Source: Saprospiraceae bacterium
Lineage (GTDB): Bacteria > Bacteroidota > Bacteroidia > Chitinophagales > Saprospiraceae
DNA: 64,000 bases
Direction: 5' to 3'
NCBI GenBank assembly: GCA_025055285.1
Contig: JANWXM010000002.1
Location: 124,239 to 188,238, forward strand
The notes below the pieces were generated by a model. It had not been told where the DNA came from and searched no databases. It worked only from the letters and a program-made list of their open reading frames with translations. This document shows positions 1-64,000 of the stretch, one piece after another (the stretch's first letter is position 1; every line of letters starts with the position of its first letter). The translations under genes and the position numbers were made by a program.

Positions 1-1725
1 CTGAAACTGTAAGCGCCCTGGCGTATTGCTTACAGCAGTAGCATTGCCACTAACGGTTACGACCCCCTGGCCATCGTAGAGCAAGACGTATGAGCCAGGC
101 GGGAGGTTAGCACCTTCGGTCGAGACGACATAGCGCACTTTGTTGGGTACGCCGTTGGCTAATTGCGGCACGTGAGTGGGATAGCCATCGGGCGTTCGAG
201 CGATAAGTGCTTCGTTTCCATTGCTCCAGCAATAACATGCATCGTCGTAGGCTACAATGTTTGGTCGCACATGTTTCATGCGATTGCGCAAGGGGCGTTC
301 AGGCACCCAGTCAGCAAAGCCACTCAAGTTCGTACCCATAATCATGCGGCAGGTAGAGGGCTGCCATCCCGCACAGGTAGTGCTATCTACAGGTACATGG
401 AGCGTAAAACGGTCGGCACATCCCGCAGCACTAGTAGCTTCGTATCGGTACGTACCCGCAGGCAGATGATGAAATTCATTGACATTTACGGGTGTTAAAA
501 CCTTCCCATTGGCGTCGCGCAGCGTATATGAAGCTGTTCCCGGGTGGATGCGAAGGATGCCATCATTGTTCGAACAACTGGCCGGCCGAACTAAAGTAAA
601 ACTACTCAAGCACGGGAAGGTATTGTCAGGCCGTCGCACAGTGATGATGCGCGTGACCGTGTGTTGCTGACCACTAACGTCGCGCACTGTAAGCCGTACT
701 GGTAGTTGACCTAGGGCAGTATACGTATGCACATGGTTAACGCCTGTAGCAGGCGCCGAACCATCGCCGAAGTTCCATTGATAGCTGACTAGAGGTAAGC
801 CCTCAGGATCGTAGCTTCCCGCTGCAGATAGACTTACCGTTAACGGCGCTATACCATCCGTCGGTGTAGCAGTTATAACAGCTACAGGAGGCAAATCGAG
901 CGTCACAGTGTTATCAGGGGCAACGCAAGCGTATGTTTTAGCCAGCCGAATCTCATCTGCTGCGCCGTTTCCTGGGCTATGACCGAGGTATAGATGTACG
1001 CTGCGAAGAAGGAAAGGGTCAGCAGTATTCTGAGTGATAGTGGGGGTGAGCGGAGGGCCCGCCGTGCCTAACATCGTAGGGTTGACAAATAATTCTACTG
1101 CTGTATAAGGGTCAAGAAAAGTCATCTTCAGTACAAAGAAAGCTGCCGAACCAACAGCCACCGGCACCGAAGTAGGATAATACTGATTGCCAATGCGGAG
1201 CGTCCACCGGCGCTGGCCGCCGACGTCGCTATGACCTTCGAAATAGCCAAACTCGATGCGGCGCTGCGTGCAGTCGTTACACCACGAGAGCGCTTCACTA
1301 TGGACGCCAGCAAATACAGATTGACTATTGTTTTGAGTTTTTCGCAACACAGCGCTCATCCACAGGGTGCTGCCTTTTCGGGTGCCGATGGCGTCGCTAT
1401 TTGGCAGGATATACTCTGCAAAGGGACCTTCGGGGTCTGTGTCGAGGCGACGGCCGGCAGTCAGATACTCACGTCCGCCATTAGCCTGGCCTCCGCTGGT
1501 GCGCAAGGCACCATAGACGAGCGAGCCGTTTGCTGTCTGATATCCGGGTAAGACCGTATTGAATACCTGAACATTCCACGGTTCGGCCCAGCCCGTGCCA
1601 CCTTGCTGGCCGTGTAGAGGCTGATTAGGCGGATAATTGAAATCGTCCGAAGCCAGCAAAATGCAAGGCTGGCTCTGTGAAGAGGTAATCACCAAAACTA
1701 GAACAAGCGCAAATAGACAGCGCAT
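1..1725 (-). CDS. Secreted PKD-domain protein, 3' part cut off by the window edge
   Basis: The frame is open from an ATG at 1725 to base 1 (575 codons, no stop). A signal peptide (MRCLFALVLVLVITSSQSQ) is followed by a segment starting SDDFNYPPNQPLHGQQGG, the usual opening of secreted lectin-like (concanavalin-type) modules. A PKD domain lies at about residues 285-365 (YQWNFGDGSA, then HTYTALGQLPVRLTVRD). A short SprB-like unit follows (SCSNNDGILRIHPG). The last 120 or so residues start GTNLSGFADWVPERPL, which resembles the start of a module found in secreted glucanases with a G-NL-G-ADW-E-PF pattern; that link is weak. The function is probably extracellular polysaccharide binding or degradation. 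A T9SS tail would lie outside the window. The start has ACGT directly before ATG, as at several other genes here. Confidence 0.8.
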   Translation of the reverse strand, partial: MRCLFALVLVLVITSSQSQPCILLASDDFNYPPNQPLHGQQGGTGWAEPWNVQVFNTVLPGYQTANGSLVYGALRTSGGQANGGREYLTAGRRLDTDPEGPFAEYILPNSDAIGTRKGSTLWMSAVLRKTQNNSQSVFAGVHSEALSWCNDCTQRRIEFGYFEGHSDVGGQRRWTLRIGNQYYPTSVPVAVGSAAFFVLKMTFLDPYTAVELFVNPTMLGTAGPPLTPTITQNTADPFLLRSVHLYLGHSPGNGAADEIRLAKTYACVAPDNTVTLDLPPVAVITATPTDGIAPLTVSLSAAGSYDPEGLPLVSYQWNFGDGSAPATGVNHVHTYTALGQLPVRLTVRDVSGQQHTVTRIITVRRPDNTFPCLSSFTLVRPASCSNNDGILRIHPGTASYTLRDANGKVLTPVNVNEFHHLPAGTYRYEATSAAGCADRFTLHVPVDSTTCAGWQPSTCRMIMGTNLSGFADWVPERPLRNRMKHVRPNIVAYDDACYCWSNGNEALIARTPDGYPTHVPQLANGVPNKVRYVVSTEGANLPPGSYVLLYDGQGVVTVSGNATAVSNTPGRLQFQ

Positions 1726-1735
1726 ACGTGTTTAT

Positions 1736-2542
1736 TTAAAGTATTTCACCCAATTCTTCTGCTCGCTTCCAGGCCGCTGCAAGACCAGCATAAATGTGAT
1801 GACGTAACTGTGTTTGTTCAAAAACGCGCAAAGCAGCCTCTGTCGTACCACCTTTGGAGGCTACTTTTCTGATCCACTCCTTACAACTAAGGTTGGCCTT
1901 GTGATACAGATCTAATGCTCCTATAAACGTCTGAGCAACAAGCAGCTCTGCCTCTGCGGCTGAAAAGCCCATTTGTTGAGCAGTTTCTATCATGGCTTCC
2001 ATAAAAAAGTAGACGTAGGCCGGGCCAGAGCCAGAAATCGCTGTAGCGGCATCCAGCAACGCCTCTTGCTCTACGTAAAGCGTCTTTCCTGTAGTGCTGA
2101 GCAGATTTTGTACCATTACTAGCTCGATGCGCGTAACCTCCTCAGTAGCAGTAAAGGCGGTAACTCCGGCACCAATTTGAGCGGGTAGATTAGGCATTGC
2201 CCGCGCCACTTTTCGAACGCCTAACGCCCTAGCAATTGTAGCCGTGCGTACTCCTGCCATGATGCTCAGCCAAACCTGGTCAGAGGAAACAAAGGAGCGA
2301 ATCTGCTCAAACAAGGCGGGAGCGTCTTGAGGCTTAACGGCCAGAATAGCTAGATCGGCTACTGGAACGCAAGCTGCTGCGTCGGTGAAAAAACGCCCTT
2401 CGTAGGAAGCACTCAACGAAGCAGCTTGTTCTGCTGTTCGGCATAGCACCATCAGGTTGTCGGGCGTAACAATGTGGCTGCGTAAAAAACTCTGGGCATA
2501 CGTCAAGCCCATATTCCCTCCACCCAAAATGAGAATTTTCAT
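1736..2542 (-). CDS. proC: Pyrroline-5-carboxylate reductase
   Basis: Cytoplasmic enzyme of proline synthesis that reduces pyrroline-5-carboxylate with NAD(P)H. The protein has 268 residues, normal for the family. It starts with a Rossmann motif (MKILILGGGNMG), has the VKPQD segment after the fourth strand, and carries the family signature ATAISGSGPAYVYFFMEAM followed by KVASKGGTTEAAL near the C-terminus. The ATG at 2542 is chosen because it places the Rossmann glycines at the N-terminus; the frame stays open upstream to 2635, but that part overlaps the terminator at 2581-2614. The next gene starts 10 bases after the stop on the same strand, so the two may be cotranscribed. Confidence 0.95.
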   Translation of the reverse strand: MKILILGGGNMGLTYAQSFLRSHIVTPDNLMVLCRTAEQAASLSASYEGRFFTDAAACVPVADLAILAVKPQDAPALFEQIRSFVSSDQVWLSIMAGVRTATIARALGVRKVARAMPNLPAQIGAGVTAFTATEEVTRIELVMVQNLLSTTGKTLYVEQEALLDAATAISGSGPAYVYFFMEAMIETAQQMGFSAAEAELLVAQTFIGALDLYHKANLSCKEWIRKVASKGGTTEAALRVFEQTQLRHHIYAGLAAAWKRAEELGEIL

Positions 2543-2580
2543 AAGCAAAAACCTTTTTGCGCTTTCACAAGGCACTGCAA

Positions 2581-2614
2581 AGAAAAAAGCCATCTCGTCT
2601 TTCGACGAAATGGC
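2581..2614 (-). terminator. Intrinsic terminator of the barrel gene
   Basis: On the minus strand an 11-bp stem with one mismatch (GCCATTTCGTC / GACGAGATGGC, loop GAAA) is followed by TTTTTTCTTT. It lies between the stop at 2703 and the proC start at 2542, so it separates the two transcripts. Confidence 0.8.
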
Positions 2615-2702
2615 GCAACATAACCATGAAAACAATTAACCAATCAAATGCTAAGCTCTTTGCCGACTCTCAGATGCAAAAAATCGTGCCAATTGTCCTA
2701 GT

Positions 2703-3473
2703 TTAAGGCTCTGTACTGCGCTGACGCTGGCGCTGTCCTCGCCTTCGATCCTTCTCGTCGCCCGACGATCGTCTATCGCCAAAGTCAAGACCGAAGGTGA
2801 TAAAGAAAATATTTGCCTGGTAGTTCTGATACGGCTGGATTTCGCTGTTTTGATTCACCAAGGTGAAGTTCGGATTGAAGAAATTGTTGAAGAAGTATTG
2901 TACCTTAACATTCAACGACCGACGAAAGTGGAGGCCCGCAAAGAGGGCAGTAGTAAATTGAGGTACACGCTCGCTAAACCACTCATGGAACTTCGTCTTC
3001 TTCCGACGATTTCCATCGGGGAAATATTTCTCCTTGTAATTGAAGGGAAAACCGAACTCGCCGCCAACGTAAAAAAACTGGCCGTTGCGCATGCTTCCTA
3101 CCTTAATGCCCAGAGGCAAGCCCAACATATAAATGCGGCGCTTGAAGAGGTCATCCTTGCCGGCGCTATCCTTTGTAATTAGGCCAATGTTGCGAATATT
3201 CCATCCTAGAAAAATTCCGGCGTTTTCAATAAAATCCCAGTTGAAGTTACCGCCCACGTTGAACACCGGAGACCAGCGCACGATGGGTCGAACTTCTCGA
3301 CCATTCATTTCAACGGTAGCCAGAGACAAAATACCTCCATCTCCGCCCGAAGTCCAATACGTAATCTGTCGTTGTTGAGAAGGTGGCTTAGTTTGCGCTT
3401 GAGCGCTAGCCTGAAATACAATGAACAGGAACAGGGTGTTGAGAAGTACACTTGTTTTTCTTAGCTTTATCAT
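2703..3473 (-). CDS. Outer-membrane beta-barrel protein of unknown function
   Basis: The 256-residue product has a signal peptide (cleavage near ASAQAQ, residue 27). Alternating aromatic and polar strands suit a small beta-barrel, for example FFYVGGEFGFPFNYKEKYF and LNVKVQYFFNNFF. The last barrel-like strand (IFFITFGLDFGD) is followed by about 25 very charged residues rich in Arg, Asp and Gln (RRSSGDEKDRRRGQRQRQR). That is unusual, because barrels normally end on an aromatic residue. No specific family was recognised. It stands alone on the minus strand, with a terminator just downstream. Confidence 0.75.
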   Translation of the reverse strand: MIKLRKTSVLLNTLFLFIVFQASAQAQTKPPSQQRQITYWTSGGDGGILSLATVEMNGREVRPIVRWSPVFNVGGNFNWDFIENAGIFLGWNIRNIGLITKDSAGKDDLFKRRIYMLGLPLGIKVGSMRNGQFFYVGGEFGFPFNYKEKYFPDGNRRKKTKFHEWFSERVPQFTTALFAGLHFRRSLNVKVQYFFNNFFNPNFTLVNQNSEIQPYQNYQANIFFITFGLDFGDRRSSGDEKDRRRGQRQRQRSTEP

Positions 3474-3565
3474 ATGTAAAAAGTTTTTGCAGATGAGGAA
3501 AAGAAATAATTCTAGCAGCTATCCAATGCCGAAGGTGAACCTTTTCGGCGCGGAGAGCTCACGGC

Positions 3566-6328
3566 TCAGCGGTCCGCCTGTTTTTCGAAATTACCAGCTT
3601 TAACAATACTGAGTCGGGCGTAGTCGAGGTATTTGCGCACGGTCTGACTGACTTGCTCTGCTGTGAGTTTTTCAACCTTTCGCTCAAATTCGGCATCCCA
3701 ATTTAAGTTTCGGTCGTAAAGGAGATAGTTGTTGAGTAGCTGCGCGAGAGCATTGTCGGAGGACCGATCTACTCGGCGCGACTTAAGCCATCCGCTTCGA
3801 GCAGCTTCGACTTCCTCGGCGGTGAAACCGTCGCGCATTACGCGTTCGATTTCTTCGCGGAAGGCTGTTTCTAGGCGTGCTAAATTTGTAGGATTGTAAA
3901 TCATGAAGGCCAGAAAGTTGCCCGACTTATCTAAAGGGCTTGCGCTGAATGAAGCGCTAACGCTATAGCTCAAGCCATCTTGTTGGCGGATGCGGGTGGC
4001 TAGGCGCGAATTAAGAAAGCCGCCACCAATGATTTGTCCGCCGAGCACTAGAGCAGGATAGTCTGGATCGTCGTTGCGCATAGGAAAACCCAACCCTGCC
4101 AGATAGACTGCATTAGGTTTGTCAGGAGTTAGAATGGTTTCCGTTTTTACCGGCACTGGCTCGTAGTCTTGAGGAATACGCGTAAAGGATGCTGGGCTTT
4201 TCCAATCGCCGAATGTTTCGCGCAACACCCTTTCGATTTCTTCTAAGTCGAAATCACCTACAATGGCGCAAGTGGCGTAGGAAGCGCCGTAAAAGCGTTG
4301 GTAGAAATCGCGTATTTGTTCGAGCGTAACGGCCTGAGCTTCGGCAATTTCTTCTTCGATGCTCATAACTCGCCGAGGGTCACCCTGTGGATATGCCGGT
4401 CGCGTAATTCGGTTAAAAGTATTGACTCCTAGGGCAAGAGGATCGCTTTTTTGCGATTCTAGGCGAGTAATGTACTCCTTCTTCAGTTTTTCGAATTCCT
4501 CTACAGGGAATGAGGGTTGTCGGAGCATTTCTCCGGCCAGGCGAATGGCTTCAGCCAAGTGAGCACGATCAGTTTCAATGCTTAAGCGAGTCGAAGAAGC
4601 ACTACCGCTAATTGTGATGCGCGCCTTGAGGCGATCCTGCTCCGCCTTTAGCTCGGCCAGTGTACGCTTTTTTGTGCCGCGGTTGAGCATCGAAGCTGCC
4701 ATACTGCCAATGGTTGCCTTTCCATTTAAGCTCTTTAGGTCGCCCATGTAGAAAGTCATTGCCACATTGACGCTTTCACCTCGAGTCTTTTTGGGCAGTA
4801 GGGCATACTTCATGCCATTAGGAAGTCGGCCGCGTGTTGTGCGCCGCTCGATATTTTCAGGGCTGGGGTCAAAGTCTTCACCTTGAGCGATGGCTTCGCG
4901 CCCCTTGTAGTCCTTTAGCATTTCTTCTACATTCGGGGGAGGTGGAACTTCGACGCGGTCGGGCGACTTGTCGGGTATAAAGAAGCCTAACGTACGGTTG
5001 GCTTCCTTGAAATAATATGCTGCTACACGCGCTACGTCGTTGGGTGTAACCTTCTCCAAACGGTCTCGATAGAGGAAAGCTAGACGCCAATCGCCCGCAC
5101 CGATATAATTGCTGAGGCTGATGCCGATACGGTCGGATTGTCGGAAGGCGAGTTCCCAGTTTTTAAGCAGGCGCTTTTTGGCTTGCTCCACCTCATCCTG
5201 CGTAGGTGGAGTTGTCTTTAATTTTTCCAGTTCGGCCAAAAGAATGTTTTTTACCTCGTCGAGCGACTGATCTAATGCAACTTCAGCAGTAAAACTAGTG
5301 ACACCGTCCTCCGCATAACCACTGGCTGAGCCAAAAACAGAGACAGCTTTCTTCGTCTCGACCAACGCCTTGTAGAGGCGGCCTGCAGGATCGTCAGTTA
5401 GTAAGTCAGCCAGCACTACTAGAGGCACATAGTCAGGGTGCGCATTTGCAGGTGTGCGAAAAGCTACAGAAAACAATTGAATGTTCCCTACGCGACGGAC
5501 GACCACTCGTCGTTCGCCATCCTGCACCGGTTCTCGCGTATAAGTGGGGATGAGTTGGCGCTCTGGTTTTGGAATAGGACTGAAATATTCGTGCACCAAT
5601 TCCAGGGTGCGTTGCTCGTCAATTTTACCGGCGATAATAAGCACAGCATTATCGGGCTGATAGTAGTGCTTGTAAAAAGCCTGCAAGCGTTCGATGGGCG
5701 CACCTTCAATGTCCGACTTTTCACCAATAGTAGACTTGCCGTAGTTATGCCACTGGAAGATGGTCGCCATCATGCGCTTGTTGAGCACAGTATAGGGGCT
5801 GTTTTCACCCATTTCATACTCGTTTCGAACCACAGAAAATTCACTCTCTAAATCCTTGCGGGCAATGAAAGAGTTGACCATGCGGTCGCTCTCTAGGTCG
5901 AGCGCCCAACGCAAGTTGTCTTCTGTGGCCTCAAATGTTTCAAAATAGTTTGTGCGATCAAACCAGGTTGTTCCATTAGGCCTAGCTCCGCGTTCGGTCA
6001 ACTCTTGTGGAATATTAGGGTGGCGTGGTGTGCCTTTGAATACCAAGTGCTCTAGCAGATGGGCCATTCCTTTCTCGCCGTAATTCTCGTGGCGAGAGCC
6101 GACCTTATAGGTAATATTCACCGTGATAGTGGGTTTTGACGGGTCGGGAAATAGCAGAACGCGCAGCCCATTGGGTAAGCTATACTCCGTTATGCCTTCC
6201 ACAGAAGCAACTTTCTTCATGCCTGGTGGCAAGCGGAGCTCCTTCTTTTGCGCCATCAGAGGGATACTAGACGCCCACACCAATAAAGCCAATAAAAAAG
6301 AAGGGCGAATTCGGACAAAAGGTCTCAT
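3566..6328 (-). CDS. Periplasmic/secreted M16 family zinc protease with two M16 domains
   Basis: The 920-residue protein has a signal peptide ending LMAQ. The first M16 domain carries the inverted zinc motif HLLEH at residues 90-94, and the third ligand is probably E170 in RNEYEMGEN, exactly 76 residues after H94. A second, inactive-looking M16 domain begins near residue 490 (RRTTRGRLPNGMKYALLP) and has no HxxEH; this active plus inactive layout is typical of single-chain pitrilysin-like proteases. The likely role is degradation of peptides outside the cytoplasm. The ATG at 6328 sits in an ACGTATG context and gives an intact signal peptide. Confidence 0.93.
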   Translation of the reverse strand: MRPFVRIRPSFLLALLVWASSIPLMAQKKELRLPPGMKKVASVEGITEYSLPNGLRVLLFPDPSKPTITVNITYKVGSRHENYGEKGMAHLLEHLVFKGTPRHPNIPQELTERGARPNGTTWFDRTNYFETFEATEDNLRWALDLESDRMVNSFIARKDLESEFSVVRNEYEMGENSPYTVLNKRMMATIFQWHNYGKSTIGEKSDIEGAPIERLQAFYKHYYQPDNAVLIIAGKIDEQRTLELVHEYFSPIPKPERQLIPTYTREPVQDGERRVVVRRVGNIQLFSVAFRTPANAHPDYVPLVVLADLLTDDPAGRLYKALVETKKAVSVFGSASGYAEDGVTSFTAEVALDQSLDEVKNILLAELEKLKTTPPTQDEVEQAKKRLLKNWELAFRQSDRIGISLSNYIGAGDWRLAFLYRDRLEKVTPNDVARVAAYYFKEANRTLGFFIPDKSPDRVEVPPPPNVEEMLKDYKGREAIAQGEDFDPSPENIERRTTRGRLPNGMKYALLPKKTRGESVNVAMTFYMGDLKSLNGKATIGSMAASMLNRGTKKRTLAELKAEQDRLKARITISGSASSTRLSIETDRAHLAEAIRLAGEMLRQPSFPVEEFEKLKKEYITRLESQKSDPLALGVNTFNRITRPAYPQGDPRRVMSIEEEIAEAQAVTLEQIRDFYQRFYGASYATCAIVGDFDLEEIERVLRETFGDWKSPASFTRIPQDYEPVPVKTETILTPDKPNAVYLAGLGFPMRNDDPDYPALVLGGQIIGGGFLNSRLATRIRQQDGLSYSVSASFSASPLDKSGNFLAFMIYNPTNLARLETAFREEIERVMRDGFTAEEVEAARSGWLKSRRVDRSSDNALAQLLNNYLLYDRNLNWDAEFERKVEKLTAEQVSQTVRKYLDYARLSIVKAGNFEKQADR

Positions 6329-6554
6329 ACGTGTAATGTTTAGTTGAAGTAAGAAGGCGAGAACTTATTTCGGGTTAATATTACAACGATTCTGCTGTTA
6401 TGCCCGTGCGTTCAAGTAGAAATAGACCACTTTTACGGCAACGGGTTGCATTTACCTGACCAGTAGACAGACTTCTCAAGAGAATGCTCATCATCTCAAC
6501 AAGAGAGAAAGCAAGAACTTTTAGGCAAGAAATTTGCTCGCCAACCATGGTCTC

Positions 6555-7681
6555 ATGAAGGCGTATACGTTTAAAGCTGACCAGCCTATCTTCTTTCCTG
6601 GACTTAATGGTATTCGCGCTATTGCGGCTCTCGCAGTAGTAGCGTTACATATTACAGTTTATATGGACCGCTTTGGGCTGAGCCCATACCTCATCGGAAG
6701 AATGCCCAACGGCAATCCAAAAGGCATTGACTTGGCTGTTTTCGGAGTGACTATCTTCTTCGCGCTCAGCGGATTTCTAATAACATATCTCTTGCTGGCC
6801 GAGCAAGCAGTTCAACCCATCAGCATCAAAAACTTCTACATCTGCCGAATTCTGCGCATTTGGCCTTTGTACTACAGTTAAATAGTTAGCCGAATAGGCA
6901 GAGTACCACATGAGTCAATTAGCGACTTGTTTTACTTCTTTTTTGCGCCTAATGTACCTAAATCTTTTCAGCTACGCAGCGACCTGTTGGGCCATTACTG
7001 GTCGCTAGGAGTGGAAGAACAATTTTACCTGTTCTGGCCTGTATTCGTCAAGGCCTTTCATCGTCGACTCTTTTGGGCTACGGCTGCATTACTAGCAGCA
7101 TTCATGACACTCAAAGTGATAGGCTTTTATGCCTTCACTGGCTCGGTATTTCACACGGCTGTAGACGTAAACCGCTTTAGTTGCATGATGATCGGAGCAA
7201 TGGGAGCATACCTGTATTTTCATCAGGAGCGTTGGTTCATCCGCTTGGCAACCCATTGGACATCCAAGCACTGGGCTGGCTGGCCGTGATTTTAGCCGCC
7301 GTAAATCGCTTCCATCTAGCCAATATCATCAATCACGAAGTGATGGCTTGCTTAAGCACAGCGCTCATTATCGGGCAAGCTCAGCGCACAGGGCTTATTA
7401 ACCTGGATATACCCGTTATGGATTACCTTGGCAAGATCTCCTACGGTATCTATGTCATTCATCCGCTTATCATTTTCTCGCTGGGATGGATATTAAACGG
7501 ATGGCTTTCAAAGGATAATGCGCTCCACTACGTACTTGTATACTTACTATGTACTGCTGGTACCCTACTGACGGCCCATTTGTCCTATCAGTATTGGGAA
7601 AAGCCGTTTTTGCGCTTGAAAAGGCGCTATATGCGCGTAAGAAGTGCAGCCTCGCGAGAGGAAGTTCACTTACGCGATTGA
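6555..7681 (+). pseudogene. Broken acyltransferase-3 (OafA/YrhL-like) membrane protein gene
   Basis: Three pieces of one acyltransferase-3 protein lie in order. The first (6555-6881) has the family opening FFPGLNGIRAIAALAVVALH and ends RILRIWPLYYS at an in-frame TAA (6879-6881). The same frame then continues with GHYWSLGVEEQFYLFWP, the most conserved motif of the family. Around 7245-7265 the frame shifts, and the remaining transmembrane part continues in another frame to 7681 (MDYLGKISYGIYVIHPLIIF, then LSYQYWEKPFL). An intact version would O-acylate a surface glycan or lipid at the inner membrane. The stretch between WPLYY and GHYWSL is also shorter than usual. Two lesions in one gene, amid intact neighbours, suggest real decay rather than a single read error. 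Confidence 0.85.
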
Positions 7682-8134
7682 GCATAGCGTAAAAGATTCA
7701 ACCGTTTGAAAAAGAAGAATTTAAGAAAACTTGCTGACGGTCGCAGCGCGCTGCTTCAGAAAGCACATTGAGCATCTTGCAATCGCCTGAGGTGTCAGGT
7801 GGCTGAACAGAGCGAGGCTACTCTTCCATCTTCTCGAGCCTCCTAACAGGTATCGCCTCGTGGATGAATGCCAATGCTGAGTGGAGAACCTGCCAGCAGA
7901 GGGGAGTGTCTAGAGGAAGAAACTTTGGCCAATCAGATCGGACGTAAGCAAGATGTTCCACGCCAACCATGCGTAGCCAATTGGCCTGGATCTACGTGGG
8001 ATTCCGCTCTTGAGCGACTAAGCACCTAACAGTCAGCCATTAAATTGAGAATCGGATTTCCAACTTTTCTTCTAGGTCGTCAGAGAATCCTTATGAAATT
8101 TTCCTTCAAGAAATGCTCATTTCAAAAGGGAGCT
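7682..8134. other. 453-bp intergenic stretch with no recognised feature
   Basis: It lies between the end of the acyltransferase pseudogene and the stop of the large metalloprotease gene. There is no credible reading frame, no strong hairpin with a T-run, no RNA gene and no promoter of the local type. Confidence 0.6.
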
Positions 8135-11100
8135 CTACCTTACTTCTGTGAGGATGATACGCGCAAAAAATTGCCTTTGTCTACTCACTCCATAGATTAA
8201 GTAGGTACCCGCAGGCAAGGCGGGAAGACGCACCTCCCATGGCGCCTCGCCCTCTGAGGAATAACTAGACTGCCACACCAATTGACCGCACAAATCGTAA
8301 AGCGATAATTGCCACGCTTCAACTGCCTGTGGCGTCATTTGGATCCAGAAGTTTCCTGTCGAGGGATTTGGATAAAGGTGCACTTGCGCAACATATCCGG
8401 GCGTTTGAGTGTGGACGGTGATAATTTCTACTGGTGCCGATACGGCCGTGCAGCCGTTCGCATCGCGTACGGTAACCGTATAGACGCCGTCGGGCAGATT
8501 GGAAAAGACCGGCGAAGGTTGAAAATGCAGGCCATCTAGGCTATACTCTAATGGGCCTGTGCCACCAGAGGCGTTGGCCGTTAAAGTATTTGATACAGCA
8601 GCGGCTGATATTACAAGAGCAGGTGGGTCGTCTAGGGTAACCGTCACGAGAAGCGTATCTCCGAGGGCATCGGTGAGTGTGACGATGTAGGTACCAGCAC
8701 TCAGTTGGTTACGGAAACAGCGGTTGGTGCTTAGCTGCACGCCGTCGCAGGCGAAGGGCGGCACACCTCCGAGAATTTCTATTTCGAAAGCGCCATCAGA
8801 GCCTCCGGCACAGGCGGGAAATGTGCGCGTCAGGAGGGCAACCATAGGGACGTAAAAAACTTCGAAGGCGACGGTATCCATGCACTCGTTTGCATCGGCA
8901 ACTACAACAACGTGTCTTCCATTAGAGAGTCGGCTAAGGGTGCTGTCCGCCGTCCATGAGTCGCCGTCCCAGGCAAAGCGGTAAGGTGGTGTACCGCCAC
9001 TGACAGAAACAGAGGCGTTAGGGCCAACTACAGTCACCTCTGCAGTCAAGGGTGTCGGGCCATGTATGTAGAAAGTATCGCTAGCTATCTGATTGCCCGC
9101 GTCGTCGCGTAGAACAATCACGTGTGCACCCGCCTCGACTGCTTCCCACACACTATCGGGCTGAAATAAGGCTCCATCCAAAGAATAGGAGTAAGGAGGT
9201 ACACCTCCTGTCGCGCTAACGAACACGCGCACCGTTTGACCTGCACACCGAATCTCCCCATCTACGCTTATATGCAGCAGTCGAAACGGCGGTACATCTA
9301 CCAACACAACTGCTTCAGCCGTGCAACCTTTCGCGTCGCGCACCGTGACGGTATACTCGCCGTTATTCACCCCTTTAAACACCGGTTGCGTTTGGAAAGC
9401 ACTGCCATTCAGGCGATAAGCGAGAGGACCTGTGCCGCCGCTGGCTGTTACCTCGATTCGATTCAGAACAGACACGGCATTTATCTCAAGAGGTGGCGGT
9501 TCTTCAACGATAAAAGTTTGCTCGGCCATAGCGCCGTGTTTGTCCTGCACTATCGCAGTGTATTGCCCTGCGGATAGAGCGCTGAAGAAACTACTGAACT
9601 GAAAATCCGTTCCATTGAGGCTGTAAGAATAAGGAGGTGAGCCTCCTCCCGCAGTTACTTGAGCGGTGCCATCACTACTGCCAAAACAACTAACGGGTGT
9701 CGTTCGCACCTGCAACACCGCCAAGGGCCCTACGTAGACGATAACTTCCGCCATGGCCGTACATCCTTTCGCATCCTTAACCTCTACTGAGTAGGTGCCA
9801 TTAGGCAAATCAGGGAAAAGCGGCTCTTCTTGATACGCATTTTCGCCTAAGCGGTATCGATACGGAGGAATTCCACCTGAAACCTCTACTAGAATGGTAT
9901 CGGTAGTGGTGGAGAGATGCACTATTATAGGAGGCGGGTTCAATACTTCAACCGAGGGCGAGACCGCAGTAAAACCCCATCCATCGGTAACGACGACGAA
10001 ATAGGTGCCGGAGCCTAGGTTTTTAAATACTTCATCGCCCTGTATTATCCCGCTAGGAGCCAGTTCATAGCGATAGGGAGGTTTGCCCCCCTGAACGGTG
10101 GCTCGTAGGCGAGCCGTAGCACCATTGTGACAGTGCAATGAGTCGAGCACTTCGAGCGAGACAATGAGGTCGTTCTGGGCAATTTGGATGGGAAAAACCT
10201 CGTAGTGAAGCCATTGGCTCGTAGCAACATTGAGCACGTCGAAGGCAAAAGCATCTTGCACAGCTATGCCGCCGTTATTCGCATAGGCAATACGGCCGGC
10301 GTCGACATCTGCTTGGGTAAATACGCTACCGACGGTCAGCACCTGACCATTGTGCAACAGTTGTCCATGTTGAGGCAGAGATAGCAGAGTAAATTGAAGG
10401 CTCTCAGGACTGTGACCAGCTGGGTCTGCCTGTAGTAAAGAGCTATCGATGGGAGCCATTTGGCCGGCTGCAAGCATAAGAGGTTGCTTTCTGAGCAAAG
10501 TGGCCTTCCTTATCGTATCCCACAGGCAGCAGCGCAAGGCCCAGCCCTCTATGGCGCCGCCGTCTTCTTCTGCCAAGTCGCGTACCTCTAGGCGCCAGGA
10601 GCCGAAGGCAGGTCGACTGTGAAAACGCGCTAAAGCCTCGATGGGTCGGAACACACCTTCGATTGCCGGCGATTGAGCCTTACACATCTTCTCAAAATCG
10701 TTTGCCGTTTGAACCGCTTCGTCGTCGAAAGTGACTAAGATGTCGTCCTTCGAGCACCCAGTAGTAGATGATGGTACCCCTGGCCGGTCAAAGAGGAGAA
10801 CGCGGCTGCCCGTCGGGCCAATAAGCGAAGCCTGCAGATCTCCTACCCATTCATGGCGAATGTTTACCCAGACATCTACGTCGGCCAATGGCCGGGCGTC
10901 AGTGACTAAAAGTGAAGCGCTTACTACTGAAGTTCGAGTACTAGGGATAAGAACGGGCACATCTTCGCTGCGAAACACTATGTCGCATTGCTTTTGGGCA
11001 ATTTGAAAGGCTCCTGTAGATGAGTAAGCACTTTGCCCGCAAGCGTTTTCAGCACGCACCCGCCAATAATAGACTGTACCGGGCTGCCAGAAACCTCCCG

Positions 11101-13507
11101 AGGCCTGAGCATAAGGCACCGCTGCCTCCCGAACGATTTGCTCCGGCAGAAAAGCTGGGCTTCGACTGACCTGTATCCGATAATGCGAGGCGTTGTCCAC
11201 AGGAGTCCATTGGAAAGAAACATTGGGCACGACTTCGCTCTGACCATCAACCGGAGCAAGAAGGGTAGGAGCTTGCGGTACACCCTCAACTACCCGAAGC
11301 GAAATGGCTTGCTCACGCACAAGAGTATCGCTTACGCCTCTCAACACAAGCGTGTATTGACCGGGTGTTTTCAGGTAATTAAGTACAATGCGAACACTAT
11401 CACCTACTGGAAAGGGATTAGACCAAGAAGAGGCGATAGCGCCAGGCGGTAGGCCTTCGAGATATAGGGCAATATTTTCTGAAAAACCTGCTACACTCAG
11501 CGTGCGCACCCAAAATACAAGTGAATCTCCCACGCATCGCTGCACTTCACTAGGGGCGTCGGCACTCAGCAGGAAGGTTGGCACAGGCGGCCGCTCAATG
11601 CGGAAATTTCGGTCAGAAATATCGAAGAAAATATTGTCTACGGCCTGAACTCGTATGCGGCAACTATCGGATACTAGGAGCGGCACCTCTATCTGGGTCT
11701 CGCCGTTGTTGGGCACGGGGCCAGCCAAGAGGTATGGATACGTCCACCCTCCATCAGTAGAGAGAAGGATGATTACTTCTGAGCAATTGACTGGTGCCGT
11801 ATGGGTGTTGGCTACCTCCCAGCGCACAGTTTGCTGAGAGCCCGCATACCATACTGTTGGCGCATTGGGCTCCAACACTGCAAATGGCCCGCTCTGGCTA
11901 GCTACAGTTATGTTCACTTCTGCAGAGGCAGTGCATCCACCGCCAGGGTAGTTGTCGCGGGCCGTTACGCGAAACCGCATTGTACGCCCCACTGCGGGGA
12001 GGCGCTCCCACGGATTTATTGCATTGTCAAGCAAAGATTCCAAAGCAGGAAAGTACCGCTCAGGCGATGCAGTAGGCTTTAAGGAGCGAAACATGGGCCC
12101 AACTGCATTGCTTGGTTGAGGCGGCATAGGAGCAGTTTGAGGATTCATCTGCTCCCAACAATAAGTAAGCGCATCGCCATTAGCATCTAGGCCCTCCGCT
12201 GTGAGAACAAAGGGAGTAGCGCGAGGAATAGTATACGTTACCTTGCCCTCAGCAGGCGTGACAGTAGGTCTATGATTGCCCAAGTCTACTTTGTGCGCGC
12301 ACCCATTACCTGGGCCCAACACAGTATACTGGTGAATTTCCTGGAGACTAATAGCGTGAAAGTAGTCGTCGCTGTGGGCTTGCACATTCGGCGGACAGAT
12401 CCCTGCATAGCCCATAATAGTAGAACCACTACCAGGCTCTACAGCAGTGAGACTATTTCGACTACAATTGTTGTTATGGGTATGGTTGGCTCCAAATTGA
12501 TGCCCCATCTCGTGCGCCACGTAATCAATATCAAAAGCATCGCCTACAGGCTCAGAGCGGCCTGTTACGCCGCGCGCTTTCGTATTATTGTTGCAAACTA
12601 CTCCCAATCCGGCTACACCACCGCTACCTGTAGCAAACACATGACCAATGTCGTAATGCTCGGGCCCGATAAGGGTATTGCACTTGTTCACATTTTGCGA
12701 AAGCATCGCCGATAAGTTGCTGTTGGAATACCCATCGGTATCGGGATTTAAAAAGATGAGCGTGTCATTGTTGGGTACTAACTCCATCGTAATGCCTAGA
12801 TCGCGCTCGTATACACCATTGACGCGATTAAGCGTAGTTATCATCGCTGCTAATGCTCGCGCCTTCGTCCCTCCGTGGAACTGGGCATACTCTCCCGTGC
12901 AGGCTAACGCCAACCGATAGCGACGCAATAAGCAATCGCCCGTTAATGCAGGAGCTGTGCCTTCGAAACGCTCAATGGGCAAAGGCGAGTCTTCCACAGC
13001 ACAAGTCCAGTTTTCTTTAGGTCGTTTTAGGTCTGATTTAAAGTAAACAATCCCATCGTTTCGATCTGAAGAAATCGGGTCAACAAAGACTGGATCGTGA
13101 CGGGCAGACAAAATCATGGCACTAAAGCCCCTGGGTGTTAGCTCACACTTGAGCGAAGCCGTTGGATCTTCCACTCCAATGCCCGTGTAGGTGCGAATAT
13201 CTGGATACTTCTCCTGTAATGCCGGTGGCATTATTGGTGATTCAACTATTCGAAAATGCTGCAAAGACCCGTCGGGCAAGGGCAACACAAGCTCTACCTC
13301 TTGACCGCGCCTAGCTTCAAAACGCAGGGGTGCTGTGGCGAGTGTTTTGCCCAAGTGAGTCATGTCCCAACAAACATACCGAAAACGCTCAGGCAAATTA
13401 CGGTCCCTTATAGGAAGGAGTGGCTCTGGACATTCTGTAAAAAATTTTTGAGAAAAAACTCCGAATGGAAACCAAATTAATAATAAAAAACAGTATAAAT
13501 TCCTCAT
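8135..13507 (-). CDS. Giant T9SS-secreted metzincin metalloprotease with SprB-like repeats
   Basis: The 1790-residue protein has a signal peptide (cleavage near residue 19) and a propeptide-like region to about 185. A reprolysin-like catalytic domain follows, with HEMGHQFGANH at residues 332-342 and the Met-turn STIMGYAG (M365). Then come Ig/PKD-like domains, a fibronectin-III-like domain (about 745-835), a proprotein-convertase P domain (about 840-995) and a cadherin/CSPG-like repeat (about 1005-1090). Four tandem pairs of SprB-type units (about 1115-1700, GG-PPY-Y cores) precede a T9SS type A sorting domain (VHLYPNPSTGNFW to the end). It is probably exported and anchored at the surface or released, and degrades protein. 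The start at 13507 gives an intact signal peptide. Confidence 0.93.
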   Translation of the reverse strand: MRNLYCFLLLIWFPFGVFSQKFFTECPEPLLPIRDRNLPERFRYVCWDMTHLGKTLATAPLRFEARRGQEVELVLPLPDGSLQHFRIVESPIMPPALQEKYPDIRTYTGIGVEDPTASLKCELTPRGFSAMILSARHDPVFVDPISSDRNDGIVYFKSDLKRPKENWTCAVEDSPLPIERFEGTAPALTGDCLLRRYRLALACTGEYAQFHGGTKARALAAMITTLNRVNGVYERDLGITMELVPNNDTLIFLNPDTDGYSNSNLSAMLSQNVNKCNTLIGPEHYDIGHVFATGSGGVAGLGVVCNNNTKARGVTGRSEPVGDAFDIDYVAHEMGHQFGANHTHNNNCSRNSLTAVEPGSGSTIMGYAGICPPNVQAHSDDYFHAISLQEIHQYTVLGPGNGCAHKVDLGNHRPTVTPAEGKVTYTIPRATPFVLTAEGLDANGDALTYCWEQMNPQTAPMPPQPSNAVGPMFRSLKPTASPERYFPALESLLDNAINPWERLPAVGRTMRFRVTARDNYPGGGCTASAEVNITVASQSGPFAVLEPNAPTVWYAGSQQTVRWEVANTHTAPVNCSEVIILLSTDGGWTYPYLLAGPVPNNGETQIEVPLLVSDSCRIRVQAVDNIFFDISDRNFRIERPPVPTFLLSADAPSEVQRCVGDSLVFWVRTLSVAGFSENIALYLEGLPPGAIASSWSNPFPVGDSVRIVLNYLKTPGQYTLVLRGVSDTLVREQAISLRVVEGVPQAPTLLAPVDGQSEVVPNVSFQWTPVDNASHYRIQVSRSPAFLPEQIVREAAVPYAQASGGFWQPGTVYYWRVRAENACGQSAYSSTGAFQIAQKQCDIVFRSEDVPVLIPSTRTSVVSASLLVTDARPLADVDVWVNIRHEWVGDLQASLIGPTGSRVLLFDRPGVPSSTTGCSKDDILVTFDDEAVQTANDFEKMCKAQSPAIEGVFRPIEALARFHSRPAFGSWRLEVRDLAEEDGGAIEGWALRCCLWDTIRKATLLRKQPLMLAAGQMAPIDSSLLQADPAGHSPESLQFTLLSLPQHGQLLHNGQVLTVGSVFTQADVDAGRIAYANNGGIAVQDAFAFDVLNVATSQWLHYEVFPIQIAQNDLIVSLEVLDSLHCHNGATARLRATVQGGKPPYRYELAPSGIIQGDEVFKNLGSGTYFVVVTDGWGFTAVSPSVEVLNPPPIIVHLSTTTDTILVEVSGGIPPYRYRLGENAYQEEPLFPDLPNGTYSVEVKDAKGCTAMAEVIVYVGPLAVLQVRTTPVSCFGSSDGTAQVTAGGGSPPYSYSLNGTDFQFSSFFSALSAGQYTAIVQDKHGAMAEQTFIVEEPPPLEINAVSVLNRIEVTASGGTGPLAYRLNGSAFQTQPVFKGVNNGEYTVTVRDAKGCTAEAVVLVDVPPFRLLHISVDGEIRCAGQTVRVFVSATGGVPPYSYSLDGALFQPDSVWEAVEAGAHVIVLRDDAGNQIASDTFYIHGPTPLTAEVTVVGPNASVSVSGGTPPYRFAWDGDSWTADSTLSRLSNGRHVVVVADANECMDTVAFEVFYVPMVALLTRTFPACAGGSDGAFEIEILGGVPPFACDGVQLSTNRCFRNQLSAGTYIVTLTDALGDTLLVTVTLDDPPALVISAAAVSNTLTANASGGTGPLEYSLDGLHFQPSPVFSNLPDGVYTVTVRDANGCTAVSAPVEIITVHTQTPGYVAQVHLYPNPSTGNFWIQMTPQAVEAWQLSLYDLCGQLVWQSSYSSEGEAPWEVRLPALPAGTYLIYGVSRQRQFFARIILTEVR
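8400..10170 (-). repeat. Eight degenerate SprB-type units encoded in tandem
   Basis: The coding sequence holds four copies of a module of about 145 residues. Each copy is a long unit with a Cys-containing opening (such as PVSCFGSSDGTAQV) and a short unit with GGTGPLAYRLNG, ending GEYTVTVRDAKGCTA. Nucleotide identity is low, so copies are ancient rather than recently duplicated. Boundaries are approximate. Confidence 0.75.
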
Positions 13508-14310
13508 AATTTTTTTTAATTTGAAAATTTATCGAATCTTGCGCTTACGGCGTAAAACTCCGCTCTTGTGGGAAATTTTCCACCCAAAATGCACAAATTA
13601 CAAGCCAGGAATGAGTGCCCTGAAAAAGCAGGAGAAGAAATGTCTCATGCTATACAACAAATGTTCAGAGGCGCACAAACCTCGGCAATAAGACCTCTTC
13701 AGCCGGTCAGGCATCGAAAGGGCTCTTTATGTCCTTCGTGTATAACATCAGGAACACATATGACTTCAAGAGTTTGTGGCATCTGATTTGTAGAGAATAG
13801 CTCATGTCTCGCACGGATTAGGTTATTCACACGGATCAGTAACCTAAAACGTATGACTATAGGTTTATAGCACACCTGTCTGTCGTCCTGTGGTTCCGCA
13901 ATACATCGGCAAGGCCTTATTTTTTCTCAACCTAATCCTATGACGAACTGCTCAATTTGTGCGTCTATTTTTTGGTAGTATGCGATTATGGTTTTGGAAC
14001 AAATACTTTTTTAGCGACATCAACTATCCACAGAAAGTACCTCAGCTCTGTAGAAAACGTAATCTCCCTTCTTCCAAATCTGGAAGATACGACCTTACCT
14101 TTGCAGGCGAATCGCCGCAACTGAGCACTAACGAACTTTAGTATTCTCCCCTACAGGTGGCGACCCAAATTTTTTGAAACGAACGCGCAATTTTCTAGCC
14201 GCGCGTCGTAACGCAAGGGTCGTTTCCTGTATTATACTTCCTTTTATGATTAGAAAGGTATATGTATGCCTTTCGATAACTGTTCTCTTAATAAAATTTA
14301 ACTAAAGGAC
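13508..14310. other. 803-bp divergent intergenic region
   Basis: This region separates the minus-strand metalloprotease from the plus-strand PLP enzyme and should hold both promoters. The 100 bp before 14311 are AT-rich. No clear TTTG/TAnnTTTG pair, RNA gene or hairpin with a T-run was found. A 72-codon frame at 13568-13786 has no recognisable features and is not called. Confidence 0.5.
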
Positions 14311-15342
14311 ATGGTTTATAGCAACATTTTAGAGACTATTGGCAAAACCCCGCTGGTTCGTCTGCACAAAACTGTTGCAGGACTTTCTGCCCAAGTGTAC
14401 GCGAAACTAGAATCGTTCAACCCGGGTTTAAGTGCAAAAGATCGCATTGCTTTGCACATCATCGAACGCGCAGAACAGTTGGGCCGACTTCGACCAGGCG
14501 GCACGGTTGTAGATGCCACTAGTGGCAACACCGGTTTTAGTCTAGCAATGGTATGCGCCATTAAAGGCTATCGGTGTGTGCTTACGGTCACAGACAAAAT
14601 CTCAAAGGACAAGCTGAACAATTTGCGCGCCATGGGTGCCGAAGTAATTTTATGCCCGAAAGATGTGCATCCTAATGACCCTAATTCGTATGTGAAACGT
14701 GCGGAACAATTAGCGCGCGAGATTCCGGGTGCCTTTTATGCCAATCAAAACTTCAACATTGACAACGCCGAAGCGCACTACTTGAGCACTGGCCCAGAAA
14801 TTTGGGAGCAAACAGGGGGAAGGGTTACCTGGCTGATTGGCAGTGCGAGTACGGGCGGCACGCTTTGCGGTGCCGGTCGCTACTTGCGGGAGCAGAATCC
14901 GAAAATAAAAATCATCGCTGTTGATGCTTACGGCTCCGTCTTGAAGAAATACCACGAAACAGGTATTTACGATGAAAGAGAAATTGCTCCCTACCAAATT
15001 GAGGGAGTAGGAAAGAATTTTATTCCAGGAAACGTAGACTTTGAGCTAATCGACCGTTTCATTAAAGTTACGGATAAGGACAGCGCCTTGTGTACGCGCA
15101 AACTGGCTAGATGTGAGGGCATTATGGCAGGTTATTCTAGCGGAGCCGTTCTACAATGCCTCTATCAGATAGAAAATCAATTAACCACTGACGACGTAGT
15201 AGTGCTGCTTTTTGCCGACCATGGAAGCAAATACATATCAAAGGTTTTTGACGACGATTGGATGCGCAAGCAGGGCTTCTTGCCTGCTGAAGGAGAGGCC
15301 ACGGTCGAAGTGAACACTGCTGCCCAGCAAGAAGTCATTTAG
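14311..15342 (+). CDS. PLP-dependent cystathionine beta-synthase-like enzyme; candidate cysteate synthase
   Basis: A fold-type II PLP enzyme of 343 residues. The Schiff-base lysine is K43 in NPGLSAKDR, the phosphate-binding motif is TSGNTG (70-75), and a Gly-rich GSASTGGTLCG loop is present. The pattern VTDKISKDKLNNLRAMGAE and the YQIEGVGKNFIP segment look more like cystathionine beta-synthase than plain cysteine synthase, but there are no C-terminal CBS domains. The next gene, 48 bases downstream, is a serine-palmitoyltransferase-like enzyme. In sulfonolipid-making Bacteroidota a CBS-like cysteate synthase (CapA) supplies L-cysteate to such an acyltransferase, which is the inferred role. The alternative is ordinary cysteine or cystathionine synthesis. 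Confidence 0.8.
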   Translation: MVYSNILETIGKTPLVRLHKTVAGLSAQVYAKLESFNPGLSAKDRIALHIIERAEQLGRLRPGGTVVDATSGNTGFSLAMVCAIKGYRCVLTVTDKISKDKLNNLRAMGAEVILCPKDVHPNDPNSYVKRAEQLAREIPGAFYANQNFNIDNAEAHYLSTGPEIWEQTGGRVTWLIGSASTGGTLCGAGRYLREQNPKIKIIAVDAYGSVLKKYHETGIYDEREIAPYQIEGVGKNFIPGNVDFELIDRFIKVTDKDSALCTRKLARCEGIMAGYSSGAVLQCLYQIENQLTTDDVVVLLFADHGSKYISKVFDDDWMRKQGFLPAEGEATVEVNTAAQQEVI

Positions 15343-15368
15343 GACGAACTGTTGTTTCTTTATCTTTG
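15338..15368 (+). promoter_or_regulatory. Bacteroidota-type promoter before the acyltransferase gene
   Basis: TTTA at 15338-15341, a 19-bp spacer and a perfect TATCTTTG at 15361-15368 fit the TTTG/TAnnTTTG consensus with one mismatch. The start codon at 15391 follows after a short leader. The gene can therefore be transcribed independently of the upstream PLP enzyme. Confidence 0.5.
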
Positions 15369-15390
15369 CGCCCTTATTTTTTAATAAATT

Positions 15391-16632
15391 ATGGACTTAT
15401 TTGCACGCATTCTCGAACAAGCTGGCCCTCTGGGCAAGTACGCCGACGTAGGCGAAGGTTACTACATGTTTCCTCAGCTAGAGGGGGAGCTGGGAAATCG
15501 AATGTACTTCCGCGGAAAGGAAGTCATTTGTTGGAGCATCAACAATTACTTAGGTTTGGCTAATCATCCTGAAGTGCGAAAAGCAGATGCTGAGAGCGCT
15601 GCTCGATGGGGTTTAGCCTACCCCATGGGTGCTCGCATGATGAGTGGCGAAACTAAACGCCATCAAGAACTGGAGACGGCGCTAGCTCATTTTGTAGGTA
15701 AGGAGGCTGGCTACTTGCTCAATTACGGCTACCAAGGCATCCTTTCGGTTATCGACGCACTATTGTCGCGCCGCGACGTAGTCGTATATGACTCAGAGAG
15801 TCACGCATGTATCGTAGACGCTGTACGCATGCACCTTGGTAAGCGCTTCGCCTTCGCACATAATGACATCAACAGCTTGCATAAAAACTTGGAACGCGCT
15901 CATAGAATCGTCCAAGAAACAGGCGGTGGAATCTTGGTCATTACTGAGGGCGTATTTGGCATGCGCGGCGACCAAGGCAAGTTGCGCGAGATCGTCGCGC
16001 TAAAAGAACACTACCCCTTCCGCTTACTCATCGACGATGCTCATGGCTTTGGAATGCTAGGTAAGACAGGAGCGGGCACAGCAGAAGAGCAAGGAGTGAC
16101 CGAGGAAGTAGATCTCTACTTTAGCACTTTTGCGAAAAGCATGGCGCTCATCGGAGCCTTCATCGCCGGCCCGAAAGACATCATCCGCTATCTGCGCTAC
16201 AACATGCGCTCGCAAATCTTCGCTAAAGCATTACCTATGCCTATAGTGGAGGGAGCTTTGAAGCGCTTTGAACTCTTGAAATCGCGCCCGGAGCTGCGCG
16301 AGCGCCTATGGCACAATGTTCGCACTCTACAAAATGGTTTGCGCGAGCGCGGTTTTGATTTGGGCGATACCAATACTTGTGTAACACCGGTATATATGCG
16401 CGGGCCACTCGAGGAAACCTCTATGCTGGTGCGAGATTTGCGGGAAAACTACGGTATCTTTTGCTCCGTGGTGATCTACCCCGTTGTGCCCAGAGACATG
16501 GTCATCCTTCGATTAATACCTACAGCAGTGCACACAGATGAAGACATTCGCCTAACGCTTGAGGCTTTCTCGGCTGTGCGTGAAAAGCTGGAAAGGGGTG
16601 CTTATCGAAATCTTATTCAGCTACCCGCCTAA
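15391..16632 (+). CDS. AONS/serine-palmitoyltransferase-family enzyme; candidate cysteate acyltransferase
   Basis: A 413-residue fold-type I PLP enzyme of the alpha-oxoamine synthase family, which joins an amino acid to an acyl thioester with loss of CO2. The PLP lysine is K249 in YFSTFAKSMALIGAF. The LIDDAHGFGMLG motif (213-224) and H138 in DSESHAC, the likely ring-stacking His, are also visible. It has the NNYLGLANHPEV opening of serine palmitoyltransferases and no extension. Products in this family include 3-ketosphinganine and 3-ketocapnine. The adjacent CBS-like gene favours cysteate as substrate (CapB-like), but serine, glycine or alanine cannot be excluded by sequence reading. A reductase partner is not seen next to it. 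Confidence 0.85.
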   Translation: MDLFARILEQAGPLGKYADVGEGYYMFPQLEGELGNRMYFRGKEVICWSINNYLGLANHPEVRKADAESAARWGLAYPMGARMMSGETKRHQELETALAHFVGKEAGYLLNYGYQGILSVIDALLSRRDVVVYDSESHACIVDAVRMHLGKRFAFAHNDINSLHKNLERAHRIVQETGGGILVITEGVFGMRGDQGKLREIVALKEHYPFRLLIDDAHGFGMLGKTGAGTAEEQGVTEEVDLYFSTFAKSMALIGAFIAGPKDIIRYLRYNMRSQIFAKALPMPIVEGALKRFELLKSRPELRERLWHNVRTLQNGLRERGFDLGDTNTCVTPVYMRGPLEETSMLVRDLRENYGIFCSVVIYPVVPRDMVILRLIPTAVHTDEDIRLTLEAFSAVREKLERGAYRNLIQLPA

Positions 16633-16922
16633 GGATAAGGCTACCCTCTCGTCGCAGGAAGCGGCGCAGAGAACACGTGAACTGTTGCTGCGGGAAACTT
16701 TTCGCTCTTCCAACAATTTGCTTTCTGTATCTGCGCAAGAGATGCTCCGATTGTTTGCCTTCTGCCTCCCTTGCCCAAAGGCGCCGAAGTCTTGTCAGAT
16801 CGCTTGGTCGGTTCCTCTAAGAAGCAGAGCCTCTCTTTAGAAACAAACTATGAGGACACAGACTTGTTGCTGTCCCTAGCTCGAGCATGAAGGCGATAGC
16901 ACTTTATGCATCATGCATTCTC

Positions 16923-18086
16923 CTACCAAAAAGTTGGCAAATATAGATTTCCGTTTAGGACGCCTCTCGAAATAACAATTCGCTGAACTTCTGAAGTTCC
17001 CTCGTAAATCTGTGTAATTTTAGCATCACGCATTAGGCGTTCGACGTGGTATTCTTTTACGTAGCCGTAACCGCCGTGAATCTGAACAGCCTCTACGGTT
17101 TGGCGCATAGCCACCTCTGAGGCAAAAAGTTTGGCCATGGCAGCGGCTTGAGCATAGTCAAGCCCTTGGTCTTTTAGCCATGCAGCTCGGTAAACCATTA
17201 GGCGAGCGGCCTCAATCTCAGTGGCCATATCGGCCAGTTTAAAAGCAATAGCTTGATGCTGAGCGATTGGTTTGCCAAAAGCCTGTCGCTGCTTGGCGTA
17301 GTCCAGAGCGAGTTCATAGGCACCGGCTGCGATACCCAACGCCTGAGCGGCGATTCCAATGCGACCGCCGTTGAGGGTATTCATGGCGAATTTAAAACCG
17401 AAGCCATCTTCACCGATGCGATTCTCCTTTGGCACTTTTACGTCGTTGTACATGATGGTGTGCGTATCAGAGGCGCGAATCCCTAGCTTGTCCTCCTTTG
17501 CTCCAATAACGACTCCTGGCCAAGAGGTTTCAACGATAAATGCATTTATGCCGTGATGCCCCTTTTCGGGATGGGTTTGAGCCATTACCAGATGCACCTG
17601 CGAGGTACCTCCGTTAGTTATCCAGTTTTTCGTACCATTCAGCAAATAATAGTCGCCCAGGTCTATGGCTGTCGTCCGTTGACTGGTGGCATCCGAGCCT
17701 GCCTCAGGCTCGGATAAGCAGAAAGCACCAATCCACTCGCCTGTGGCCAGCTTAGTTAGATACTTCCGTTTTTGCTCTTCTGTGCCATATGTTTCTAGGC
17801 CCCAGCAAACGAGTGAATTATTGACAGACATGATCACGGAACACGAGTTATCTACTTTGCTGATTTCCTCCATGGCGATGACGTAGCTAAGCGTATCCAT
17901 GCCGCCGCCACCGTATTCAGGAGAAGTCATCATGCCCAAAAAGCCTAGTTCGGCCATCCGGCGAACTTGCTCATAAGGGTAGAGCATTTTGCTATCGCGT
18001 TCAATAACGCCAGGTTTTAATTCATTCTGAGCGAACTGGCGAGCAGCCTCGCGTACTGCTTCATGTTCTTCCGTTAGGCGAAACAT
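16923..18086 (-). CDS. Acyl-CoA dehydrogenase
   Basis: An FAD-dependent short- or medium-chain acyl-CoA dehydrogenase of 387 residues, for the first oxidative step of beta-oxidation or amino-acid catabolism. Visible family motifs are GAFCLSEPEAGSDA, WITNGGTSQVHLV, the QIHGGYGYVKEY segment and YEGTSEVQRIVISR near the C-terminus, whose Glu is the catalytic base in butyryl-CoA-type enzymes. The ATG at 18086 is chosen, giving MFRLTEEHEAVREAAR; it has the ACGTATG context, while the upstream extension would need a TTG start. The Omp28-like gene ends 48 bases upstream on the same strand, with no obvious functional link. Confidence 0.94.
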   Translation of the reverse strand: MFRLTEEHEAVREAARQFAQNELKPGVIERDSKMLYPYEQVRRMAELGFLGMMTSPEYGGGGMDTLSYVIAMEEISKVDNSCSVIMSVNNSLVCWGLETYGTEEQKRKYLTKLATGEWIGAFCLSEPEAGSDATSQRTTAIDLGDYYLLNGTKNWITNGGTSQVHLVMAQTHPEKGHHGINAFIVETSWPGVVIGAKEDKLGIRASDTHTIMYNDVKVPKENRIGEDGFGFKFAMNTLNGGRIGIAAQALGIAAGAYELALDYAKQRQAFGKPIAQHQAIAFKLADMATEIEAARLMVYRAAWLKDQGLDYAQAAAMAKLFASEVAMRQTVEAVQIHGGYGYVKEYHVERLMRDAKITQIYEGTSEVQRIVISRGVLNGNLYLPTFW

Positions 18087-18134
18087 ACGTTGATGGGTGG
18101 CTTTATCGAATAGGAGCATAAGCAAAAGCGAATA

Positions 18135-18971
18135 TTATAAAATGTGTTTTTCCACAACTTGCAAGACTTCCTTATCAGGAGTGCCGCCGCGATGGATGAA
18201 GGCCACAACACTGCAGTGATGTTGTACCCAGTCGGCAGGTAGCGATAAAGAGAACGAACGTTCTACAGTTTTGTTCGCCTGGAGGGTGGGTAGAACATCT
18301 CCTGTGGCAGAGGTGAGTATGCTGCGCAGCACATGGCGATGCAAATAATTCGGCTCTGTAACCAAATTAACCTTTTGATAATCTACAATGCTATCTTGCG
18401 TAACGACTACCGTGAGCCGATGTTCGCCAACCAAATCTTGTAAAGGTGTAATATTCACCTGGACGTCCAAGCGACGCGAAGTGGCTTCATAAGTTGACTT
18501 GAGGTCAAGATCCACGAGCAAAGGTTTGGCTAACTCTTCGGCAATAATTCCCGCCCATAATTGCCGCGGCAGATAAGGCTCTGTCTCCGGCGGAACAACG
18601 CGACGATTGATAGCGGCAGCTGGGAAAAAGAACGCTGACCCAATGTAATTGGCCATTTCTGTGCCCTTGGGCGTTCGAAAATCGTATCGACTTTGTGGAT
18701 AGGGTTGGTTGTAGCCCAATGCAGCATGAATGGCAACGATAACCAGTCGATCACCGTGCTGCTGTTGCAAGGCGCTCAACGCAGCTGTGCCCTCAGGGCA
18801 ATTCGGACACCTAACGCCCGTGAGCTCTTCAACCAACACAGCGCGCTTCTGAGCGCCAGGGCTATCTTTACCTGAGCGAGCCGGCTCGATTATGACCCAA
18901 TTTTCTTCGCAGCTCGCCAACCCTAACAAAATAGCAAGAGAAGCCCACCCAAGTATTGCTTTACTCTTCAT
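18135..18971 (-). CDS. Omp28-like lipoprotein with a thioredoxin-like CxxC motif
   Basis: The 278-residue product has a lipoprotein signal (lipobox LASC, mature Cys near residue 21). A thioredoxin-like segment opens with VLVEELTGVRCPNCPEG, giving a CPNC motif, as in the Omp28-related family of Bacteroidota. The remainder is beta-rich. It is probably an outer-membrane-associated lipoprotein; a redox function is inferred only from the CxxC. The ATG at 18971 is preferred over a GTG two codons upstream. The next gene upstream on the same strand encodes a DUF6029 barrel, 110 bases away. Confidence 0.85.
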   Translation of the reverse strand: MKSKAILGWASLAILLGLASCEENWVIIEPARSGKDSPGAQKRAVLVEELTGVRCPNCPEGTAALSALQQQHGDRLVIVAIHAALGYNQPYPQSRYDFRTPKGTEMANYIGSAFFFPAAAINRRVVPPETEPYLPRQLWAGIIAEELAKPLLVDLDLKSTYEATSRRLDVQVNITPLQDLVGEHRLTVVVTQDSIVDYQKVNLVTEPNYLHRHVLRSILTSATGDVLPTLQANKTVERSFSLSLPADWVQHHCSVVAFIHRGGTPDKEVLQVVEKHIL

Positions 18972-19001
18972 AAACACCCCTATTTTTCACTTTCATACAA
19001 T

Positions 19002-19016
19002 TGAATTTCAAATTCA
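19002..19016. promoter_or_regulatory. 15-bp perfect palindrome upstream of the Omp28-like gene
   Basis: TGAATTTCAAATTCA reads as a perfect inverted repeat about 30 bases upstream of the start at 18971. It could be an operator, but AT-rich palindromes of this size are common by chance. Confidence 0.25.
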
Positions 19017-19081
19017 TTTGAAGTAGTAATGCTCAGTCGGAACGATAGGATGCAAGGAATAATTTCCTGAGGCCCAGGCGA

Positions 19082-20818
19082 TTAAAACGTCGAGCTAAAT
19101 TGAAGGCGCACTCCGTGAAATGTTGGTTCATAGCGACAAATACCGCCCGCACAATTAATACCCTCTACCTGTTTGACATAAGCTAGCGAAAAACGGTTGG
19201 CTCGCTGCGTATAAACTACGCCGATACTAGGGTAATGCAAGCCATCGTACTTCGTCTTTTCTGCGTCGTATTGGCTAGCATTAGGATGAGGCACCTTGTA
19301 CATGTCTGAGACGAATACGAGCCAGTGTGGCGCTAGACCTAGCTCGGCCAGTACAAACGCCCAAGAGCCAAACTCATCGTCCGTTAACAGGTATTGCGTT
19401 TCTAGCCGCAGCGAGCGACGCGGCGTAAAGCGGTATAGCCACTCTGCATACGGAGTAAAGGCGTCTACGTATCCCTGCCGTCCATGCTTAATCCAGGGTA
19501 CGAGATCCTCTTCGTCTGGAGGGTCGTCCTTGAATTGATAAGTGCGAATATCGTATTGGAGAAACTGCAAACCCAAGAGAAGTTGCCATTTTCGACCTTT
19601 TTTGTAAGAAAACTCGGGTGCAATCTCTCGGTATAAACTTCGTCCATCGAGTAGATAGATGTCGGAAATATTTAAGCCCAGAGTAGCATTTTTACTCAGG
19701 CTGTATCGAATATCGAGCTGATAGCCCGTTTCACCCAATTCTTGGGTGTTTGGAGCAAAGCGCGCAGGGAGTCGAAAAGTGTTTTGGCGGGCCAATGGCG
19801 GCAGATAATTGATCTGCCCTTGTACGCCGATTTGAAAGGGGTCGGTGCGGAAACGGAAGTCCTTCGTATACTTAGCTTCAAGGGTAAGGCCCAATCCCTC
19901 GCCAGCATAAGCTAGGCTAGTGTAGAACATATAACCATCGGTATTTATCAAAATACCGGTGATGGTATCGGCCCGAATGTTGGCAATAGTGCCATTCGAA
20001 TGGTAGGTCGTGTCATAAGTAATCAGTTGACGGAACTCGTTGAAAATCACATCACGCGTCTTGTAAGCTCCTTCAGCAAACCAGGTAAAACGACCGGCTG
20101 TCAACGTATTGAAAAGCGTAAACGCGTAAGTATTGTAGCGAATGCTATCGCGGCGCTGGTAACGACGCATTTCGCCAACAACTCGGCTAATGGTCTCTCG
20201 ATCTGCAGTGCGCGCTACAGCGCCAAAGCCCGGTGCTATGGAGAAGTTTTTCGTCGAGTCAGGTCGGATGTAGCCTTCAATGACTCCGCCGCGAATGACC
20301 GCGCCATAGGTGTTGAATTGGCGTTTCTGGCGACCCGTGAAGACCTTGACTTTCCAGTCTTCATTAAATCGATAACCTGCTTGCACGCCATAAAGGGCGT
20401 TATCGATCATAAGAGCGCGCTCCTCATAAGCGCGAAAAAGAATACCCGAACCAATTTGATCGTAGAGGTAGCCGGCCGAAATATCGAAACCATAGATGCT
20501 TTTGTGAATGTACCAACGCCCGATGCCTTCGCCCGTAAATGAACCAGTGGGATTAAGCAGATTAGAGTTATTGAATAAATCAAAACGCAGCCCTATGTCA
20601 AATCCCCAGTTGGAATAGTTGAGTGCTAGCCAGCTCTCGGCACCAAACTTCTGGTTGTCATACTGAGGTGTTCCTGTGGCGCCTATTTTAGGATCGGCTA
20701 TGAAAAAATTCGCATTCGATTGTACATTCCCACTAATACGTGGCGCATTACTTTGTGCTGACGAGTGCAAGACTCCCAACGATGCACTTGCGGTCAATAC
20801 CAATATCAAAAGTTTCAT
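19082..20818 (-). CDS. DUF6029-type outer-membrane beta-barrel protein
   Basis: The 578-residue product has a signal peptide ending HSSAQS and then SGNVQSNANFFIADPKIGATG, the characteristic start of DUF6029 proteins of Bacteroidota. The body is made of alternating barrel-like strands (WYIHKSIYGFDISAGYLYDQIGSGILFRAYEE is split over two strands). It ends RLQFSSTF, with a terminal Phe as usual for outer-membrane barrels. The function of the family is not known. It precedes the Omp28-like gene in the same direction, and the two may act together at the outer membrane. Confidence 0.85.
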   Translation of the reverse strand: MKLLILVLTASASLGVLHSSAQSNAPRISGNVQSNANFFIADPKIGATGTPQYDNQKFGAESWLALNYSNWGFDIGLRFDLFNNSNLLNPTGSFTGEGIGRWYIHKSIYGFDISAGYLYDQIGSGILFRAYEERALMIDNALYGVQAGYRFNEDWKVKVFTGRQKRQFNTYGAVIRGGVIEGYIRPDSTKNFSIAPGFGAVARTADRETISRVVGEMRRYQRRDSIRYNTYAFTLFNTLTAGRFTWFAEGAYKTRDVIFNEFRQLITYDTTYHSNGTIANIRADTITGILINTDGYMFYTSLAYAGEGLGLTLEAKYTKDFRFRTDPFQIGVQGQINYLPPLARQNTFRLPARFAPNTQELGETGYQLDIRYSLSKNATLGLNISDIYLLDGRSLYREIAPEFSYKKGRKWQLLLGLQFLQYDIRTYQFKDDPPDEEDLVPWIKHGRQGYVDAFTPYAEWLYRFTPRRSLRLETQYLLTDDEFGSWAFVLAELGLAPHWLVFVSDMYKVPHPNASQYDAEKTKYDGLHYPSIGVVYTQRANRFSLAYVKQVEGINCAGGICRYEPTFHGVRLQFSSTF

Positions 20819-21314
20819 AACGCCAATACTGCCCAGGCTCTTGCTTCCCTGGCAAATGTAGGTGGGAACATCTGTCTTGTGAAAAATATTTTTTCAAAGA
20901 GTTTTTAAATTCAAAACACCCTACATTAGCTTTTGAAAATATGCGTAATTACGCAAAAAGATAAATTTAATCCTTTAATAATCAACGCCATAAGAGTTAT
21001 TGAGAAAATAGGCATCTGGACTTAACAGCCTAAAAAGAATATCCTACTTTTTATTCCCATTCCGATTTGATAAGGCAGGTGGGAAGGTCTTTCCTTGCTT
21101 TAAAGAGTTTCATTCTGTGCTAATCCTTCATAATCATGTTGTTCTTGCTCATGAGAAGTCTACTTGTCTCAGACGAAGTTATTGCTCATCTCCTCGCTGC
21201 CCCTTGGGGTAGAAGGGTTATTTTTATCGCGAATCCACGGGCATTAGGTGAGGATGCGATTTCCACAATCGTAGCAGGTAGGGACAAAAATTTTCACGCT
21301 CAAAAACAACCCTT
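20819..21314. other. 496-bp divergent intergenic region with a -7 element and a palindrome
   Basis: AT-rich spacer between divergent genes. On the minus strand TACATTTG (20853-20860) fits the -7 element for the DUF6029 gene. A perfect 14-bp palindrome, TGCGTAATTACGCA, lies at 20942-20955 and could be an operator. No clear promoter was seen for the plus-strand gene at 21315. A 63-codon frame at 21136 is not convincing. Confidence 0.5.
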
Positions 21315-22853
21315 ATGCGCGATTTAATCGAACTTATATACCGCCTTCCCTGGGCCAGGCTACAGGCAAGCCCAGTGTGGAATGTCATACTGCCACCGGG
21401 CACCAAGATGGCTCGTCTTTTCTCGCTCGTTCAGGAGAGCGCTGACCTAACTGAGGAGGGAATTGCTCATCAGATTTACGGCACTCGTGAAGCTCTCCCG
21501 CGCTTGCGTAGTTTGAAGAACAAAACTAAGGAACGCCTCTTGAGAGCGATCTTCCTCTTAGCCCCTGACGAAATAGGGTTTTCTGACCGTCAAGAAGCAT
21601 ACTACGAGTGTCAACGGCGATGGGCTCTTGCTCTCATGCTTTCTCATAAAGAATTATTTTCTGTTGCCGTTGAGCAACTGGAGCTCGTGCTGCGTCATGC
21701 CCAACATTTCGAATTCACTGAGTTGGCCATGAGCATTGCTCTTCACTTAAAACGCCATTACAGAATTTTCATGGGCAACACGCAGAAATATCGCTATTAT
21801 CAGCAGTTGTATCGAGATTACCGCGCCCTATGGTTGCTTGAAAACGAGGCCGAAGAACGCTACGCCGATGCCATAAACGCCCTTGCCCATACAACAGCAT
21901 CCCAAGGGGAGTTGATGCGTATCGTCGAGAAACACTTTCGACAAGTCGAACCTTACCTGAAAACGCACACGTCGTTTCGATTGCACCTAAATGGCCGACT
22001 CCTGCATATTTTAGTGCATAGCAGCCGTCACGACTACCAAACTGTAGCCAAATTGTGCGAAGATGCACTGACCTTCTTCCAGAGCAAACCCTTCCGAAGC
22101 TGTCTACCCCTACAAGTGTTTTATTACCAACTCACAGTAGCTTACATTCACTTACGCGACTTCGGCCGCGGACGAGCTGTTCTTCAACAACATAGCAACC
22201 TTTATATTCAAGGCTCGTTCAACTGGTACAAAGTGCAGGAACTGCATTTTTTGCTCGCTACGCACACTCAGCATTACGATGAGGCTTTTGACGTATGCCA
22301 GAGCGTATTGCGGGAAGAAAATTTTCTCAAACAGCCACCGCAAATTCGCGATACTTGGAAGGTGTACGAAGCCTATGCCCAGCTGTTAGCGTGCACTCGC
22401 CGCGCCGATCGGCTGCCAAATCCGCAATTCCGCATAAGTAAACTCATCAATGATTTATCTTCTTCTCCCAGAGAACGCCGCGAAATCCACATTCCGCTAT
22501 TCATAGCACAAATGCTGTTCTTGATCCTGAACAAACGCTACGACGCTGCTATAGACCGCATAGACGCTCTTAGCAAATATACCGACCGCTACGTACGCAA
22601 AAATGAACGCTTCCGAAGCAATTGCTTTTTAAAAATGCTTTTGCAAATTCCGAAAGCTGCTTTTCATCGCCGGGTTGCCATGCGCAAAGCGCAATACTAT
22701 CGCAACATGCTCAGCCAAATGCCCGTAGAGATTGCTAATCGGTCGAGTGAAATTGAAATCATTCCTTATGAAGACCTTTGGGAGATGGTTTTAGATATGC
22801 TTCCACAAGAGCGGCCTTCCTATTTGAGCAAAAAAGCTCGCCGACAAGATTGA
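21315..22853 (+). CDS. Helical-repeat protein of unknown function
   Basis: A 512-residue cytoplasmic protein without signal peptide or membrane segment. The N-terminal 60-70 residues (LFSLVQESADLTEEGIAHQIYG, then LPRLRSLKNKTKERLLRAIF) look like a small helical domain. The rest is rich in Arg, Tyr and Leu and forms TPR-like helix pairs, for example the repeated ELHFLLATHTQHYDEAFDVC and LLILNKRYDAAIDRIDAL-like patterns. The end is basic. No catalytic motif was found. A scaffold or regulator role is possible but unsupported. It is a single-gene unit convergent with the antiporter gene. Confidence 0.75.
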   Translation: MRDLIELIYRLPWARLQASPVWNVILPPGTKMARLFSLVQESADLTEEGIAHQIYGTREALPRLRSLKNKTKERLLRAIFLLAPDEIGFSDRQEAYYECQRRWALALMLSHKELFSVAVEQLELVLRHAQHFEFTELAMSIALHLKRHYRIFMGNTQKYRYYQQLYRDYRALWLLENEAEERYADAINALAHTTASQGELMRIVEKHFRQVEPYLKTHTSFRLHLNGRLLHILVHSSRHDYQTVAKLCEDALTFFQSKPFRSCLPLQVFYYQLTVAYIHLRDFGRGRAVLQQHSNLYIQGSFNWYKVQELHFLLATHTQHYDEAFDVCQSVLREENFLKQPPQIRDTWKVYEAYAQLLACTRRADRLPNPQFRISKLINDLSSSPRERREIHIPLFIAQMLFLILNKRYDAAIDRIDALSKYTDRYVRKNERFRSNCFLKMLLQIPKAAFHRRVAMRKAQYYRNMLSQMPVEIANRSSEIEIIPYEDLWEMVLDMLPQERPSYLSKKARRQD

Positions 22854-22864
22854 AGATAGAAACT

Positions 22865-22927
22865 GCCTAAGGGCGACGTCTACTACTTTGGAAAGCAAAG
22901 AGGTCTTTCTTAGGCAAGAAATCTTGC
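22865..22927. terminator. Inverted repeats between convergent genes
   Basis: GCCTAAG (22865-22871) pairs with CTTAGGC (22909-22915). It is followed by a perfect small hairpin GCAAGA-AA-TCTTGC (22914-22927). They lie between the stops of the 21315 gene and the antiporter gene. No long T-run follows, so termination is only a guess. Confidence 0.3.
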
Positions 22928-22943
22928 GTGTAATCTGCTTCCA

Positions 22944-24161
22944 TTATTCTCCGCCGTTGAATGCCCATCTTAGGAGAAACGGTGTGGTTAAAGTGGTTAA
23001 CATACCCATTAAAACCAGAATAGAAAAAACCTCTGAGCTTATCAAGCCACTGCTATATGCTATGTTGGCTATCACCAGCTCCATGATTCCGCGCGCATTA
23101 AGACCAATGCCAATGGTCAATGCGACGTGTTTCGATAGTCCAGCCAACATTCCTCCGAAATAGCCACCAGCAATTTTAGACAGATAAGAAACAGCAATCA
23201 CTGAGAAGAGTAGACCATAATTGGCAACGGAGGACATGCTGAACTCAAGCCCTATGCTCGCAAAGAATATGGGCGCAAGAAAACCCATGGCCATATTCCT
23301 CGTGGTAGTCTCTATCGCTTGGAAATTCTCTTCTCCAATGAGTGACTCGCTAATTAGCATGGAAGCAAAAAAGGCACCAACAATGAAATGTAGGCCTAGG
23401 TTTTCTGTAATTGTTGAAAACAGTAAGACAAAAGCAAAAAACAGGGCAAATAAGGGCTCTTTTCCCTTGAGTAAAGAAACGAGGCGGTCTAACGATTCCT
23501 GGAGGTAATTTCCTTTATTCAATATCCTCCGAATAAACATATAGGTCAAACTCAGTAGAAGAACAAAGAAAACGAGCTTCACCAAAGAAAAGGAGGCTGC
23601 TGCTGCAACGGCATCAACTGACATGTCAGTATCTTTGATATTTAACAAGACGCCTAGGATGGACAAGGCTAACACATCGTCAAAAATGGCCACGGAAATA
23701 ATTTTCTGTCCAACAGCAGAATTAATCTTCCCGAGGTCCATCAGAATTCGAATGCTAACAGGCAAAGCTGTGATTGCCACACACAGACCAATAAAGGCCG
23801 TAGTCATGATATCTTGCTTAAAATAATGCGCTACAGTCACGCCAGATACAACAGGTATAAGAAAGGCTAAAATAGAAATGACGATATTTCGACCTCTCAT
23901 CGAATTGAAAATATCATCAATATTTATCTCCAGCCCAGCGATAATTACGAGTAGAAATATGCCTAATTCTGAAATTACCTTGACCTCCTCTGTGCGATAA
24001 ACAAGACCCAGAAAACTGGGACCTAACAAAATGCCGGCGATGATTTCACCAATCATGGCCGGTTGTTTGAAGCGCTCGAAGATTTCTCCTAAGATCTTCG
24101 CCGCTACTAGCAGAATTAATAAATTCGTAAATAAGGGCAGGTTGAGATGCGTTTCATCCAT
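22944..24161 (-). CDS. CPA2-family cation:proton antiporter
   Basis: An inner-membrane Na+(K+)/H+ antiporter of 405 residues with about 12 hydrophobic segments. KefB/NapA-like features are ERFKQPAMIGEIIAGILLGPSFLG near the N-terminus, GLEINIDD and IFDDVLALSILG, the last containing the Asp pair of the ion-binding region. The C-terminus (NARGIMELVIANIAYSSGLIS) is typical too. There is no TrkA/RCK domain, so it is a stand-alone transporter domain. The ATG at 24161 is chosen; the longer frame would need a TTG start and adds a non-membrane leader. The ion specificity cannot be read from the sequence. Confidence 0.93.
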   Translation of the reverse strand: MDETHLNLPLFTNLLILLVAAKILGEIFERFKQPAMIGEIIAGILLGPSFLGLVYRTEEVKVISELGIFLLVIIAGLEINIDDIFNSMRGRNIVISILAFLIPVVSGVTVAHYFKQDIMTTAFIGLCVAITALPVSIRILMDLGKINSAVGQKIISVAIFDDVLALSILGVLLNIKDTDMSVDAVAAAASFSLVKLVFFVLLLSLTYMFIRRILNKGNYLQESLDRLVSLLKGKEPLFALFFAFVLLFSTITENLGLHFIVGAFFASMLISESLIGEENFQAIETTTRNMAMGFLAPIFFASIGLEFSMSSVANYGLLFSVIAVSYLSKIAGGYFGGMLAGLSKHVALTIGIGLNARGIMELVIANIAYSSGLISSEVFSILVLMGMLTTLTTPFLLRWAFNGGE

Positions 24162-24249
24162 ATCTACTATTTTATTATACCCAGCGCCCTTGCCCGGAAG
24201 AAGGTTATTTTTCAAGGTTTTTGCGTCGTACAAATCCAGCTAATAGTAT

Positions 24250-26343
24250 TTAGCGAACAATAGCGATTTTCCGATGCAAAATTTTTCCATCAGTAGTTAA
24301 TATACTAAGTAAGTACAAACCTGGCTCGAGGTGGTGTACCGCTAAATCTGTCCTGTTAATAGGAGATTGATAAACCCGGGATAAACGCAAAATCCCTTGA
24401 TTATCTGCAAGTTGCAGGGAGGTCCAGCAAAGCACTGTCGATTGTACTCGAAGTACATTTTGGGCGGGGATGAGAGAAACCTGAATTTCGGTGGAGAAGG
24501 AGCAGTCGTGCAGCCGGGCAGAGGACATAAGTATTGTCTCGCTAGGCGATAGGTAATATAGGCGGTAAAAAACGGGATATTGGTCTGGCTCATCGTAGTA
24601 GTAGATGTCAGTGCCGTAGGCTTGATGCTGCTCACCGGTCCAGATGTTGAACCACTTTTGCTCGTCATAACTGCGCTGTAAGGATACTTTGTTAAAGCGC
24701 AGAAAATTTGAGCTATTCCACCAGAGCAGGACGCCTTTCCCTGCGCACTGGGCCTGCAGCGACGGCAACTCAACAGTACTAGAGACACTGGGATAAAGGC
24801 GTAGTGCCGTCCTAAAACAAGGAATGCAAGCGTTTTGCTCTACCCTACCCTCCTCGAAAAAGCCAAAGGCATCGTAAGGGTGAATAGCGTCCCAATAAAT
24901 GTAAGAGAAGCCTTGACGATGCACTGCATCCATGACAGCCTCTACCCATCGGCATCGGCTATCGGCATCAGCAGCGGTAGTTACTCCGAATTCCCCCACG
25001 TTGACCGGTACTTTCCAGATCTCGCTCCAACGCCGGGCAGCTTCAAACAGTGTATTTAATAGTTCCACTTCGCCTGCTAAGGGAAAGGTTCGCGCAGGCA
25101 AGTAGGGCGGATTCGTCCAACTTACTCCCTGATGAGTGAAGAGAAAGGGATCGTAATAGTGGAATGTATAAATGATGTTTGAGTCGCTAAGCGGTAGGAA
25201 ATTGAATAAGGCGGGAATGCTATTCCAAAAATTAGAGCCGACAAAGATGCTATGCCGATGCTTTTCCTTTTGCCGGATAACTGCTACAACAGCCTGTGCC
25301 ACTTCTCGCCAGTGGTTAGGCAGGATTTCGTTTGTGGGCTCATTGTATAGCTCAAAAAAATACCGCTCAGGGTCTAGGTGGCCGTAACGCTGAGCCAACT
25401 GTGTCCATATGGCCTGAAGTCGAGGTATTTGACTGCGATAATTATCGTCGGTAAGAGGCAAACCATGGTGATTGTCCAAAATAAGGTGAAATTCCATTTC
25501 AGCAGCCCATGCAATCATGCTGTCTATCAGAGCGAAGGCTGGGCTTCCGATATAGAGTGAATAAGGCGGATTTGGTTCCGCAAGTCGCTCAAAAATGACT
25601 GGTAAACGAAAGGTTCTAAATCCAGCCTGGCGCAACGCCCACACCCTCGAGCGAGTATATAGATGTACGTCGGGGTAGCCGCCAGTAGGCAGGCGCCAGA
25701 AAGCTTCTAACCAGTTGGAAGCATTAACGCCAGCGCCTAACCGTTTTGCACGTGCCCACGTAAGGGCCGATGCGGGAGCGGCATCACTTTCGCCGTTGTT
25801 AAGATTGACCAATTCTATTGCATCGAAATAAACAACACCTGTCCCCTGCGGCGCTTGACCAATGACATATAGGTTTATTTCTCGAACAGCATTTGGCTTT
25901 ACTCGGCCATCCGCTGTAAGCGCCAACAAACTTACCTCTACCGTGGTGTAAGCGTTTACCGGATTACCTACGATGACCTCTGGTCCAAATTCATAGCTAT
26001 CGCGCAAGCGCACTACCAATTGCTGGCCGGCCGATAAGCCGCGATAAGCAAGACGCAAATGCGTATATCCCGAAAAATCACGCGCAGCGCTTAGGCCCCA
26101 ATTATCCATATTGAGCCCACACCCCGCCCGTCCATGCTGAACGGTATAACTTAAGCGGTAATGACGCTCACCTTCGAAGGGACTTTCTCCGATCACTTCT
26201 GTCAGAAGAACACTCTCTTGTGCCGTATTAGGCGCTGTCCACACCCCTGAGATCAAAGTAGTATCATCTCGATAAACGACTGGCTGCGACAACGCTGGTA
26301 TGCAAAATCCTATTGCTATTCCGACAAGAGGATTTATTTTCAT
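24250..26343 (-). CDS. T9SS-exported GH5-family glycoside hydrolase (endoglucanase-like)
   Basis: The 697-residue protein has a signal peptide (cleavage near residue 20) and a beta-sandwich module at about 23-185, similar to carbohydrate-binding modules. The GH5 barrel spans about 200-515. The acid/base is E335 in FFELYNEP and the nucleophile is E451 in VNVGEFG; LDNHH (289-293) and FHYYDP match further conserved strands. The C-terminal 75 or so residues (LEPGLYLLSILTTDGKILHRKIAIVR) are a T9SS type A sorting domain. It should cleave beta-1,4-linked glucan or a related polymer outside the cell; the exact substrate is unknown. A -7 element TATCTTTG lies at 26376-26383 on the minus strand. Confidence 0.93.
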   Translation of the reverse strand: MKINPLVGIAIGFCIPALSQPVVYRDDTTLISGVWTAPNTAQESVLLTEVIGESPFEGERHYRLSYTVQHGRAGCGLNMDNWGLSAARDFSGYTHLRLAYRGLSAGQQLVVRLRDSYEFGPEVIVGNPVNAYTTVEVSLLALTADGRVKPNAVREINLYVIGQAPQGTGVVYFDAIELVNLNNGESDAAPASALTWARAKRLGAGVNASNWLEAFWRLPTGGYPDVHLYTRSRVWALRQAGFRTFRLPVIFERLAEPNPPYSLYIGSPAFALIDSMIAWAAEMEFHLILDNHHGLPLTDDNYRSQIPRLQAIWTQLAQRYGHLDPERYFFELYNEPTNEILPNHWREVAQAVVAVIRQKEKHRHSIFVGSNFWNSIPALFNFLPLSDSNIIYTFHYYDPFLFTHQGVSWTNPPYLPARTFPLAGEVELLNTLFEAARRWSEIWKVPVNVGEFGVTTAADADSRCRWVEAVMDAVHRQGFSYIYWDAIHPYDAFGFFEEGRVEQNACIPCFRTALRLYPSVSSTVELPSLQAQCAGKGVLLWWNSSNFLRFNKVSLQRSYDEQKWFNIWTGEQHQAYGTDIYYYDEPDQYPVFYRLYYLSPSETILMSSARLHDCSFSTEIQVSLIPAQNVLRVQSTVLCWTSLQLADNQGILRLSRVYQSPINRTDLAVHHLEPGLYLLSILTTDGKILHRKIAIVR

Positions 26344-26375
26344 GTCTATTTACTGTTGTGGGACCTCGCGCCGGG

Positions 26376-26383
26376 CAAAGATA
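26376..26383 (-). promoter_or_regulatory. -7 promoter element of the GH5 gene
   Basis: TATCTTTG on the minus strand, about 33 bases before the start codon, matches TAnnTTTG. A -33 TTTG is not obvious at the usual distance. Confidence 0.35.
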
Positions 26384-26505
26384 GCAGGCGATGGTTATAG
26401 TAATTCGTTTGCTCGTTTGCCTCCAAATTGCAAAAGACTGCATAAAAATGCCACAACGGAAACAAAAAGACAGCACATCTGCCTGCTCAGCCTTTGTAGC
26501 CAGCA

Positions 26506-28008
26506 TTACCGCAATAAGTCGCGCACATCAGGGTCGTCGTCCTTATCGCCCAAGCCACTACCAGCGAGAAAATCTTTAAACGTCCAACGATTCAGGATGA
26601 ATTCCTTGTTGAGTATTTCGTGTTCTGCCAAACCATGCAGCACTAGCTCCATGAAAACGGGGATATCGTCGGTCGCCACGCTACAGCGCTCAACCAGCTT
26701 GCGCAAGCCAGCGACTTTTTCCAAAGCTTCAACAAATTCTCGGTCATTCTGGCGATGCAAAAGATCCACCACATTTCCACCGGAAAACCACGCCTTGATC
26801 ACCCCGTAGGGGTCCTTCTCTTCTCGGCGAAGCAACTTTGTAGGGCTGGGAAAGTAACGAAGAAATGTTTTCTTTATCGCCTGCCCGATGAGGCGCAAAG
26901 CGACTGCATGAGGGCCCTCTTGTTCGCCCTCATAAACCATTTCTACCTTGCCTACAATGGCAGGAATGACTCCCCACAGGTCAATAACGCGAGCAGTAGT
27001 GGAACGGTCGCCATTGAGCAACATTCGGCGCTCGGCTGTAGCATACAAATTCTCGTAGGCGGCAATTGTCAGGCGAGCACTAACCCCACTACTTTTGTCT
27101 ACGTACTCGCTTTCGCGAGCTGCAAAGGCGATTTCTTCAATGAGGTCTTTAAGTACTTCGGGAACGCGTACGTACTCGCGCTGGATGGGGTCAATGCGCG
27201 CCTCTTGCTCAGTGATGCGACGCCCAATTTCAATAGACGTAGGATAGTGAGTTGTTATCTGGCTTTCAATACGGTCTTTGAGCGGAGTAATGATTGTGCC
27301 GCGGTTGGTGTAATCTTCAGGGTTTGCGGTAAAAACGAAAGTAATGTCTAGAGGTAATCGCAACTTGAAGCCGCGAATTTGCATATCACCTTCCTGCAGG
27401 ACATTGAACAACGCCACCTGAATGCGCGGCTGAAGGTCGGGTAACTCGTTGATCACAAATAAGCAACGATTTGCGCGAGGAATCAACCCAAAATGAATAA
27501 CCCGCTCATCCGAGTAGGGCAGACGCAGATTTGCTGCCTTGATGGGATCTACGTCACCTACTAGGTCTGCAATGCTCACGTCAGGGGTTGCTAACTTTTC
27601 TACATATCGCTCGCTGCGATGCAGCCACTCTATGGGAGTTTCGTCGCCGCGCTCAGCAATCAGGTCGCGCGCATACCGGCTTATGGGGGCTAAAGGGTCG
27701 TCGTTTAGTTCACTACCTGCTACTACGGGAATATATTCATCGAGCAGATGAACCATCAAACGCGCTAATCGCGTCTTTGCTTGGCCGCGCAGCCCCAGGA
27801 GCAGAATGTTGTGCCGACTTAAAATAGCTCGTTCTATGTCGGGCAATACCGTATCGTCAAAGCCATAGATTCCGGTAAATACGTTTTCGCGTCTTCGAAT
27901 TTTGTCGAGCAAATTTTGGCGCAGTTCGTCTTTAATGCTCCGCGGGCGATAGCCCATCGCTTTCAGTGCACCTAGGGTACGAACAGTCGTAAAGATATTT
28001 GTTGTCAT
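26506..28008 (-). CDS. MoxR/Mg-chelatase-type AAA+ ATPase
   Basis: A 500-residue cytoplasmic AAA+ protein of the magnesium-chelatase subunit I-like class. The P-loop is GLRGQAKT (72-79). The Walker B strand is CLFVINELPDL (182-192), where Asn replaces the usual Asp before Glu. The sequence IQVALFNVLQEGDMQIRGF and FVFTANPEDYTNRGTIITPLKDRIESQI carry the family's sensor and arginine regions. Such ATPases usually work with a von Willebrand A protein encoded nearby, but none is seen here; the flanking genes are a GH5 hydrolase and, divergently, mrp. The cellular role is therefore unknown, possibly chaperone-like assembly of another protein. Confidence 0.9.
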   Translation of the reverse strand: MTTNIFTTVRTLGALKAMGYRPRSIKDELRQNLLDKIRRRENVFTGIYGFDDTVLPDIERAILSRHNILLLGLRGQAKTRLARLMVHLLDEYIPVVAGSELNDDPLAPISRYARDLIAERGDETPIEWLHRSERYVEKLATPDVSIADLVGDVDPIKAANLRLPYSDERVIHFGLIPRANRCLFVINELPDLQPRIQVALFNVLQEGDMQIRGFKLRLPLDITFVFTANPEDYTNRGTIITPLKDRIESQITTHYPTSIEIGRRITEQEARIDPIQREYVRVPEVLKDLIEEIAFAARESEYVDKSSGVSARLTIAAYENLYATAERRMLLNGDRSTTARVIDLWGVIPAIVGKVEMVYEGEQEGPHAVALRLIGQAIKKTFLRYFPSPTKLLRREEKDPYGVIKAWFSGGNVVDLLHRQNDREFVEALEKVAGLRKLVERCSVATDDIPVFMELVLHGLAEHEILNKEFILNRWTFKDFLAGSGLGDKDDDPDVRDLLR

Positions 28009-28137
28009 GCCTAGACAAACACAAGCGGAGCAATTTTGTTGGAGCGATAACTCTTTCCTTTATGCTCCCAGCGAGTTTTTAGCATCTTTTCCAGACACTT
28101 GCACGGTTATTCGTCTAACTCTTGTGAACACTTTACC

Positions 28138-28170
28138 TTTGTTTCTCGTTACCGGCAAATTGAATTTGCC
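28138..28170 (+). promoter_or_regulatory. Putative mrp promoter overlapping a perfect palindrome
   Basis: TTTG (28138-28141), a 19-bp gap and TGAATTTG (28161-28168) fit the local promoter type with one mismatch. The -7 element lies inside the 17-bp inverted repeat GGCAAATTGAATTTGCC (28154-28170), a natural position for an operator. A nearly identical inverted site occurs at 38652-38668. Confidence 0.4.
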
Positions 28171-28199
28171 TTCTCCATCACCTGATGCATTTGTATGGT

Positions 28200-29288
28200 A
28201 TGGAAAAAGAGAAGATCCTTGAAGCGCTTCGAAAAGTGCGCGATCCGCGCACGGGACAAGACATCGTTTCCTCCAGCATGTTACAAGAGGTAAACATAGA
28301 TGGCCGGCGAGTAAACTGCACCTTGGCCGTGCCCTCGCTGCAAACGCCCGGAAAAGCCGAAATAAACTTCGCTTGCGTAGGCGCCATCGCTGAGGTTTAC
28401 CCAGATGCCGACGTCAATGTGCATTTCATCGTACGAACGCCTGCCAGTCAACAGACGATCAGCCCAACTCCACAGATAAAAAACATCCTCGCTATTGCCT
28501 CAGGCAAAGGAGGTGTAGGGAAAAGCACTATTGCCGTCAACTTGGCTCTAAGCCTGCAAAAATTGGGCGCTCGCGTGGGCCTGATGGATGCCGATCTATA
28601 TGGCCCTAGCATACCTACCATGTTGAACCTAGTAGGTCAACGTCCAAAAGTTCAGGAAATACACGGGCAAATGAAAATGGTTCCTCTGTTGGCCTACGGC
28701 ATGCCCACCATTAGTATTGGTAACATTATTGAGCCTGAACAGGCTGTCGTATTGCGCGGACCCCGGCTGGCTGCTATCATAAAGCAATTTTTCCACGATG
28801 TCTTGTGGAATGAACTCGATTTCTTAGTCGTTGATTTGCCTCCTGGCACAGGCGATATTCAATTGACCCTTGTTCAGACGGTGCCTGTTACAGGAGCTAT
28901 CATCGTGACTACACCTCAAGAGGTAGCAGTGGCCGACGCTACGAAAGCTATGAACATGTTCTTGCTTCCGCAAATAAACGTGCCTATTTTGGGTATAGTG
29001 GAGAACATGGCTTGGTTTACGCCAGCAGAATTGCCTCAGAACAAGTACTATATTTTCGGCCAAGGGGGCGGGAAAAAACTGGCGAAAGCCAGTCGCTCGG
29101 TCTTGTTAGGACAGATACCCTTGGTGCAGAGTATTCGGGAAAGTGGCGATACAGGCAAACCAATCGCGCTCGATGAAGCGCACCCTGTGGCTAAAGCATT
29201 CATGGAGGTCGCCCAAAATACGCTGCGGCAGGTCGCTATTCGCAACGAAATGCTCGAACCTACTCGAATTGTATCGCTAAAGGAGTAA
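28200..29288 (+). CDS. mrp: Mrp/NBP35-family Fe-S carrier ATPase
   Basis: A 362-residue cytoplasmic ParA-like ATPase that helps load iron-sulfur clusters onto apoproteins. An N-terminal DUF59/MIP18-like domain (1-80) precedes the deviant Walker A motif SGKGGVGKS (101-109), and DADLYGPSIPTML and VDLPPGTGDIQLTL follow. The C-terminal CxxC of E. coli-type ApbC is absent; the region reads VENMAWFTPAELPQNKYYIFG, as I recall for other Bacteroidota proteins. The ATG at 28200 is preferred over one five codons upstream because it begins the DUF59 domain. Two small membrane protein genes follow on the same strand. Confidence 0.93.
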   Translation: MEKEKILEALRKVRDPRTGQDIVSSSMLQEVNIDGRRVNCTLAVPSLQTPGKAEINFACVGAIAEVYPDADVNVHFIVRTPASQQTISPTPQIKNILAIASGKGGVGKSTIAVNLALSLQKLGARVGLMDADLYGPSIPTMLNLVGQRPKVQEIHGQMKMVPLLAYGMPTISIGNIIEPEQAVVLRGPRLAAIIKQFFHDVLWNELDFLVVDLPPGTGDIQLTLVQTVPVTGAIIVTTPQEVAVADATKAMNMFLLPQINVPILGIVENMAWFTPAELPQNKYYIFGQGGGKKLAKASRSVLLGQIPLVQSIRESGDTGKPIALDEAHPVAKAFMEVAQNTLRQVAIRNEMLEPTRIVSLKE

Positions 29289-29347
29289 GGAAAAACGGTA
29301 TTCTTCTACCTGTAGAGAAGGTATTCGAATAACCATGAAAAATTGTT

Positions 29348-29797
29348 ATGGAAGACAACTTCAATCAGCCTCTAGATACAGGACTCGAGGCCAACAACCT
29401 CTTTGCAACAGCATCAGGCTTTCGCATCACCCCTAAAGTGCGGCAGTATTGGAAGGAGTCGGCCGATTGGGGCATATTTTTCTCCACTCTTGGCTTTCTC
29501 TACATCGGCATGATGCTTCTGGCTTCCTTCTTCCTTATGCTAATGGACGGAGGCAGAGCAGTTTTCACGATTATGACCCTATTCCTGGTGATGCCTCTTG
29601 TATGGCTGCTGTTCAACTTCTCGCGCCATACGCGCAGGGCAGTGCTTTACGACGATGCTGCTGCAGCACATGTGGGCTTTGCCAATTTGCGTCGATTAGT
29701 GCATTTGATTGGTCTTTTCATTTTGGTCGCCCTTGTCCTATTCAGCTCAACCTTCTTTTTAACACTGCTAGGTTTGAGTTTACGAAAACTAAACTAG
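29348..29797 (+). CDS. Small membrane protein, DUF5362-like (first of a pair)
   Basis: A 149-residue protein with an N-terminal polar stretch of about 40 residues and three hydrophobic segments (about 43-65, 73-90, 115-140). The pattern W-SADWGIFFSTLGFLYIG, then a short cytoplasmic-looking link (FNFSRHTRRAVLYDD) and NLRRLVHLIGLFILV, follows the DUF5362 layout. The function of the family is unknown. It lies 59 bases after mrp and 54 before a second protein of the same layout, so all three may form one transcript. Confidence 0.7.
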   Translation: MEDNFNQPLDTGLEANNLFATASGFRITPKVRQYWKESADWGIFFSTLGFLYIGMMLLASFFLMLMDGGRAVFTIMTLFLVMPLVWLLFNFSRHTRRAVLYDDAAAAHVGFANLRRLVHLIGLFILVALVLFSSTFFLTLLGLSLRKLN

Positions 29798-29851
29798 ATA
29801 TCGCTCTACAAGCACCTTTTCCCTCTCCCTTCTGCCTTATTTTGAATAATT

Positions 29852-30331
29852 ATGGAAAAAGCTTTCAATAACTCAGGCAGTTTTTACCACAGCACCGAAC
29901 CCATGCATCGAGACTGGGCGACTACGGCTTCATGGGCCAGTTTTATAGCCATCGTCACTTACGTCTTCTTAGGCCTTAGTGCTTTTACGCTCATTCTCGT
30001 ATATACCGCTGTTGGGCCACTGCTTGATGCTTACAACGATACGGATAGCCCATTTCCATACTCCGTATTGGCTGGAGGCAGCGTATTGAGCGTGGCCGTT
30101 GCTCTCGTGTTTTTGGGACTGCTCACGGTGATTAATACTTTCCTCTTTCGGTTTGCTCGCCGATTGAAAATGGCCCTTGGATCTCAGGATCAAGATGCTT
30201 TTGAGACAGCCTGGTTAAATTTCCGCAACTACTTTCGATGGAACGGGATAATTATTCTTGTGGTTATCTTTACATATATTGTCACAATCGTAGCCGTAGC
30301 AGTTGCGTTAGGTAGGCTTAGCGAATTTTAA
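29852..30331 (+). CDS. Small membrane protein, DUF5362-like (second of a pair)
   Basis: A 159-residue protein with three hydrophobic segments (about 28-52, 70-92, 130-152). The segment FLFRFARRLKMALGSQDQD followed by AWLNFRNYFRWNGIIILVV closely follows the DUF5362 pattern. It shares layout but little direct identity with the preceding gene, so the two look like old paralogues. The function is unknown. It ends 23 bases before the stop of the convergent GH13-GH31 gene. Confidence 0.75.
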   Translation: MEKAFNNSGSFYHSTEPMHRDWATTASWASFIAIVTYVFLGLSAFTLILVYTAVGPLLDAYNDTDSPFPYSVLAGGSVLSVAVALVFLGLLTVINTFLFRFARRLKMALGSQDQDAFETAWLNFRNYFRWNGIIILVVIFTYIVTIVAVAVALGRLSEF

Positions 30332-30353
30332 AGTTTTCGGAGCAAGAGTCGCC

Positions 30354-33300
30354 TCAAAACTCAATCACGGCGCCTTCATCTATCGCTTCATTGAGGTAAA
30401 ATTCCAACGATCCGCTCGCCGTTAGGGTATAGCGGAGCGAAGCGGTCTTTCCGCCGCGGGCTATGCGCCAAACTGCCTTAGGAGCGCGTTCTATGCCATG
30501 CACGACGTACCGCAATGAGCGTGCTAATGAACGAAAACCCTCGTTGCGCTGCCTTAGGGTAAGACGATTGCCCTGATACTTAGCTGAGAAGCGCAAGAGA
30601 GAATACGCTTTTTGGACAATAGCGTCGGGGTCGTTGCCATCGTCCTCATAAAGAGCACCTGTACCCGCCGTGGCTAGAGGATGATGGTAGTAATGCACGA
30701 CAATTGCCTCTGGGTCGTACGCATCAGCGTGAAGCAGAGGTTTGTCCGACATAGGCACGAAAGCACCAGCGCGCACAAAAACCGGGATGTGTTCCAAGCT
30801 TACGGAGATTTGGGCTACTTGCCCACCGGCATAGGGTTTACCCGACCAGAAGTCGATCCATACTGCGCCGCGCGGGAAGTGGACGGTTTGAGTCGTTGCG
30901 CCTTTCTCTACTACAGGACTGACCAAGAAGGCGTCGCCCCATAAGTAAGTGGTGGTGTTGGTTAGCAAAGCTGGGTCATTGTCGGCATAGCACAGCGGGC
31001 GCATGAGCGGCAGGCCGAGGGTGTGGTTTTCCCAGGCCAACGTGTAATGGTAGGGCAACAGGGCGTACCGCAATTGAATATAGCGGCGGACGATACTTTT
31101 GGTAGTGTCGTCCCAAAAGACTGGCTCTGCAGGTACGCTTTCTTGAGCATGCGTGCGGTAAATGGGCTGAAAGACACCGTATTGCAGCCAGCGAATGTAG
31201 AGCTCCGGATCGCGATAGTCGCCAGCAAAGCCGCCCAAGTCAGAGTGCATGTATCCCAACCCTTGTAAACCCATGCTCAGAGCAATTTCCACCTGAGGCT
31301 TCAGGCCGCCCCAGGTGCGGTTGACATCGCCTGACCAGGGCATCATGCCGTAGCGCTGCGAACCGATGAAGCCAGCGCGCATGAGGATAACGGGCCTTAG
31401 TTTGGGAAAGTCGCGCCGATAGCCTTCGTAAATCAGTTGCGCCCACACATGGCCATATAGGTTGTGTACCAGGCGCGCAGGGCCAATGACATGTTGCAGG
31501 TCATCGGGGTGTACTTCGGGCTCGCCTAAGTCGCCCCACCATCCATCTACGCCGCTAAGAGTGTGCTTTCGATAGAAATCCCAAAACCACTGTTGGGTTT
31601 CCGGTTTAAAAAGGTCTAGCAATAAGGTGCGTCCGAAATAGAAGTCGTACAGGTAAGGCTGGCCCATGATTGTTTTGCCTACTAACTCCTTTCGGATGAC
31701 CTCCTCAAAGGTGCGCGTGCCACGCAGGATGAAGGGCTCGCTGATGAGCACTGTTTTAATTCCTCGGCGCTTTAGATCGGCCATCATGCGCTCAGGCTGA
31801 GGAAAGGAATCGCGATACCAATCTAAGTTGCCCAAATGGCCTTTGAGCGTAGGGCCGAACCAGAATAGGTCGAGCACTATGGCGTCGAGCGGGATACTGT
31901 CTTTTTGGTATTGTTGAACAAGTTCTTCCACTTCGCGTTGGCTGTGGTAGCCCATGCGCGAGGAGATGTTGCCCAGTATCCAGCGTGGCGGCATAGGCTG
32001 GCGGCCCGTAACGGCTGTATAATGGGTAGCTAATTCAGGCCAGGTGCTAGAAGCGACCAAGAAATAGCTCATGCGCCCGCCAGCGGCCTCGAAGCGCAAC
32101 TCATCTGGCTTCGAAGCACCAAGATCTAGATAGCCGTCAGCGCCATTGTCGAAGGCGATAAGATACCTGCGCGACGAAATCACCACCGGTAGCGAGTAAT
32201 ACATCAGTGGCGCGTGCGTTTCGTAGCCATAGCTAGGTTTGTTGTATAGCCGGAGGCGGTGTCCGCGGCGGTTCATTCCTAAAACGCGCTCGCCGCCGCC
32301 AAAGAGGACTTCGTCGTCTCCAAGAGTGAAAGCAAAGCCCTGATATTCACCCTTGTCGCAGTAACCTTCGCTCTCGCTTGTCAAGGAGCGCCCACCGTAT
32401 TGATATTCAATACGTAATGGGTCTTTGTGTATCTTCAGCTGAAGACCAGAGGTGCTAACTTGGATGTACTCAGGAAATTCCTTCACAGAAAAATGCGTCC
32501 AGGTAGGGGGGCCAACTGTGCCATAAGAAGGCAAACGCTTTTCGTCTTCCAGCTCGAAAGTTACCTCTACAGCATGTGGCGAAAAAAAGCCAACGTTCAC
32601 CACGCCATCCGTAGCCTGGATACGTAAGCCAGTGCGTTGTTTTTCCATAGACCGAAACGACCGGCGAGGCTGTTTCGTCGCGCGTTCAAAAAGATATACG
32701 CGGTATTCCCAGGGCGCCAAAGTCATAGGAGTGCGAGGCAACAGGGTAGCCTGTTGACCTGTGAAGTATTCGCGATAGATGCCGGCGTCGTGGCTCACTT
32801 GCAGGCGCACTTTCTGACTATCAGCAGAGAGGTTAAGTACGACGAGCACTTTACTGTCTTCCGCCGCACGCACAAAGGCGGCTACTGTCCGCGGGTTTTC
32901 GTGCCGTACCTCGCGCCAAGCGCCGCCATGGCGACCGTTCCAGAGGGCTTTTTGTTCGTGTTTAAGGGCATTTAGGCGTCGGTAAAAATCTGCCAGCAAA
33001 TAGTCGTTCCACAGAATGGTATCCTTATCGAAAAAGCGCAAGCGTTTTTTGAGAGCCGCCTCTTGGCCTGAATAGAGCAGCGGCATGCCAGGTAACGTGT
33101 AATAGAGTACAGAAAAAGCTCGAACTCCATCACCTAGGCGCTCGTATTCGGTACCATTCCAGGAATTTTCATCGTGATTGGTAATGAAATGCATCGGATA
33201 ACTGCCATATGGGTACGAGGCATCCATTTCGCGCTGCAAATCAAAAATTGCCGAAGCAGGTTTTTTGCCTTGAGCGATTTCGTTCATCAAATGGTGAAGT

Positions 33301-34433
33301 GGCCAGCCGTAATTGGCATTGAAAGCTCTCTGGAGCAATCGCATATGGCTGGCGTCTTCGGCCAACATCCAAACAGGCTTGATGGCTTCTAGGGCCGGAC
33401 GCACCTCCTCCCAAAAGTCGGCGGGTACCTCACCGGCAACGTCGCAACGGAAGCCGTCTAGCCCGACGTCACGTATCCAAAAGCGCATGGCTTCAATCAT
33501 GGCCTGACGCATGTCAGCAGCGCGATAATTTAGCTTGGCTACGTCTGTCCAGTCAAAGGGCGACAATAAATTGCCATTAGCATCGCGCACATACCAGTCG
33601 GGGTGTTCGCTTACCCAGTGATGGTCGTGAGCGGTGTGATTAGCTACCCAGTCTAAGATGACTTTGAAGCCCAGAGCATGCGCTGAATCCACTACCCGTT
33701 TGAAATCCTCTAGCGAGCCGAACTCCGGGTTTGTCGTTAGGTAATTGCGAATCGAATAATACGAGCCCAAGGGCCCTTTTCGCTTTTCAATGCCGATGGG
33801 CTGAATAGGCATAAACCAGAGAATATCTACGCCCAATTGACGCAGGCGAGGCAAATGCCGAGCGAAGGCCTCGAAAGTGCCCTCTGGAGTGAATTGCCGC
33901 ACGTTAACTTCATAAATAACGGCATTCTTAGCCCACTCTGGTTCGGGGGCTCGACATGTATCGCGGCGTCCTGCTAGCGTGCGGCGAAAGGGCATTTCTC
34001 GAAGCGGATAAAAAATATCGGCGCCTCCTGCAGCTCTACCTGTGCGCGAGCCGTCAGCAGACCGGAAGACGAAGGCCAAAGAATATACCTCTTCCGTAGG
34101 CTCAATGCCATACAAATCGGTAATGCGAAAGCGTATTTGGTACCGGTCGGTGGCCACGCGGGTTAAGCGAAGGCGTGGGTCATTTTGGTTCCAGCTGGCT
34201 ACGACGTGTTTCCAATCGCCCGGATGGCTACTTTGAGCAGTGATCAAGCCTGTGTGCATATAGACATCGCCCGTATAACCTTTTAGACCGGCATCGCCCT
34301 CAGAAGCGTCGAAAGTAAGCACTACTTCCTCAGATAGGCCGGGTTTTTCGGGTAATAAGGTTACCTGGCTCTGTAGCAGGGACTGGAGCAATAAGGCAAT
34401 AAGCAATACGGCAGAGCGTTTGAGCATTCGCAT
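30354..34433 (-). CDS. Secreted fusion of a GH13 alpha-amylase and a GH31 alpha-glucosidase
   Basis: A single uninterrupted frame of 1359 residues. A signal peptide ends near residue 22. An N-terminal sandwich (25-145) is followed by a GH13 barrel at about 165-590, with catalytic D331 (FRCDVAGE), E359 (MLAEDAS) and D421 (TNHDENSW). After a short link near 590-600, a GH31 N-terminal domain starts and the barrel spans about 800-1150; the nucleophile is D968 (GWWGDLGEPE) and the acid/base D1036 (MPWSGDVNRTW). Both active sites look complete. The pair would cut alpha-glucan into oligomers and then trim them to glucose, probably in the periplasm, since there is no T9SS tail. No susCD pair is nearby. 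Confidence 0.93.
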   Translation of the reverse strand: MRMLKRSAVLLIALLLQSLLQSQVTLLPEKPGLSEEVVLTFDASEGDAGLKGYTGDVYMHTGLITAQSSHPGDWKHVVASWNQNDPRLRLTRVATDRYQIRFRITDLYGIEPTEEVYSLAFVFRSADGSRTGRAAGGADIFYPLREMPFRRTLAGRRDTCRAPEPEWAKNAVIYEVNVRQFTPEGTFEAFARHLPRLRQLGVDILWFMPIQPIGIEKRKGPLGSYYSIRNYLTTNPEFGSLEDFKRVVDSAHALGFKVILDWVANHTAHDHHWVSEHPDWYVRDANGNLLSPFDWTDVAKLNYRAADMRQAMIEAMRFWIRDVGLDGFRCDVAGEVPADFWEEVRPALEAIKPVWMLAEDASHMRLLQRAFNANYGWPLHHLMNEIAQGKKPASAIFDLQREMDASYPYGSYPMHFITNHDENSWNGTEYERLGDGVRAFSVLYYTLPGMPLLYSGQEAALKKRLRFFDKDTILWNDYLLADFYRRLNALKHEQKALWNGRHGGAWREVRHENPRTVAAFVRAAEDSKVLVVLNLSADSQKVRLQVSHDAGIYREYFTGQQATLLPRTPMTLAPWEYRVYLFERATKQPRRSFRSMEKQRTGLRIQATDGVVNVGFFSPHAVEVTFELEDEKRLPSYGTVGPPTWTHFSVKEFPEYIQVSTSGLQLKIHKDPLRIEYQYGGRSLTSESEGYCDKGEYQGFAFTLGDDEVLFGGGERVLGMNRRGHRLRLYNKPSYGYETHAPLMYYSLPVVISSRRYLIAFDNGADGYLDLGASKPDELRFEAAGGRMSYFLVASSTWPELATHYTAVTGRQPMPPRWILGNISSRMGYHSQREVEELVQQYQKDSIPLDAIVLDLFWFGPTLKGHLGNLDWYRDSFPQPERMMADLKRRGIKTVLISEPFILRGTRTFEEVIRKELVGKTIMGQPYLYDFYFGRTLLLDLFKPETQQWFWDFYRKHTLSGVDGWWGDLGEPEVHPDDLQHVIGPARLVHNLYGHVWAQLIYEGYRRDFPKLRPVILMRAGFIGSQRYGMMPWSGDVNRTWGGLKPQVEIALSMGLQGLGYMHSDLGGFAGDYRDPELYIRWLQYGVFQPIYRTHAQESVPAEPVFWDDTTKSIVRRYIQLRYALLPYHYTLAWENHTLGLPLMRPLCYADNDPALLTNTTTYLWGDAFLVSPVVEKGATTQTVHFPRGAVWIDFWSGKPYAGGQVAQISVSLEHIPVFVRAGAFVPMSDKPLLHADAYDPEAIVVHYYHHPLATAGTGALYEDDGNDPDAIVQKAYSLLRFSAKYQGNRLTLRQRNEGFRSLARSLRYVVHGIERAPKAVWRIARGGKTASLRYTLTASGSLEFYLNEAIDEGAVIEF

Positions 34434-34558
34434 AAGAGCAGATGTGTTTTCTGTGTGAAGAAGAGCATTTGAGCGCGTCGAAAGTCAGGCGCCTATTGAA
34501 GTTTGTTATGCCCGCTATTTATCAGTATTTTATTTCAAAATAAATGTCTAAAGTTAAC

Positions 34559-35491
34559 TTAAATTTCTTTTTCAATAAGATACTCGTTGCGCGTAGGTGA
34601 ATTTCGGTTGACGATTTCAGCTAAAAACCCAGTAAGGAATAGCTGCGTGCCCACAACGAGTGCTAAAATGCCAAAGAAGAACAGTGGCCTGTCGGCGATG
34701 CCATACTCTTTGTATACCAGCTTAGCCCAGCTCAGATAGGCCAAGAAGATAAATCCGAGGAGAAAAGACAGCACTCCCAACGTGCCAAAAAAGTGCATGG
34801 GTCGTTTGCCAAATTTACCCACAAAGTATACCGAGAGCAGATCTAAAAAGCCGTTGATGTAGCGCTCCCAGCCAAATTTGCTGTGGCCGTAACGACGTGG
34901 GCGATGTTCCACTACCTTTTCTCCAATGCGGCGGAAGCCCGCCCATTTGGCCAATACGGGAATCCAACGGTGCATTTCGCCGTAGAGTTCAATTGCTTTG
35001 ACCACGGCCTGGTTATACGCCTTAAGACCGCAGTTGAAATCATGCAAAGGAATTCCGCTTATTTGCCGAGCAACGGCGTTAAATAACTTACTGGGCAAGC
35101 GCTTTTCCAAGGGATCGAACCGCTTTTTCTTCCAGCCGCTCACTAAGTCGTAGCCATCTTCTGCGATCATGCGGTATAGTTCAGGAATTTCATCTGGGCT
35201 ATCCTGCAAATCGGCATCTAATGTAATCACCACTTTGCCGCGTGCTGCTTGAAAGCCTACGTGCAGAGCGGCCGATTTTCCGTAGTTACGCCGGAACTTG
35301 ATGGCTCGAACATTTGGATTGCCAGCCCTCAAGCATTCGATGACTTCCCATGAACCGTCGGTGCTTCCATCGTCCACGAAAATGAGCTCGTACTGTAAGC
35401 CAAGTGTCTCTACAACACGGCGTATCCACGCCTCTAATTCAGGCAGACTTTCCGCCTCATTTTTTAAGGGGACAATCAAAGAGAGGTGCAT
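34559..35491 (-). CDS. GT2 polyprenyl-phosphate glycosyltransferase
   Basis: A 310-residue inner-membrane enzyme of the DPM1/ArnC type that transfers a sugar from a nucleotide donor to a lipid phosphate. The N-terminal GT-A domain carries FVDDGSTDGS, DADLQDSPDEIP and the FRRNYGKSAALHVGFQAARG segment. Two C-terminal transmembrane helices follow (about 231-255 and 267-292). The donor sugar is unknown. The TrmH gene ends three bases before its start on the same strand, so the two are almost certainly cotranscribed. Confidence 0.92.
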   Translation of the reverse strand: MHLSLIVPLKNEAESLPELEAWIRRVVETLGLQYELIFVDDGSTDGSWEVIECLRAGNPNVRAIKFRRNYGKSAALHVGFQAARGKVVITLDADLQDSPDEIPELYRMIAEDGYDLVSGWKKKRFDPLEKRLPSKLFNAVARQISGIPLHDFNCGLKAYNQAVVKAIELYGEMHRWIPVLAKWAGFRRIGEKVVEHRPRRYGHSKFGWERYINGFLDLLSVYFVGKFGKRPMHFFGTLGVLSFLLGFIFLAYLSWAKLVYKEYGIADRPLFFFGILALVVGTQLFLTGFLAEIVNRNSPTRNEYLIEKEI

Positions 35492-35494
35492 ATT

Positions 35495-36229
35495 TCAATT
35501 TTTACAGCAGTTACGAGGCGGCTTTTGGTGCGAGCAACCCGGTACATATTCTTCGCGCTCGAGATAGATGGGCAAGAGAGGTGCTGCATCTTTGCTAACA
35601 GGTATAGCATAACGGCGTGGCCAGGAATCGCCAGCCAGCATCTTCCGCCAGCGTTGGAACAGCATCTCCTGTTGCTCTGGGGTAAGCCGGGGGTATTTGT
35701 CATAATAACCCGCTAATGCACGTTGCCGACGTGCTTCGTAGAGCGTCACTGCACAGGCTACAGAGATGTTCAAGCTCTGAGTAAAACCTTCTTGAGGAAT
35801 GATAAAATTTCCGTCAGCCATGGCCACGGCCTCAGCGGAAAGCCCTTCATCCTCATTACCGAACACAAGTGCCGTGGGTTGAGTTAAATCAAGGTCATAC
35901 AGCGAGAGGCTTTGCTGATTCAAGGAGGTGCTAAGGATGCGACCATAGCGCTCGCGCACACGGCGAAAGCATTCCTCTAAGTCTTCAAACACATAGATGT
36001 CGATCCATTTGAATGCACCACCTGAGGTCTTCTTCCCTAACTTAAGTCGGCGCTGCCGCAAAAAGCGCTCTGTATAAACGACAAAAACCTCACGCACACC
36101 CACCGAATCGCAAGAGCGGAGGACAGCACTAATATTGAGTGGGTCGTGTACATTTTCCAAGACGACCGTTAAGTCAGGCTGGCTGCGCCGAATAACTTCG
36201 CGGATGCGTTGTTCGCGAGCTGGAGTCAT
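35495..36229 (-). CDS. trmH: tRNA (guanosine-18-2'-O)-methyltransferase
   Basis: A 244-residue SpoU/TrmH-family enzyme with a trefoil-knot SAM fold that makes Gm18 in the tRNA D loop. The three family motifs are visible: LENVHDPLNISAVLRSCD, LVFGNEDEGLS and IPQEGFTQSLNISVACAVTLYEARRQR. The N-terminal RIREVIRRSQPDLTVVLENV and the C-terminal RLTPEQQEMLFQRWRKM extension match TrmH rather than TrmJ or RlmB. The last residues (CSHQKPPRNCCKN) are an odd Cys-rich tail. It overlaps no neighbour and runs straight into the GT2 gene. Confidence 0.88.
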   Translation of the reverse strand: MTPAREQRIREVIRRSQPDLTVVLENVHDPLNISAVLRSCDSVGVREVFVVYTERFLRQRRLKLGKKTSGGAFKWIDIYVFEDLEECFRRVRERYGRILSTSLNQQSLSLYDLDLTQPTALVFGNEDEGLSAEAVAMADGNFIIPQEGFTQSLNISVACAVTLYEARRQRALAGYYDKYPRLTPEQQEMLFQRWRKMLAGDSWPRRYAIPVSKDAAPLLPIYLEREEYVPGCSHQKPPRNCCKN

Positions 36230-36321
36230 TGCTACAAGGGCATTTTAGTAGGGAAACTTGCACGAAAAACACATAAAAAAGGCAGCGGATGAATAAGCCT
36301 ATTCGTTATGTGGATGACAAC

Positions 36322-36391
36322 AAGCAGAAAGTAGGTTTTTAGTTGGTTTCATTGGAAAGGCGCACCGAAAGGGAGCGCCTTCTGCTTTTTA
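36322..36391 (+). terminator. Nested hairpin with a T-run, plus strand, between minus-strand genes
   Basis: AGGCGC (36358-36363) pairs with GCGCCT (36375-36380). An outer arm AAGCAGA (36322-36328) pairs with TCTGCTT (36381-36387), followed by TTT. The T-run is on the plus strand, yet both flanking genes run on the minus strand. It may end an unseen plus-strand transcript or be a structured 3' end for the hydrolase gene. Confidence 0.35.
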
Positions 36392-37264
36392 ATCGCGATA
36401 GCGACGCGTCAGCTCCTGATAAAAGTCAATCCGCCGATCGCGTAAAAAGGGCCACATGCGACGAACTGCTTCCGTGCGGCTCAAGTCTATTTCTACTACT
36501 GCAACTGCCTCGCGATCTGCCGGAGCACAGTAAAGAACTTCACCTTGCGGACCTACAACGAAACTCTGTCCCCAGAACAAAATGCCGCCCGTGACACCTG
36601 TCCAATCCGGCTCATGGCCTACGCGGTTAACTGCAACGACAGGAAGGCCATTCGCTATGGCATGGCCTCGCTGCACTGCAAACCACGCCTCGTATTGGCG
36701 CGCCTTTTCTTCTGCAGGGTCAGTGCTCTCCCACCCTATTGCAGTCGGATAGATGAGTATATCTGCGCCTGCCAAAGCCATCAGGCGCGCTGCTTCAGGA
36801 AACCACTGGTCCCAACACACTAGAACTCCTAATCTACCTAACGACGTACCAATTGGCTCAAAACCTAAGTCTCCAGGTGTAAAGTAGAATTTCTCATAGT
36901 AGGCCGGATCATCGGGAATGTGCATTTTGCGATACCTCCCTGCTATTGCTCCGTCCTTTTCGAAAACTACAGCTGTATTGTGATAAAGTCCAGGTGCTCG
37001 CTTCTCGAAGAGAGAACTAACCAACACCACCTTATGTTGGCGTGCTGCTCGGGAGAAGATCTCCGCATCTCGGCCAGGGATAGATTCAGCTAGGTCAAAC
37101 ATAGCTGGATCTTCAGCTTGACAGAAGTAAATGCTGCAGTGCAACTCTTGAAGAACGACTAGTTCTGCTCCTTTACGAGCACACTCCGCAATGCCCTCAA
37201 GCGATTTCTGAATGTTGGCGCGCTTATCTAAGCCGCACGCCTGCTGTACGAGACCTACTCTCAT
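36389..37264 (-). CDS. Carbon-nitrogen hydrolase, N-carbamoylputrescine amidase-like
   Basis: A 291-residue nitrilase-superfamily enzyme with the Glu-Lys-Cys triad: Glu in VLQELHCSIYF, Lys in YRKMHIPDDPAYYEKFYF and Cys in GVLVCWDQWFPEAAR. The combination of HIPDDP, FYFTPGDLGF and CWDQWFPE is typical of AguB, which turns N-carbamoylputrescine into putrescine. The partner agmatine deiminase gene (aguA) is not in the window, so the assignment rests on motifs alone. The ATG at 37264 gives MRVGLVQQACG, the usual start; the longer frame adds an unlikely hydrophobic leader. TACTTTTG at 37271-37278 on the minus strand could be a -7 element, which would leave almost no leader. Confidence 0.87.
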   Translation of the reverse strand: MRVGLVQQACGLDKRANIQKSLEGIAECARKGAELVVLQELHCSIYFCQAEDPAMFDLAESIPGRDAEIFSRAARQHKVVLVSSLFEKRAPGLYHNTAVVFEKDGAIAGRYRKMHIPDDPAYYEKFYFTPGDLGFEPIGTSLGRLGVLVCWDQWFPEAARLMALAGADILIYPTAIGWESTDPAEEKARQYEAWFAVQRGHAIANGLPVVAVNRVGHEPDWTGVTGGILFWGQSFVVGPQGEVLYCAPADREAVAVVEIDLSRTEAVRRMWPFLRDRRIDFYQELTRRYRD

Positions 37265-37698
37265 AGGTGGCAAAAGTAGCAGATCGAATAAAAAACGAAG
37301 ACGCAAAAGAATATAGCGTAGCGCTACTTAAGGGTAATACCCTGCAAAAGTCATCGCTTCTATTATTATATTGTTAAAATTCGCACTGGCACTTGTGCCG
37401 TTTGTTCGACAACTCGCCAAGACGAAAACAACGAAATGTCGTCGCTCTCTAGATGCTGCTGTCAGAGCAAAAAATGGCATTCGAATTGATAGTCCCTGCT
37501 CCCGTTGCAATAGACCAATTTTAAAAAGGAATGCGCGTGTATAAGCCTTCTCTCTGCTACCTCAAGGACAAAACGAGAAAAGCGAACACGAGTTCAGGAA
37601 GCTTTTTTAAGCTATGCGAAAGTTCGTTAAAGCGTCGAGGTTCTCTTGTTGAACCGGTGCACCGGCAATTGTTCGGGTATTATCTTGCTAAATTATTG
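37265..37698. other. 434-bp divergent intergenic region
   Basis: Spacer between the divergent amidase gene and a secreted protein gene. Two small inverted repeats sit side by side: GTAGCGCTAC (37318-37327) and AGGGT-AAT-ACCCT (37331-37343). No RNA gene or convincing reading frame was recognised. The frame of the downstream gene is open from 37531, but that stretch lacks protein-like features and precedes a normal signal peptide. Confidence 0.45.
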
Positions 37699-38565
37699 AT
37701 GTTCATCCTGTGGTTTATCGCGCTGCCATCGCCGATTTTCTCCCAGAAGCTCATTCCGCGTCGGCAGAGGTTGCCTCGAGAGTTGCGCGAAATTTCAGGC
37801 TTGGTGCGGACACCCGAAGGTCATCTATGGCTGCTCAACGACAGCCATAATCCGCCGGCACTATTTCGTTATGATCCTCAAGACCATCGAATACTCGAGG
37901 TTCGAATCCTGCCTGTACCTAACCGAGATTGGGAAGAACTTGCTTCGGCTCCCGATGGAACGCTCTACATAGGCGATTTTGGAAATAACCGCAATGATCG
38001 GCGCGATCTGTGCATTTTCCGTTACTGTCCGCATACTCACACCCTCGATTCGATTCGATTCGTCTATCCCGACCAATACAACTTTCCACCTAGCATACCT
38101 TCTGAGTGGAACTTTAATTGTGAGGCTATGGTATATTGGCGCGATAGCCTACACCTGTTCACAAAAGCTGTCTTCGCCAGCAAATGTGTAGTAAAACATT
38201 ACGTCGTGCCTGCTCGTCCAGGAACATACGTAGCAGAATTGCGCGACACCATACGGTTACCTAAACGTGTGGTTACAGGAGCGGCCTTGTCGCAAGACGG
38301 CCAGATATTAGCCCTGACAAGCTACTTTGTGCACCGTCTCTTAGGTTTTATCCCGAGAAGTCGAGCCACGGTCTTCTTCTTTACACATTTCCCTGAAGGC
38401 TATTTTCTTCGTGGAAAGAAGAGCAAAAAACGCCTTCCCGAATTCCCTTTAGCGCGTCAGTATGAGGCCATTACGCATTGGGACGGAAAGAATTGGCTGG
38501 TGGCCAATGAACGACGCCTCTGGCAAGTACAGTGCCTGCGAACCATTAAAGGACTGAGTAACTAA
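37699..38565 (+). CDS. Secreted protein of unknown function, propeller-like
   Basis: The 288-residue product starts with a signal peptide (MFILWFIALPSPIFSQ). The mature part has repeated blade-like segments: EISGLVRTPEGHLWLLNDSHNP, WEELASAPDGTLYIGDFGNN and AALSQDGQILALTSY, which suggest a beta-propeller of the SdiA-regulated/YncE kind. There is no T9SS tail, so it probably stays in the periplasm. The ATG at 37699 is chosen because it begins the signal peptide. No specific function was recognised. Confidence 0.75.
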   Translation: MFILWFIALPSPIFSQKLIPRRQRLPRELREISGLVRTPEGHLWLLNDSHNPPALFRYDPQDHRILEVRILPVPNRDWEELASAPDGTLYIGDFGNNRNDRRDLCIFRYCPHTHTLDSIRFVYPDQYNFPPSIPSEWNFNCEAMVYWRDSLHLFTKAVFASKCVVKHYVVPARPGTYVAELRDTIRLPKRVVTGAALSQDGQILALTSYFVHRLLGFIPRSRATVFFFTHFPEGYFLRGKKSKKRLPEFPLARQYEAITHWDGKNWLVANERRLWQVQCLRTIKGLSN

Positions 38566-38702
38566 AGCCGAGCGAGATAATTAACCCTAAAAAACGGCCT
38601 AAATAAAATGCTCTCAAGGTTTTGCGCCATGAAAATCAAAAGCCAACTCTAGGCAAAATTCAATTTGCTTACAAGAAACACCAAATGCACATCGAAAACC
38701 CA

Positions 38703-38810
38703 GCCCGCGACTAGAGGCATAGCCCAATGGTATGACGTCAGAGCACGTTTATCCACCATCCTGTAGTCCTCTGATTTCTTGGAGGATACAGCGGGCATCT
38801 TTTTTGTTTT
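38703..38810 (+). ncRNA. Possible structured RNA or decayed tRNA-like element
   Basis: GCCCGC (38703-38708) pairs with GCGGGC (38791-38796). Inside it, ATGGT (38727-38731) pairs with ACCAT (38755-38759) around the palindrome TGACGTCA (38733-38740), and TCCTC (38767-38771) pairs with GAGGA (38782-38786). A T-rich run (TCTTTTTTGTTTT) follows at once. The piece TAGCCCAATGGTA resembles a tRNA D-arm, but no T-loop or anticodon arm is recognisable. No known RNA family was identified. Confidence 0.3.
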
Positions 38811-39041
38811 GCAAGCGCAATTCCAAATATGGTGGAGGCATTATAGAGGGAATATCTGCCTAGCAGGCAGTGCGAAGTAGAGAAACTTGCACTTACTTCT
38901 CCGTTTGGTAGGCGGTCGCAAGATTATGTACTCGTCGTAACAGAGTGACACGGTCTTTCCAGGAAGGGATGTTACTTTCCCTGCGCGAGATTGGGGACTA
39001 GATTAGAAAAGAATACGATCGCCTATGTATTGAAACATGTG

Positions 39042-39049
39042 TAGTTTTG
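39042..39049 (+). promoter_or_regulatory. -7 promoter element before the secreted unknown at 39112
   Basis: TAGTTTTG matches TAnnTTTG exactly and lies 62 bases before the start codon. A good -33 TTTG is not seen at the usual distance. Confidence 0.35.
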
Positions 39050-39111
39050 CCGCTATAAAAACTTCTCTTTTCGGAAAAAACGCCATTTCTAACACAGAAA
39101 AACAGAATCTC

Positions 39112-39720
39112 ATGAAAAAAGCGGGTTTACTCGTAGCCTTTCTATGCTTCGGCAGCGTACTAGTCTTTTCCCAGAAAAAGAACGTCTTCATTTCGGAGGC
39201 GGTACTCGCAATAGCTCAACAAGCGCAAGTGGACTACCGCGCCCTGGTTAAGAAGGCCTCTGCCAAAGACAGCGAAGCGCTCAATAATTTGTTTGAATTT
39301 ACGCGCCTGTTGGACGGTTCAATTTCGATTGACCACGCGCAAACTTGCCTGGAATTGATCCCTGTAGTGGGCGATGAAGTGTTCGCGAAGGCTTTAGAAA
39401 GCCGAAGCTCAGGCCTAAAAAAGCACCTTCTTAACCAGATGAGTGCTGCTCAGAAACAAACGCGGAAAGAGGCTTTGAAGAAGCCCATTCAGGGATGGGC
39501 TCCCTACACCTGGGAGGCCCTTAACGACCGCGAGGTACACATTGCAAAGCCGCAGAGTGCTCCTGCTACCAACATGCCTGCGGGCATAGACGCTCTAAAG
39601 ACGGCTCCTATGCCAGATGGCCAGGGAACACCCTCACCTTGCTTGAGCCCAATTGCCCCTACGGATGCCTCGAAGGGCAATCAACTTGTGCCGGCAGGCA
39701 GTCGTCGCGGCAATAATTAA
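39112..39720 (+). CDS. Small secreted protein of unknown function
   Basis: The 202-residue product has a signal peptide (MKKAGLLVAFLCFGSVLVFSQ). A helical, Lys- and Gln-rich middle follows (IAQQAQVDYRALVKKASAKD, ALNNLFEFTRLL). The tail is Pro-, Ala- and Gly-rich and low in complexity (about residues 150-202). No family was recognised. It ends 11 bases before the adenosyltransferase gene, so the two are probably cotranscribed, though no functional link is evident. The ATG at 39112 is chosen for the signal peptide; an earlier ATG at 39037 overlaps the -7 box. Confidence 0.75.
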   Translation: MKKAGLLVAFLCFGSVLVFSQKKNVFISEAVLAIAQQAQVDYRALVKKASAKDSEALNNLFEFTRLLDGSISIDHAQTCLELIPVVGDEVFAKALESRSSGLKKHLLNQMSAAQKQTRKEALKKPIQGWAPYTWEALNDREVHIAKPQSAPATNMPAGIDALKTAPMPDGQGTPSPCLSPIAPTDASKGNQLVPAGSRRGNN

Positions 39721-39731
39721 CATGAAGACCC

Positions 39732-40277
39732 ATGAAAATTTACACTAAAACAGGCGACGCCGGCCAAACCAGTCTCTTTGGCGGATGTCGCGTATCGAAA
39801 AATCATGTTCGAGTTGAAGCCTATGGTACAGTAGACGAGCTAAATGCTTTCATTGGCCTTTTGCACGACTCCCTAAGTGAAGAAGCGGTGCGCGAATGCT
39901 TGAGAGAAATACAGCATCGGCTTTTTTCTATCGGATCTGCTTTAGCTACAGAACCACAGGGTGCTTCGATGCCTTTGGACCTGCAGCCCACTGACATTAC
40001 TTTGCTAGAAAGCGCCATAGACGACATGACGCAGCAATTGCCACCGTTGCGGCACTTTATTTTGCCCGGTGGTTTTCCTACTGTTTCTTTAGCCCACGTG
40101 TGTCGCACCGTGTGCCGGCGCGCCGAACGCGTTGTTGTGGCATTACACGAACGAGAACCCGTTTCGGAGTTGATACTTCAATACCTCAACCGTCTGTCCG
40201 ACTATTTTTTTGTTCTTGCTCGATACTTGGGTCATCAGGCCGGTGCACAAGAGATCAAATGGGTGCCTCGTACGTAG
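39732..40277 (+). CDS. Cob(I)alamin adenosyltransferase, PduO type
   Basis: A 181-residue ATP:cob(I)alamin adenosyltransferase that makes coenzyme B12. The N-terminal KIYTKTGDAGQTSLFGG is the ATP-binding signature. VEAYGTVDELNAFIGLL, FILPGGFPTVSLAHVCRTVCRRAERVV and LNRLSDYFFVLARYL follow as in PduO/CobA2. Its length is normal for a single-domain enzyme. It sits between a secreted unknown and corA, with 4 bases to the CorA start, so corA is very likely on the same transcript. Confidence 0.94.
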   Translation: MKIYTKTGDAGQTSLFGGCRVSKNHVRVEAYGTVDELNAFIGLLHDSLSEEAVRECLREIQHRLFSIGSALATEPQGASMPLDLQPTDITLLESAIDDMTQQLPPLRHFILPGGFPTVSLAHVCRTVCRRAERVVVALHEREPVSELILQYLNRLSDYFFVLARYLGHQAGAQEIKWVPRT

Positions 40278-40281
40278 GTCT

Positions 40282-41340
40282 ATGGCGTCAAAACGCACAA
40301 AAAAGATTCGCAAAAAAGGTCTTCCTCCAGGAACGCTCCTCTACACCGGCGAACATACGTCGGTAGATGTCTCCGTAACGATGACCCGCTATGGAGAGGC
40401 AGACCTTCTTGAACGCCGCCAATACTTCGCAGAGTGGCGCCCTATTCCCGGTCACGTACTCTGGATAGACGTACGAGGCCTCACTGACCTGGCGCTAATA
40501 GAACGCATTGGCGCAGACTTTTCTTTGCATCCTCTAGCTCTGGAAGACGTGCTCAACACCCAGCAAAGACCTAAGATGGAGGAATATGACCAAACCTTGT
40601 TATTTATTGTTCACCACCTTCATTATGAGGCTAGCCGAGGCGAACTTACCAGTGAACAAATCGCCCTCTTTCTAGGTCCAAATTTCGTTATCTCCTTTCA
40701 AGAGCACCCTGACGACACCTTTCAAGGCGTGCGCAAACGCCTTCACCAGGCAGCGGGTCGTTTGCGCAAAAAGGGAGCTGATTACCTAGCCTACTCTCTG
40801 CTTGATACCATCGTAGACAATTATTACACGGTACTGGACGAAATAGAAAACGCCCTAACTGAACTGGAGCATCAGATATACCATCCTACGCCAACCAATC
40901 ACATAAGAACTCACATCTTTGGCGTCAAGCGCGCGCTCACACACTTTCGGCGCTTTCTCATGCCTCTTCGCGAAGCATCATTGCGCCTCTATCGCGCTGA
41001 GCACGAATTAATTGATGATGCTACCCGCGTCTATTTGCGCGACCTAGCCGACCATGTCATGCAAATTCTCGACGGCGCCGACAATTGTCGGGAAATCTTA
41101 GCAGGCATTGAAACCCTTTATCAGACAGAAATCGGCAACCGCTTAGGCAACATTATGCGGTTTCTCACGATCATCAGCACTATCTTTATTCCACTCTCGT
41201 TCATCGCAGGCATCTACGGGATGAACTTCGACTACATGCCCGAGCTGCGCTGGCAGTACGGCTACTTTACCGTACTGGGCTTTATGGCTCTAGCTGCAGG
41301 AGGCATGTTGTTTTATTTTCATCGAAAAGGCTGGCTGTGA
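40282..41340 (+). CDS. corA: CorA-family magnesium/cobalt transporter
   Basis: A 352-residue divalent-cation channel of the inner membrane. The large N-terminal cytoplasmic domain includes HPLALEDVLNTQQRPKMEEYD. The first transmembrane helix (about 292-312) ends in the pore motif YGMN (IAGIYGMNFDYMPEL), and a second helix (about 322-343) is followed by a short basic tail (HRKGWL). The ATG at 40282 is chosen because it begins a basic, CorA-like N-terminus. It follows the adenosyltransferase gene by four bases; cobalt import would fit cobalamin use, but Mg2+ is the default substrate. Confidence 0.94.
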   Translation: MASKRTKKIRKKGLPPGTLLYTGEHTSVDVSVTMTRYGEADLLERRQYFAEWRPIPGHVLWIDVRGLTDLALIERIGADFSLHPLALEDVLNTQQRPKMEEYDQTLLFIVHHLHYEASRGELTSEQIALFLGPNFVISFQEHPDDTFQGVRKRLHQAAGRLRKKGADYLAYSLLDTIVDNYYTVLDEIENALTELEHQIYHPTPTNHIRTHIFGVKRALTHFRRFLMPLREASLRLYRAEHELIDDATRVYLRDLADHVMQILDGADNCREILAGIETLYQTEIGNRLGNIMRFLTIISTIFIPLSFIAGIYGMNFDYMPELRWQYGYFTVLGFMALAAGGMLFYFHRKGWL

Positions 41341-41468
41341 AGAAGTTATCCCATTAAGTATAAGTTGCGATTGAGACAGGTCCTTTCATACGTGCTCTCA
41401 GCACAGTGGTTGGATTTCAATTATCTTCAGCAAGCGATCTTCACGAACGTTTGAGCGAAGGAGCGCTC

Positions 41469-43766
41469 TTAAAAGTCTACTATAAGCGTCGCCATTACGT
41501 TTCGCCCTGCCTGAGGGAAAAATCCCGCCTGATGATACACACCGTTGCCTTCGTAACGCGTGTAGGGGTTGTCTGGGCGCGCATCATAACTATTGGATAT
41601 GTAGCGATACACCCACCCATTGGCTGCAAATTGGGCGTCGAGCACGTTATTAACCGTTACCACTAGTCCTAAACGCCGGCCTACAAATGCTTCCAAATTG
41701 TAGTTGAGCCGCAAATCTGCGAAGAAGTAGCTCGGTAATACTGTGTTGGTATTGCTAGTGTTGTCCAAAAATTGACGACCCACGTACTTACCTGCTATAG
41801 CTACACTCAATGCATGGCGCTTCTGAACAGGGAGTGGTAACACGTCCCATCTTGCCTCGAGTCGAGCTATCACAGGCGGAGAGAAAGCCAGGTCGGTGCG
41901 GTGAAAAACGACAGCCTCTTGCTCTCCTGTGTCCCAATTGTCGCGATATTCAACAAATTTGCGCACCTTGTTTTGGCTAACAGTGGCGGCACCTATCAAA
42001 GATATACGGCGCCACGGAGTCCACATTCCTTCGAGTTCTAATCCCAGGCGATAGCTTTGAGGGATGTTTGTTCGAATGTAAGCTCCTACGTCGTTGATAC
42101 GCCCGTCAAGTGCGAGTTGATCGCGATAGTACATATAGAAAGCATTCACAGTCCACTCGAACGCGGTAGAACGATACTTTAGTCCACCTTCCCAGTCATA
42201 TAGGCGCTCTGGGCGCGGGCGACTGGCTGGAGTGGATTGGGTATAATCATCGCGATTTGGTTCTCGATTGCCAATGCCAAAGAAGGCATAAGCCGTCCAC
42301 TGAGGTTGAATTTGCCAATGTAAGCCCAATTTTGGGTTGAAGAAATTTAGACGCACGGCCTGGGTCACGTTGTTGCCGTTCTGGTCAAAGCCTAAGAACG
42401 TATATCGCACTGTGCGGTACTGCAGGTCGAGCAGCGTAGAGAGCCCTCTTCTCAAAAAAAGGTCAATTCGACCATATAGGTTGAAATCGCGCTTATCCGC
42501 ATCGTTGTCGTAATAAAGATGGCCTTTAGGAATATCGTACTGAGCCCAGATAACCTCTCCAAAGTGGCGACCGAGGTATCGGTTCCACCCTCCGCCCAAC
42601 ATCAGGACGGGAGGAGCGTGTAGGCCAGGTGGATTGATGGGCGGCTCCCATCGGAGGGCGAAAGTAGTACCATAAAAATGATTGTCTAGCCAACGACGAC
42701 GCACTAGATCGGTTCTCTCAATGGGCATTCCACTAGGAGCTGGCGGCTCCAGGCCGTAATCCCGGTAAACTTGAGCAGCCTTGTACTGCTCATAAAAGCC
42801 AAAGCCGCGCGTGTAATGGCCATTGAGTTGCAAATCAAGGCCTATGCCCATTCTCCGCTTATAGTGCAGCAAATAATGTCGCTGGGTATAGTCATCTACC
42901 TCATCGGGATAAGGTTCCCCTGGCCGCTCAGTACCTGCAACATTATAAGTGCGCAAACTATCTACCTCTAGAAATTGAGCGGGGAGCCCGTACCAGGCTT
43001 GGTAGGTGCGCTCATGTCCCGATAGCACATGCATCTGTACAGACTGACGCTCATCTACATAGGTTCCCATTAAATGGTACGAGCGCATTCGTGCCGTCGC
43101 GCGATCTACGTACCCATCTGAAGTAATCTGCGAGAGCCTTCCTGTAAATACTAGGCGCTCTCCCAATAGACCAGAGCCTATGTAAATGGAATGCCTTCGC
43201 GTATTGAAAGAGCCGAACGTATTCGTGATTCGAGCAAAAGGCTCTGGTTGGACGCGCGATAGGTCGAGGTTGACAGTAGCGCCAAATGCTCCTGCGCCGT
43301 TGGTGCTCAGACCCACCCCGCGCTGCACCTGAATCTCAGCAGCGGAGGAAGCTAGGTCGGGCAAATCTACCCAGAAAACATTCTGACTTTCCGCGTCATT
43401 GAGCGGAATTCCGTTAATGGTTACGTTGATGCGCGTCTGGTCGCTACCTCGAATGCGCATAGAGGTGTAGCCAATGCCTGTGCCAGCATCTGAAGTCTCA
43501 ACTAGTGAAGGAATAGAGGTGAGCAAAAAGGGTACGTCTTGGGCGTGATAGATGCGCTGAAGCTGTTCATCAGAGACGTTGGTATGCGGTACAGGAGTCT
43601 TTTTCCCTGCACGCGTCGCCTGAATAACGACCACTTTTAGGGTTGTTGCTTCCGACTCTTTCAAGGTATCAGCAACGGAAGCTTTCTGAGCAAACATTGG
43701 GATAGGGTAAGAAAGGCCTGTTAGCACGCATGCGACAAGCAGCCTGCTGTTTGAAAACGAAAACAT
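41469..43766 (-). CDS. TonB-dependent receptor under TPP riboswitch control; likely thiamine-related uptake
   Basis: A 765-residue outer-membrane receptor with a signal peptide ending MFAQ. The plug domain (about 45-180) contains VPFLLTSIPSLVETSDAG, MRIRGSDQTRINVTINGIPLNDAESQ and QVQRGVGLSTNGAGAFGATVNL. The 22-strand barrel ends RNVMATLIVDF, with the usual terminal Phe. There is no carboxypeptidase-like N-terminal domain. A TPP riboswitch lies in the leader, so thiamine, its phosphate or a precursor is the inferred ligand. This is the family context known for such receptors in Bacteroidota. It stands alone as a transcript; no pnuT or thiamine kinase gene is adjacent. Confidence 0.93.
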   Translation of the reverse strand: MFSFSNSRLLVACVLTGLSYPIPMFAQKASVADTLKESEATTLKVVVIQATRAGKKTPVPHTNVSDEQLQRIYHAQDVPFLLTSIPSLVETSDAGTGIGYTSMRIRGSDQTRINVTINGIPLNDAESQNVFWVDLPDLASSAAEIQVQRGVGLSTNGAGAFGATVNLDLSRVQPEPFARITNTFGSFNTRRHSIYIGSGLLGERLVFTGRLSQITSDGYVDRATARMRSYHLMGTYVDERQSVQMHVLSGHERTYQAWYGLPAQFLEVDSLRTYNVAGTERPGEPYPDEVDDYTQRHYLLHYKRRMGIGLDLQLNGHYTRGFGFYEQYKAAQVYRDYGLEPPAPSGMPIERTDLVRRRWLDNHFYGTTFALRWEPPINPPGLHAPPVLMLGGGWNRYLGRHFGEVIWAQYDIPKGHLYYDNDADKRDFNLYGRIDLFLRRGLSTLLDLQYRTVRYTFLGFDQNGNNVTQAVRLNFFNPKLGLHWQIQPQWTAYAFFGIGNREPNRDDYTQSTPASRPRPERLYDWEGGLKYRSTAFEWTVNAFYMYYRDQLALDGRINDVGAYIRTNIPQSYRLGLELEGMWTPWRRISLIGAATVSQNKVRKFVEYRDNWDTGEQEAVVFHRTDLAFSPPVIARLEARWDVLPLPVQKRHALSVAIAGKYVGRQFLDNTSNTNTVLPSYFFADLRLNYNLEAFVGRRLGLVVTVNNVLDAQFAANGWVYRYISNSYDARPDNPYTRYEGNGVYHQAGFFPQAGRNVMATLIVDF

Positions 43767-43798
43767 AGGTAGGACAAAAACTTTTTTGGTGAAACATC

Positions 43799-43823
43799 CA
43801 CCTTTGAAGGGGTTTCAAAGGTG
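43799..43823 (-). promoter_or_regulatory. Leader hairpin between the TPP riboswitch and the receptor gene
   Basis: A perfect 10-bp stem, CACCTTTGAA / TTCAAAGGTG, with loop ACCCC lies between the aptamer and the start codon. Only weak T-runs follow on the minus strand, so it may be part of a translational switch rather than a terminator. Confidence 0.5.
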
Positions 43824-43840
43824 TGGTGATGCTTCTCCCC

Positions 43841-43918
43841 ACTCATTCCCTTCCCGGCATTACCCGGGCAGGTTCGATGGGTATGATCTCAGCCTCAACA
43901 AAGGCACCCCAATGAGTC
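43841..43918 (-). promoter_or_regulatory. TPP (thi-box) riboswitch
   Basis: On the minus strand the element has all hallmarks of the thi box: P1 ACTCATT/AATGAGT (perfect, 43841-43847 with 43911-43917), GGGGTGCC, CTGAGA, the GAACCTG core and CCGGGTAATGCCGG. The receptor gene starts 75 bases downstream. In this class TPP binding turns expression off. Confidence 0.96.
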
Positions 43919-43922
43919 GACG

Positions 43923-43955
43923 CAAAGGTAAGAAGAATCTTTTCAGCTTCTCAAA
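43923..43955 (-). promoter_or_regulatory. Promoter of the TPP-riboswitch receptor transcript
   Basis: On the minus strand TTTG (43952-43955), a 21-bp spacer and TACCTTTG (43923-43930) match the Bacteroidota consensus exactly. Transcription would begin just at the first base pairs of the riboswitch. Confidence 0.65.
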
Positions 43956-44282
43956 CCCATAAAGAAAAGAAACCCTCTCTTGCACGATTCCACCTCATGC
44001 GAATGAGCGCCTTCCTGTAAGAATAGCTTCCACGCTCCTACTTCACTAGCGCATACATCCGGCGTCTGCAAAGGATTGTAAAATTCTTTGTACATGATTG
44101 ATATATAGAGGCTTAAGAAACACCTAGAGCTGATCAAAAGATAAATAGGCAAGAGGGTTTATGTATCCGGATTTAAGAGTTCAAAAATTCATCCTTCCCT
44201 AGGCCTCTACTTTAGCTGGATCATTAGGTCTACTAGAAGACAAACTGTATTGTTAACCCTGTATGAAACTTTTCAAACTGGC
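43956..44282. other. Spacer between divergent receptor and epimerase promoters
   Basis: About 330 bases between the receptor promoter and the epimerase promoter. No reading frame, RNA gene or strong hairpin is convincing. Confidence 0.5.
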
Positions 44283-44311
44283 TTGAAATTTACATGGGGT
44301 ATCTACCTTTG
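44283..44311 (+). promoter_or_regulatory. Promoter upstream of the GDP-mannose epimerase gene
   Basis: CTTG (TTG at 44283-44285), an 18-bp gap and TACCTTTG (44304-44311) match the local consensus. The start codon is at 44426, so the leader would be about 100 bases long. Confidence 0.5.
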
Positions 44312-44425
44312 CCCGCAGGTTAATTTCTGCCCGCATCTCATGTGTCTGCCCATTTTTACTTGTGTTTTTTCCTTTGCTTTTCTTTCTCAGAAAAAACCCT
44401 GTCAAGCTTTTCATGCGTTTTTAAT

Positions 44426-45454
44426 ATGCGATCCGCTCTCATCTGTGGTGCGGGTGGCTTTATAGGTAGCCACCTAGCGCGGCGGCTTAAGGCAGAAGGG
44501 TACTACGTAAGAGGAGTGGACCTAAAGTATCCGGAATTCTCAACATCGGCTGCTGACGACTTCATTCTTGGAGATTTACGCGACCCTTATGTTTGTAAAC
44601 ATGTTCTAGATCGTCCTTTCGATGAGGTGTACCAGTTCGCTGCTGACATGGGAGGGGCAGGTTATATCTTCACCGGAGAGAACGATGCTGACGTGATGCA
44701 CAACTCCGCCCTTATCAACCTGAACATTGCTCCGCTTTGTGTTCGACAACGAGTAGGCAAAGTATTTTACTCTTCGTCAGCATGCATCTATCCGGCTTAT
44801 AATCAGCAGGATCCGCACAATCCGAACTGTAGGGAGGATTCAGCCTATCCTGCGCAACCCGACAGTGAATATGGATGGGAAAAGTTATTTAGCGAGCGGC
44901 TCTACTTGGCCTTTCAGCGCAACTACGGCCTGAGAATTTACATCGCTCGCTTCCACAATATCTATGGTCCTGAAGGCGTGTGGCGCGGCGGAAGAGAAAA
45001 GGCTCCAGCGGCATTGTGCCGCAAAGTAGCAGAAGCTCCCAATGGCGGAGAGATAGAAATTTGGGGCGATGGTCGGCAGACGCGTTCGTTTTTGTATGTC
45101 GATGAGTGCATCGAGGCCATTCGTCGAATGATAGCCTCCAACTTTACTGGGCCACTTAACATCGGGTCCGATGAGATGATAACCATTAATGATTTGGCCC
45201 GCAAGATTATCCGCATCTCCGGCAAGCGCTTAAGCATCCGGAACGTGCCAGGTCCTGAAGGTGTTCGCGGACGCAACTCTGACAACACGCTCATTCGCCA
45301 AGTATTGGGTTGGAGTCCTAATTACCCACTCGAACTAGGCCTGCGTCAGACTTATGCCTGGATATTACAGCAGGTGAAGAATGCTGCAACTACTCCGGCA
45401 GAGGAGGTCACCCAATTAAGCTGTGCCAACGGTCTTCGCGGCTACTCTGGATGA
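44426..45454 (+). CDS. GDP-mannose 3,5-epimerase-like NAD-dependent epimerase
   Basis: A 342-residue extended short-chain dehydrogenase. The NAD motif is GAGGFIGSH near the N-terminus and the catalytic Tyr/Lys pair is in SEYGWEKLFSE, after SSSACIYP. Long matches to the plant GME enzyme are visible by eye: ADMGGAGYIF, RFHNIYGPEG, GGREKAPAALCRK, WGDGRQTRSFLYVDEC and GPEGVRGRNSDN. GME converts GDP-D-mannose to GDP-L-galactose or GDP-L-gulose. In a bacterium this probably feeds a surface polysaccharide. The ATG at 44426 places the Rossmann motif at the N-terminus. No GDP-mannose genes adjoin it; murQ follows 116 bases later. Confidence 0.9.
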   Translation: MRSALICGAGGFIGSHLARRLKAEGYYVRGVDLKYPEFSTSAADDFILGDLRDPYVCKHVLDRPFDEVYQFAADMGGAGYIFTGENDADVMHNSALINLNIAPLCVRQRVGKVFYSSSACIYPAYNQQDPHNPNCREDSAYPAQPDSEYGWEKLFSERLYLAFQRNYGLRIYIARFHNIYGPEGVWRGGREKAPAALCRKVAEAPNGGEIEIWGDGRQTRSFLYVDECIEAIRRMIASNFTGPLNIGSDEMITINDLARKIIRISGKRLSIRNVPGPEGVRGRNSDNTLIRQVLGWSPNYPLELGLRQTYAWILQQVKNAATTPAEEVTQLSCANGLRGYSG

Positions 45455-45570
45455 GCATTTAAGGACGCTGCGATTAATTTTGGTGTCATGCCTTGGCGTT
45501 GAGTTGTGTCCCGGAAAGCGTGAAAATTCCCTATCACAAGTTAGTAGGCCTCCTACGTTGCAACAATTTG

Positions 45571-46377
45571 ATGGAACTCATTACTGAACAATCTTCTCCG
45601 CACCGGCACTTAGAGACGCTCAGCACGCGCGAGTTGTTAGAGCGCATCAACGCAGAAGACAAGACAGTGCCCTTTGCAGTAGAGCGCGCGATTCCTCAGA
45701 TAGAAGCACTCATCGAGGCACTGGTGCCGCGCATGGCCGCGGGTGGACGGCTTTTTTATATCGGTGCTGGAACAAGCGGCCGCCTGGGCATTGTAGACGC
45801 TTCCGAAATACCGCCTACGTATGGAGCACCGCCAGGGTGGGTCATTGGCATCATTGCTGGCGGAGACAGTGCAATTCGCAAGGCGGTAGAAGGAGCTGAG
45901 GATAGTACTACCCAAGCTTGGGAAGACCTATCCGAACACCACATTGACGAACAGGATTTCGTCGTAGGAATTGCAGCCTCAGGCACGACGCCATACGTCG
46001 TACATGGTCTGCGCGCTTGTCGGCAGCGCGGCATTCCAACGGGTTGTATTACCTGTAATCCGGGCACGCCTATTCTCGATGAAGCCGACTTTCCCATACT
46101 TGTTGTCACAGGACCCGAATTTGTAACAGGAAGTACGCGCATGAAGGCAGGCACAGCGCAGAAGTTGGTACTCAATATGATCTCTACCACTGTCATGATT
46201 CGCTTAGGGCGAGTTGAGGACAACAAGATGGTAGATATGCAGCTGAGCAACAACAAACTAATTGCTCGAGGCACGCGCATAGTCGCCCAGGTCACGGGCC
46301 TAGACGAAGAAAATGCGCGGCATCTGTTGTTGAAATATGGCAGTGTGCGAGAAGCTATCGCCGCTTTCAGGCTCTGA
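45571..46377 (+). CDS. murQ: N-acetylmuramic acid 6-phosphate etherase
   Basis: A 268-residue cytoplasmic SIS-domain enzyme that removes lactate from MurNAc 6-phosphate to give GlcNAc 6-phosphate during peptidoglycan recycling. The signature IGAGTSGRLGIVDASEIPPTYG holds the catalytic Glu. GPEFVTGSTRMKAGTAQKLVLNM and the final LLLKYGSVREAI are typical. The ATG at 45571 gives the usual MELITEQSS start; the longer frame adds a stretch unlike the family. It overlaps the convergent lpxK gene by 11 bases at the 3' end. Confidence 0.95.
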   Translation: MELITEQSSPHRHLETLSTRELLERINAEDKTVPFAVERAIPQIEALIEALVPRMAAGGRLFYIGAGTSGRLGIVDASEIPPTYGAPPGWVIGIIAGGDSAIRKAVEGAEDSTTQAWEDLSEHHIDEQDFVVGIAASGTTPYVVHGLRACRQRGIPTGCITCNPGTPILDEADFPILVVTGPEFVTGSTRMKAGTAQKLVLNMISTTVMIRLGRVEDNKMVDMQLSNNKLIARGTRIVAQVTGLDEENARHLLLKYGSVREAIAAFRL

Positions 46378-47434
46378 ATTCCAACAAAAACCGCTTCACT
46401 TCGTCCTGAAACCCTATTTCGTCATCGCGATCAAAAACAACGCGCACGGGCAAGACAAGGATGGGGAGTTGATGTTTCCAAAAATACTCTTGATAAGGCT
46501 CTAGTCGAGTAGCGTCTTTTTCCGTGGTGAGCAGAACTTTGTTTGTGCTAGGTAGTGCCTCAAATCGCTTTCGAATATCCTCTACGTCTATCTCGCTAAA
46601 GTAATGGTGATCGGCAAATTCGAACGCGTATACAGAGCACACCTGTTGGTTTAGATAACTCATAAGATAGTCTGTGTGTGCAATAGCACTGACAAGCAGA
46701 ACATCCATGGCTCCAGAGAGAGGAACCCGTACGTCAGGGCGCAAAAAGTCATAAGGCTCTTCATAGTGATAGCGAGAAAAGAAAATGCGCTGCCGAGGTA
46801 AGGGCTCAATTTCTTGAATGAGCCCTATGCGCTGTTCTTCTGTCAGTTCAGGGGGGCATTTAGTGACAATTATTAGGTCGGCCCGCCGATAGGCACTTCG
46901 ACTCTCGCGCAGACGGCCAGCGGGTAATAGCCAGTCGCGTGTAAAGGGCCTACTATATTCGGTGAGTAAAATATTAAGCCCTGGTACCACCGCAAGGTGT
47001 TGGAAGGCATCGTCGAGTAAGATGCACTGAACTTCTGGATTTCGCCGAACTAACTCGGGTATACCCAGCACTCGGCTTTCGCAAACACTCACGGGAATAT
47101 GAGGAAACTTTCGTTTGATTTGGAGCGGTTCATCACCCACCTCCAGGGCCGTATCTATTACGCTTACTGACCGATAACCCTCTGTTTTGCGCCCATAACC
47201 TCGGCTCAACAGAGCCACCATCAAGTACTGGTCTAACCACCGAAGCAAATACTCAACGTGAGGGCTCTTCCCTGTGCCTCCTACGGTTAAGTTACCCACG
47301 GAAATGACGGGAATACTGAAGCGAACGCTTTTCAATACACCTAAGTGGTACAGCGCATTGCGCACACTAACAGCTGCGCCATAAAGCAGGGAAAGAGGAA
47401 ACAATAGTGTCCGAATGACGACATCTTCCACCAT
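46367..47434 (-). CDS. lpxK: Tetraacyldisaccharide 4'-kinase
   Basis: A 355-residue inner-membrane-associated kinase that phosphorylates the 4' position of the lipid A precursor. The N-terminal hydrophobic helix (LLFPLSLLYGAAVSVRN) is followed by PVISVGNLTVGGTGKSPHVEYLL, which holds the P-loop, and by LLSRGYGR, DDAFQHLAV and LLPAGRLRE. These match LpxK throughout. The ATG at 47434 is chosen because the longer frame would run through a terminator and tRNA-Phe. This shows the organism makes lipid A, consistent with an LPS-bearing outer membrane. Confidence 0.94.
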   Translation of the reverse strand: MVEDVVIRTLLFPLSLLYGAAVSVRNALYHLGVLKSVRFSIPVISVGNLTVGGTGKSPHVEYLLRWLDQYLMVALLSRGYGRKTEGYRSVSVIDTALEVGDEPLQIKRKFPHIPVSVCESRVLGIPELVRRNPEVQCILLDDAFQHLAVVPGLNILLTEYSRPFTRDWLLPAGRLRESRSAYRRADLIIVTKCPPELTEEQRIGLIQEIEPLPRQRIFFSRYHYEEPYDFLRPDVRVPLSGAMDVLLVSAIAHTDYLMSYLNQQVCSVYAFEFADHHYFSEIDVEDIRKRFEALPSTNKVLLTTEKDATRLEPYQEYFWKHQLPILVLPVRVVFDRDDEIGFQDEVKRFLLEFRA

Positions 47435-47439
47435 AGTTT

Positions 47440-47476
47440 TACAAAATAAGCCCGAAGGAGAACTTTTCCTTCGGGC
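47440..47476 (-). terminator. Intrinsic terminator after tRNA-Phe
   Basis: A perfect 10-bp stem, GCCCGAAGGA / TCCTTCGGGC, is followed on the minus strand by TTATTTTG. It lies between tRNA-Phe and the lpxK start. Confidence 0.8.
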
Positions 47477-47486
47477 CATCTCTACG

Positions 47487-47559
<73 letters not shown>

Positions 47560-47577
47560 AGCCTGAAAAGGCGGATG

Positions 47578-47610
47578 CAAAGGTATAGCGACTGTCGCCA
47601 AATCACCAAG
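47578..47610 (-). promoter_or_regulatory. Promoter of tRNA-Phe
   Basis: TACCTTTG on the minus strand (47578-47585) matches the -7 consensus, and TTG (47607-47609) lies 21 bp upstream as the -33 element. Transcription would start near 47572, a dozen bases before the tRNA. Confidence 0.55.
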
Positions 47611-47676
47611 TGTCGTTCGCTTTTTTTGCTTCGAAATTTAGCCAAAACTCTTTCACGCCTGTAATTTCGCCCAATT

Positions 47677-48513
47677 ATGCGCCAAAACTTTGCTCTCCTT
47701 CTCCTCTCTCCTTTTGTAGCTGGTGCCTTGGTGTTTCTCTATCTAGCCTGGAAAGACAGCACTTATGCGCCAGCCATCATCCCTTTCGTTGTAATGGCGG
47801 CAGTCATCTGGATTTTTAGCCCTCAGATCAACTGGTGGTGGTACTCGCGACGCCCGCCCAAGTTACCCGATGAGCTGCGCACGTTGCTTGAGCGCGGAAG
47901 CATCTTTTATCGAACCCTATCGCCCGCTGAAAAACAGCGTTTTCAGAACCGAGTGGCTCTCTTCATGTTAGGGACAGACTGGATGCCTCTAGGCTGGCCA
48001 GAGGAACAGACGCTCCACCTAGATATCCAGCTGGCAATAGCGGTGCAGGCCGTCACGCTGACCTGGAACGAACCCAACTTTCTCTTCGAAAAAATAGAGA
48101 AGGTGGTGGTGTATCCGCACCCATTTCCCTCGCCACAGTACGACTACCTCCATGCCTCGGAATTTTACCCTCAAGACGGTTGTGTACTCTTCTCTGCAGA
48201 GCAACTCATGAGCAGTTTTCTCAGACCTGGCACCATGTACAACATTGGCATGCACGAGTGTGCAAAAATTTTTATACACACTTATCCGGAAAAGCCCTAT
48301 CCTATTTTGGAGGATTCGAACATATGGGAACGCTTAGAGGCATGTAGTCGCATGTCGCGTGGGCATGTTGAGTCCGTTGTAGGCATTCCCAATCTCGAAC
48401 CTTTGCCCGTCGCTATTCACCATTATTTCCTCTTTCCTTCAACTTTCCGAGCAATTTTGCCCGAAGTTGCTGATGCCCTCGACGCCGTTTTCAGCCCAAG
48501 GAGCAACGCTTAA
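47677..48513 (+). CDS. MtfA-like protein with a degenerate zinc site
   Basis: A 278-residue protein with two N-terminal hydrophobic segments (about 4-24 and 32-48) and then an MtfA/YeeI-like domain. LERGSIFYRTLSPAEKQRFQNRVALFM is the typical opening, and TWNEPNFLFEKIEKVVVYPHPF the middle. Where active family members have HExxH, this one reads MHECAKIF (H193, E194, K197), so the second His ligand is replaced by Lys. The protein is probably not an active zinc protease, unless another ligand takes over. It ends only nine bases before recO, suggesting cotranscription. The start at 47677 gives an intact first membrane segment. Confidence 0.75.
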   Translation: MRQNFALLLLSPFVAGALVFLYLAWKDSTYAPAIIPFVVMAAVIWIFSPQINWWWYSRRPPKLPDELRTLLERGSIFYRTLSPAEKQRFQNRVALFMLGTDWMPLGWPEEQTLHLDIQLAIAVQAVTLTWNEPNFLFEKIEKVVVYPHPFPSPQYDYLHASEFYPQDGCVLFSAEQLMSSFLRPGTMYNIGMHECAKIFIHTYPEKPYPILEDSNIWERLEACSRMSRGHVESVVGIPNLEPLPVAIHHYFLFPSTFRAILPEVADALDAVFSPRSNA

Positions 48514-48522
48514 GTGTTTTCT

Positions 48523-49260
48523 ATGCTTCTACGTACAAGAGGTATTGTGATACATACTCGCAAGTATGGAGAGACCAGCGTTATCTCGGACATTTTTACC
48601 GAGGCGCGAGGGCTACACGGTTTCATTGCAGGCGGGGTGCGAACGCCCAAAGCGCGCATGCCTTACAGCCTCTTTCAGCCCATGACTGTTGTGGAATTGG
48701 TCTGCTACTTTCGCGACTCGCCTCCTCGATTAAATCGATTAAAGGAAATACGAGCGGCATTAGTATTCCAACGCATTCCTTTCGACATCCATCGCGGAGC
48801 CGTTGCTCTTTTTATGGCAGAAGTATGTCGGAAAATTCTTCACGAGGGAGAGGAAAATCCCGCCCTTTTTGCCTTCATAGAAGAGTATCTCCGTTGGCTA
48901 GACCAAACTGAGTATCCCATCGCTAACCTCCACTTGCACTTCTTACTTCATGTATCGCATCACCTAGGGTTTCAGATAGCACCTATCGAGGCTACGCCAG
49001 TTTTTTTCGACATCCAAGAAGGCATCTTTAGAACAACTCCTCCCGACCACCCTTTAAGGCTCGACGTCCAGGTCTCAACCCATATGCAACAACTCCTTCA
49101 TTATCCTCTCCAACGATGCCATGAGCTGAACATATCCAAATTAGAACGCAGAACTTTGTTGGACGGGCTTCTGCTTTTCTATCGCCTTCGCATTCCGGGT
49201 TTTCATACTGTCCACACGCCGGCAATTTTGGACATGGTGCTGAGCAAAATGGAAAACTGA
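48523..49260 (+). CDS. recO: DNA repair protein RecO
   Basis: A 245-residue recombination mediator that works with RecR to load RecA on gapped DNA. The N-terminal OB-fold begins MLLRTRGIVIHTRKYGETSVISDIFTEARGLHGFIAGG, as in the family. The helical C-terminal domain ends with residues typical for Bacteroidota members and lacks the zinc-binding Cys cluster of some RecO proteins. The ATG at 48523 is preferred over a GTG three codons upstream. It follows the MtfA-like gene by nine bases. Confidence 0.93.
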   Translation: MLLRTRGIVIHTRKYGETSVISDIFTEARGLHGFIAGGVRTPKARMPYSLFQPMTVVELVCYFRDSPPRLNRLKEIRAALVFQRIPFDIHRGAVALFMAEVCRKILHEGEENPALFAFIEEYLRWLDQTEYPIANLHLHFLLHVSHHLGFQIAPIEATPVFFDIQEGIFRTTPPDHPLRLDVQVSTHMQQLLHYPLQRCHELNISKLERRTLLDGLLLFYRLRIPGFHTVHTPAILDMVLSKMEN

Positions 49261-49341
49261 AAGGGCTATGCGTGAAACTTTAGCCAATCGCCGCACCTTC
49301 GCTGTCGATACGCTTCCTTCAAAGTTGGTATTTCTTTAGAA

Positions 49342-50061
49342 ATGGCTCTCTTGTACTTTTCCTTGTCGCGTTGGGCCGACCGCTTTCTGAGGTATGGAAA
49401 GGGCATTGTTCCTCGAGCTTGGCGAATGCCCGTGCGGACGACAGCCTACTTCCATAGTCCGGAGGCGGAACCCGAACTTCGCTACTTACATTGTTTGTGT
49501 AAGCATTTCCGCACGGCAGTGGACGTAGGTGCCAACCACGGATACTATGCCTATCGAATGGCACGTCTCTTCGAACAGGTATATGCCTTTGAGGCAAACA
49601 CTTTCGAGGACTTTGATTTATGGCACTACAGAAGAACCAACTTGCATGTATTTCCGTATGGTTTGTCCGACCGTAAGGGGCTTGCGACTCTCTATGTGCC
49701 AGTTTGTGAGGGTAGGCCGTTGGCGGGATGGGCCTCTATTGAGCGGCGGACTTTGTCGTTCGCACAAAGCTTTCAAGAGATTCAGGTTCGCGTCGAGCGC
49801 TTGGACGACCAAGCGTTCGTTCAAGAGCGCCCTATTGACCTAATAAAGCTCGATGTTGAGGGAAGTGAATTGAACGTCTTGCGCGGAGGTGAGCAGGTTA
49901 TTCGCCGCGACCGGCCCGTATTGATTATTGAAGACAACCCAGAACAGCGCACCGAACTACGGGCTTGGCTAGAAGCTTTAGGTTATCAATCCCTTGCACC
50001 CAAACAGTGGATGGGCAAAAAGCTATCCTCACCTAATCTAGTTTGGGTAGCAACTACCTAA
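49342..50061 (+). CDS. FkbM-family SAM-dependent methyltransferase
   Basis: A 239-residue protein with the FkbM layout. The SAM-binding motif is AVDVGANHGYYAY and the acidic strand end is VYAFEANTFEDF. The family motif DLIKLDVEGSELNVLRGGEQVI and RPVLIIEDN follow. Such enzymes O-methylate sugars or lipids of surface or secreted compounds; the substrate here is unknown. A second, more divergent FkbM-like gene lies 165 bases downstream in the same direction. Confidence 0.88.
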   Translation: MALLYFSLSRWADRFLRYGKGIVPRAWRMPVRTTAYFHSPEAEPELRYLHCLCKHFRTAVDVGANHGYYAYRMARLFEQVYAFEANTFEDFDLWHYRRTNLHVFPYGLSDRKGLATLYVPVCEGRPLAGWASIERRTLSFAQSFQEIQVRVERLDDQAFVQERPIDLIKLDVEGSELNVLRGGEQVIRRDRPVLIIEDNPEQRTELRAWLEALGYQSLAPKQWMGKKLSSPNLVWVATT

Positions 50062-50226
50062 AAATCAGCTGTCGATGGCGTTTCTCTTACTTCAGAGAAG
50101 ATGCAGAGATAGAATTCATGATTGACTTTGTGCTTTTAAAAAAGCCCATAGGTCTTGAATGTGCAAGTGCCAATCCTAGACTAGAGAGCGCCTTGGTCTA
50201 TCAGAGCGCCCAATTAGGGAAAGGTC

Positions 50227-51159
50227 ATGCGTACGAATCCACAAGTATTGTTACAAGCATTAGACCGGTTGGAAGAGTTAGCCGGAGCCTCTTTTTGGGA
50301 AAGACTATGGTTTAGCCCACTTCGGCATGTTGAAGTTGCACTGTATCGGGCTTTACCAGCAGCCAGGCAAGAACGTAACGCAAGATGCCAGACGTTCTTT
50401 GGCGTTCCTATGCATCTTCTCCTGCCCTTTGGGTCAGATATTTACACCACGGGTGGCAAAACGCAACCTGCCGAAATCCGCTTAGCCCGTTTCTTCGTTC
50501 GATACCTGCGCGAAGGCGATAGCTTAGTGGACTTCGGAGCGGAGTACGGCTATTTCTCTCTACTGGTCTCTAAGTTGGTTGGTACAACTGGTCATGTTGT
50601 GGCTTTTGAGCCAGCTCCCGCTGCGTATGCCATATTGAAAATCAATTGCAAAGGATTGAGCAATCTCTCGACCTATCACTTGGCGCTATCCAACAGAGAA
50701 GCCCTGCAAACCTTTTACGAGTTCTCTGGCATATATTCAGGTTACAATACATTCGAACTCGATCAAATCGAAAGAGAAGAGTGGTTCGCTGAGTGCTCTC
50801 CTCGCATTGTCAAGGTTCCCTGTGTGCGGCTGGATACCTTCCTGTCTGAGATGAACTATCGGCCAACTTTTCTGCGCATTGCCATTGAAAGCAGCAAAGA
50901 AAAAGTCATCAGCGGGGCTATGGGCTACCTCGAACGTCATTTGCCTACCGTGATCTTGCGCTATCGAACTCAGCAGACAGATGCATCGTCAAATCAGCGC
51001 ACCGAGGCCCTACTAAGAGCTTTGCGTTATGCTCCCTTTTGCATTACCTCTTCCGGTGAACTTCGACCGGTTGACGACGCGACAGACTACCTATTGAAGA
51101 GTCGCTTGGATGTGGAATACCTCATTTATACTTCTCATGGCATAAATTCCTCATCGTAG
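50227..51159 (+). CDS. Divergent FkbM-like methyltransferase
   Basis: A 310-residue protein with a SAM-binding-like motif (SLVDFGAEYGYFSLLVSKLVG) and VVAFEPAPAAYAIL, as in FkbM proteins. Where the family has KIDVEGAE it reads RIAIESSKEKVISGAMGYL, so the Asp and the Gly of that motif are changed. It may be weakly active, altered in substrate, or inactive. The first 60 residues are a helical leader without a signal peptide. It overlaps the convergent glucosaminidase gene by 25 bases at the 3' end. Confidence 0.75.
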   Translation: MRTNPQVLLQALDRLEELAGASFWERLWFSPLRHVEVALYRALPAARQERNARCQTFFGVPMHLLLPFGSDIYTTGGKTQPAEIRLARFFVRYLREGDSLVDFGAEYGYFSLLVSKLVGTTGHVVAFEPAPAAYAILKINCKGLSNLSTYHLALSNREALQTFYEFSGIYSGYNTFELDQIEREEWFAECSPRIVKVPCVRLDTFLSEMNYRPTFLRIAIESSKEKVISGAMGYLERHLPTVILRYRTQQTDASSNQRTEALLRALRYAPFCITSSGELRPVDDATDYLLKSRLDVEYLIYTSHGINSSS

Positions 51160-51962
51160 CGGTTTAAGTTCAAATTTTCGATTAAAGCAATGAGCTTTTG
51201 CGCGTATAGAGGGTCGGTAGCGTAGCCCAATTGCTGTAATCCCTTTGCCCAAGCGCGATAGTCTGTTGGGTCGAGCTTGAATAGTGCAGCGTAGCGTTTG
51301 CTGTCTTTGAGCAACCGACTGTGCGCTCGATAGCTGCTCCACACATTGTCGTATCGAACAAAGAAGTCCTTGTGAGAGTCGTCCGTGAAGTTCACACAGT
51401 GACCGCGTTTGCAAGTCTTAGAAAAGCATTTTATGCCAAAGTGATTGTTTGTCTTCCGGGCCAGGGGGCTATCTCCCGCATTGCTTTCAAGCAGCCCTTG
51501 GGCAAGCGAAATGCTCGCTGGAATGCCGAACCGGCGCATTTCGGCCTGAGCCACTGGTGCAAAGCGCTCAACATAGGCTTTACACAACTCAAGCGAGCGC
51601 TCTACTTCTTCAGGTGAACATCCGTTGCGGCGAGCAAAGGAGGGATCTATGGCAAAGCGCGTGTGCCCTTTTGCATTATCGGGTAATGTTACCTGTACGC
51701 GGTGAGCTTCCGTCTGGCGGAACGAGAGGGCTGTTGGTGGCTCTGTGAGCTTGGCAGGTCTGATGACTCCTGCAGCAGGAAGCGTGCGAGGATTTTCTGA
51801 GCGATAATCGAAGCTAATAACAATTCGATCTGTCCAAATCAAGTATAGCAATGCTAGCAGGACGAGGCATTTCCAAATCAAATTGCTGTCCGTGTGCTCA
51901 TCTTCTTCAACGAGGAATGTTGAACGAGCGGCATCCATGTAGTCGAGGGTAGTCTTTTTCAT
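51135..51962 (-). CDS. Membrane-anchored GH73-type N-acetylglucosaminidase
   Basis: A 275-residue peptidoglycan hydrolase. A cytoplasmic N-terminus is followed by one membrane anchor (about 28-45, LIWKCLVLLALLYLIW). After a linker, the glucosaminidase domain spans about 120-270: APVAQAEMRRFGIPASISLAQ, then LLESNAGDSPLA with the likely catalytic Glu, NNHFGIKC, FRYDNVWSSYRAHS-like residues and a final GYATDPLYAQKLI. It probably trims glycan strands in the periplasm. The ATG at 51962 is chosen; the longer frame adds an unlikely basic leader. It supports the wall-turnover theme of the neighbourhood. Confidence 0.88.
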   Translation of the reverse strand: MKKTTLDYMDAARSTFLVEEDEHTDSNLIWKCLVLLALLYLIWTDRIVISFDYRSENPRTLPAAGVIRPAKLTEPPTALSFRQTEAHRVQVTLPDNAKGHTRFAIDPSFARRNGCSPEEVERSLELCKAYVERFAPVAQAEMRRFGIPASISLAQGLLESNAGDSPLARKTNNHFGIKCFSKTCKRGHCVNFTDDSHKDFFVRYDNVWSSYRAHSRLLKDSKRYAALFKLDPTDYRAWAKGLQQLGYATDPLYAQKLIALIENLNLNRYDEEFMP

Positions 51963-52187
51963 AGCACTCCTTTTTGTTTTAAATTTCGATGCAAATAAAC
52001 AAATTGTTTTAAAAACAACCAAATCTTTTGGCCACTTTTTTTTCATCGCATTTTTTTGAGCTGCCGTCCTATTTTTGCTGCTAGCGATGTTGCTCTCCTT
52101 TTGAAGAAATGAGCAAATACAAAAGAGTTATTTTGAGGCATTCGCATTTTATTGCATTTTTTAGCGGTTCTTCTTGCACATTCCTTT

Positions 52188-53036
52188 ATGAATATTATTG
52201 CTGACTGTGGTTCGACAAAATGCGACTGGCTTTTAGTTAGAAATGGACGAGACCGCGATCTGGTCAACACCCAAGGTTTTAGCCCTTTTTTTCACACGAC
52301 TGAGGAAATTGAAGACATCCTTCGCAGCCAATTGCTCCCTAAGTTGCCCGACTGGACTGCAGCAGAACGGGTGTGGTTTTACGGCACGGGCATTCACGAC
52401 GAGGATCGCGCAGCAGTTGTTCGGCGAGCGCTTCAAGCCGTTTTCCCTTCTGTTGAAGTTGAAGTATATCACGACTTGTTGGGGGCAGCCCGTGCAGTGT
52501 GTCAGCGTAGCGCAGGGATCGCCTGTATCCTAGGCACAGGCTCGAACAGCTGTTACTACGATGGAAGCCGAATTGTAGATAATGTGCCTTCCCTAGGATG
52601 GCTTCTGGGCGATGAAGGCAGCGGCACACACCTCGGAAAAGCGCTACTGCGGGCCTGGTTCTATCGCGAATTGCCAGCCGACCTAAACAACGCTTTCAAT
52701 GCTGAATACCCGGAGGGACCTGTATCCATAAAGAATCGCATTTACGAAAAAGGAGGAAACGCCTATTTAGCAACCTTCACCACGTTTCTTAGCGCTCATC
52801 TTCAGCACCCGTTCATCCGCAATTTGGTGGCTGAGTGCCTCGGAGAGTTTCTAGACCGCCACGTGCGCAAATACAGCGGCTATCAACACGTACCTGTGCA
52901 TTTTGTAGGTGCCATAGCCCATCACTTTAGCGAGGTGCTAGCAGAATGCCTGCACAAGCGAAACATGCGGCTTGGCCTCATCGTGCGCAAACCCGTATAT
53001 GCCTTGGGCGAGTACCACATGCCTCTTGCTGAATAA
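52188..53036 (+). CDS. BadF/BadG/BcrA/BcrD-type amino-sugar kinase (GlcNAc kinase-like)
   Basis: A 282-residue ASKHA-fold kinase. The phosphate loop is ADCGSTKCDW at the N-terminus. The second motif is ACILGTGSNSCYYDG, and PSLGWLLGDEGSGTHLGK is the hallmark of N-acetylglucosamine kinases of this class. VHFVGAIAHHF near the C-terminus is the adenosine-site motif. It should phosphorylate GlcNAc, glucosamine or MurNAc salvaged from the wall. The ATG at 52188 is chosen because it begins MNIIADCGSTK. pfkA follows 24 bases later, so the two are probably cotranscribed. Confidence 0.87.
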   Translation: MNIIADCGSTKCDWLLVRNGRDRDLVNTQGFSPFFHTTEEIEDILRSQLLPKLPDWTAAERVWFYGTGIHDEDRAAVVRRALQAVFPSVEVEVYHDLLGAARAVCQRSAGIACILGTGSNSCYYDGSRIVDNVPSLGWLLGDEGSGTHLGKALLRAWFYRELPADLNNAFNAEYPEGPVSIKNRIYEKGGNAYLATFTTFLSAHLQHPFIRNLVAECLGEFLDRHVRKYSGYQHVPVHFVGAIAHHFSEVLAECLHKRNMRLGLIVRKPVYALGEYHMPLAE

Positions 53037-53060
53037 CTGAGCCTAACGTCTCCTCTTAAC

Positions 53061-54047
53061 ATGAAAGACATCAAGCGTATCGCAGTTTTCACCTCCGGCG
53101 GCGACGCGCCAGGTATGAATGCTGCTATTCGTGCAGTCGTACGCAATGCCCTGCACAATGACCTGCACGTCTTTGGCATTCATCGCGGTTATCAAGGCAT
53201 GATCGAAGGGCAGATTCGCCGGCTAGAGACCCACGATGTTAGTAACATTATTCACCGAGGAGGAACGGTATTGAAAACAGCGCGTTGCCCAGAGTTCCTA
53301 ACACCGGAGGGCCGAAGACGCGCTTACGAGAACTTGAGTTACAATGATATCGACGCACTTGTGGCCATTGGCGGAAATGGCACACTCAAGGGTGCGCTCG
53401 AGTTCGCCCGTGAATACCCAGACATCGCCGTTGTTGGCCTGCCCGGAACCATCGACAATGACCTGTATGGCACCGACTTTTCGATTGGTTTCGATACTGC
53501 TGTAAATACGGCCATGGAAGCAGTAGACCGGATTCGCGATACTGCCGATTCGCACAATCGCCTGTTTTTCGTGGAAGTCATGGGGCGCCATTCGGGCTAC
53601 ATTGCCCTCCACACAGGTATTGCAGGCGGTGCCGGCGGTGTGATCATTCCGGAAGAAGATATGGATTTTGAAGAGTTGATTAAATTGCTCAAACGCGGTA
53701 CAGCACGCAAGAAATTATTTAGCATTGTGATCGTAGCTGAGGAGAGTCGCATGGGCAACGTGTTTACTTTGGCTGAGCGAGTGTCACAACACGTCAATGA
53801 ATACGACGACGTGCGGGTAACTGTCATCGGCCACTTGCAGCGAGGAGGGTCTCCCTCTGCATTCGACCGCGTGTTAGCGAGTGTCTTGGGTTTCCACGCT
53901 GTTGAGGCACTCATAGCCGGACAGACAGGTATCATGGTAGGCATTCGGAATAATCAAGTTCACTACACTCCTCTCGAAGAGGCTATTTCTAAGCCTAAAA
54001 AGCCGAACAAGAGTCTGTTGCGGATGGCGCATATTTTGGCGCAGTAA
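53061..54047 (+). CDS. pfkA: ATP-dependent 6-phosphofructokinase
   Basis: A 328-residue glycolytic enzyme that turns fructose 6-phosphate into fructose 1,6-bisphosphate. The N-terminal SGGDAPGMNAAIRAVV, the catalytic PGTIDNDLYGTD (proton-transfer Asp in TID) and MGRHSGYIALHTGIAGGA are intact. PGTIDND with Gly, not Lys, points to ATP rather than pyrophosphate as phosphate donor. One oddity is GGNGT at 104-108, where most family members have GGDGS/T; the Asp there binds Mg-ATP in E. coli. It lies between the amino-sugar kinase and a phosphohexomutase, on the same strand. Confidence 0.93.
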   Translation: MKDIKRIAVFTSGGDAPGMNAAIRAVVRNALHNDLHVFGIHRGYQGMIEGQIRRLETHDVSNIIHRGGTVLKTARCPEFLTPEGRRRAYENLSYNDIDALVAIGGNGTLKGALEFAREYPDIAVVGLPGTIDNDLYGTDFSIGFDTAVNTAMEAVDRIRDTADSHNRLFFVEVMGRHSGYIALHTGIAGGAGGVIIPEEDMDFEELIKLLKRGTARKKLFSIVIVAEESRMGNVFTLAERVSQHVNEYDDVRVTVIGHLQRGGSPSAFDRVLASVLGFHAVEALIAGQTGIMVGIRNNQVHYTPLEEAISKPKKPNKSLLRMAHILAQ

Positions 54048-54112
54048 AGGCAACCATGGAATAGTATTCCCTGCCGACGACCAAGCCATTTATTCAAAAG
54101 GTATTTGCATTC

Positions 54113-55501
54113 ATGCCGCTTATCAAGAGTATTTCCGGTTTTCGAGGCACCTTAGGAGGGCGCGCAGGCGATAACTTAACCCCTCAGGACATCGTAGCAT
54201 GCACGGCAGCTTTTGGACAATGGGTTTTGCATACTACAAGGAACGCAAAAATTGTCGTCGGAACCGACGGCCGTCCTTCGCGCGAAGTCGTAAGTGGGCT
54301 AGTCATCCACACTTTACAGGCTCAGGGCATTCAGGTAATTAGCGCAGGGCTGACTACTACCCCTACTTTAGAAATGGCCGTAGTGTGGGAGAAAGCCGGA
54401 GGAGGAATTGTCATCACAGCTAGCCATAATCCCGTAGAGTGGAACGCACTTAAACTACTCAATGCCCACGGTGAGTTCATCAGTGCTGCCGACGGCCATG
54501 AGGTTCTCGAGTTTCTTCGACAAGGAAATATCGAATACGCCTCTGTGCATTGCCTCGGGCAATGCGAACAGCGAACGGACTTTATCGAGCGCCACATTCA
54601 AAGTATCTTGACCTTACCGACTGTAAATGTAGAGGCTATTCGTTCCTGCCGGTTCCGAGTCGTAGTAGATCCTGTCAACTCTACCGGTGCATTGGCTTTA
54701 CCACCACTTCTCGAAGCCCTAGGTTGTCGTGTAACCTTAATTAACGGTGAAGTTACAGGGTTTTTTGCCCATAACCCTGAGCCGTTGCCAGAACACTTGA
54801 GCCAACTGAGCGAGGCTGTTTTGCGTGAAAAGGCCCACTTAGGCATAGCCGTTGACCCAGACGTAGATCGGTTAGTCTTCATTAGCGAAAATGGTCAACC
54901 CTTTGGCGAAGAGTATACCCTAGTGGCGATAGCCGATTATATTTTGAGCCTACACGGTCCTGGCGGAGCAACTGTATCAAACTTGTCCTCCTCGCGAGCT
55001 TTACAAGACATCGCTGCACGCCACAAGGCACGCTACTACGCCGCTCCTGTGGGCGAGGTAAACGTTGTCGAGAAGATGAAAACAGTTGGCGCTGTTATCG
55101 GCGGTGAGGGAAATGGCGGTGTCATCTACCCTGCCTTGCACTATGGCCGAGACGCCCTTGTAGGTACTGCCCTCTTCCTCACTCATCTAGCTACGCAGGC
55201 TAAAAGTGCTTCGGAATTGCGTCGCACCTATCCAGACTATTTTATGGTAAAAAGCCGCCTAACGTGGAATTCCGATGTGCCTTTAGAGCACATATTCTCC
55301 TCCTTGAGAGAAAAATACAAAAACTTCCCGATCAATAGCGAAGATGGCTTAAAGATAGATTTTCCTAATGGGTGGGTTCACCTTCGGCCCTCTAATACCG
55401 AGCCCATTGTGCGCCTCTATGCTGAGGCAAACAGTCCAGAGCAAGCGCATCAACTGGCAGCATCTGTGCAAGAAGACGTCTTAAACACCCTTCGCGTTTA
55501 G
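54113..55501 (+). CDS. glmM: Phosphoglucosamine mutase/phosphomannomutase family enzyme
   Basis: A 462-residue alpha-D-phosphohexomutase. The phosphoserine loop is TASHNPVEWNALKLLN, the metal loop is DPDVDRLVF, the sugar loop is GEGNGGVIYP and the phosphate-binding loop is RPSNTEPIVRLYAEA. GlmM is the most likely identity, since this form is typical of Bacteroidota, but phosphomannomutase activity cannot be excluded. The product GlcN 1-phosphate would feed UDP-GlcNAc and peptidoglycan or LPS. It follows pfkA by 65 bases. Confidence 0.85.
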   Translation: MPLIKSISGFRGTLGGRAGDNLTPQDIVACTAAFGQWVLHTTRNAKIVVGTDGRPSREVVSGLVIHTLQAQGIQVISAGLTTTPTLEMAVVWEKAGGGIVITASHNPVEWNALKLLNAHGEFISAADGHEVLEFLRQGNIEYASVHCLGQCEQRTDFIERHIQSILTLPTVNVEAIRSCRFRVVVDPVNSTGALALPPLLEALGCRVTLINGEVTGFFAHNPEPLPEHLSQLSEAVLREKAHLGIAVDPDVDRLVFISENGQPFGEEYTLVAIADYILSLHGPGGATVSNLSSSRALQDIAARHKARYYAAPVGEVNVVEKMKTVGAVIGGEGNGGVIYPALHYGRDALVGTALFLTHLATQAKSASELRRTYPDYFMVKSRLTWNSDVPLEHIFSSLREKYKNFPINSEDGLKIDFPNGWVHLRPSNTEPIVRLYAEANSPEQAHQLAASVQEDVLNTLRV

Positions 55502-55616
55502 ACCTTCTCTAGGCGCTTTGCGCAAAACGCAAGCGTCTCCACTTCCTCCTCTCAAGTAGCTGCCTTGTGGAGGAGATATCTGGTCTGGCGGTTTTCTCAA
55601 CATCCTTGAAGTGGGC

Positions 55617-55865
55617 TTAATTTACCGCAATTACTCCGGCAATCTCAGGTATTTTACCCTTAATAGCCTCTGCAATACCTGCGCGCAGGGTCATTTCTGA
55701 CATAGCACATGACTCGCACATGCCCGTCCAACGCACCTGCACGTACATGTCATCGGTAACATCCACTACCTCTACGTCACCGCCGTCGGCATTCAAGTGA
55801 GGCCTCACAGCGCGAAGTGCTTCCTCAATACGCCGAAGTAGTTCTGCTTTGGTATCATCGCACAT
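55617..55865 (-). CDS. NifU-like (Nfu) Fe-S scaffold protein
   Basis: An 82-residue protein consisting of the Nfu domain alone. It has RRIEEALRAVRPHLNADGGDVEVVDV, then GMCESCAMSEMTLRAGIAEAI with the cluster-binding CxxC. It binds and passes on a 4Fe-4S cluster in the cytoplasm. The ATG at 55865 has the ACGTATG context and is preferred over a TTG four codons upstream. It is last in a minus-strand run beginning at 59878, 49 bases after msrA. MqnE in the same run is an Fe-S enzyme, though Nfu is a general factor. Confidence 0.92.
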   Translation of the reverse strand: MCDDTKAELLRRIEEALRAVRPHLNADGGDVEVVDVTDDMYVQVRWTGMCESCAMSEMTLRAGIAEAIKGKIPEIAGVIAVN

Positions 55866-55914
55866 ACGTCCTGACAAGTTGTATGGTCTCTAGCAACGCT
55901 AGGCAAAAGTAGCC

Positions 55915-56580
55915 TTACTGCTTCAAATAGTCGCGAAACTTCTGACGGAACTTTTCCACTTTAGGCCCTACGACGTAAATGCAGTAAGGCTGAGCAGGAT
56001 TGTTTCGGTAATAATTTTGATGATAGTCTTCTGCCTTGTAAAAGCGCTCTAAGGGGACGATTTCAGTCACAATAGGCTTTGGCCAAAGTTTTGCTGCGGC
56101 TTTTTTAGCCTCTTGAGCGATTCGCTTCTGTTCAGGATTGTGGTACAGAATAATCGATCGATACTGAGGGCCCACGTCGTTTCCCTGACGGTTGAGGGTA
56201 GTAGGGTCATGTATGGTGAAGAACACCTCTAGGAGTTCGGCGTAAGAGACTACCGAAGGGTCATAGGTGATTTGCACCACTTCGGCATGACCAGTTGTGC
56301 CTGTACACACTTGGCGGTACGTAGGATTAGGTATGTGCCCACCTGCATAGCCGCTTTCCACTTTTAGTACGCCTTTCATTTCTTGATAAACAGCCTCCAA
56401 ACACCAAAAACATCCGCCGCCAAGAGTAGCAACCTCTATAGAATCCGGCTTTTGCTCAACAGAGCGCTGAGGGATTAACTCTTCTGTTTTTTCCATAGAT
56501 GACTCAATAGATGAAGCTGGCCGCGATAAACACGCCACAAATAAACAGGGGAGAATAACTCCTGCAATTGGCATTTCCAT
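55915..56580 (-). CDS. msrA: Peptide methionine sulfoxide reductase A, exported lipoprotein form
   Basis: A 221-residue protein. The N-terminal [20 protein letters not shown] looks like a lipoprotein signal (lipobox FVAC), followed by a linker to about residue 45. The MsrA domain starts [23 protein letters not shown], with the catalytic Cys in [31 protein letters not shown] and [14 protein letters not shown] follow. It reduces Met-S-oxide in proteins outside the cytoplasm. The ATG at 56580 is chosen because it begins the signal. It lies between mqnA and nfu in one run. Confidence 0.93.
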
Positions 56581-56654
56581 GATGCGTGCACTACGCCATT
56601 TTATCCTCAAAAACATCCCCTGAGCCAATTTGGTTTTAGAGAAAAATTCTTCTT

Positions 56655-57452
56655 CTAAAGAGAGGGTGGAGAATATAGCACAGCGTACCCTAGGCGGCGA
56701 TTTGGCAAGAGCGTTGTTTTTGGGCCTGGCAAATAGCTAAGAAAGCGCTGCAAACCCGCCCATTTTGATTCGTCCAGAGGATAACTAATATTTTTTTGAA
56801 AGTATGTTTCCAGGTCAAAATCCGGAAAAGTCGGTAAAATTTTAACGAGTTTTGGAATTTGGGCGATGCCATCGGCTAGCGCTTCATTGAATTGGCGGAC
56901 AAAATTGTCGGCCAAAGGGCGCGTGCTAATCCATGCGGCAAAGACAAAAGGCAAGCCTGTCCAGTCTTTCCAAACTTGGCCTAAATCGTACACATAAGGG
57001 AAGCGTTTTTCCAAGCCAATAGCTCGGTCTCCGATGACTAAGCCCGCTGTATCGCCTCCGATGGCGCGCTCGTAGCCGTAAAAGGCTGGCAGCAACTTTG
57101 GACTAATGCCCCAATAATGCTGACACAGAATCGGCACCAACGCTACAGAGGTTCGCGAGTGAAAATCTAACAATAGATAGCGCACTTGATCAATAGGTTT
57201 TTCAGAAAAAATGCACACAGTGCGAACTGCTCCAATGGCGCCGATACAAAAGTCAGATACCAAATGCGCCTCTGGTAGTTCAGGAATGACGGCTACGGGC
57301 GCGAGTGCCAAGTCGGCTTCGTCTCGAAGCAATTTCTGGGCGCACATCGAAGGGATGTCTAGACTCAACTCTAGATGTTCGGCCAATGGGCTGCGGAGTA
57401 AACCGTAGATGAAGGGTTTAGTATTTAAGTAACTGACCACCGAAAGGCGCAT
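56655..57452 (-). CDS. mqnA: Chorismate dehydratase of the futalosine menaquinone pathway
   Basis: A 265-residue enzyme with a periplasmic-binding-protein-like fold that makes 3-enolpyruvyl-benzoate from chorismate. The N-terminal [19 protein letters not shown] is the family signature, with [30 protein letters not shown] and [13 protein letters not shown]. There is no signal peptide, as expected for MqnA. The mqnE gene ends 39 bases upstream, so two consecutive steps of the pathway are encoded together. Confidence 0.92.
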
Positions 57453-57491
57453 ATGCCCGAAAGAATAAGAAGCAGTTTGAAGTACTAAAAA

Positions 57492-58688
57492 TCAGGCATT
57501 TACTACTGGAAGCTCTAGGTATCCGCGCCATGCCGTATCTTCCTCAAAAACGACGTCCGAATAGTCGCGTATTACTCGGTAGAGCGTATCGCGCTCAATT
57601 GGACGACGGCCCACCCGCCTTATAAGATCTACGAGTTGCTGCGTAGTCAATGCAGGATGCTGTTCTTCGGCTCCAGCCATAGAATAAATTTTCGTGGTAT
57701 CGTCAATGGTGCCGTCGATATCGTCTACGCCAAAGGCAAGTGACATTTGGGCTAATGTGCGACCAATCATGGGCCAATACGCCTTGATATGGTCGAAATT
57801 ATCTAAGTATATACGAGCAATTGCGTAATTGCGGAGGTCTTCCACTGCAGAACTCTCAGGGATGTGGCTCATTTGATTGTTCTGATTGCGAAACTTAAGT
57901 GGGATGAAGGTTTGAAAACCACCCGTGCGGTCTTGCAATTGGCGTAATCGTTCCATGTGGTCGATGCGATGCCAAAATTTTTCAATGTGACCGTACAGCA
58001 TCGTAGCGTTGGACCGGCCGCCCATTCGGTGCCAGATTTCATGAATCTGGAGCCATTGTTCGGCAGTGCATTTGTCAGCAGCAATTTGCTCGCGAATCTC
58101 CGGATGAAATATCTCTGCTCCGCCGCCGGGCAGGCTATCTAAACCGGCTTCTTTCATTCGGCGCAGCCCTTCTTCATAACTAATTTTAGCTTTTTTAAAG
58201 ATATAGTGGTACTCTACAGGCGTAAGCGCTTTAATATGCAGTTCAGGGCGATGGGCTTTGATGCGCCGGAATAACTCCTCGTAAAAGGCTAAATCATATT
58301 GAGGTAAGACCCCTCCTACGATATGTACTTCGGTTACGGGTTGATTGTCGTAGCGCCGCACGATGTCGAGGATTTCCTCCAAGGAATAAGCCCATGCGTC
58401 GGGGTCGTTGCGTTGTTTAATGAGGCGCGAATAAGAACAGAATTTGCAGTCGTACACGCATAAGTTAGTGGGCTCTATGTGGAAGTTGCGATTAAAGTAG
58501 GTGTTATTGCCGTGCTTGCACTCTCTAATGTAATTCGCTAAAGCCCCGACGAAAGCCAATTCACCATGCTCGTATAGGTACAGCCCCTCTTCAAGGGTGA
58601 GACGCTCTTGATGAAGAACTTTCTCAGCGATGCGCCGATGTTCTTTAGGCAAGTTTTCGTGGCGAAGAATGTTTTCCAAAGAAGGCAT
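57492..58688 (-). CDS. mqnE: Aminofutalosine synthase, radical-SAM enzyme
   Basis: A 398-residue radical-SAM enzyme that joins 3-enolpyruvyl-benzoate to a SAM-derived adenosyl radical. The cluster motif is CVYDCKFC (CxxxCxxC) in IEPTNLCVYDCKFCSYSR. HIVGGVLPQYDLAFYEEL, LTPVEYHYIFKKAKISYEE and GLDSLPGGGAEIF are typical of the MqnE/MqnC/CofH group. Linkage to mqnA favours MqnE over MqnC. A glycosyltransferase gene ends 35 bases upstream in the same direction. Later steps (mqnB, mqnC, mqnD) are not in the window. Confidence 0.9.
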   Translation of the reverse strand: MPSLENILRHENLPKEHRRIAEKVLHQERLTLEEGLYLYEHGELAFVGALANYIRECKHGNNTYFNRNFHIEPTNLCVYDCKFCSYSRLIKQRNDPDAWAYSLEEILDIVRRYDNQPVTEVHIVGGVLPQYDLAFYEELFRRIKAHRPELHIKALTPVEYHYIFKKAKISYEEGLRRMKEAGLDSLPGGGAEIFHPEIREQIAADKCTAEQWLQIHEIWHRMGGRSNATMLYGHIEKFWHRIDHMERLRQLQDRTGGFQTFIPLKFRNQNNQMSHIPESSAVEDLRNYAIARIYLDNFDHIKAYWPMIGRTLAQMSLAFGVDDIDGTIDDTTKIYSMAGAEEQHPALTTQQLVDLIRRVGRRPIERDTLYRVIRDYSDVVFEEDTAWRGYLELPVVNA

Positions 58689-58723
58689 ATTTTTCTCGAT
58701 TGCCGTCTAATGTTTTGCCAATT

Positions 58724-59878
58724 CTAAACTGAGGAGATAGCAGAAAGTTCACACTGACCCGCAAGAATAGCCACTAGACGCCGAGCATTCTCGCGATTTG
58801 AGTAGTGTTTTTCTAGGAAGAATTTTCGTCGCAAAAGGTGGTCGGCTGTGAAAGGAGTTTCCATGGCGACCTGCACGGCACGACGCATCTGAGTAGCCTG
58901 TTCGGCCACATAACAGAGAGAATGCAAGTAAGTGCCGGCCAGGGTATGCATATTCGCAACACAGTGACGCCCTCGAAAGAGCGCATTAAGCAACTTAAGT
59001 TTGACGCCGGAAGATTGAAAGGATGGAATAACATGCACCTGAGCGTGTTGAATGAGGGCATCCATGTGCTCTTGGTCTGGGTCGGCAATTAGCACGGCAT
59101 TCGGAAACCGCGCTATGGCAGAACGAAGACGCTTGGAGGGTGCCATCCCTGCTATCGTAAATGGCACGTCGGGCATATATGCAAATACTTCTTCAAGGAG
59201 CCAAATAACAGCGCGCTCGTTGTCGGGCACGCTAAGTTTGCCGTGAAAAAGCGCATATACCCCCTTGCCCAGCAGACTACTTACTTCTTCAAAGGGATGG
59301 AATACCGGCAAATAATGCGCCTGAGCTGAATAGCGCCGAGCGAAATAGTCGCGCTCCGCTGTAGAGAACGCCAATATGCTGTCTGCATGTGGCAAAAGAC
59401 GTGCTTCTGCGCGCTTCAGCCGAAAACTCTCCACCCAAAAGTAAAGGCGCTGCCAGTGTGAAGCCGCAGAACGGCCTAACTGAGCATAATACTGCCATTC
59501 AATGTTGTGCATCCGCAGCACCTTTCTTCGGTTGCGCAAGGCTGGATGAGCCAACCAGCCCGCCGTGTGCAGGCCCTCAAAAAGAATAGGAGCTTCCTCT
59601 TCTACCAGTCGCTGCAGCAAAAGCTTGTTTTTGCGCGTCTGCACAATAAATGGCTCAAAACTCCACTGATGCCATAGCGAACGCGAACGCGGATAATAAT
59701 ATACGGTCTCACAGTATTTATTCAGCTCCTCTGCTTGCTTGCGATTGCCGTATTGAAAACAGTGTAGAACGATGCGAGCACCGGCTTCGTGTAGTGCTCG
59801 TAGCTGATGAAAAACAGTAATTGCACCACCATAATTGGCTGGCCACGGAATATCAAACGAAACAACTTGCAAACGCAT
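58724..59878 (-). CDS. GT4-like (GT-B fold) glycosyltransferase
   Basis: A 384-residue cytoplasmic glycosyltransferase. The N-terminal Rossmann start is MRLQVVSFDIPWPANYGGAI, with MHNIEWQYY and FHGKLSVPDNERAVIWLLEEVF marking the two domains. VHVIPSFQSSGVKLKLLNALFRG is the donor-binding region, where the usual Glu-rich EGFG-type motif is replaced by QSSGVK. The substrate is unknown, presumably a surface glycan. It leads the five-gene minus-strand run with mqnE, mqnA, msrA and nfu. The ATG at 59878 is chosen because it begins the Rossmann motif. Confidence 0.85.
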   Translation of the reverse strand: MRLQVVSFDIPWPANYGGAITVFHQLRALHEAGARIVLHCFQYGNRKQAEELNKYCETVYYYPRSRSLWHQWSFEPFIVQTRKNKLLLQRLVEEEAPILFEGLHTAGWLAHPALRNRRKVLRMHNIEWQYYAQLGRSAASHWQRLYFWVESFRLKRAEARLLPHADSILAFSTAERDYFARRYSAQAHYLPVFHPFEEVSSLLGKGVYALFHGKLSVPDNERAVIWLLEEVFAYMPDVPFTIAGMAPSKRLRSAIARFPNAVLIADPDQEHMDALIQHAQVHVIPSFQSSGVKLKLLNALFRGRHCVANMHTLAGTYLHSLCYVAEQATQMRRAVQVAMETPFTADHLLRRKFFLEKHYSNRENARRLVAILAGQCELSAISSV

Positions 59879-60040
59879 AGCACCGGCGGCGCAAACGAAA
59901 ATGGGTACACAGCAATACTTCGACGATAACAGAAACAAAGAAGCGAAAATAGTGCATCGATGTTCTTGATCCAGGTAATAAAAATTTTTTATACTTTAAT
60001 TTTTCAGATTGCTTCAAACACCCTACCTTCAGGCGCGATA

Positions 60041-60057
60041 AGCCAATTTCGTTGGCT
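60041..60057. promoter_or_regulatory. Hairpin/palindrome upstream of the small DNA-binding-like gene
   Basis: AGCCAA-TTTCG-TTGGCT is a perfect 6-bp inverted repeat in the divergent region, 42 bases before the start at 60099. It could be an operator for self-regulation. Confidence 0.3.
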
Positions 60058-60098
60058 CGGTCAAATTGCATTATTTCATCACCAAAACAAGGGTAGCT

Positions 60099-60359
60099 AT
60101 GAATATCACATTCGAAGAACTTCGCCGCATCAAGCACGCTTTACCCCCGGGAAGCATTGCCCGTATCGCAAAAGAGCTGAACATCGAAGAACAAACGGTG
60201 CGCAATTACTTTGGAGCGCACAACTACAAAGATGGCCAGATTGTGGAATGGCATCTCGAGCCCGGTCCTAACGGCGGTATTGTTCATCTAGAAGATACGA
60301 CTATTCTGGAACGCGCTAAGCAAATCTTGGCGGAAAACGGCATATCTATTCCTAATTGA
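60099..60359 (+). CDS. Small helix-turn-helix-like protein
   Basis: An 86-residue protein. The first half reads ITFEELRRIKHALPPGSIARIAKELNIEEQTVRNYFG, a good helix-turn-helix with the recognition helix in EEQTVRNYFG. The second half (HLEPGPNGGIVHLEDTTILERA) is a beta-hairpin plus a helix. I recall close relatives across Chitinophagales, but their role is not known to me. The ATG at 60099 is chosen because the upstream codons lack features. A strong terminator follows at 60400, so it is a monocistronic gene. Confidence 0.75.
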   Translation: MNITFEELRRIKHALPPGSIARIAKELNIEEQTVRNYFGAHNYKDGQIVEWHLEPGPNGGIVHLEDTTILERAKQILAENGISIPN

Positions 60360-60399
60360 ACGGCGCGCTTGATGCGTTCATAAAGAAGTACCTACTAAC

Positions 60400-60440
60400 G
60401 CGAGGCGACGGCAAACATTAAGCGGTCGCCTCGCTTTTTT
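60400..60440 (+). terminator. Intrinsic terminator of the small HTH-like gene
   Basis: A perfect 10-bp stem, GCGAGGCGAC (60400-60409) with GTCGCCTCGC (60425-60434), has a 15-nt loop and is followed by six T (60435-60440). It lies 41 bases after the stop codon. Confidence 0.88.
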
Positions 60441-60575
60441 AGGTGCACATAGGCTGAATGCTCTAGCTTAGTCGACTCGGGTATTTTCCGCTGCAAGGTG
60501 CGAATTTGCAAGCGAATTAGCTGCTCGAGGACTCTCGTTGACTGCGCGGTCACTCTCCCATCATTATGTTTGCAA

Positions 60576-62441
60576 CTACTTGGTTTTCCATAAGTTATCC
60601 ATGCGTTCAACATCTGCTAGGCGGCGCGTCGGGTCAATTTCAATGGAAGCTATGCGATTCAATGCTGCCGGAATGACGAAGGTATAGGTCGGCTCTACCC
60701 ACCGATGGCGCGGCAAAACTGTTCGCTTGATGTCGGATTCCGGCGGTTTCGTCCCGCGCATGCTTTCAAGCGGAGCGTAGAAGAGCTCCTTACTACCATC
60801 GATGTAGGTTACAAGGATATCCAGAGGCATGGCCATTTGACCTTTGCGCCGAATAAGAACGCGGGTGCTTTTCCGGTTTTCCTCCTCTACTGATTCTATT
60901 GCATAGTCAATATAATTCGTAGTGTGAATAAAATCCTCCTTGTACCAATCCAACTCAAGCCCGCTTTGCTTCTCCATAATTCGAATAAAATCATTTGGCG
61001 TTGGATGCTTGAATTTCCAAACGTCATAATACCGAAGTAGACCAGCAGCCAAATTTTTCTCACCAATTACATAGGCCAGTTGATGGAGGAAAACGCAGCC
61101 TTTGGAGTAGGACCCAACTCCATAGGCAAAATTGGTTTGGAAATGGTCGGCATGCGTCGTAAGCGGCTCTTCTTTACCCGACTTGACGAGCATGAAATAA
61201 GAAGAATAAGTGTTTTCGAAAGGGAATTCAGCAGGTTTTCGCGGGCTCAGTAGGCCTTCGGCCGCAAGTTGTTCTTCTACGATAGTAGAGGCGTAGACGG
61301 TAAAGCCTTCGTCCATCCACGCATACAGACTCTCGTTAGTGGCCAACAGCATTTGATACCACGTGTGCACCTGCTCATGAATGCTGACGCCCACCAGGCT
61401 TGGCAGAGGACGCCGGCCAGTGATGAGTGTGGCCATAGGGTACTCCATACCGCCGTCGCCGCCCTGGATGAAGCTATACTCGCCATATGGATACGGCCCA
61501 AAGCGCTCATTCATGATGGCACGTGCACGGCTCATAATTGGAGGAAGGGCTTCCCATGCCTCATCGTATCCACGACCGCGCTGCCAAAAGAAGCGCATAA
61601 TTGTGCCGTCGGCAGCTTTTATCTTGACATGTGTATAGTCTGGGTCTGCTGCCCAAGCAAAATCGTGGACGTTTGGTGCCTTAAAGTGCCATGTTAACTT
61701 GTCGCCTTCAGGATGCTTAACTTCAGCACCTTCGGGTTCGTAGCCATAACCTATTTCGAGAGGATTTTGTAGGTAACCTCCTGCCGCAACGATGTAGTTT
61801 TTCGCGATGCGAATTTTTACGTCGTAGTCGCCCCAAATACCGTAAAACTCGCGCCCAATGTAAGGATTCGTATGCCAACCCTGGTAGTCGTATTGACAAA
61901 GTTTAGGATACCATTGCGTCATCGAATATTCAATACCTTCATTATTAAAACGCCCAGAGCGCCGAATCTGAATCGGAATTTGAGCGTCCCACTCCATCTC
62001 TAATACGGCCCGACTATGAGGCAAGATGGGCTCAGGTAAATCTACTTCGAGAATAGTCTCTACTGTTTCAAAGCGCGTGGGCTTGCTGTTGAGGGTTAGT
62101 TTTCTGACCTTTATCCAGCCTTGTTCTTCGGGCGAGAGATTTGCAATACGACTCAAGCGATGATCAGGATCCTCAATGTGTCGATTACGCACGTCCATCA
62201 TGCTGCCCGGTTGGAAGGCATTAAAGTAAAGGTGATAAAAGACGCGATAGAGCGTATCGGGACTGTTGTTGAAGTACTCCAATCGCTGCTGCCCCCGGTA
62301 TCGATGTTTTTTTACATCCATATCAATAAACATCTCGTAGTTAGCCCGTTGTTGCCAGCGATCGGGCTGACTCCAAAGTGAAAACCGAGCGCTAATGAGC
62401 AAAAGAGCACAAAAGCAAGGAATTACGGCAGTACTCTTCAT
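60576..62441 (-). CDS. Secreted M1-family zinc aminopeptidase-like protein
   Basis: A 621-residue protein with a signal peptide (cleavage near residue 25). The gluzincin motif is HEQVH at residues 355-359, with the third zinc ligand E378 in AWMDEGF, 19 residues after H359. The substrate-binding GGMEYP (330-335) corresponds to GAMEN in classical M1 enzymes. It has no T9SS tail and no ERAP-type C-terminal domain, so it is probably a periplasmic peptidase. The start at 62441 gives the intact signal. Confidence 0.92.
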   Translation of the reverse strand: MKSTAVIPCFCALLLISARFSLWSQPDRWQQRANYEMFIDMDVKKHRYRGQQRLEYFNNSPDTLYRVFYHLYFNAFQPGSMMDVRNRHIEDPDHRLSRIANLSPEEQGWIKVRKLTLNSKPTRFETVETILEVDLPEPILPHSRAVLEMEWDAQIPIQIRRSGRFNNEGIEYSMTQWYPKLCQYDYQGWHTNPYIGREFYGIWGDYDVKIRIAKNYIVAAGGYLQNPLEIGYGYEPEGAEVKHPEGDKLTWHFKAPNVHDFAWAADPDYTHVKIKAADGTIMRFFWQRGRGYDEAWEALPPIMSRARAIMNERFGPYPYGEYSFIQGGDGGMEYPMATLITGRRPLPSLVGVSIHEQVHTWYQMLLATNESLYAWMDEGFTVYASTIVEEQLAAEGLLSPRKPAEFPFENTYSSYFMLVKSGKEEPLTTHADHFQTNFAYGVGSYSKGCVFLHQLAYVIGEKNLAAGLLRYYDVWKFKHPTPNDFIRIMEKQSGLELDWYKEDFIHTTNYIDYAIESVEEENRKSTRVLIRRKGQMAMPLDILVTYIDGSKELFYAPLESMRGTKPPESDIKRTVLPRHRWVEPTYTFVIPAALNRIASIEIDPTRRLADVERMDNLWKTK

Positions 62442-62584
62442 AGGCTTAGATTTTTTCTTCCAAGAGTAGACAGTTTACAGCGGCAAGGTCGTAAAAAATC
62501 TGACCAGCGTGCGCTGCGAAATAGTACACAGTGGCAATATGAGACCCAAACTTTGTTAGATTGCCCTCAAAAAGGAGTGTGCAG

Positions 62585-62618
62585 TTGAGTTACTATGGCT
62601 AAGAAAGGTCTATTTTTG
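62585..62618 (+). promoter_or_regulatory. Promoter of the DUF6580 gene
   Basis: TTG (62585-62587), a 23-bp spacer and TATTTTTG (62611-62618) resemble the local consensus, with a slightly long spacer. The start codon at 62642 follows closely. Confidence 0.4.
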
Positions 62619-62641
62619 CCGCCTGAAAGTTTGTCTTTTCT

Positions 62642-63199
62642 ATGAAGCATCGCGTAGCGTTTGTGCTTATCGTGTTGGCTATTCTAACACGTCTTTTGCC
62701 TCACCCGCCGAATTTTACACCAATAACAGCGGCAGGTCTCTTTGGCGCTTCGGTATTTGGGCAACTGTGGCTAGGAATAGCAATACCGCTTTTATCGCTG
62801 TTTTTAAGCGACTTATATATCAATAACGTAGTGTACGATCACTTTTACGACGGCTTTGTATGGTTTGGTTCACTTTGGGTATATCTCGCTTTTGGAATGG
62901 TGTCGGTGCTGGGTCGCTTAATGCTACATGAGAAGACAACCGGAATTCGCGTAGTTATAGCAAGTCTAAGCGCTTCGACCTTGTTCTTTTTGGTAACTAA
63001 TTTCGGTGTCTGGCTTACGTCAGGCATGTACCCTCTCACAGCAGAAGGATTGTTGGCGTGCTACGTAGCAGGAATTCCTTTTTTTGGAAATACTTTGTTA
63101 GGAGATCTGTTCTACTCTGCTGTACTTTTCGGCGGGTACGCTTGGACTGCGCGCCTTTGGAAACAGCCCCAACAGGCAATCCGCTCTATTAATAAATAA
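62642..63199 (+). CDS. DUF6580-type integral membrane protein
   Basis: A 185-residue protein with five or so hydrophobic segments. The opening RLLPHPPNFTPITAAGLFGASVFG and LSLFLSDLYINNVVY, together with TNFGVWLTSGMYP and GIPFFGNTLLGDLFYSAVLFG, form the DUF6580 pattern, which resembles ECF-type vitamin transporter S components. A transport role is only a guess. The thioesterase gene follows by 15 bases, so they may be cotranscribed. Confidence 0.85.
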   Translation: MKHRVAFVLIVLAILTRLLPHPPNFTPITAAGLFGASVFGQLWLGIAIPLLSLFLSDLYINNVVYDHFYDGFVWFGSLWVYLAFGMVSVLGRLMLHEKTTGIRVVIASLSASTLFFLVTNFGVWLTSGMYPLTAEGLLACYVAGIPFFGNTLLGDLFYSAVLFGGYAWTARLWKQPQQAIRSINK

Positions 63200-63214
63200 C
63201 AAAGAAATATTTCA

Positions 63215-63751
63215 ATGGCAGAGCGCTCTTTACAGCCAAAAAAGGTGTCCGAAAGCCGAACGGTCATGACTGAAATGGTCTTACCGAATGACGCCAACGC
63301 AATAGGCAACTTGATGGGAGGAAATTTAATGCGCTGGATGGATACCGTAGCTGCTATTTGCGCAGGGCGTCATTGCGAGGCTCACGTGGTCACTGCAGCA
63401 GTAGACCACATCTCCTTTCAAAGACCCATTCAAGTAGGCGAAATCGTGACCTTGGAGGCCGTAGTTACGCGCGCCTTTAACACTTCGGTTGAGGTATACG
63501 TCCAAGTGTTTAGCAGCGACATCAAGGGCCACAATCCGCGGCGCTGTAACCATGCCTACTTTACCTTCGTTGCCATAGACGACACGAACAGAACACCAAT
63601 TGAAGTTCCCGCTGTGATTCCTTTATCAAGCGAGGAACAGGATCTATACGACAGTGCAGCGCGTCGGCGCGAAATACGCTTAATTTTGTCTGGACGTATC
63701 AAACCTAAAGATGCGACTGAGATGCGTCGCTTTTTTGCCGAGCTAGAATAA
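63215..63751 (+). CDS. Acyl-CoA thioesterase, hotdog fold
   Basis: A 178-residue YciA/BACH-like thioesterase that hydrolyses acyl-CoA to free acid. The family motif is VLPNDANAIGNLMGGNLMRWMDTVAAICAGRH, split here by function: the Asn/Asp pair before GGNLMRWMD marks the active site. VTAAVDHISFQRPIQVGEIV and HAYFTFVAID follow. A C-terminal tail of 40 residues is basic and helical. It ends 9 bases before a lipoprotein gene in the same direction. Confidence 0.92.
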   Translation: MAERSLQPKKVSESRTVMTEMVLPNDANAIGNLMGGNLMRWMDTVAAICAGRHCEAHVVTAAVDHISFQRPIQVGEIVTLEAVVTRAFNTSVEVYVQVFSSDIKGHNPRRCNHAYFTFVAIDDTNRTPIEVPAVIPLSSEEQDLYDSAARRREIRLILSGRIKPKDATEMRRFFAELE

Positions 63752-63760
63752 AATCAACGC

Positions 63761-64000
63761 ATGCGCTCCTCGCTCTTTTGGAGTTTACTGCTCCTGTGTT
63801 TCGCTGCTTGCCGCGAACGCCAAAGCGCGCCGCCGATAGCTTCGCCGTTAGAAGGGAAAGATATCCCTGCTGATTTCGTAGCCTTTTATCAAAAGTTTCA
63901 TGCCGATAGTGTCTTTCAGGTCCAACACATTAGCTGGCCGCTAGCAGGCCTAACGACAGAACCAGCACCCGATGGCACGCTTAGTTCAAAGCCCATTTAT
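63761..64000 (+). CDS. DUF4348-like lipoprotein, 3' part cut off by the window edge
   Basis: The first 80 codons are present. A lipoprotein signal (MRSSLFWSLLLLCFAAC, lipobox FAAC) is followed by DFVAFYQKFHADSVFQVQHISWPLAG. That pattern, DF-FY-KF--DS-FQ---I-(F/W)PL-G, is the opening of DUF4348 proteins of Bacteroidota. The function of that family is unknown. It probably shares a transcript with the thioesterase. Confidence 0.7.
   Translation, partial: MRSSLFWSLLLLCFAACRERQSAPPIASPLEGKDIPADFVAFYQKFHADSVFQVQHISWPLAGLTTEPAPDGTLSSKPIY

Follow-up and report, generated by a model that had tools for sequence, protein, structure and literature searches.

The locus described here raises the question of whether two neighbouring genes of a Saprospiraceae bacterium encode the first two steps in the synthesis of capnine, the sulfonolipid base, or whether they serve sulfur amino acid or sphingolipid metabolism instead. 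The window, i.e., the whole stretch of DNA that was analysed (64,000 nucleotides), contains both genes as intact reading frames, whose coordinates confirm the spacing given in the original prediction (Table 1). From the sequences, it is very probable that the products would perform the first two steps of capnine synthesis. The host genome (G000, with the window on G000:C22) has a size of 3.6 Mb in 93 contigs, a completeness of 100%, and a contamination of 0.2%; the nearest named CapB matches of P0002 are from Saprospiraceae MAGs.

Table 1. Features of the capA-capB locus in the window.
Feature	Coordinates	Strand	Description
capA-like gene P0001	14311..15342	+	343 aa, PLP fold-II, predicted cysteate synthase, intact ORF
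capB/sulA/cfat gene P0002	15391..16632	+	413 aa, assigned as cysteate acyltransferase, intact ORF
capA-capB intergenic gap	15343..15390	+	48 nt

The pair is preceded by an opposite-strand gene for a long, T9SS-sorted metalloprotease-like protein and followed by one, also on the opposite strand, for an acyl-CoA dehydrogenase-like protein; since both flanking genes are on the other strand, the unit consists of two genes. Within the gap, TATCTTTG at 15361-15368 matches TAnnTTTG, the Bacteroidota -7 element. This motif occurs 42 times over the whole window against 40.8 expected, so that a promoter of its own for capB in the gap is no more than a possibility; likewise, a scan for sigma-70 sites and terminators returned sites no more numerous than expected by chance.

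P0002 belongs to the AONS family, and its PLP lysine, K249, was found by alignment to be intact, as had been claimed. Its top PDB match is 28eh, a "Cysteate-C-fatty acyltransferase" (624 bits, 64.1% identity), and SulA of Alistipes finegoldii (alfi_1224, 7u7h; PMC9304779) reaches 582 bits and 60.5% identity; next comes the serine palmitoyltransferase (SPT) 3a2b, with 229 bits and 32.5% identity. The genome's own SPT (31.6%) and own Kbl (31.0%), both separate genes, are also less similar to P0002 than the characterised cysteate acyltransferases are. Radka et al. (PMC9304779) proposed Lys281 of SulA, which is an alanine in SPT, as a discriminator of the two enzyme types, and the equivalent residue of P0002 is a lysine, K279. 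All ten of the SulA active-site residues checked (with the residue roles from PMC9304779) are kept in P0002: besides K281, the set consists of the PLP lysine (K249 in P0002) and of the equivalents of SulA N53, G115, Y116, H140, D217, H220, T248, and R376. The positions of K249 and K279 were then compared over the fetched sequences whose match exceeded 330 residues, each of which had been assigned to its type beforehand, according to the tblastn query that hit it best: both are lysines in 156/156 CapB-type rows (147 distinct, the window included), versus lysine and alanine in 37/37 fetched SPT-type rows and in the reference 3a2b. Judging from these similarities and residues, P0002 can be assigned as a cysteate acyltransferase of the CapB/SulA type.

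The assignment of P0001 is less direct. It had been described as a fold-II PLP enzyme similar to cystathionine beta-synthase (CBS) but devoid of CBS domains, and PALP is indeed its only Pfam match over 343 aa, the genome's own CBS being a frame of 455 aa. Its PLP lysine is K43, by alignment with SxKDR. Among solved structures, the closest in sequence is 9k2p, the CapA1 of Capnocytophaga ochracea (406 bits), followed by a CBS (278 bits), and the AlphaFold model of P0001 (mean pLDDT 90.1) gives the same order, its fold being matched best by 9k2p (E 2.3e-44, 53% identity) and next by a CBS (6.2e-36). P0001 differs from CapA1, to which it is 54% identical, in standing on a separate branch and below the NCBIfam cut-off.

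It could be argued that, beside a true cysteate acyltransferase, P0001 is just a paralogue of CBS or cysteine synthase, stripped of regulatory domains and acting in sulfur amino acid metabolism. The scores favour this view: on the NCBIfam CapA model NF053679, P0001 obtains 474.0 bits, below the curated cut-off of 600 bits and no better than the genome's own CBS (474.6), and its mean identity to flavobacterial CapA and 9k2p (53.0%) nearly equals that to CBS (52.0%). On the same model, a genus-mate (L029) scores 486 and another Saprospiraceae MAG (L122) 450, in comparison with 646 for a flavobacterial sequence (L049) and 630 for 9k2p, which may indicate that the model was set on the flavobacterial branch. 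The CBS model TIGR01137 is also missed by P0001 (381 bits, cut-off 510) and falls short for the own CBS as well (478). NCBIfam scores and pairwise identity were accordingly set aside as discriminators between CapA and CBS, being uninformative for the P0001 branch, and the CapA call was based instead on the trees, on the order of the genes, and on a small number of diagnostic residues, since neither identity nor NCBIfam score separates P0001 from CBS.

As regards the residues, 24 columns that discriminate between CapA and CBS were read in the window's genus; it has the CapA type in 10 of them, the CBS type in 5, and another residue in the remaining 9. The CapA-type residues of P0001 are K235/N236 (E/D in CBS), S77, and A206; the first two might reflect a shift to an anionic substrate. 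The PLP phosphate loop, otherwise GTGGT, has a serine in place of the glycine at position 180 in 15/15 genus rows; this speaks for the paralogue, and because of it an altered function of P0001 is conceivable.

The phylogenetic trees point in the opposite direction. In a tree of 73 rows, comprising the window's sequence and 40 of the 71 available capB-adjacent rows, selected by us, 30 CBS rows stand apart, with 100/100 support, from a group formed by 9k2p and the 41 capB-adjacent CapA rows, P0001 being placed with CapA1 and flavobacterial CapA; a second tree of 36 rows, without an outgroup and with the CapA of a second genus of the family added, shows the same split (100/100). The placement of the P0001 group as sister to the genome's own CBS, a hypothesis named once the first tree was known, was rejected by the AU test (p-AU 0.0095). 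Long stems are observed on CapA and on its Saprospiraceae branch, where long-branch attraction is possible. The groupings named beforehand as contradicting the prediction were not observed: P0002 joins the cysteate enzymes rather than the SPT or glycine enzymes, and P0001 joins CapA1 rather than CBS.

The position of the gene is also conserved. Among 80 named loci, considered with flanks of up to 6 kb, 57 contain a full-length CapA-like match, in all 57 on the same strand and less than 350 nt upstream of capB; three of these (L044-L046) are of the window's kind. In the other 23, no full CapA-like gene accompanies CapB, in some cases because the contig ends. In the window's genus, CapB is present in 36/37 genomes (own included; absent in G015 and partial in G028). 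In the 30 CapB loci that were fetched (window included), CapA lies within 310 nt in 15 and 1.0-1.5 kb upstream in 12, and the remaining 3 are at a contig edge, so that it precedes capB in 27/27 informative loci; the 15 close-spaced loci were kept out of the 57/57 count, since their 1.5-kb flanks allowed no other outcome. The arrangement is thus more than chance. In the phylum survey, among the matches listed and with coordinates read by hand, CapA was found directly upstream in at least 19 of the 70 CapB-bearing genomes of the class; others show just a CBS-sized match, and their cysteate source is therefore different or unlinked.

The kept position before capB and the occurrence of the longer CBS elsewhere in the genome join the trees in rendering the CBS/cysteine synthase paralogue improbable, and the reading of P0001 as a divergent cysteate synthase (CapA) is very probable, as indicated by phylogeny, gene order, and diagnostic residues. 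The claim that the pair supplies and acylates L-cysteate proved largely right: it held for the acyltransferase; for CapA, it was borne out by phylogeny, gene order, and a few residues but not by identity or NCBIfam score.

The pair itself, as is well supported, represents a known gene pair, ordinary in kind, with a divergent CapA. The CapA and CapB of C. ochracea (UniProt C7M8J5/C7M8J6, NCBI ACU93374.1/ACU93375.1; PMC12927429) belong to the same two enzyme families, and their consecutive accessions suggest that the genes are neighbours; from these accessions, the basic capA-capB arrangement was already known. Alistipes shares the acyltransferase, as seen above, including K281, whereas its cysteate is reported in a review (PMC10191378) to come from a cysteate synthase of archaeal type, a homologue of CapA being absent. 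What is added here is the extension of a known pathway to a lineage whose CapA scores below the curated cut-off, because of which annotation may miss it.

In the proposed mechanism, CapA would convert O-phospho-L-serine into an aminoacrylate on PLP, and the addition of sulfite would give L-cysteate. CapB would then hold this cysteate at K249, in the form of an external aldimine, and join it to a fatty acyl group from acyl-ACP or acyl-CoA, with the loss of CO2, to yield 3-ketocapnine. An unlinked reductase would then form capnine, to be N-acylated by a putative N-acyltransferase, and the sulfonolipid presumably produced in this way would be located in the outer membrane. No reductase gene is adjacent to the pair, as had been noted from the sequence, and this matches published cases, the ketocapnine reductases of Chryseobacterium gleum and A. 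finegoldii being described as unlinked in PMC11211663. The C. gleum system (Cys/CFAT/KCR) therein shares the pathway and the separation of the reductase from the first two genes; it differs in its KCR, for which this genome would offer a candidate at most. The genome has 16 places of SDR type that exceed the Pfam cut-off (one of these counted only with its neighbours). CapC was sought in 15 of them, six being scanned on NCBIfam and one on PDB, and no CapC is named, as none was diagnostic; one of them, G000:C44 (L245), could be guessed to be CapC from its SDR match and its C-terminal tail.

The wider spacing seen in part of the genus has its own content. In the 12 of 27 informative loci with a wide capA-capB gap, the gap holds one same-strand gene of 273-287 aa, for which a scan of 2 of the 12 members and of the L044 copy gave Cupin_8 (PF13621) and whose PDB matches, searched for one member, are hydroxylases of the JmjC group of the JMJD5 and FIH types (best E 1.7e-24). 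In G013 (L030/L044), a 79% identical cupin_8 copy lies directly after capB; the window was searched for the gene and has no copy. Its presence at the locus is independent of SPT, which occurs in 6/13 such genomes. As a guess from position, the product would hydroxylate capnine or its precursors, and the gene might account for a modification of the sulfonolipid that has so far gone unrecognised. This gene, together with the reported signalling activity of an Algoriphagus sulfonolipid (PMC3463246) and the fact that the N-acyltransferase and reductase genes of this genome are without assignment, would be in keeping with 3-ketocapnine being directed to a non-bulk use, i.e., to a signal similar to the rosette-inducing factor or to a further modified (e.g., hydroxylated) sulfo-sphingoid. 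Such a destination is very improbable, given that CapB in 36/37 genus genomes suits a core membrane role and that known producers have sulfonolipid in the outer membrane (PMC9304779).

The genome also contains an SPT of its own, on contig C15, with the SPT alanine present and a score of 638.7 bits on NF047600, just below the cut-off of 640. That P0002 might instead be the SPT, with the pair serving sphingolipid synthesis, is extremely improbable, since the shared superfamily and a top NCBIfam match to an SPT model (289 bits, far below the 640 cut-off, with no CapB model appearing) stand against 32% identity to SPT versus 60-64% to cysteate enzymes, a lysine at the SPT alanine, and the presence of another gene, in a cluster elsewhere, for the SPT; with identities of about 31-32%, SPT and Kbl were both ruled out.

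The genes of the C15 cluster all point the same way and are nearly or fully contiguous; in order, their products are an FA_hydroxylase, the SPT, a GNAT-type protein, a desaturase that carries PF08557, the sphingolipid Delta4-desaturase domain, an NAD epimerase, and PgpA. Two enzymes of bacterial ceramide synthesis, bCerS and CerR, are GNAT-like and epimerase-like, respectively, and the ceramide naming of the C15 genes is by analogy with them. In Caulobacter, as described in PMC11087976, bCerS is the acyltransferase and CerR the reductase of ceramide synthesis. The C15 cluster resembles this SPT-bCerS-CerR pathway in its SPT, GNAT-like, and NAD-epimerase genes and differs from it in the additional Delta4-desaturase-domain and fatty acid hydroxylase genes; unlike capA-capB, the pathway uses serine rather than cysteate.

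Within the genus, SPT was found in 19/37 genomes (residues checked in 8 of the 19, the other 11 assigned by score, with G010 partial), and CapB and SPT occur together in 18/37. The GNAT gene scores at least 385 bits in all 19 SPT genomes and adjoins SPT on the same strand in 18 of them, the two genes being on different contigs in G010; among the 18 SPT-negative genomes, there is one strong match (G029), four weak ones, and none in 13 at E 1e-20. These counts indicate that SPT and the GNAT gene are gained or lost jointly, whereas capB is constant. The possibility that the GNAT product also N-acylates capnine was considered and is weakened, as all 13 of the genomes without a match have CapB.

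The coexistence of the two pathways bears on a question from the literature. According to a 2023 review (PMC10191378), which asks for the reason, Bacteroidota may, or appear to, make either sulfonolipids or sphingolipids, in a mutually exclusive way; the culture results of PMC5591296, where strains of Parabacteroides, Bacteroides, and Porphyromonas made no sulfonolipid, fit such exclusivity for gut bacteria. In the literature searched, mostly without subscription papers, no strain was described as having both lipids. The phylum survey covered 296 genomes, of which 11 match SPT strongly (at least 471 bits, a limit chosen after a score gap was noticed), and 8 of these also have CapB (G000, G127, G183, G344, G191, G282, G306, and G352, both residues having been checked in all eight). 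Another 73 survey genomes match the SPT query at about 370-401 bits and were left uncounted, although all 19 of those fetched have the SPT alanine; the count of both pathways also excludes 38 genomes from other classes, whose proteins are CapB-like at 392-474 bits. Among 18 named CapB genomes, chosen by us from the 80, both are present in three Saprospiraceae MAGs (L048, L057, and L070), and a strong SPT match is absent in the fourth (L122) and in the other 14.

At the gene level, the exclusivity of the two lipid classes does not hold. Silent or conditional expression, or errors in MAG binning, are possible, though the pattern recurs in many genomes and in several families. Taken jointly, these data would fit a lineage making both sulfonolipids and true sphingolipids, with a genus-wide capA-capB, a cupin_8 enzyme hydroxylating the sulfonolipid or a precursor in about half of the genus, and a patchy, separately inherited SPT cluster giving hydroxylated, Delta4-unsaturated, eukaryote-like ceramides; we consider this composite picture quite possible, although tentative. 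If true, it would break the proposed exclusivity, extend the synthesis of sulfonolipids by a tailoring enzyme, and provide natural comparisons within one genus, in which strains with and without the ceramide cluster would offer a direct test of exclusivity. The first enzymes of both pathways are found, in the case of the window, in one complete, low-contamination genome.

In the cysteate synthase-like protein P0001, the residue 180 of the PLP phosphate loop (GTGGT) has changed from glycine to serine across the whole genus (15/15 genus rows), glycine being found at the equivalent position in all the other CapA (54/54) and CBS (30/30) rows compared. Thirteen genomes of the genus carry in their capA-capB locus a conserved gene for an oxygenase-like protein of the Cupin_8/JmjC type (about 285 aa), which lies between capA and capB in 12 of them and after capB in one; this gene is absent from the 64-kb window. 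Examples are reported in the table.

Features of the window and of related loci (coordinates refer to the sequence named)
Feature	Sequence	Position	Strand	Location
P0001 residue 180	window	14848-14850		PLP phosphate loop GTGGT
T9SS-sorted protein, 1790 aa	window	8135-13507	-	adjoins capA-capB pair
TonB-dependent receptor gene	window	41469-43766	-	downstream of TPP riboswitch
TPP riboswitch	window	43830-43921	-	directly upstream of TonB-dependent receptor gene
Cupin_8/JmjC-type gene	L232 (genus-mate)	2482-3336	-	between capA and capB
Cupin_8/JmjC-type gene	L024 (genus-mate)	507-1358	+	between capA and capB
Cupin_8/JmjC-type gene	L044	3369-4211	+	after capB
Candidate ceramide cluster	L266 (contig G000:C15)	4873-10382		

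Among the matches listed, some survey genomes (e.g., G127, G191, and G344) harbor CapB together with a CapA match of CBS size only, i.e., CapB without an evident CapA. Outside the class of the window, a CapB-like stretch lies within open frames of 1113-1171 aa (loci L229 and L230 of genomes G345 and G271, and also G311), which might represent fusion enzymes. Two further capB genes are located on contigs labeled Thermoanaerobaculia (L047, 81% identity) and Limnohabitans (L080, 65% identity), probably Bacteroidota contigs misbinned into these MAGs.

On a separate contig of the window's genome (G000), the SPT gene is part of an apparent ceramide cluster, together with genes for FA_hydroxylase, GNAT-like, NAD epimerase, and PgpA proteins and a protein with a sphingolipid Delta4-desaturase domain (PF08557); such a domain looks out of the ordinary in a bacterial SPT cluster.

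Within the window, the TPP riboswitch directly precedes the TonB-dependent receptor gene, suggesting an outer-membrane transporter under thiamine regulation. The T9SS-sorted protein combines reprolysin-like and P-domains, a cadherin-like region, and a SprB repeat.
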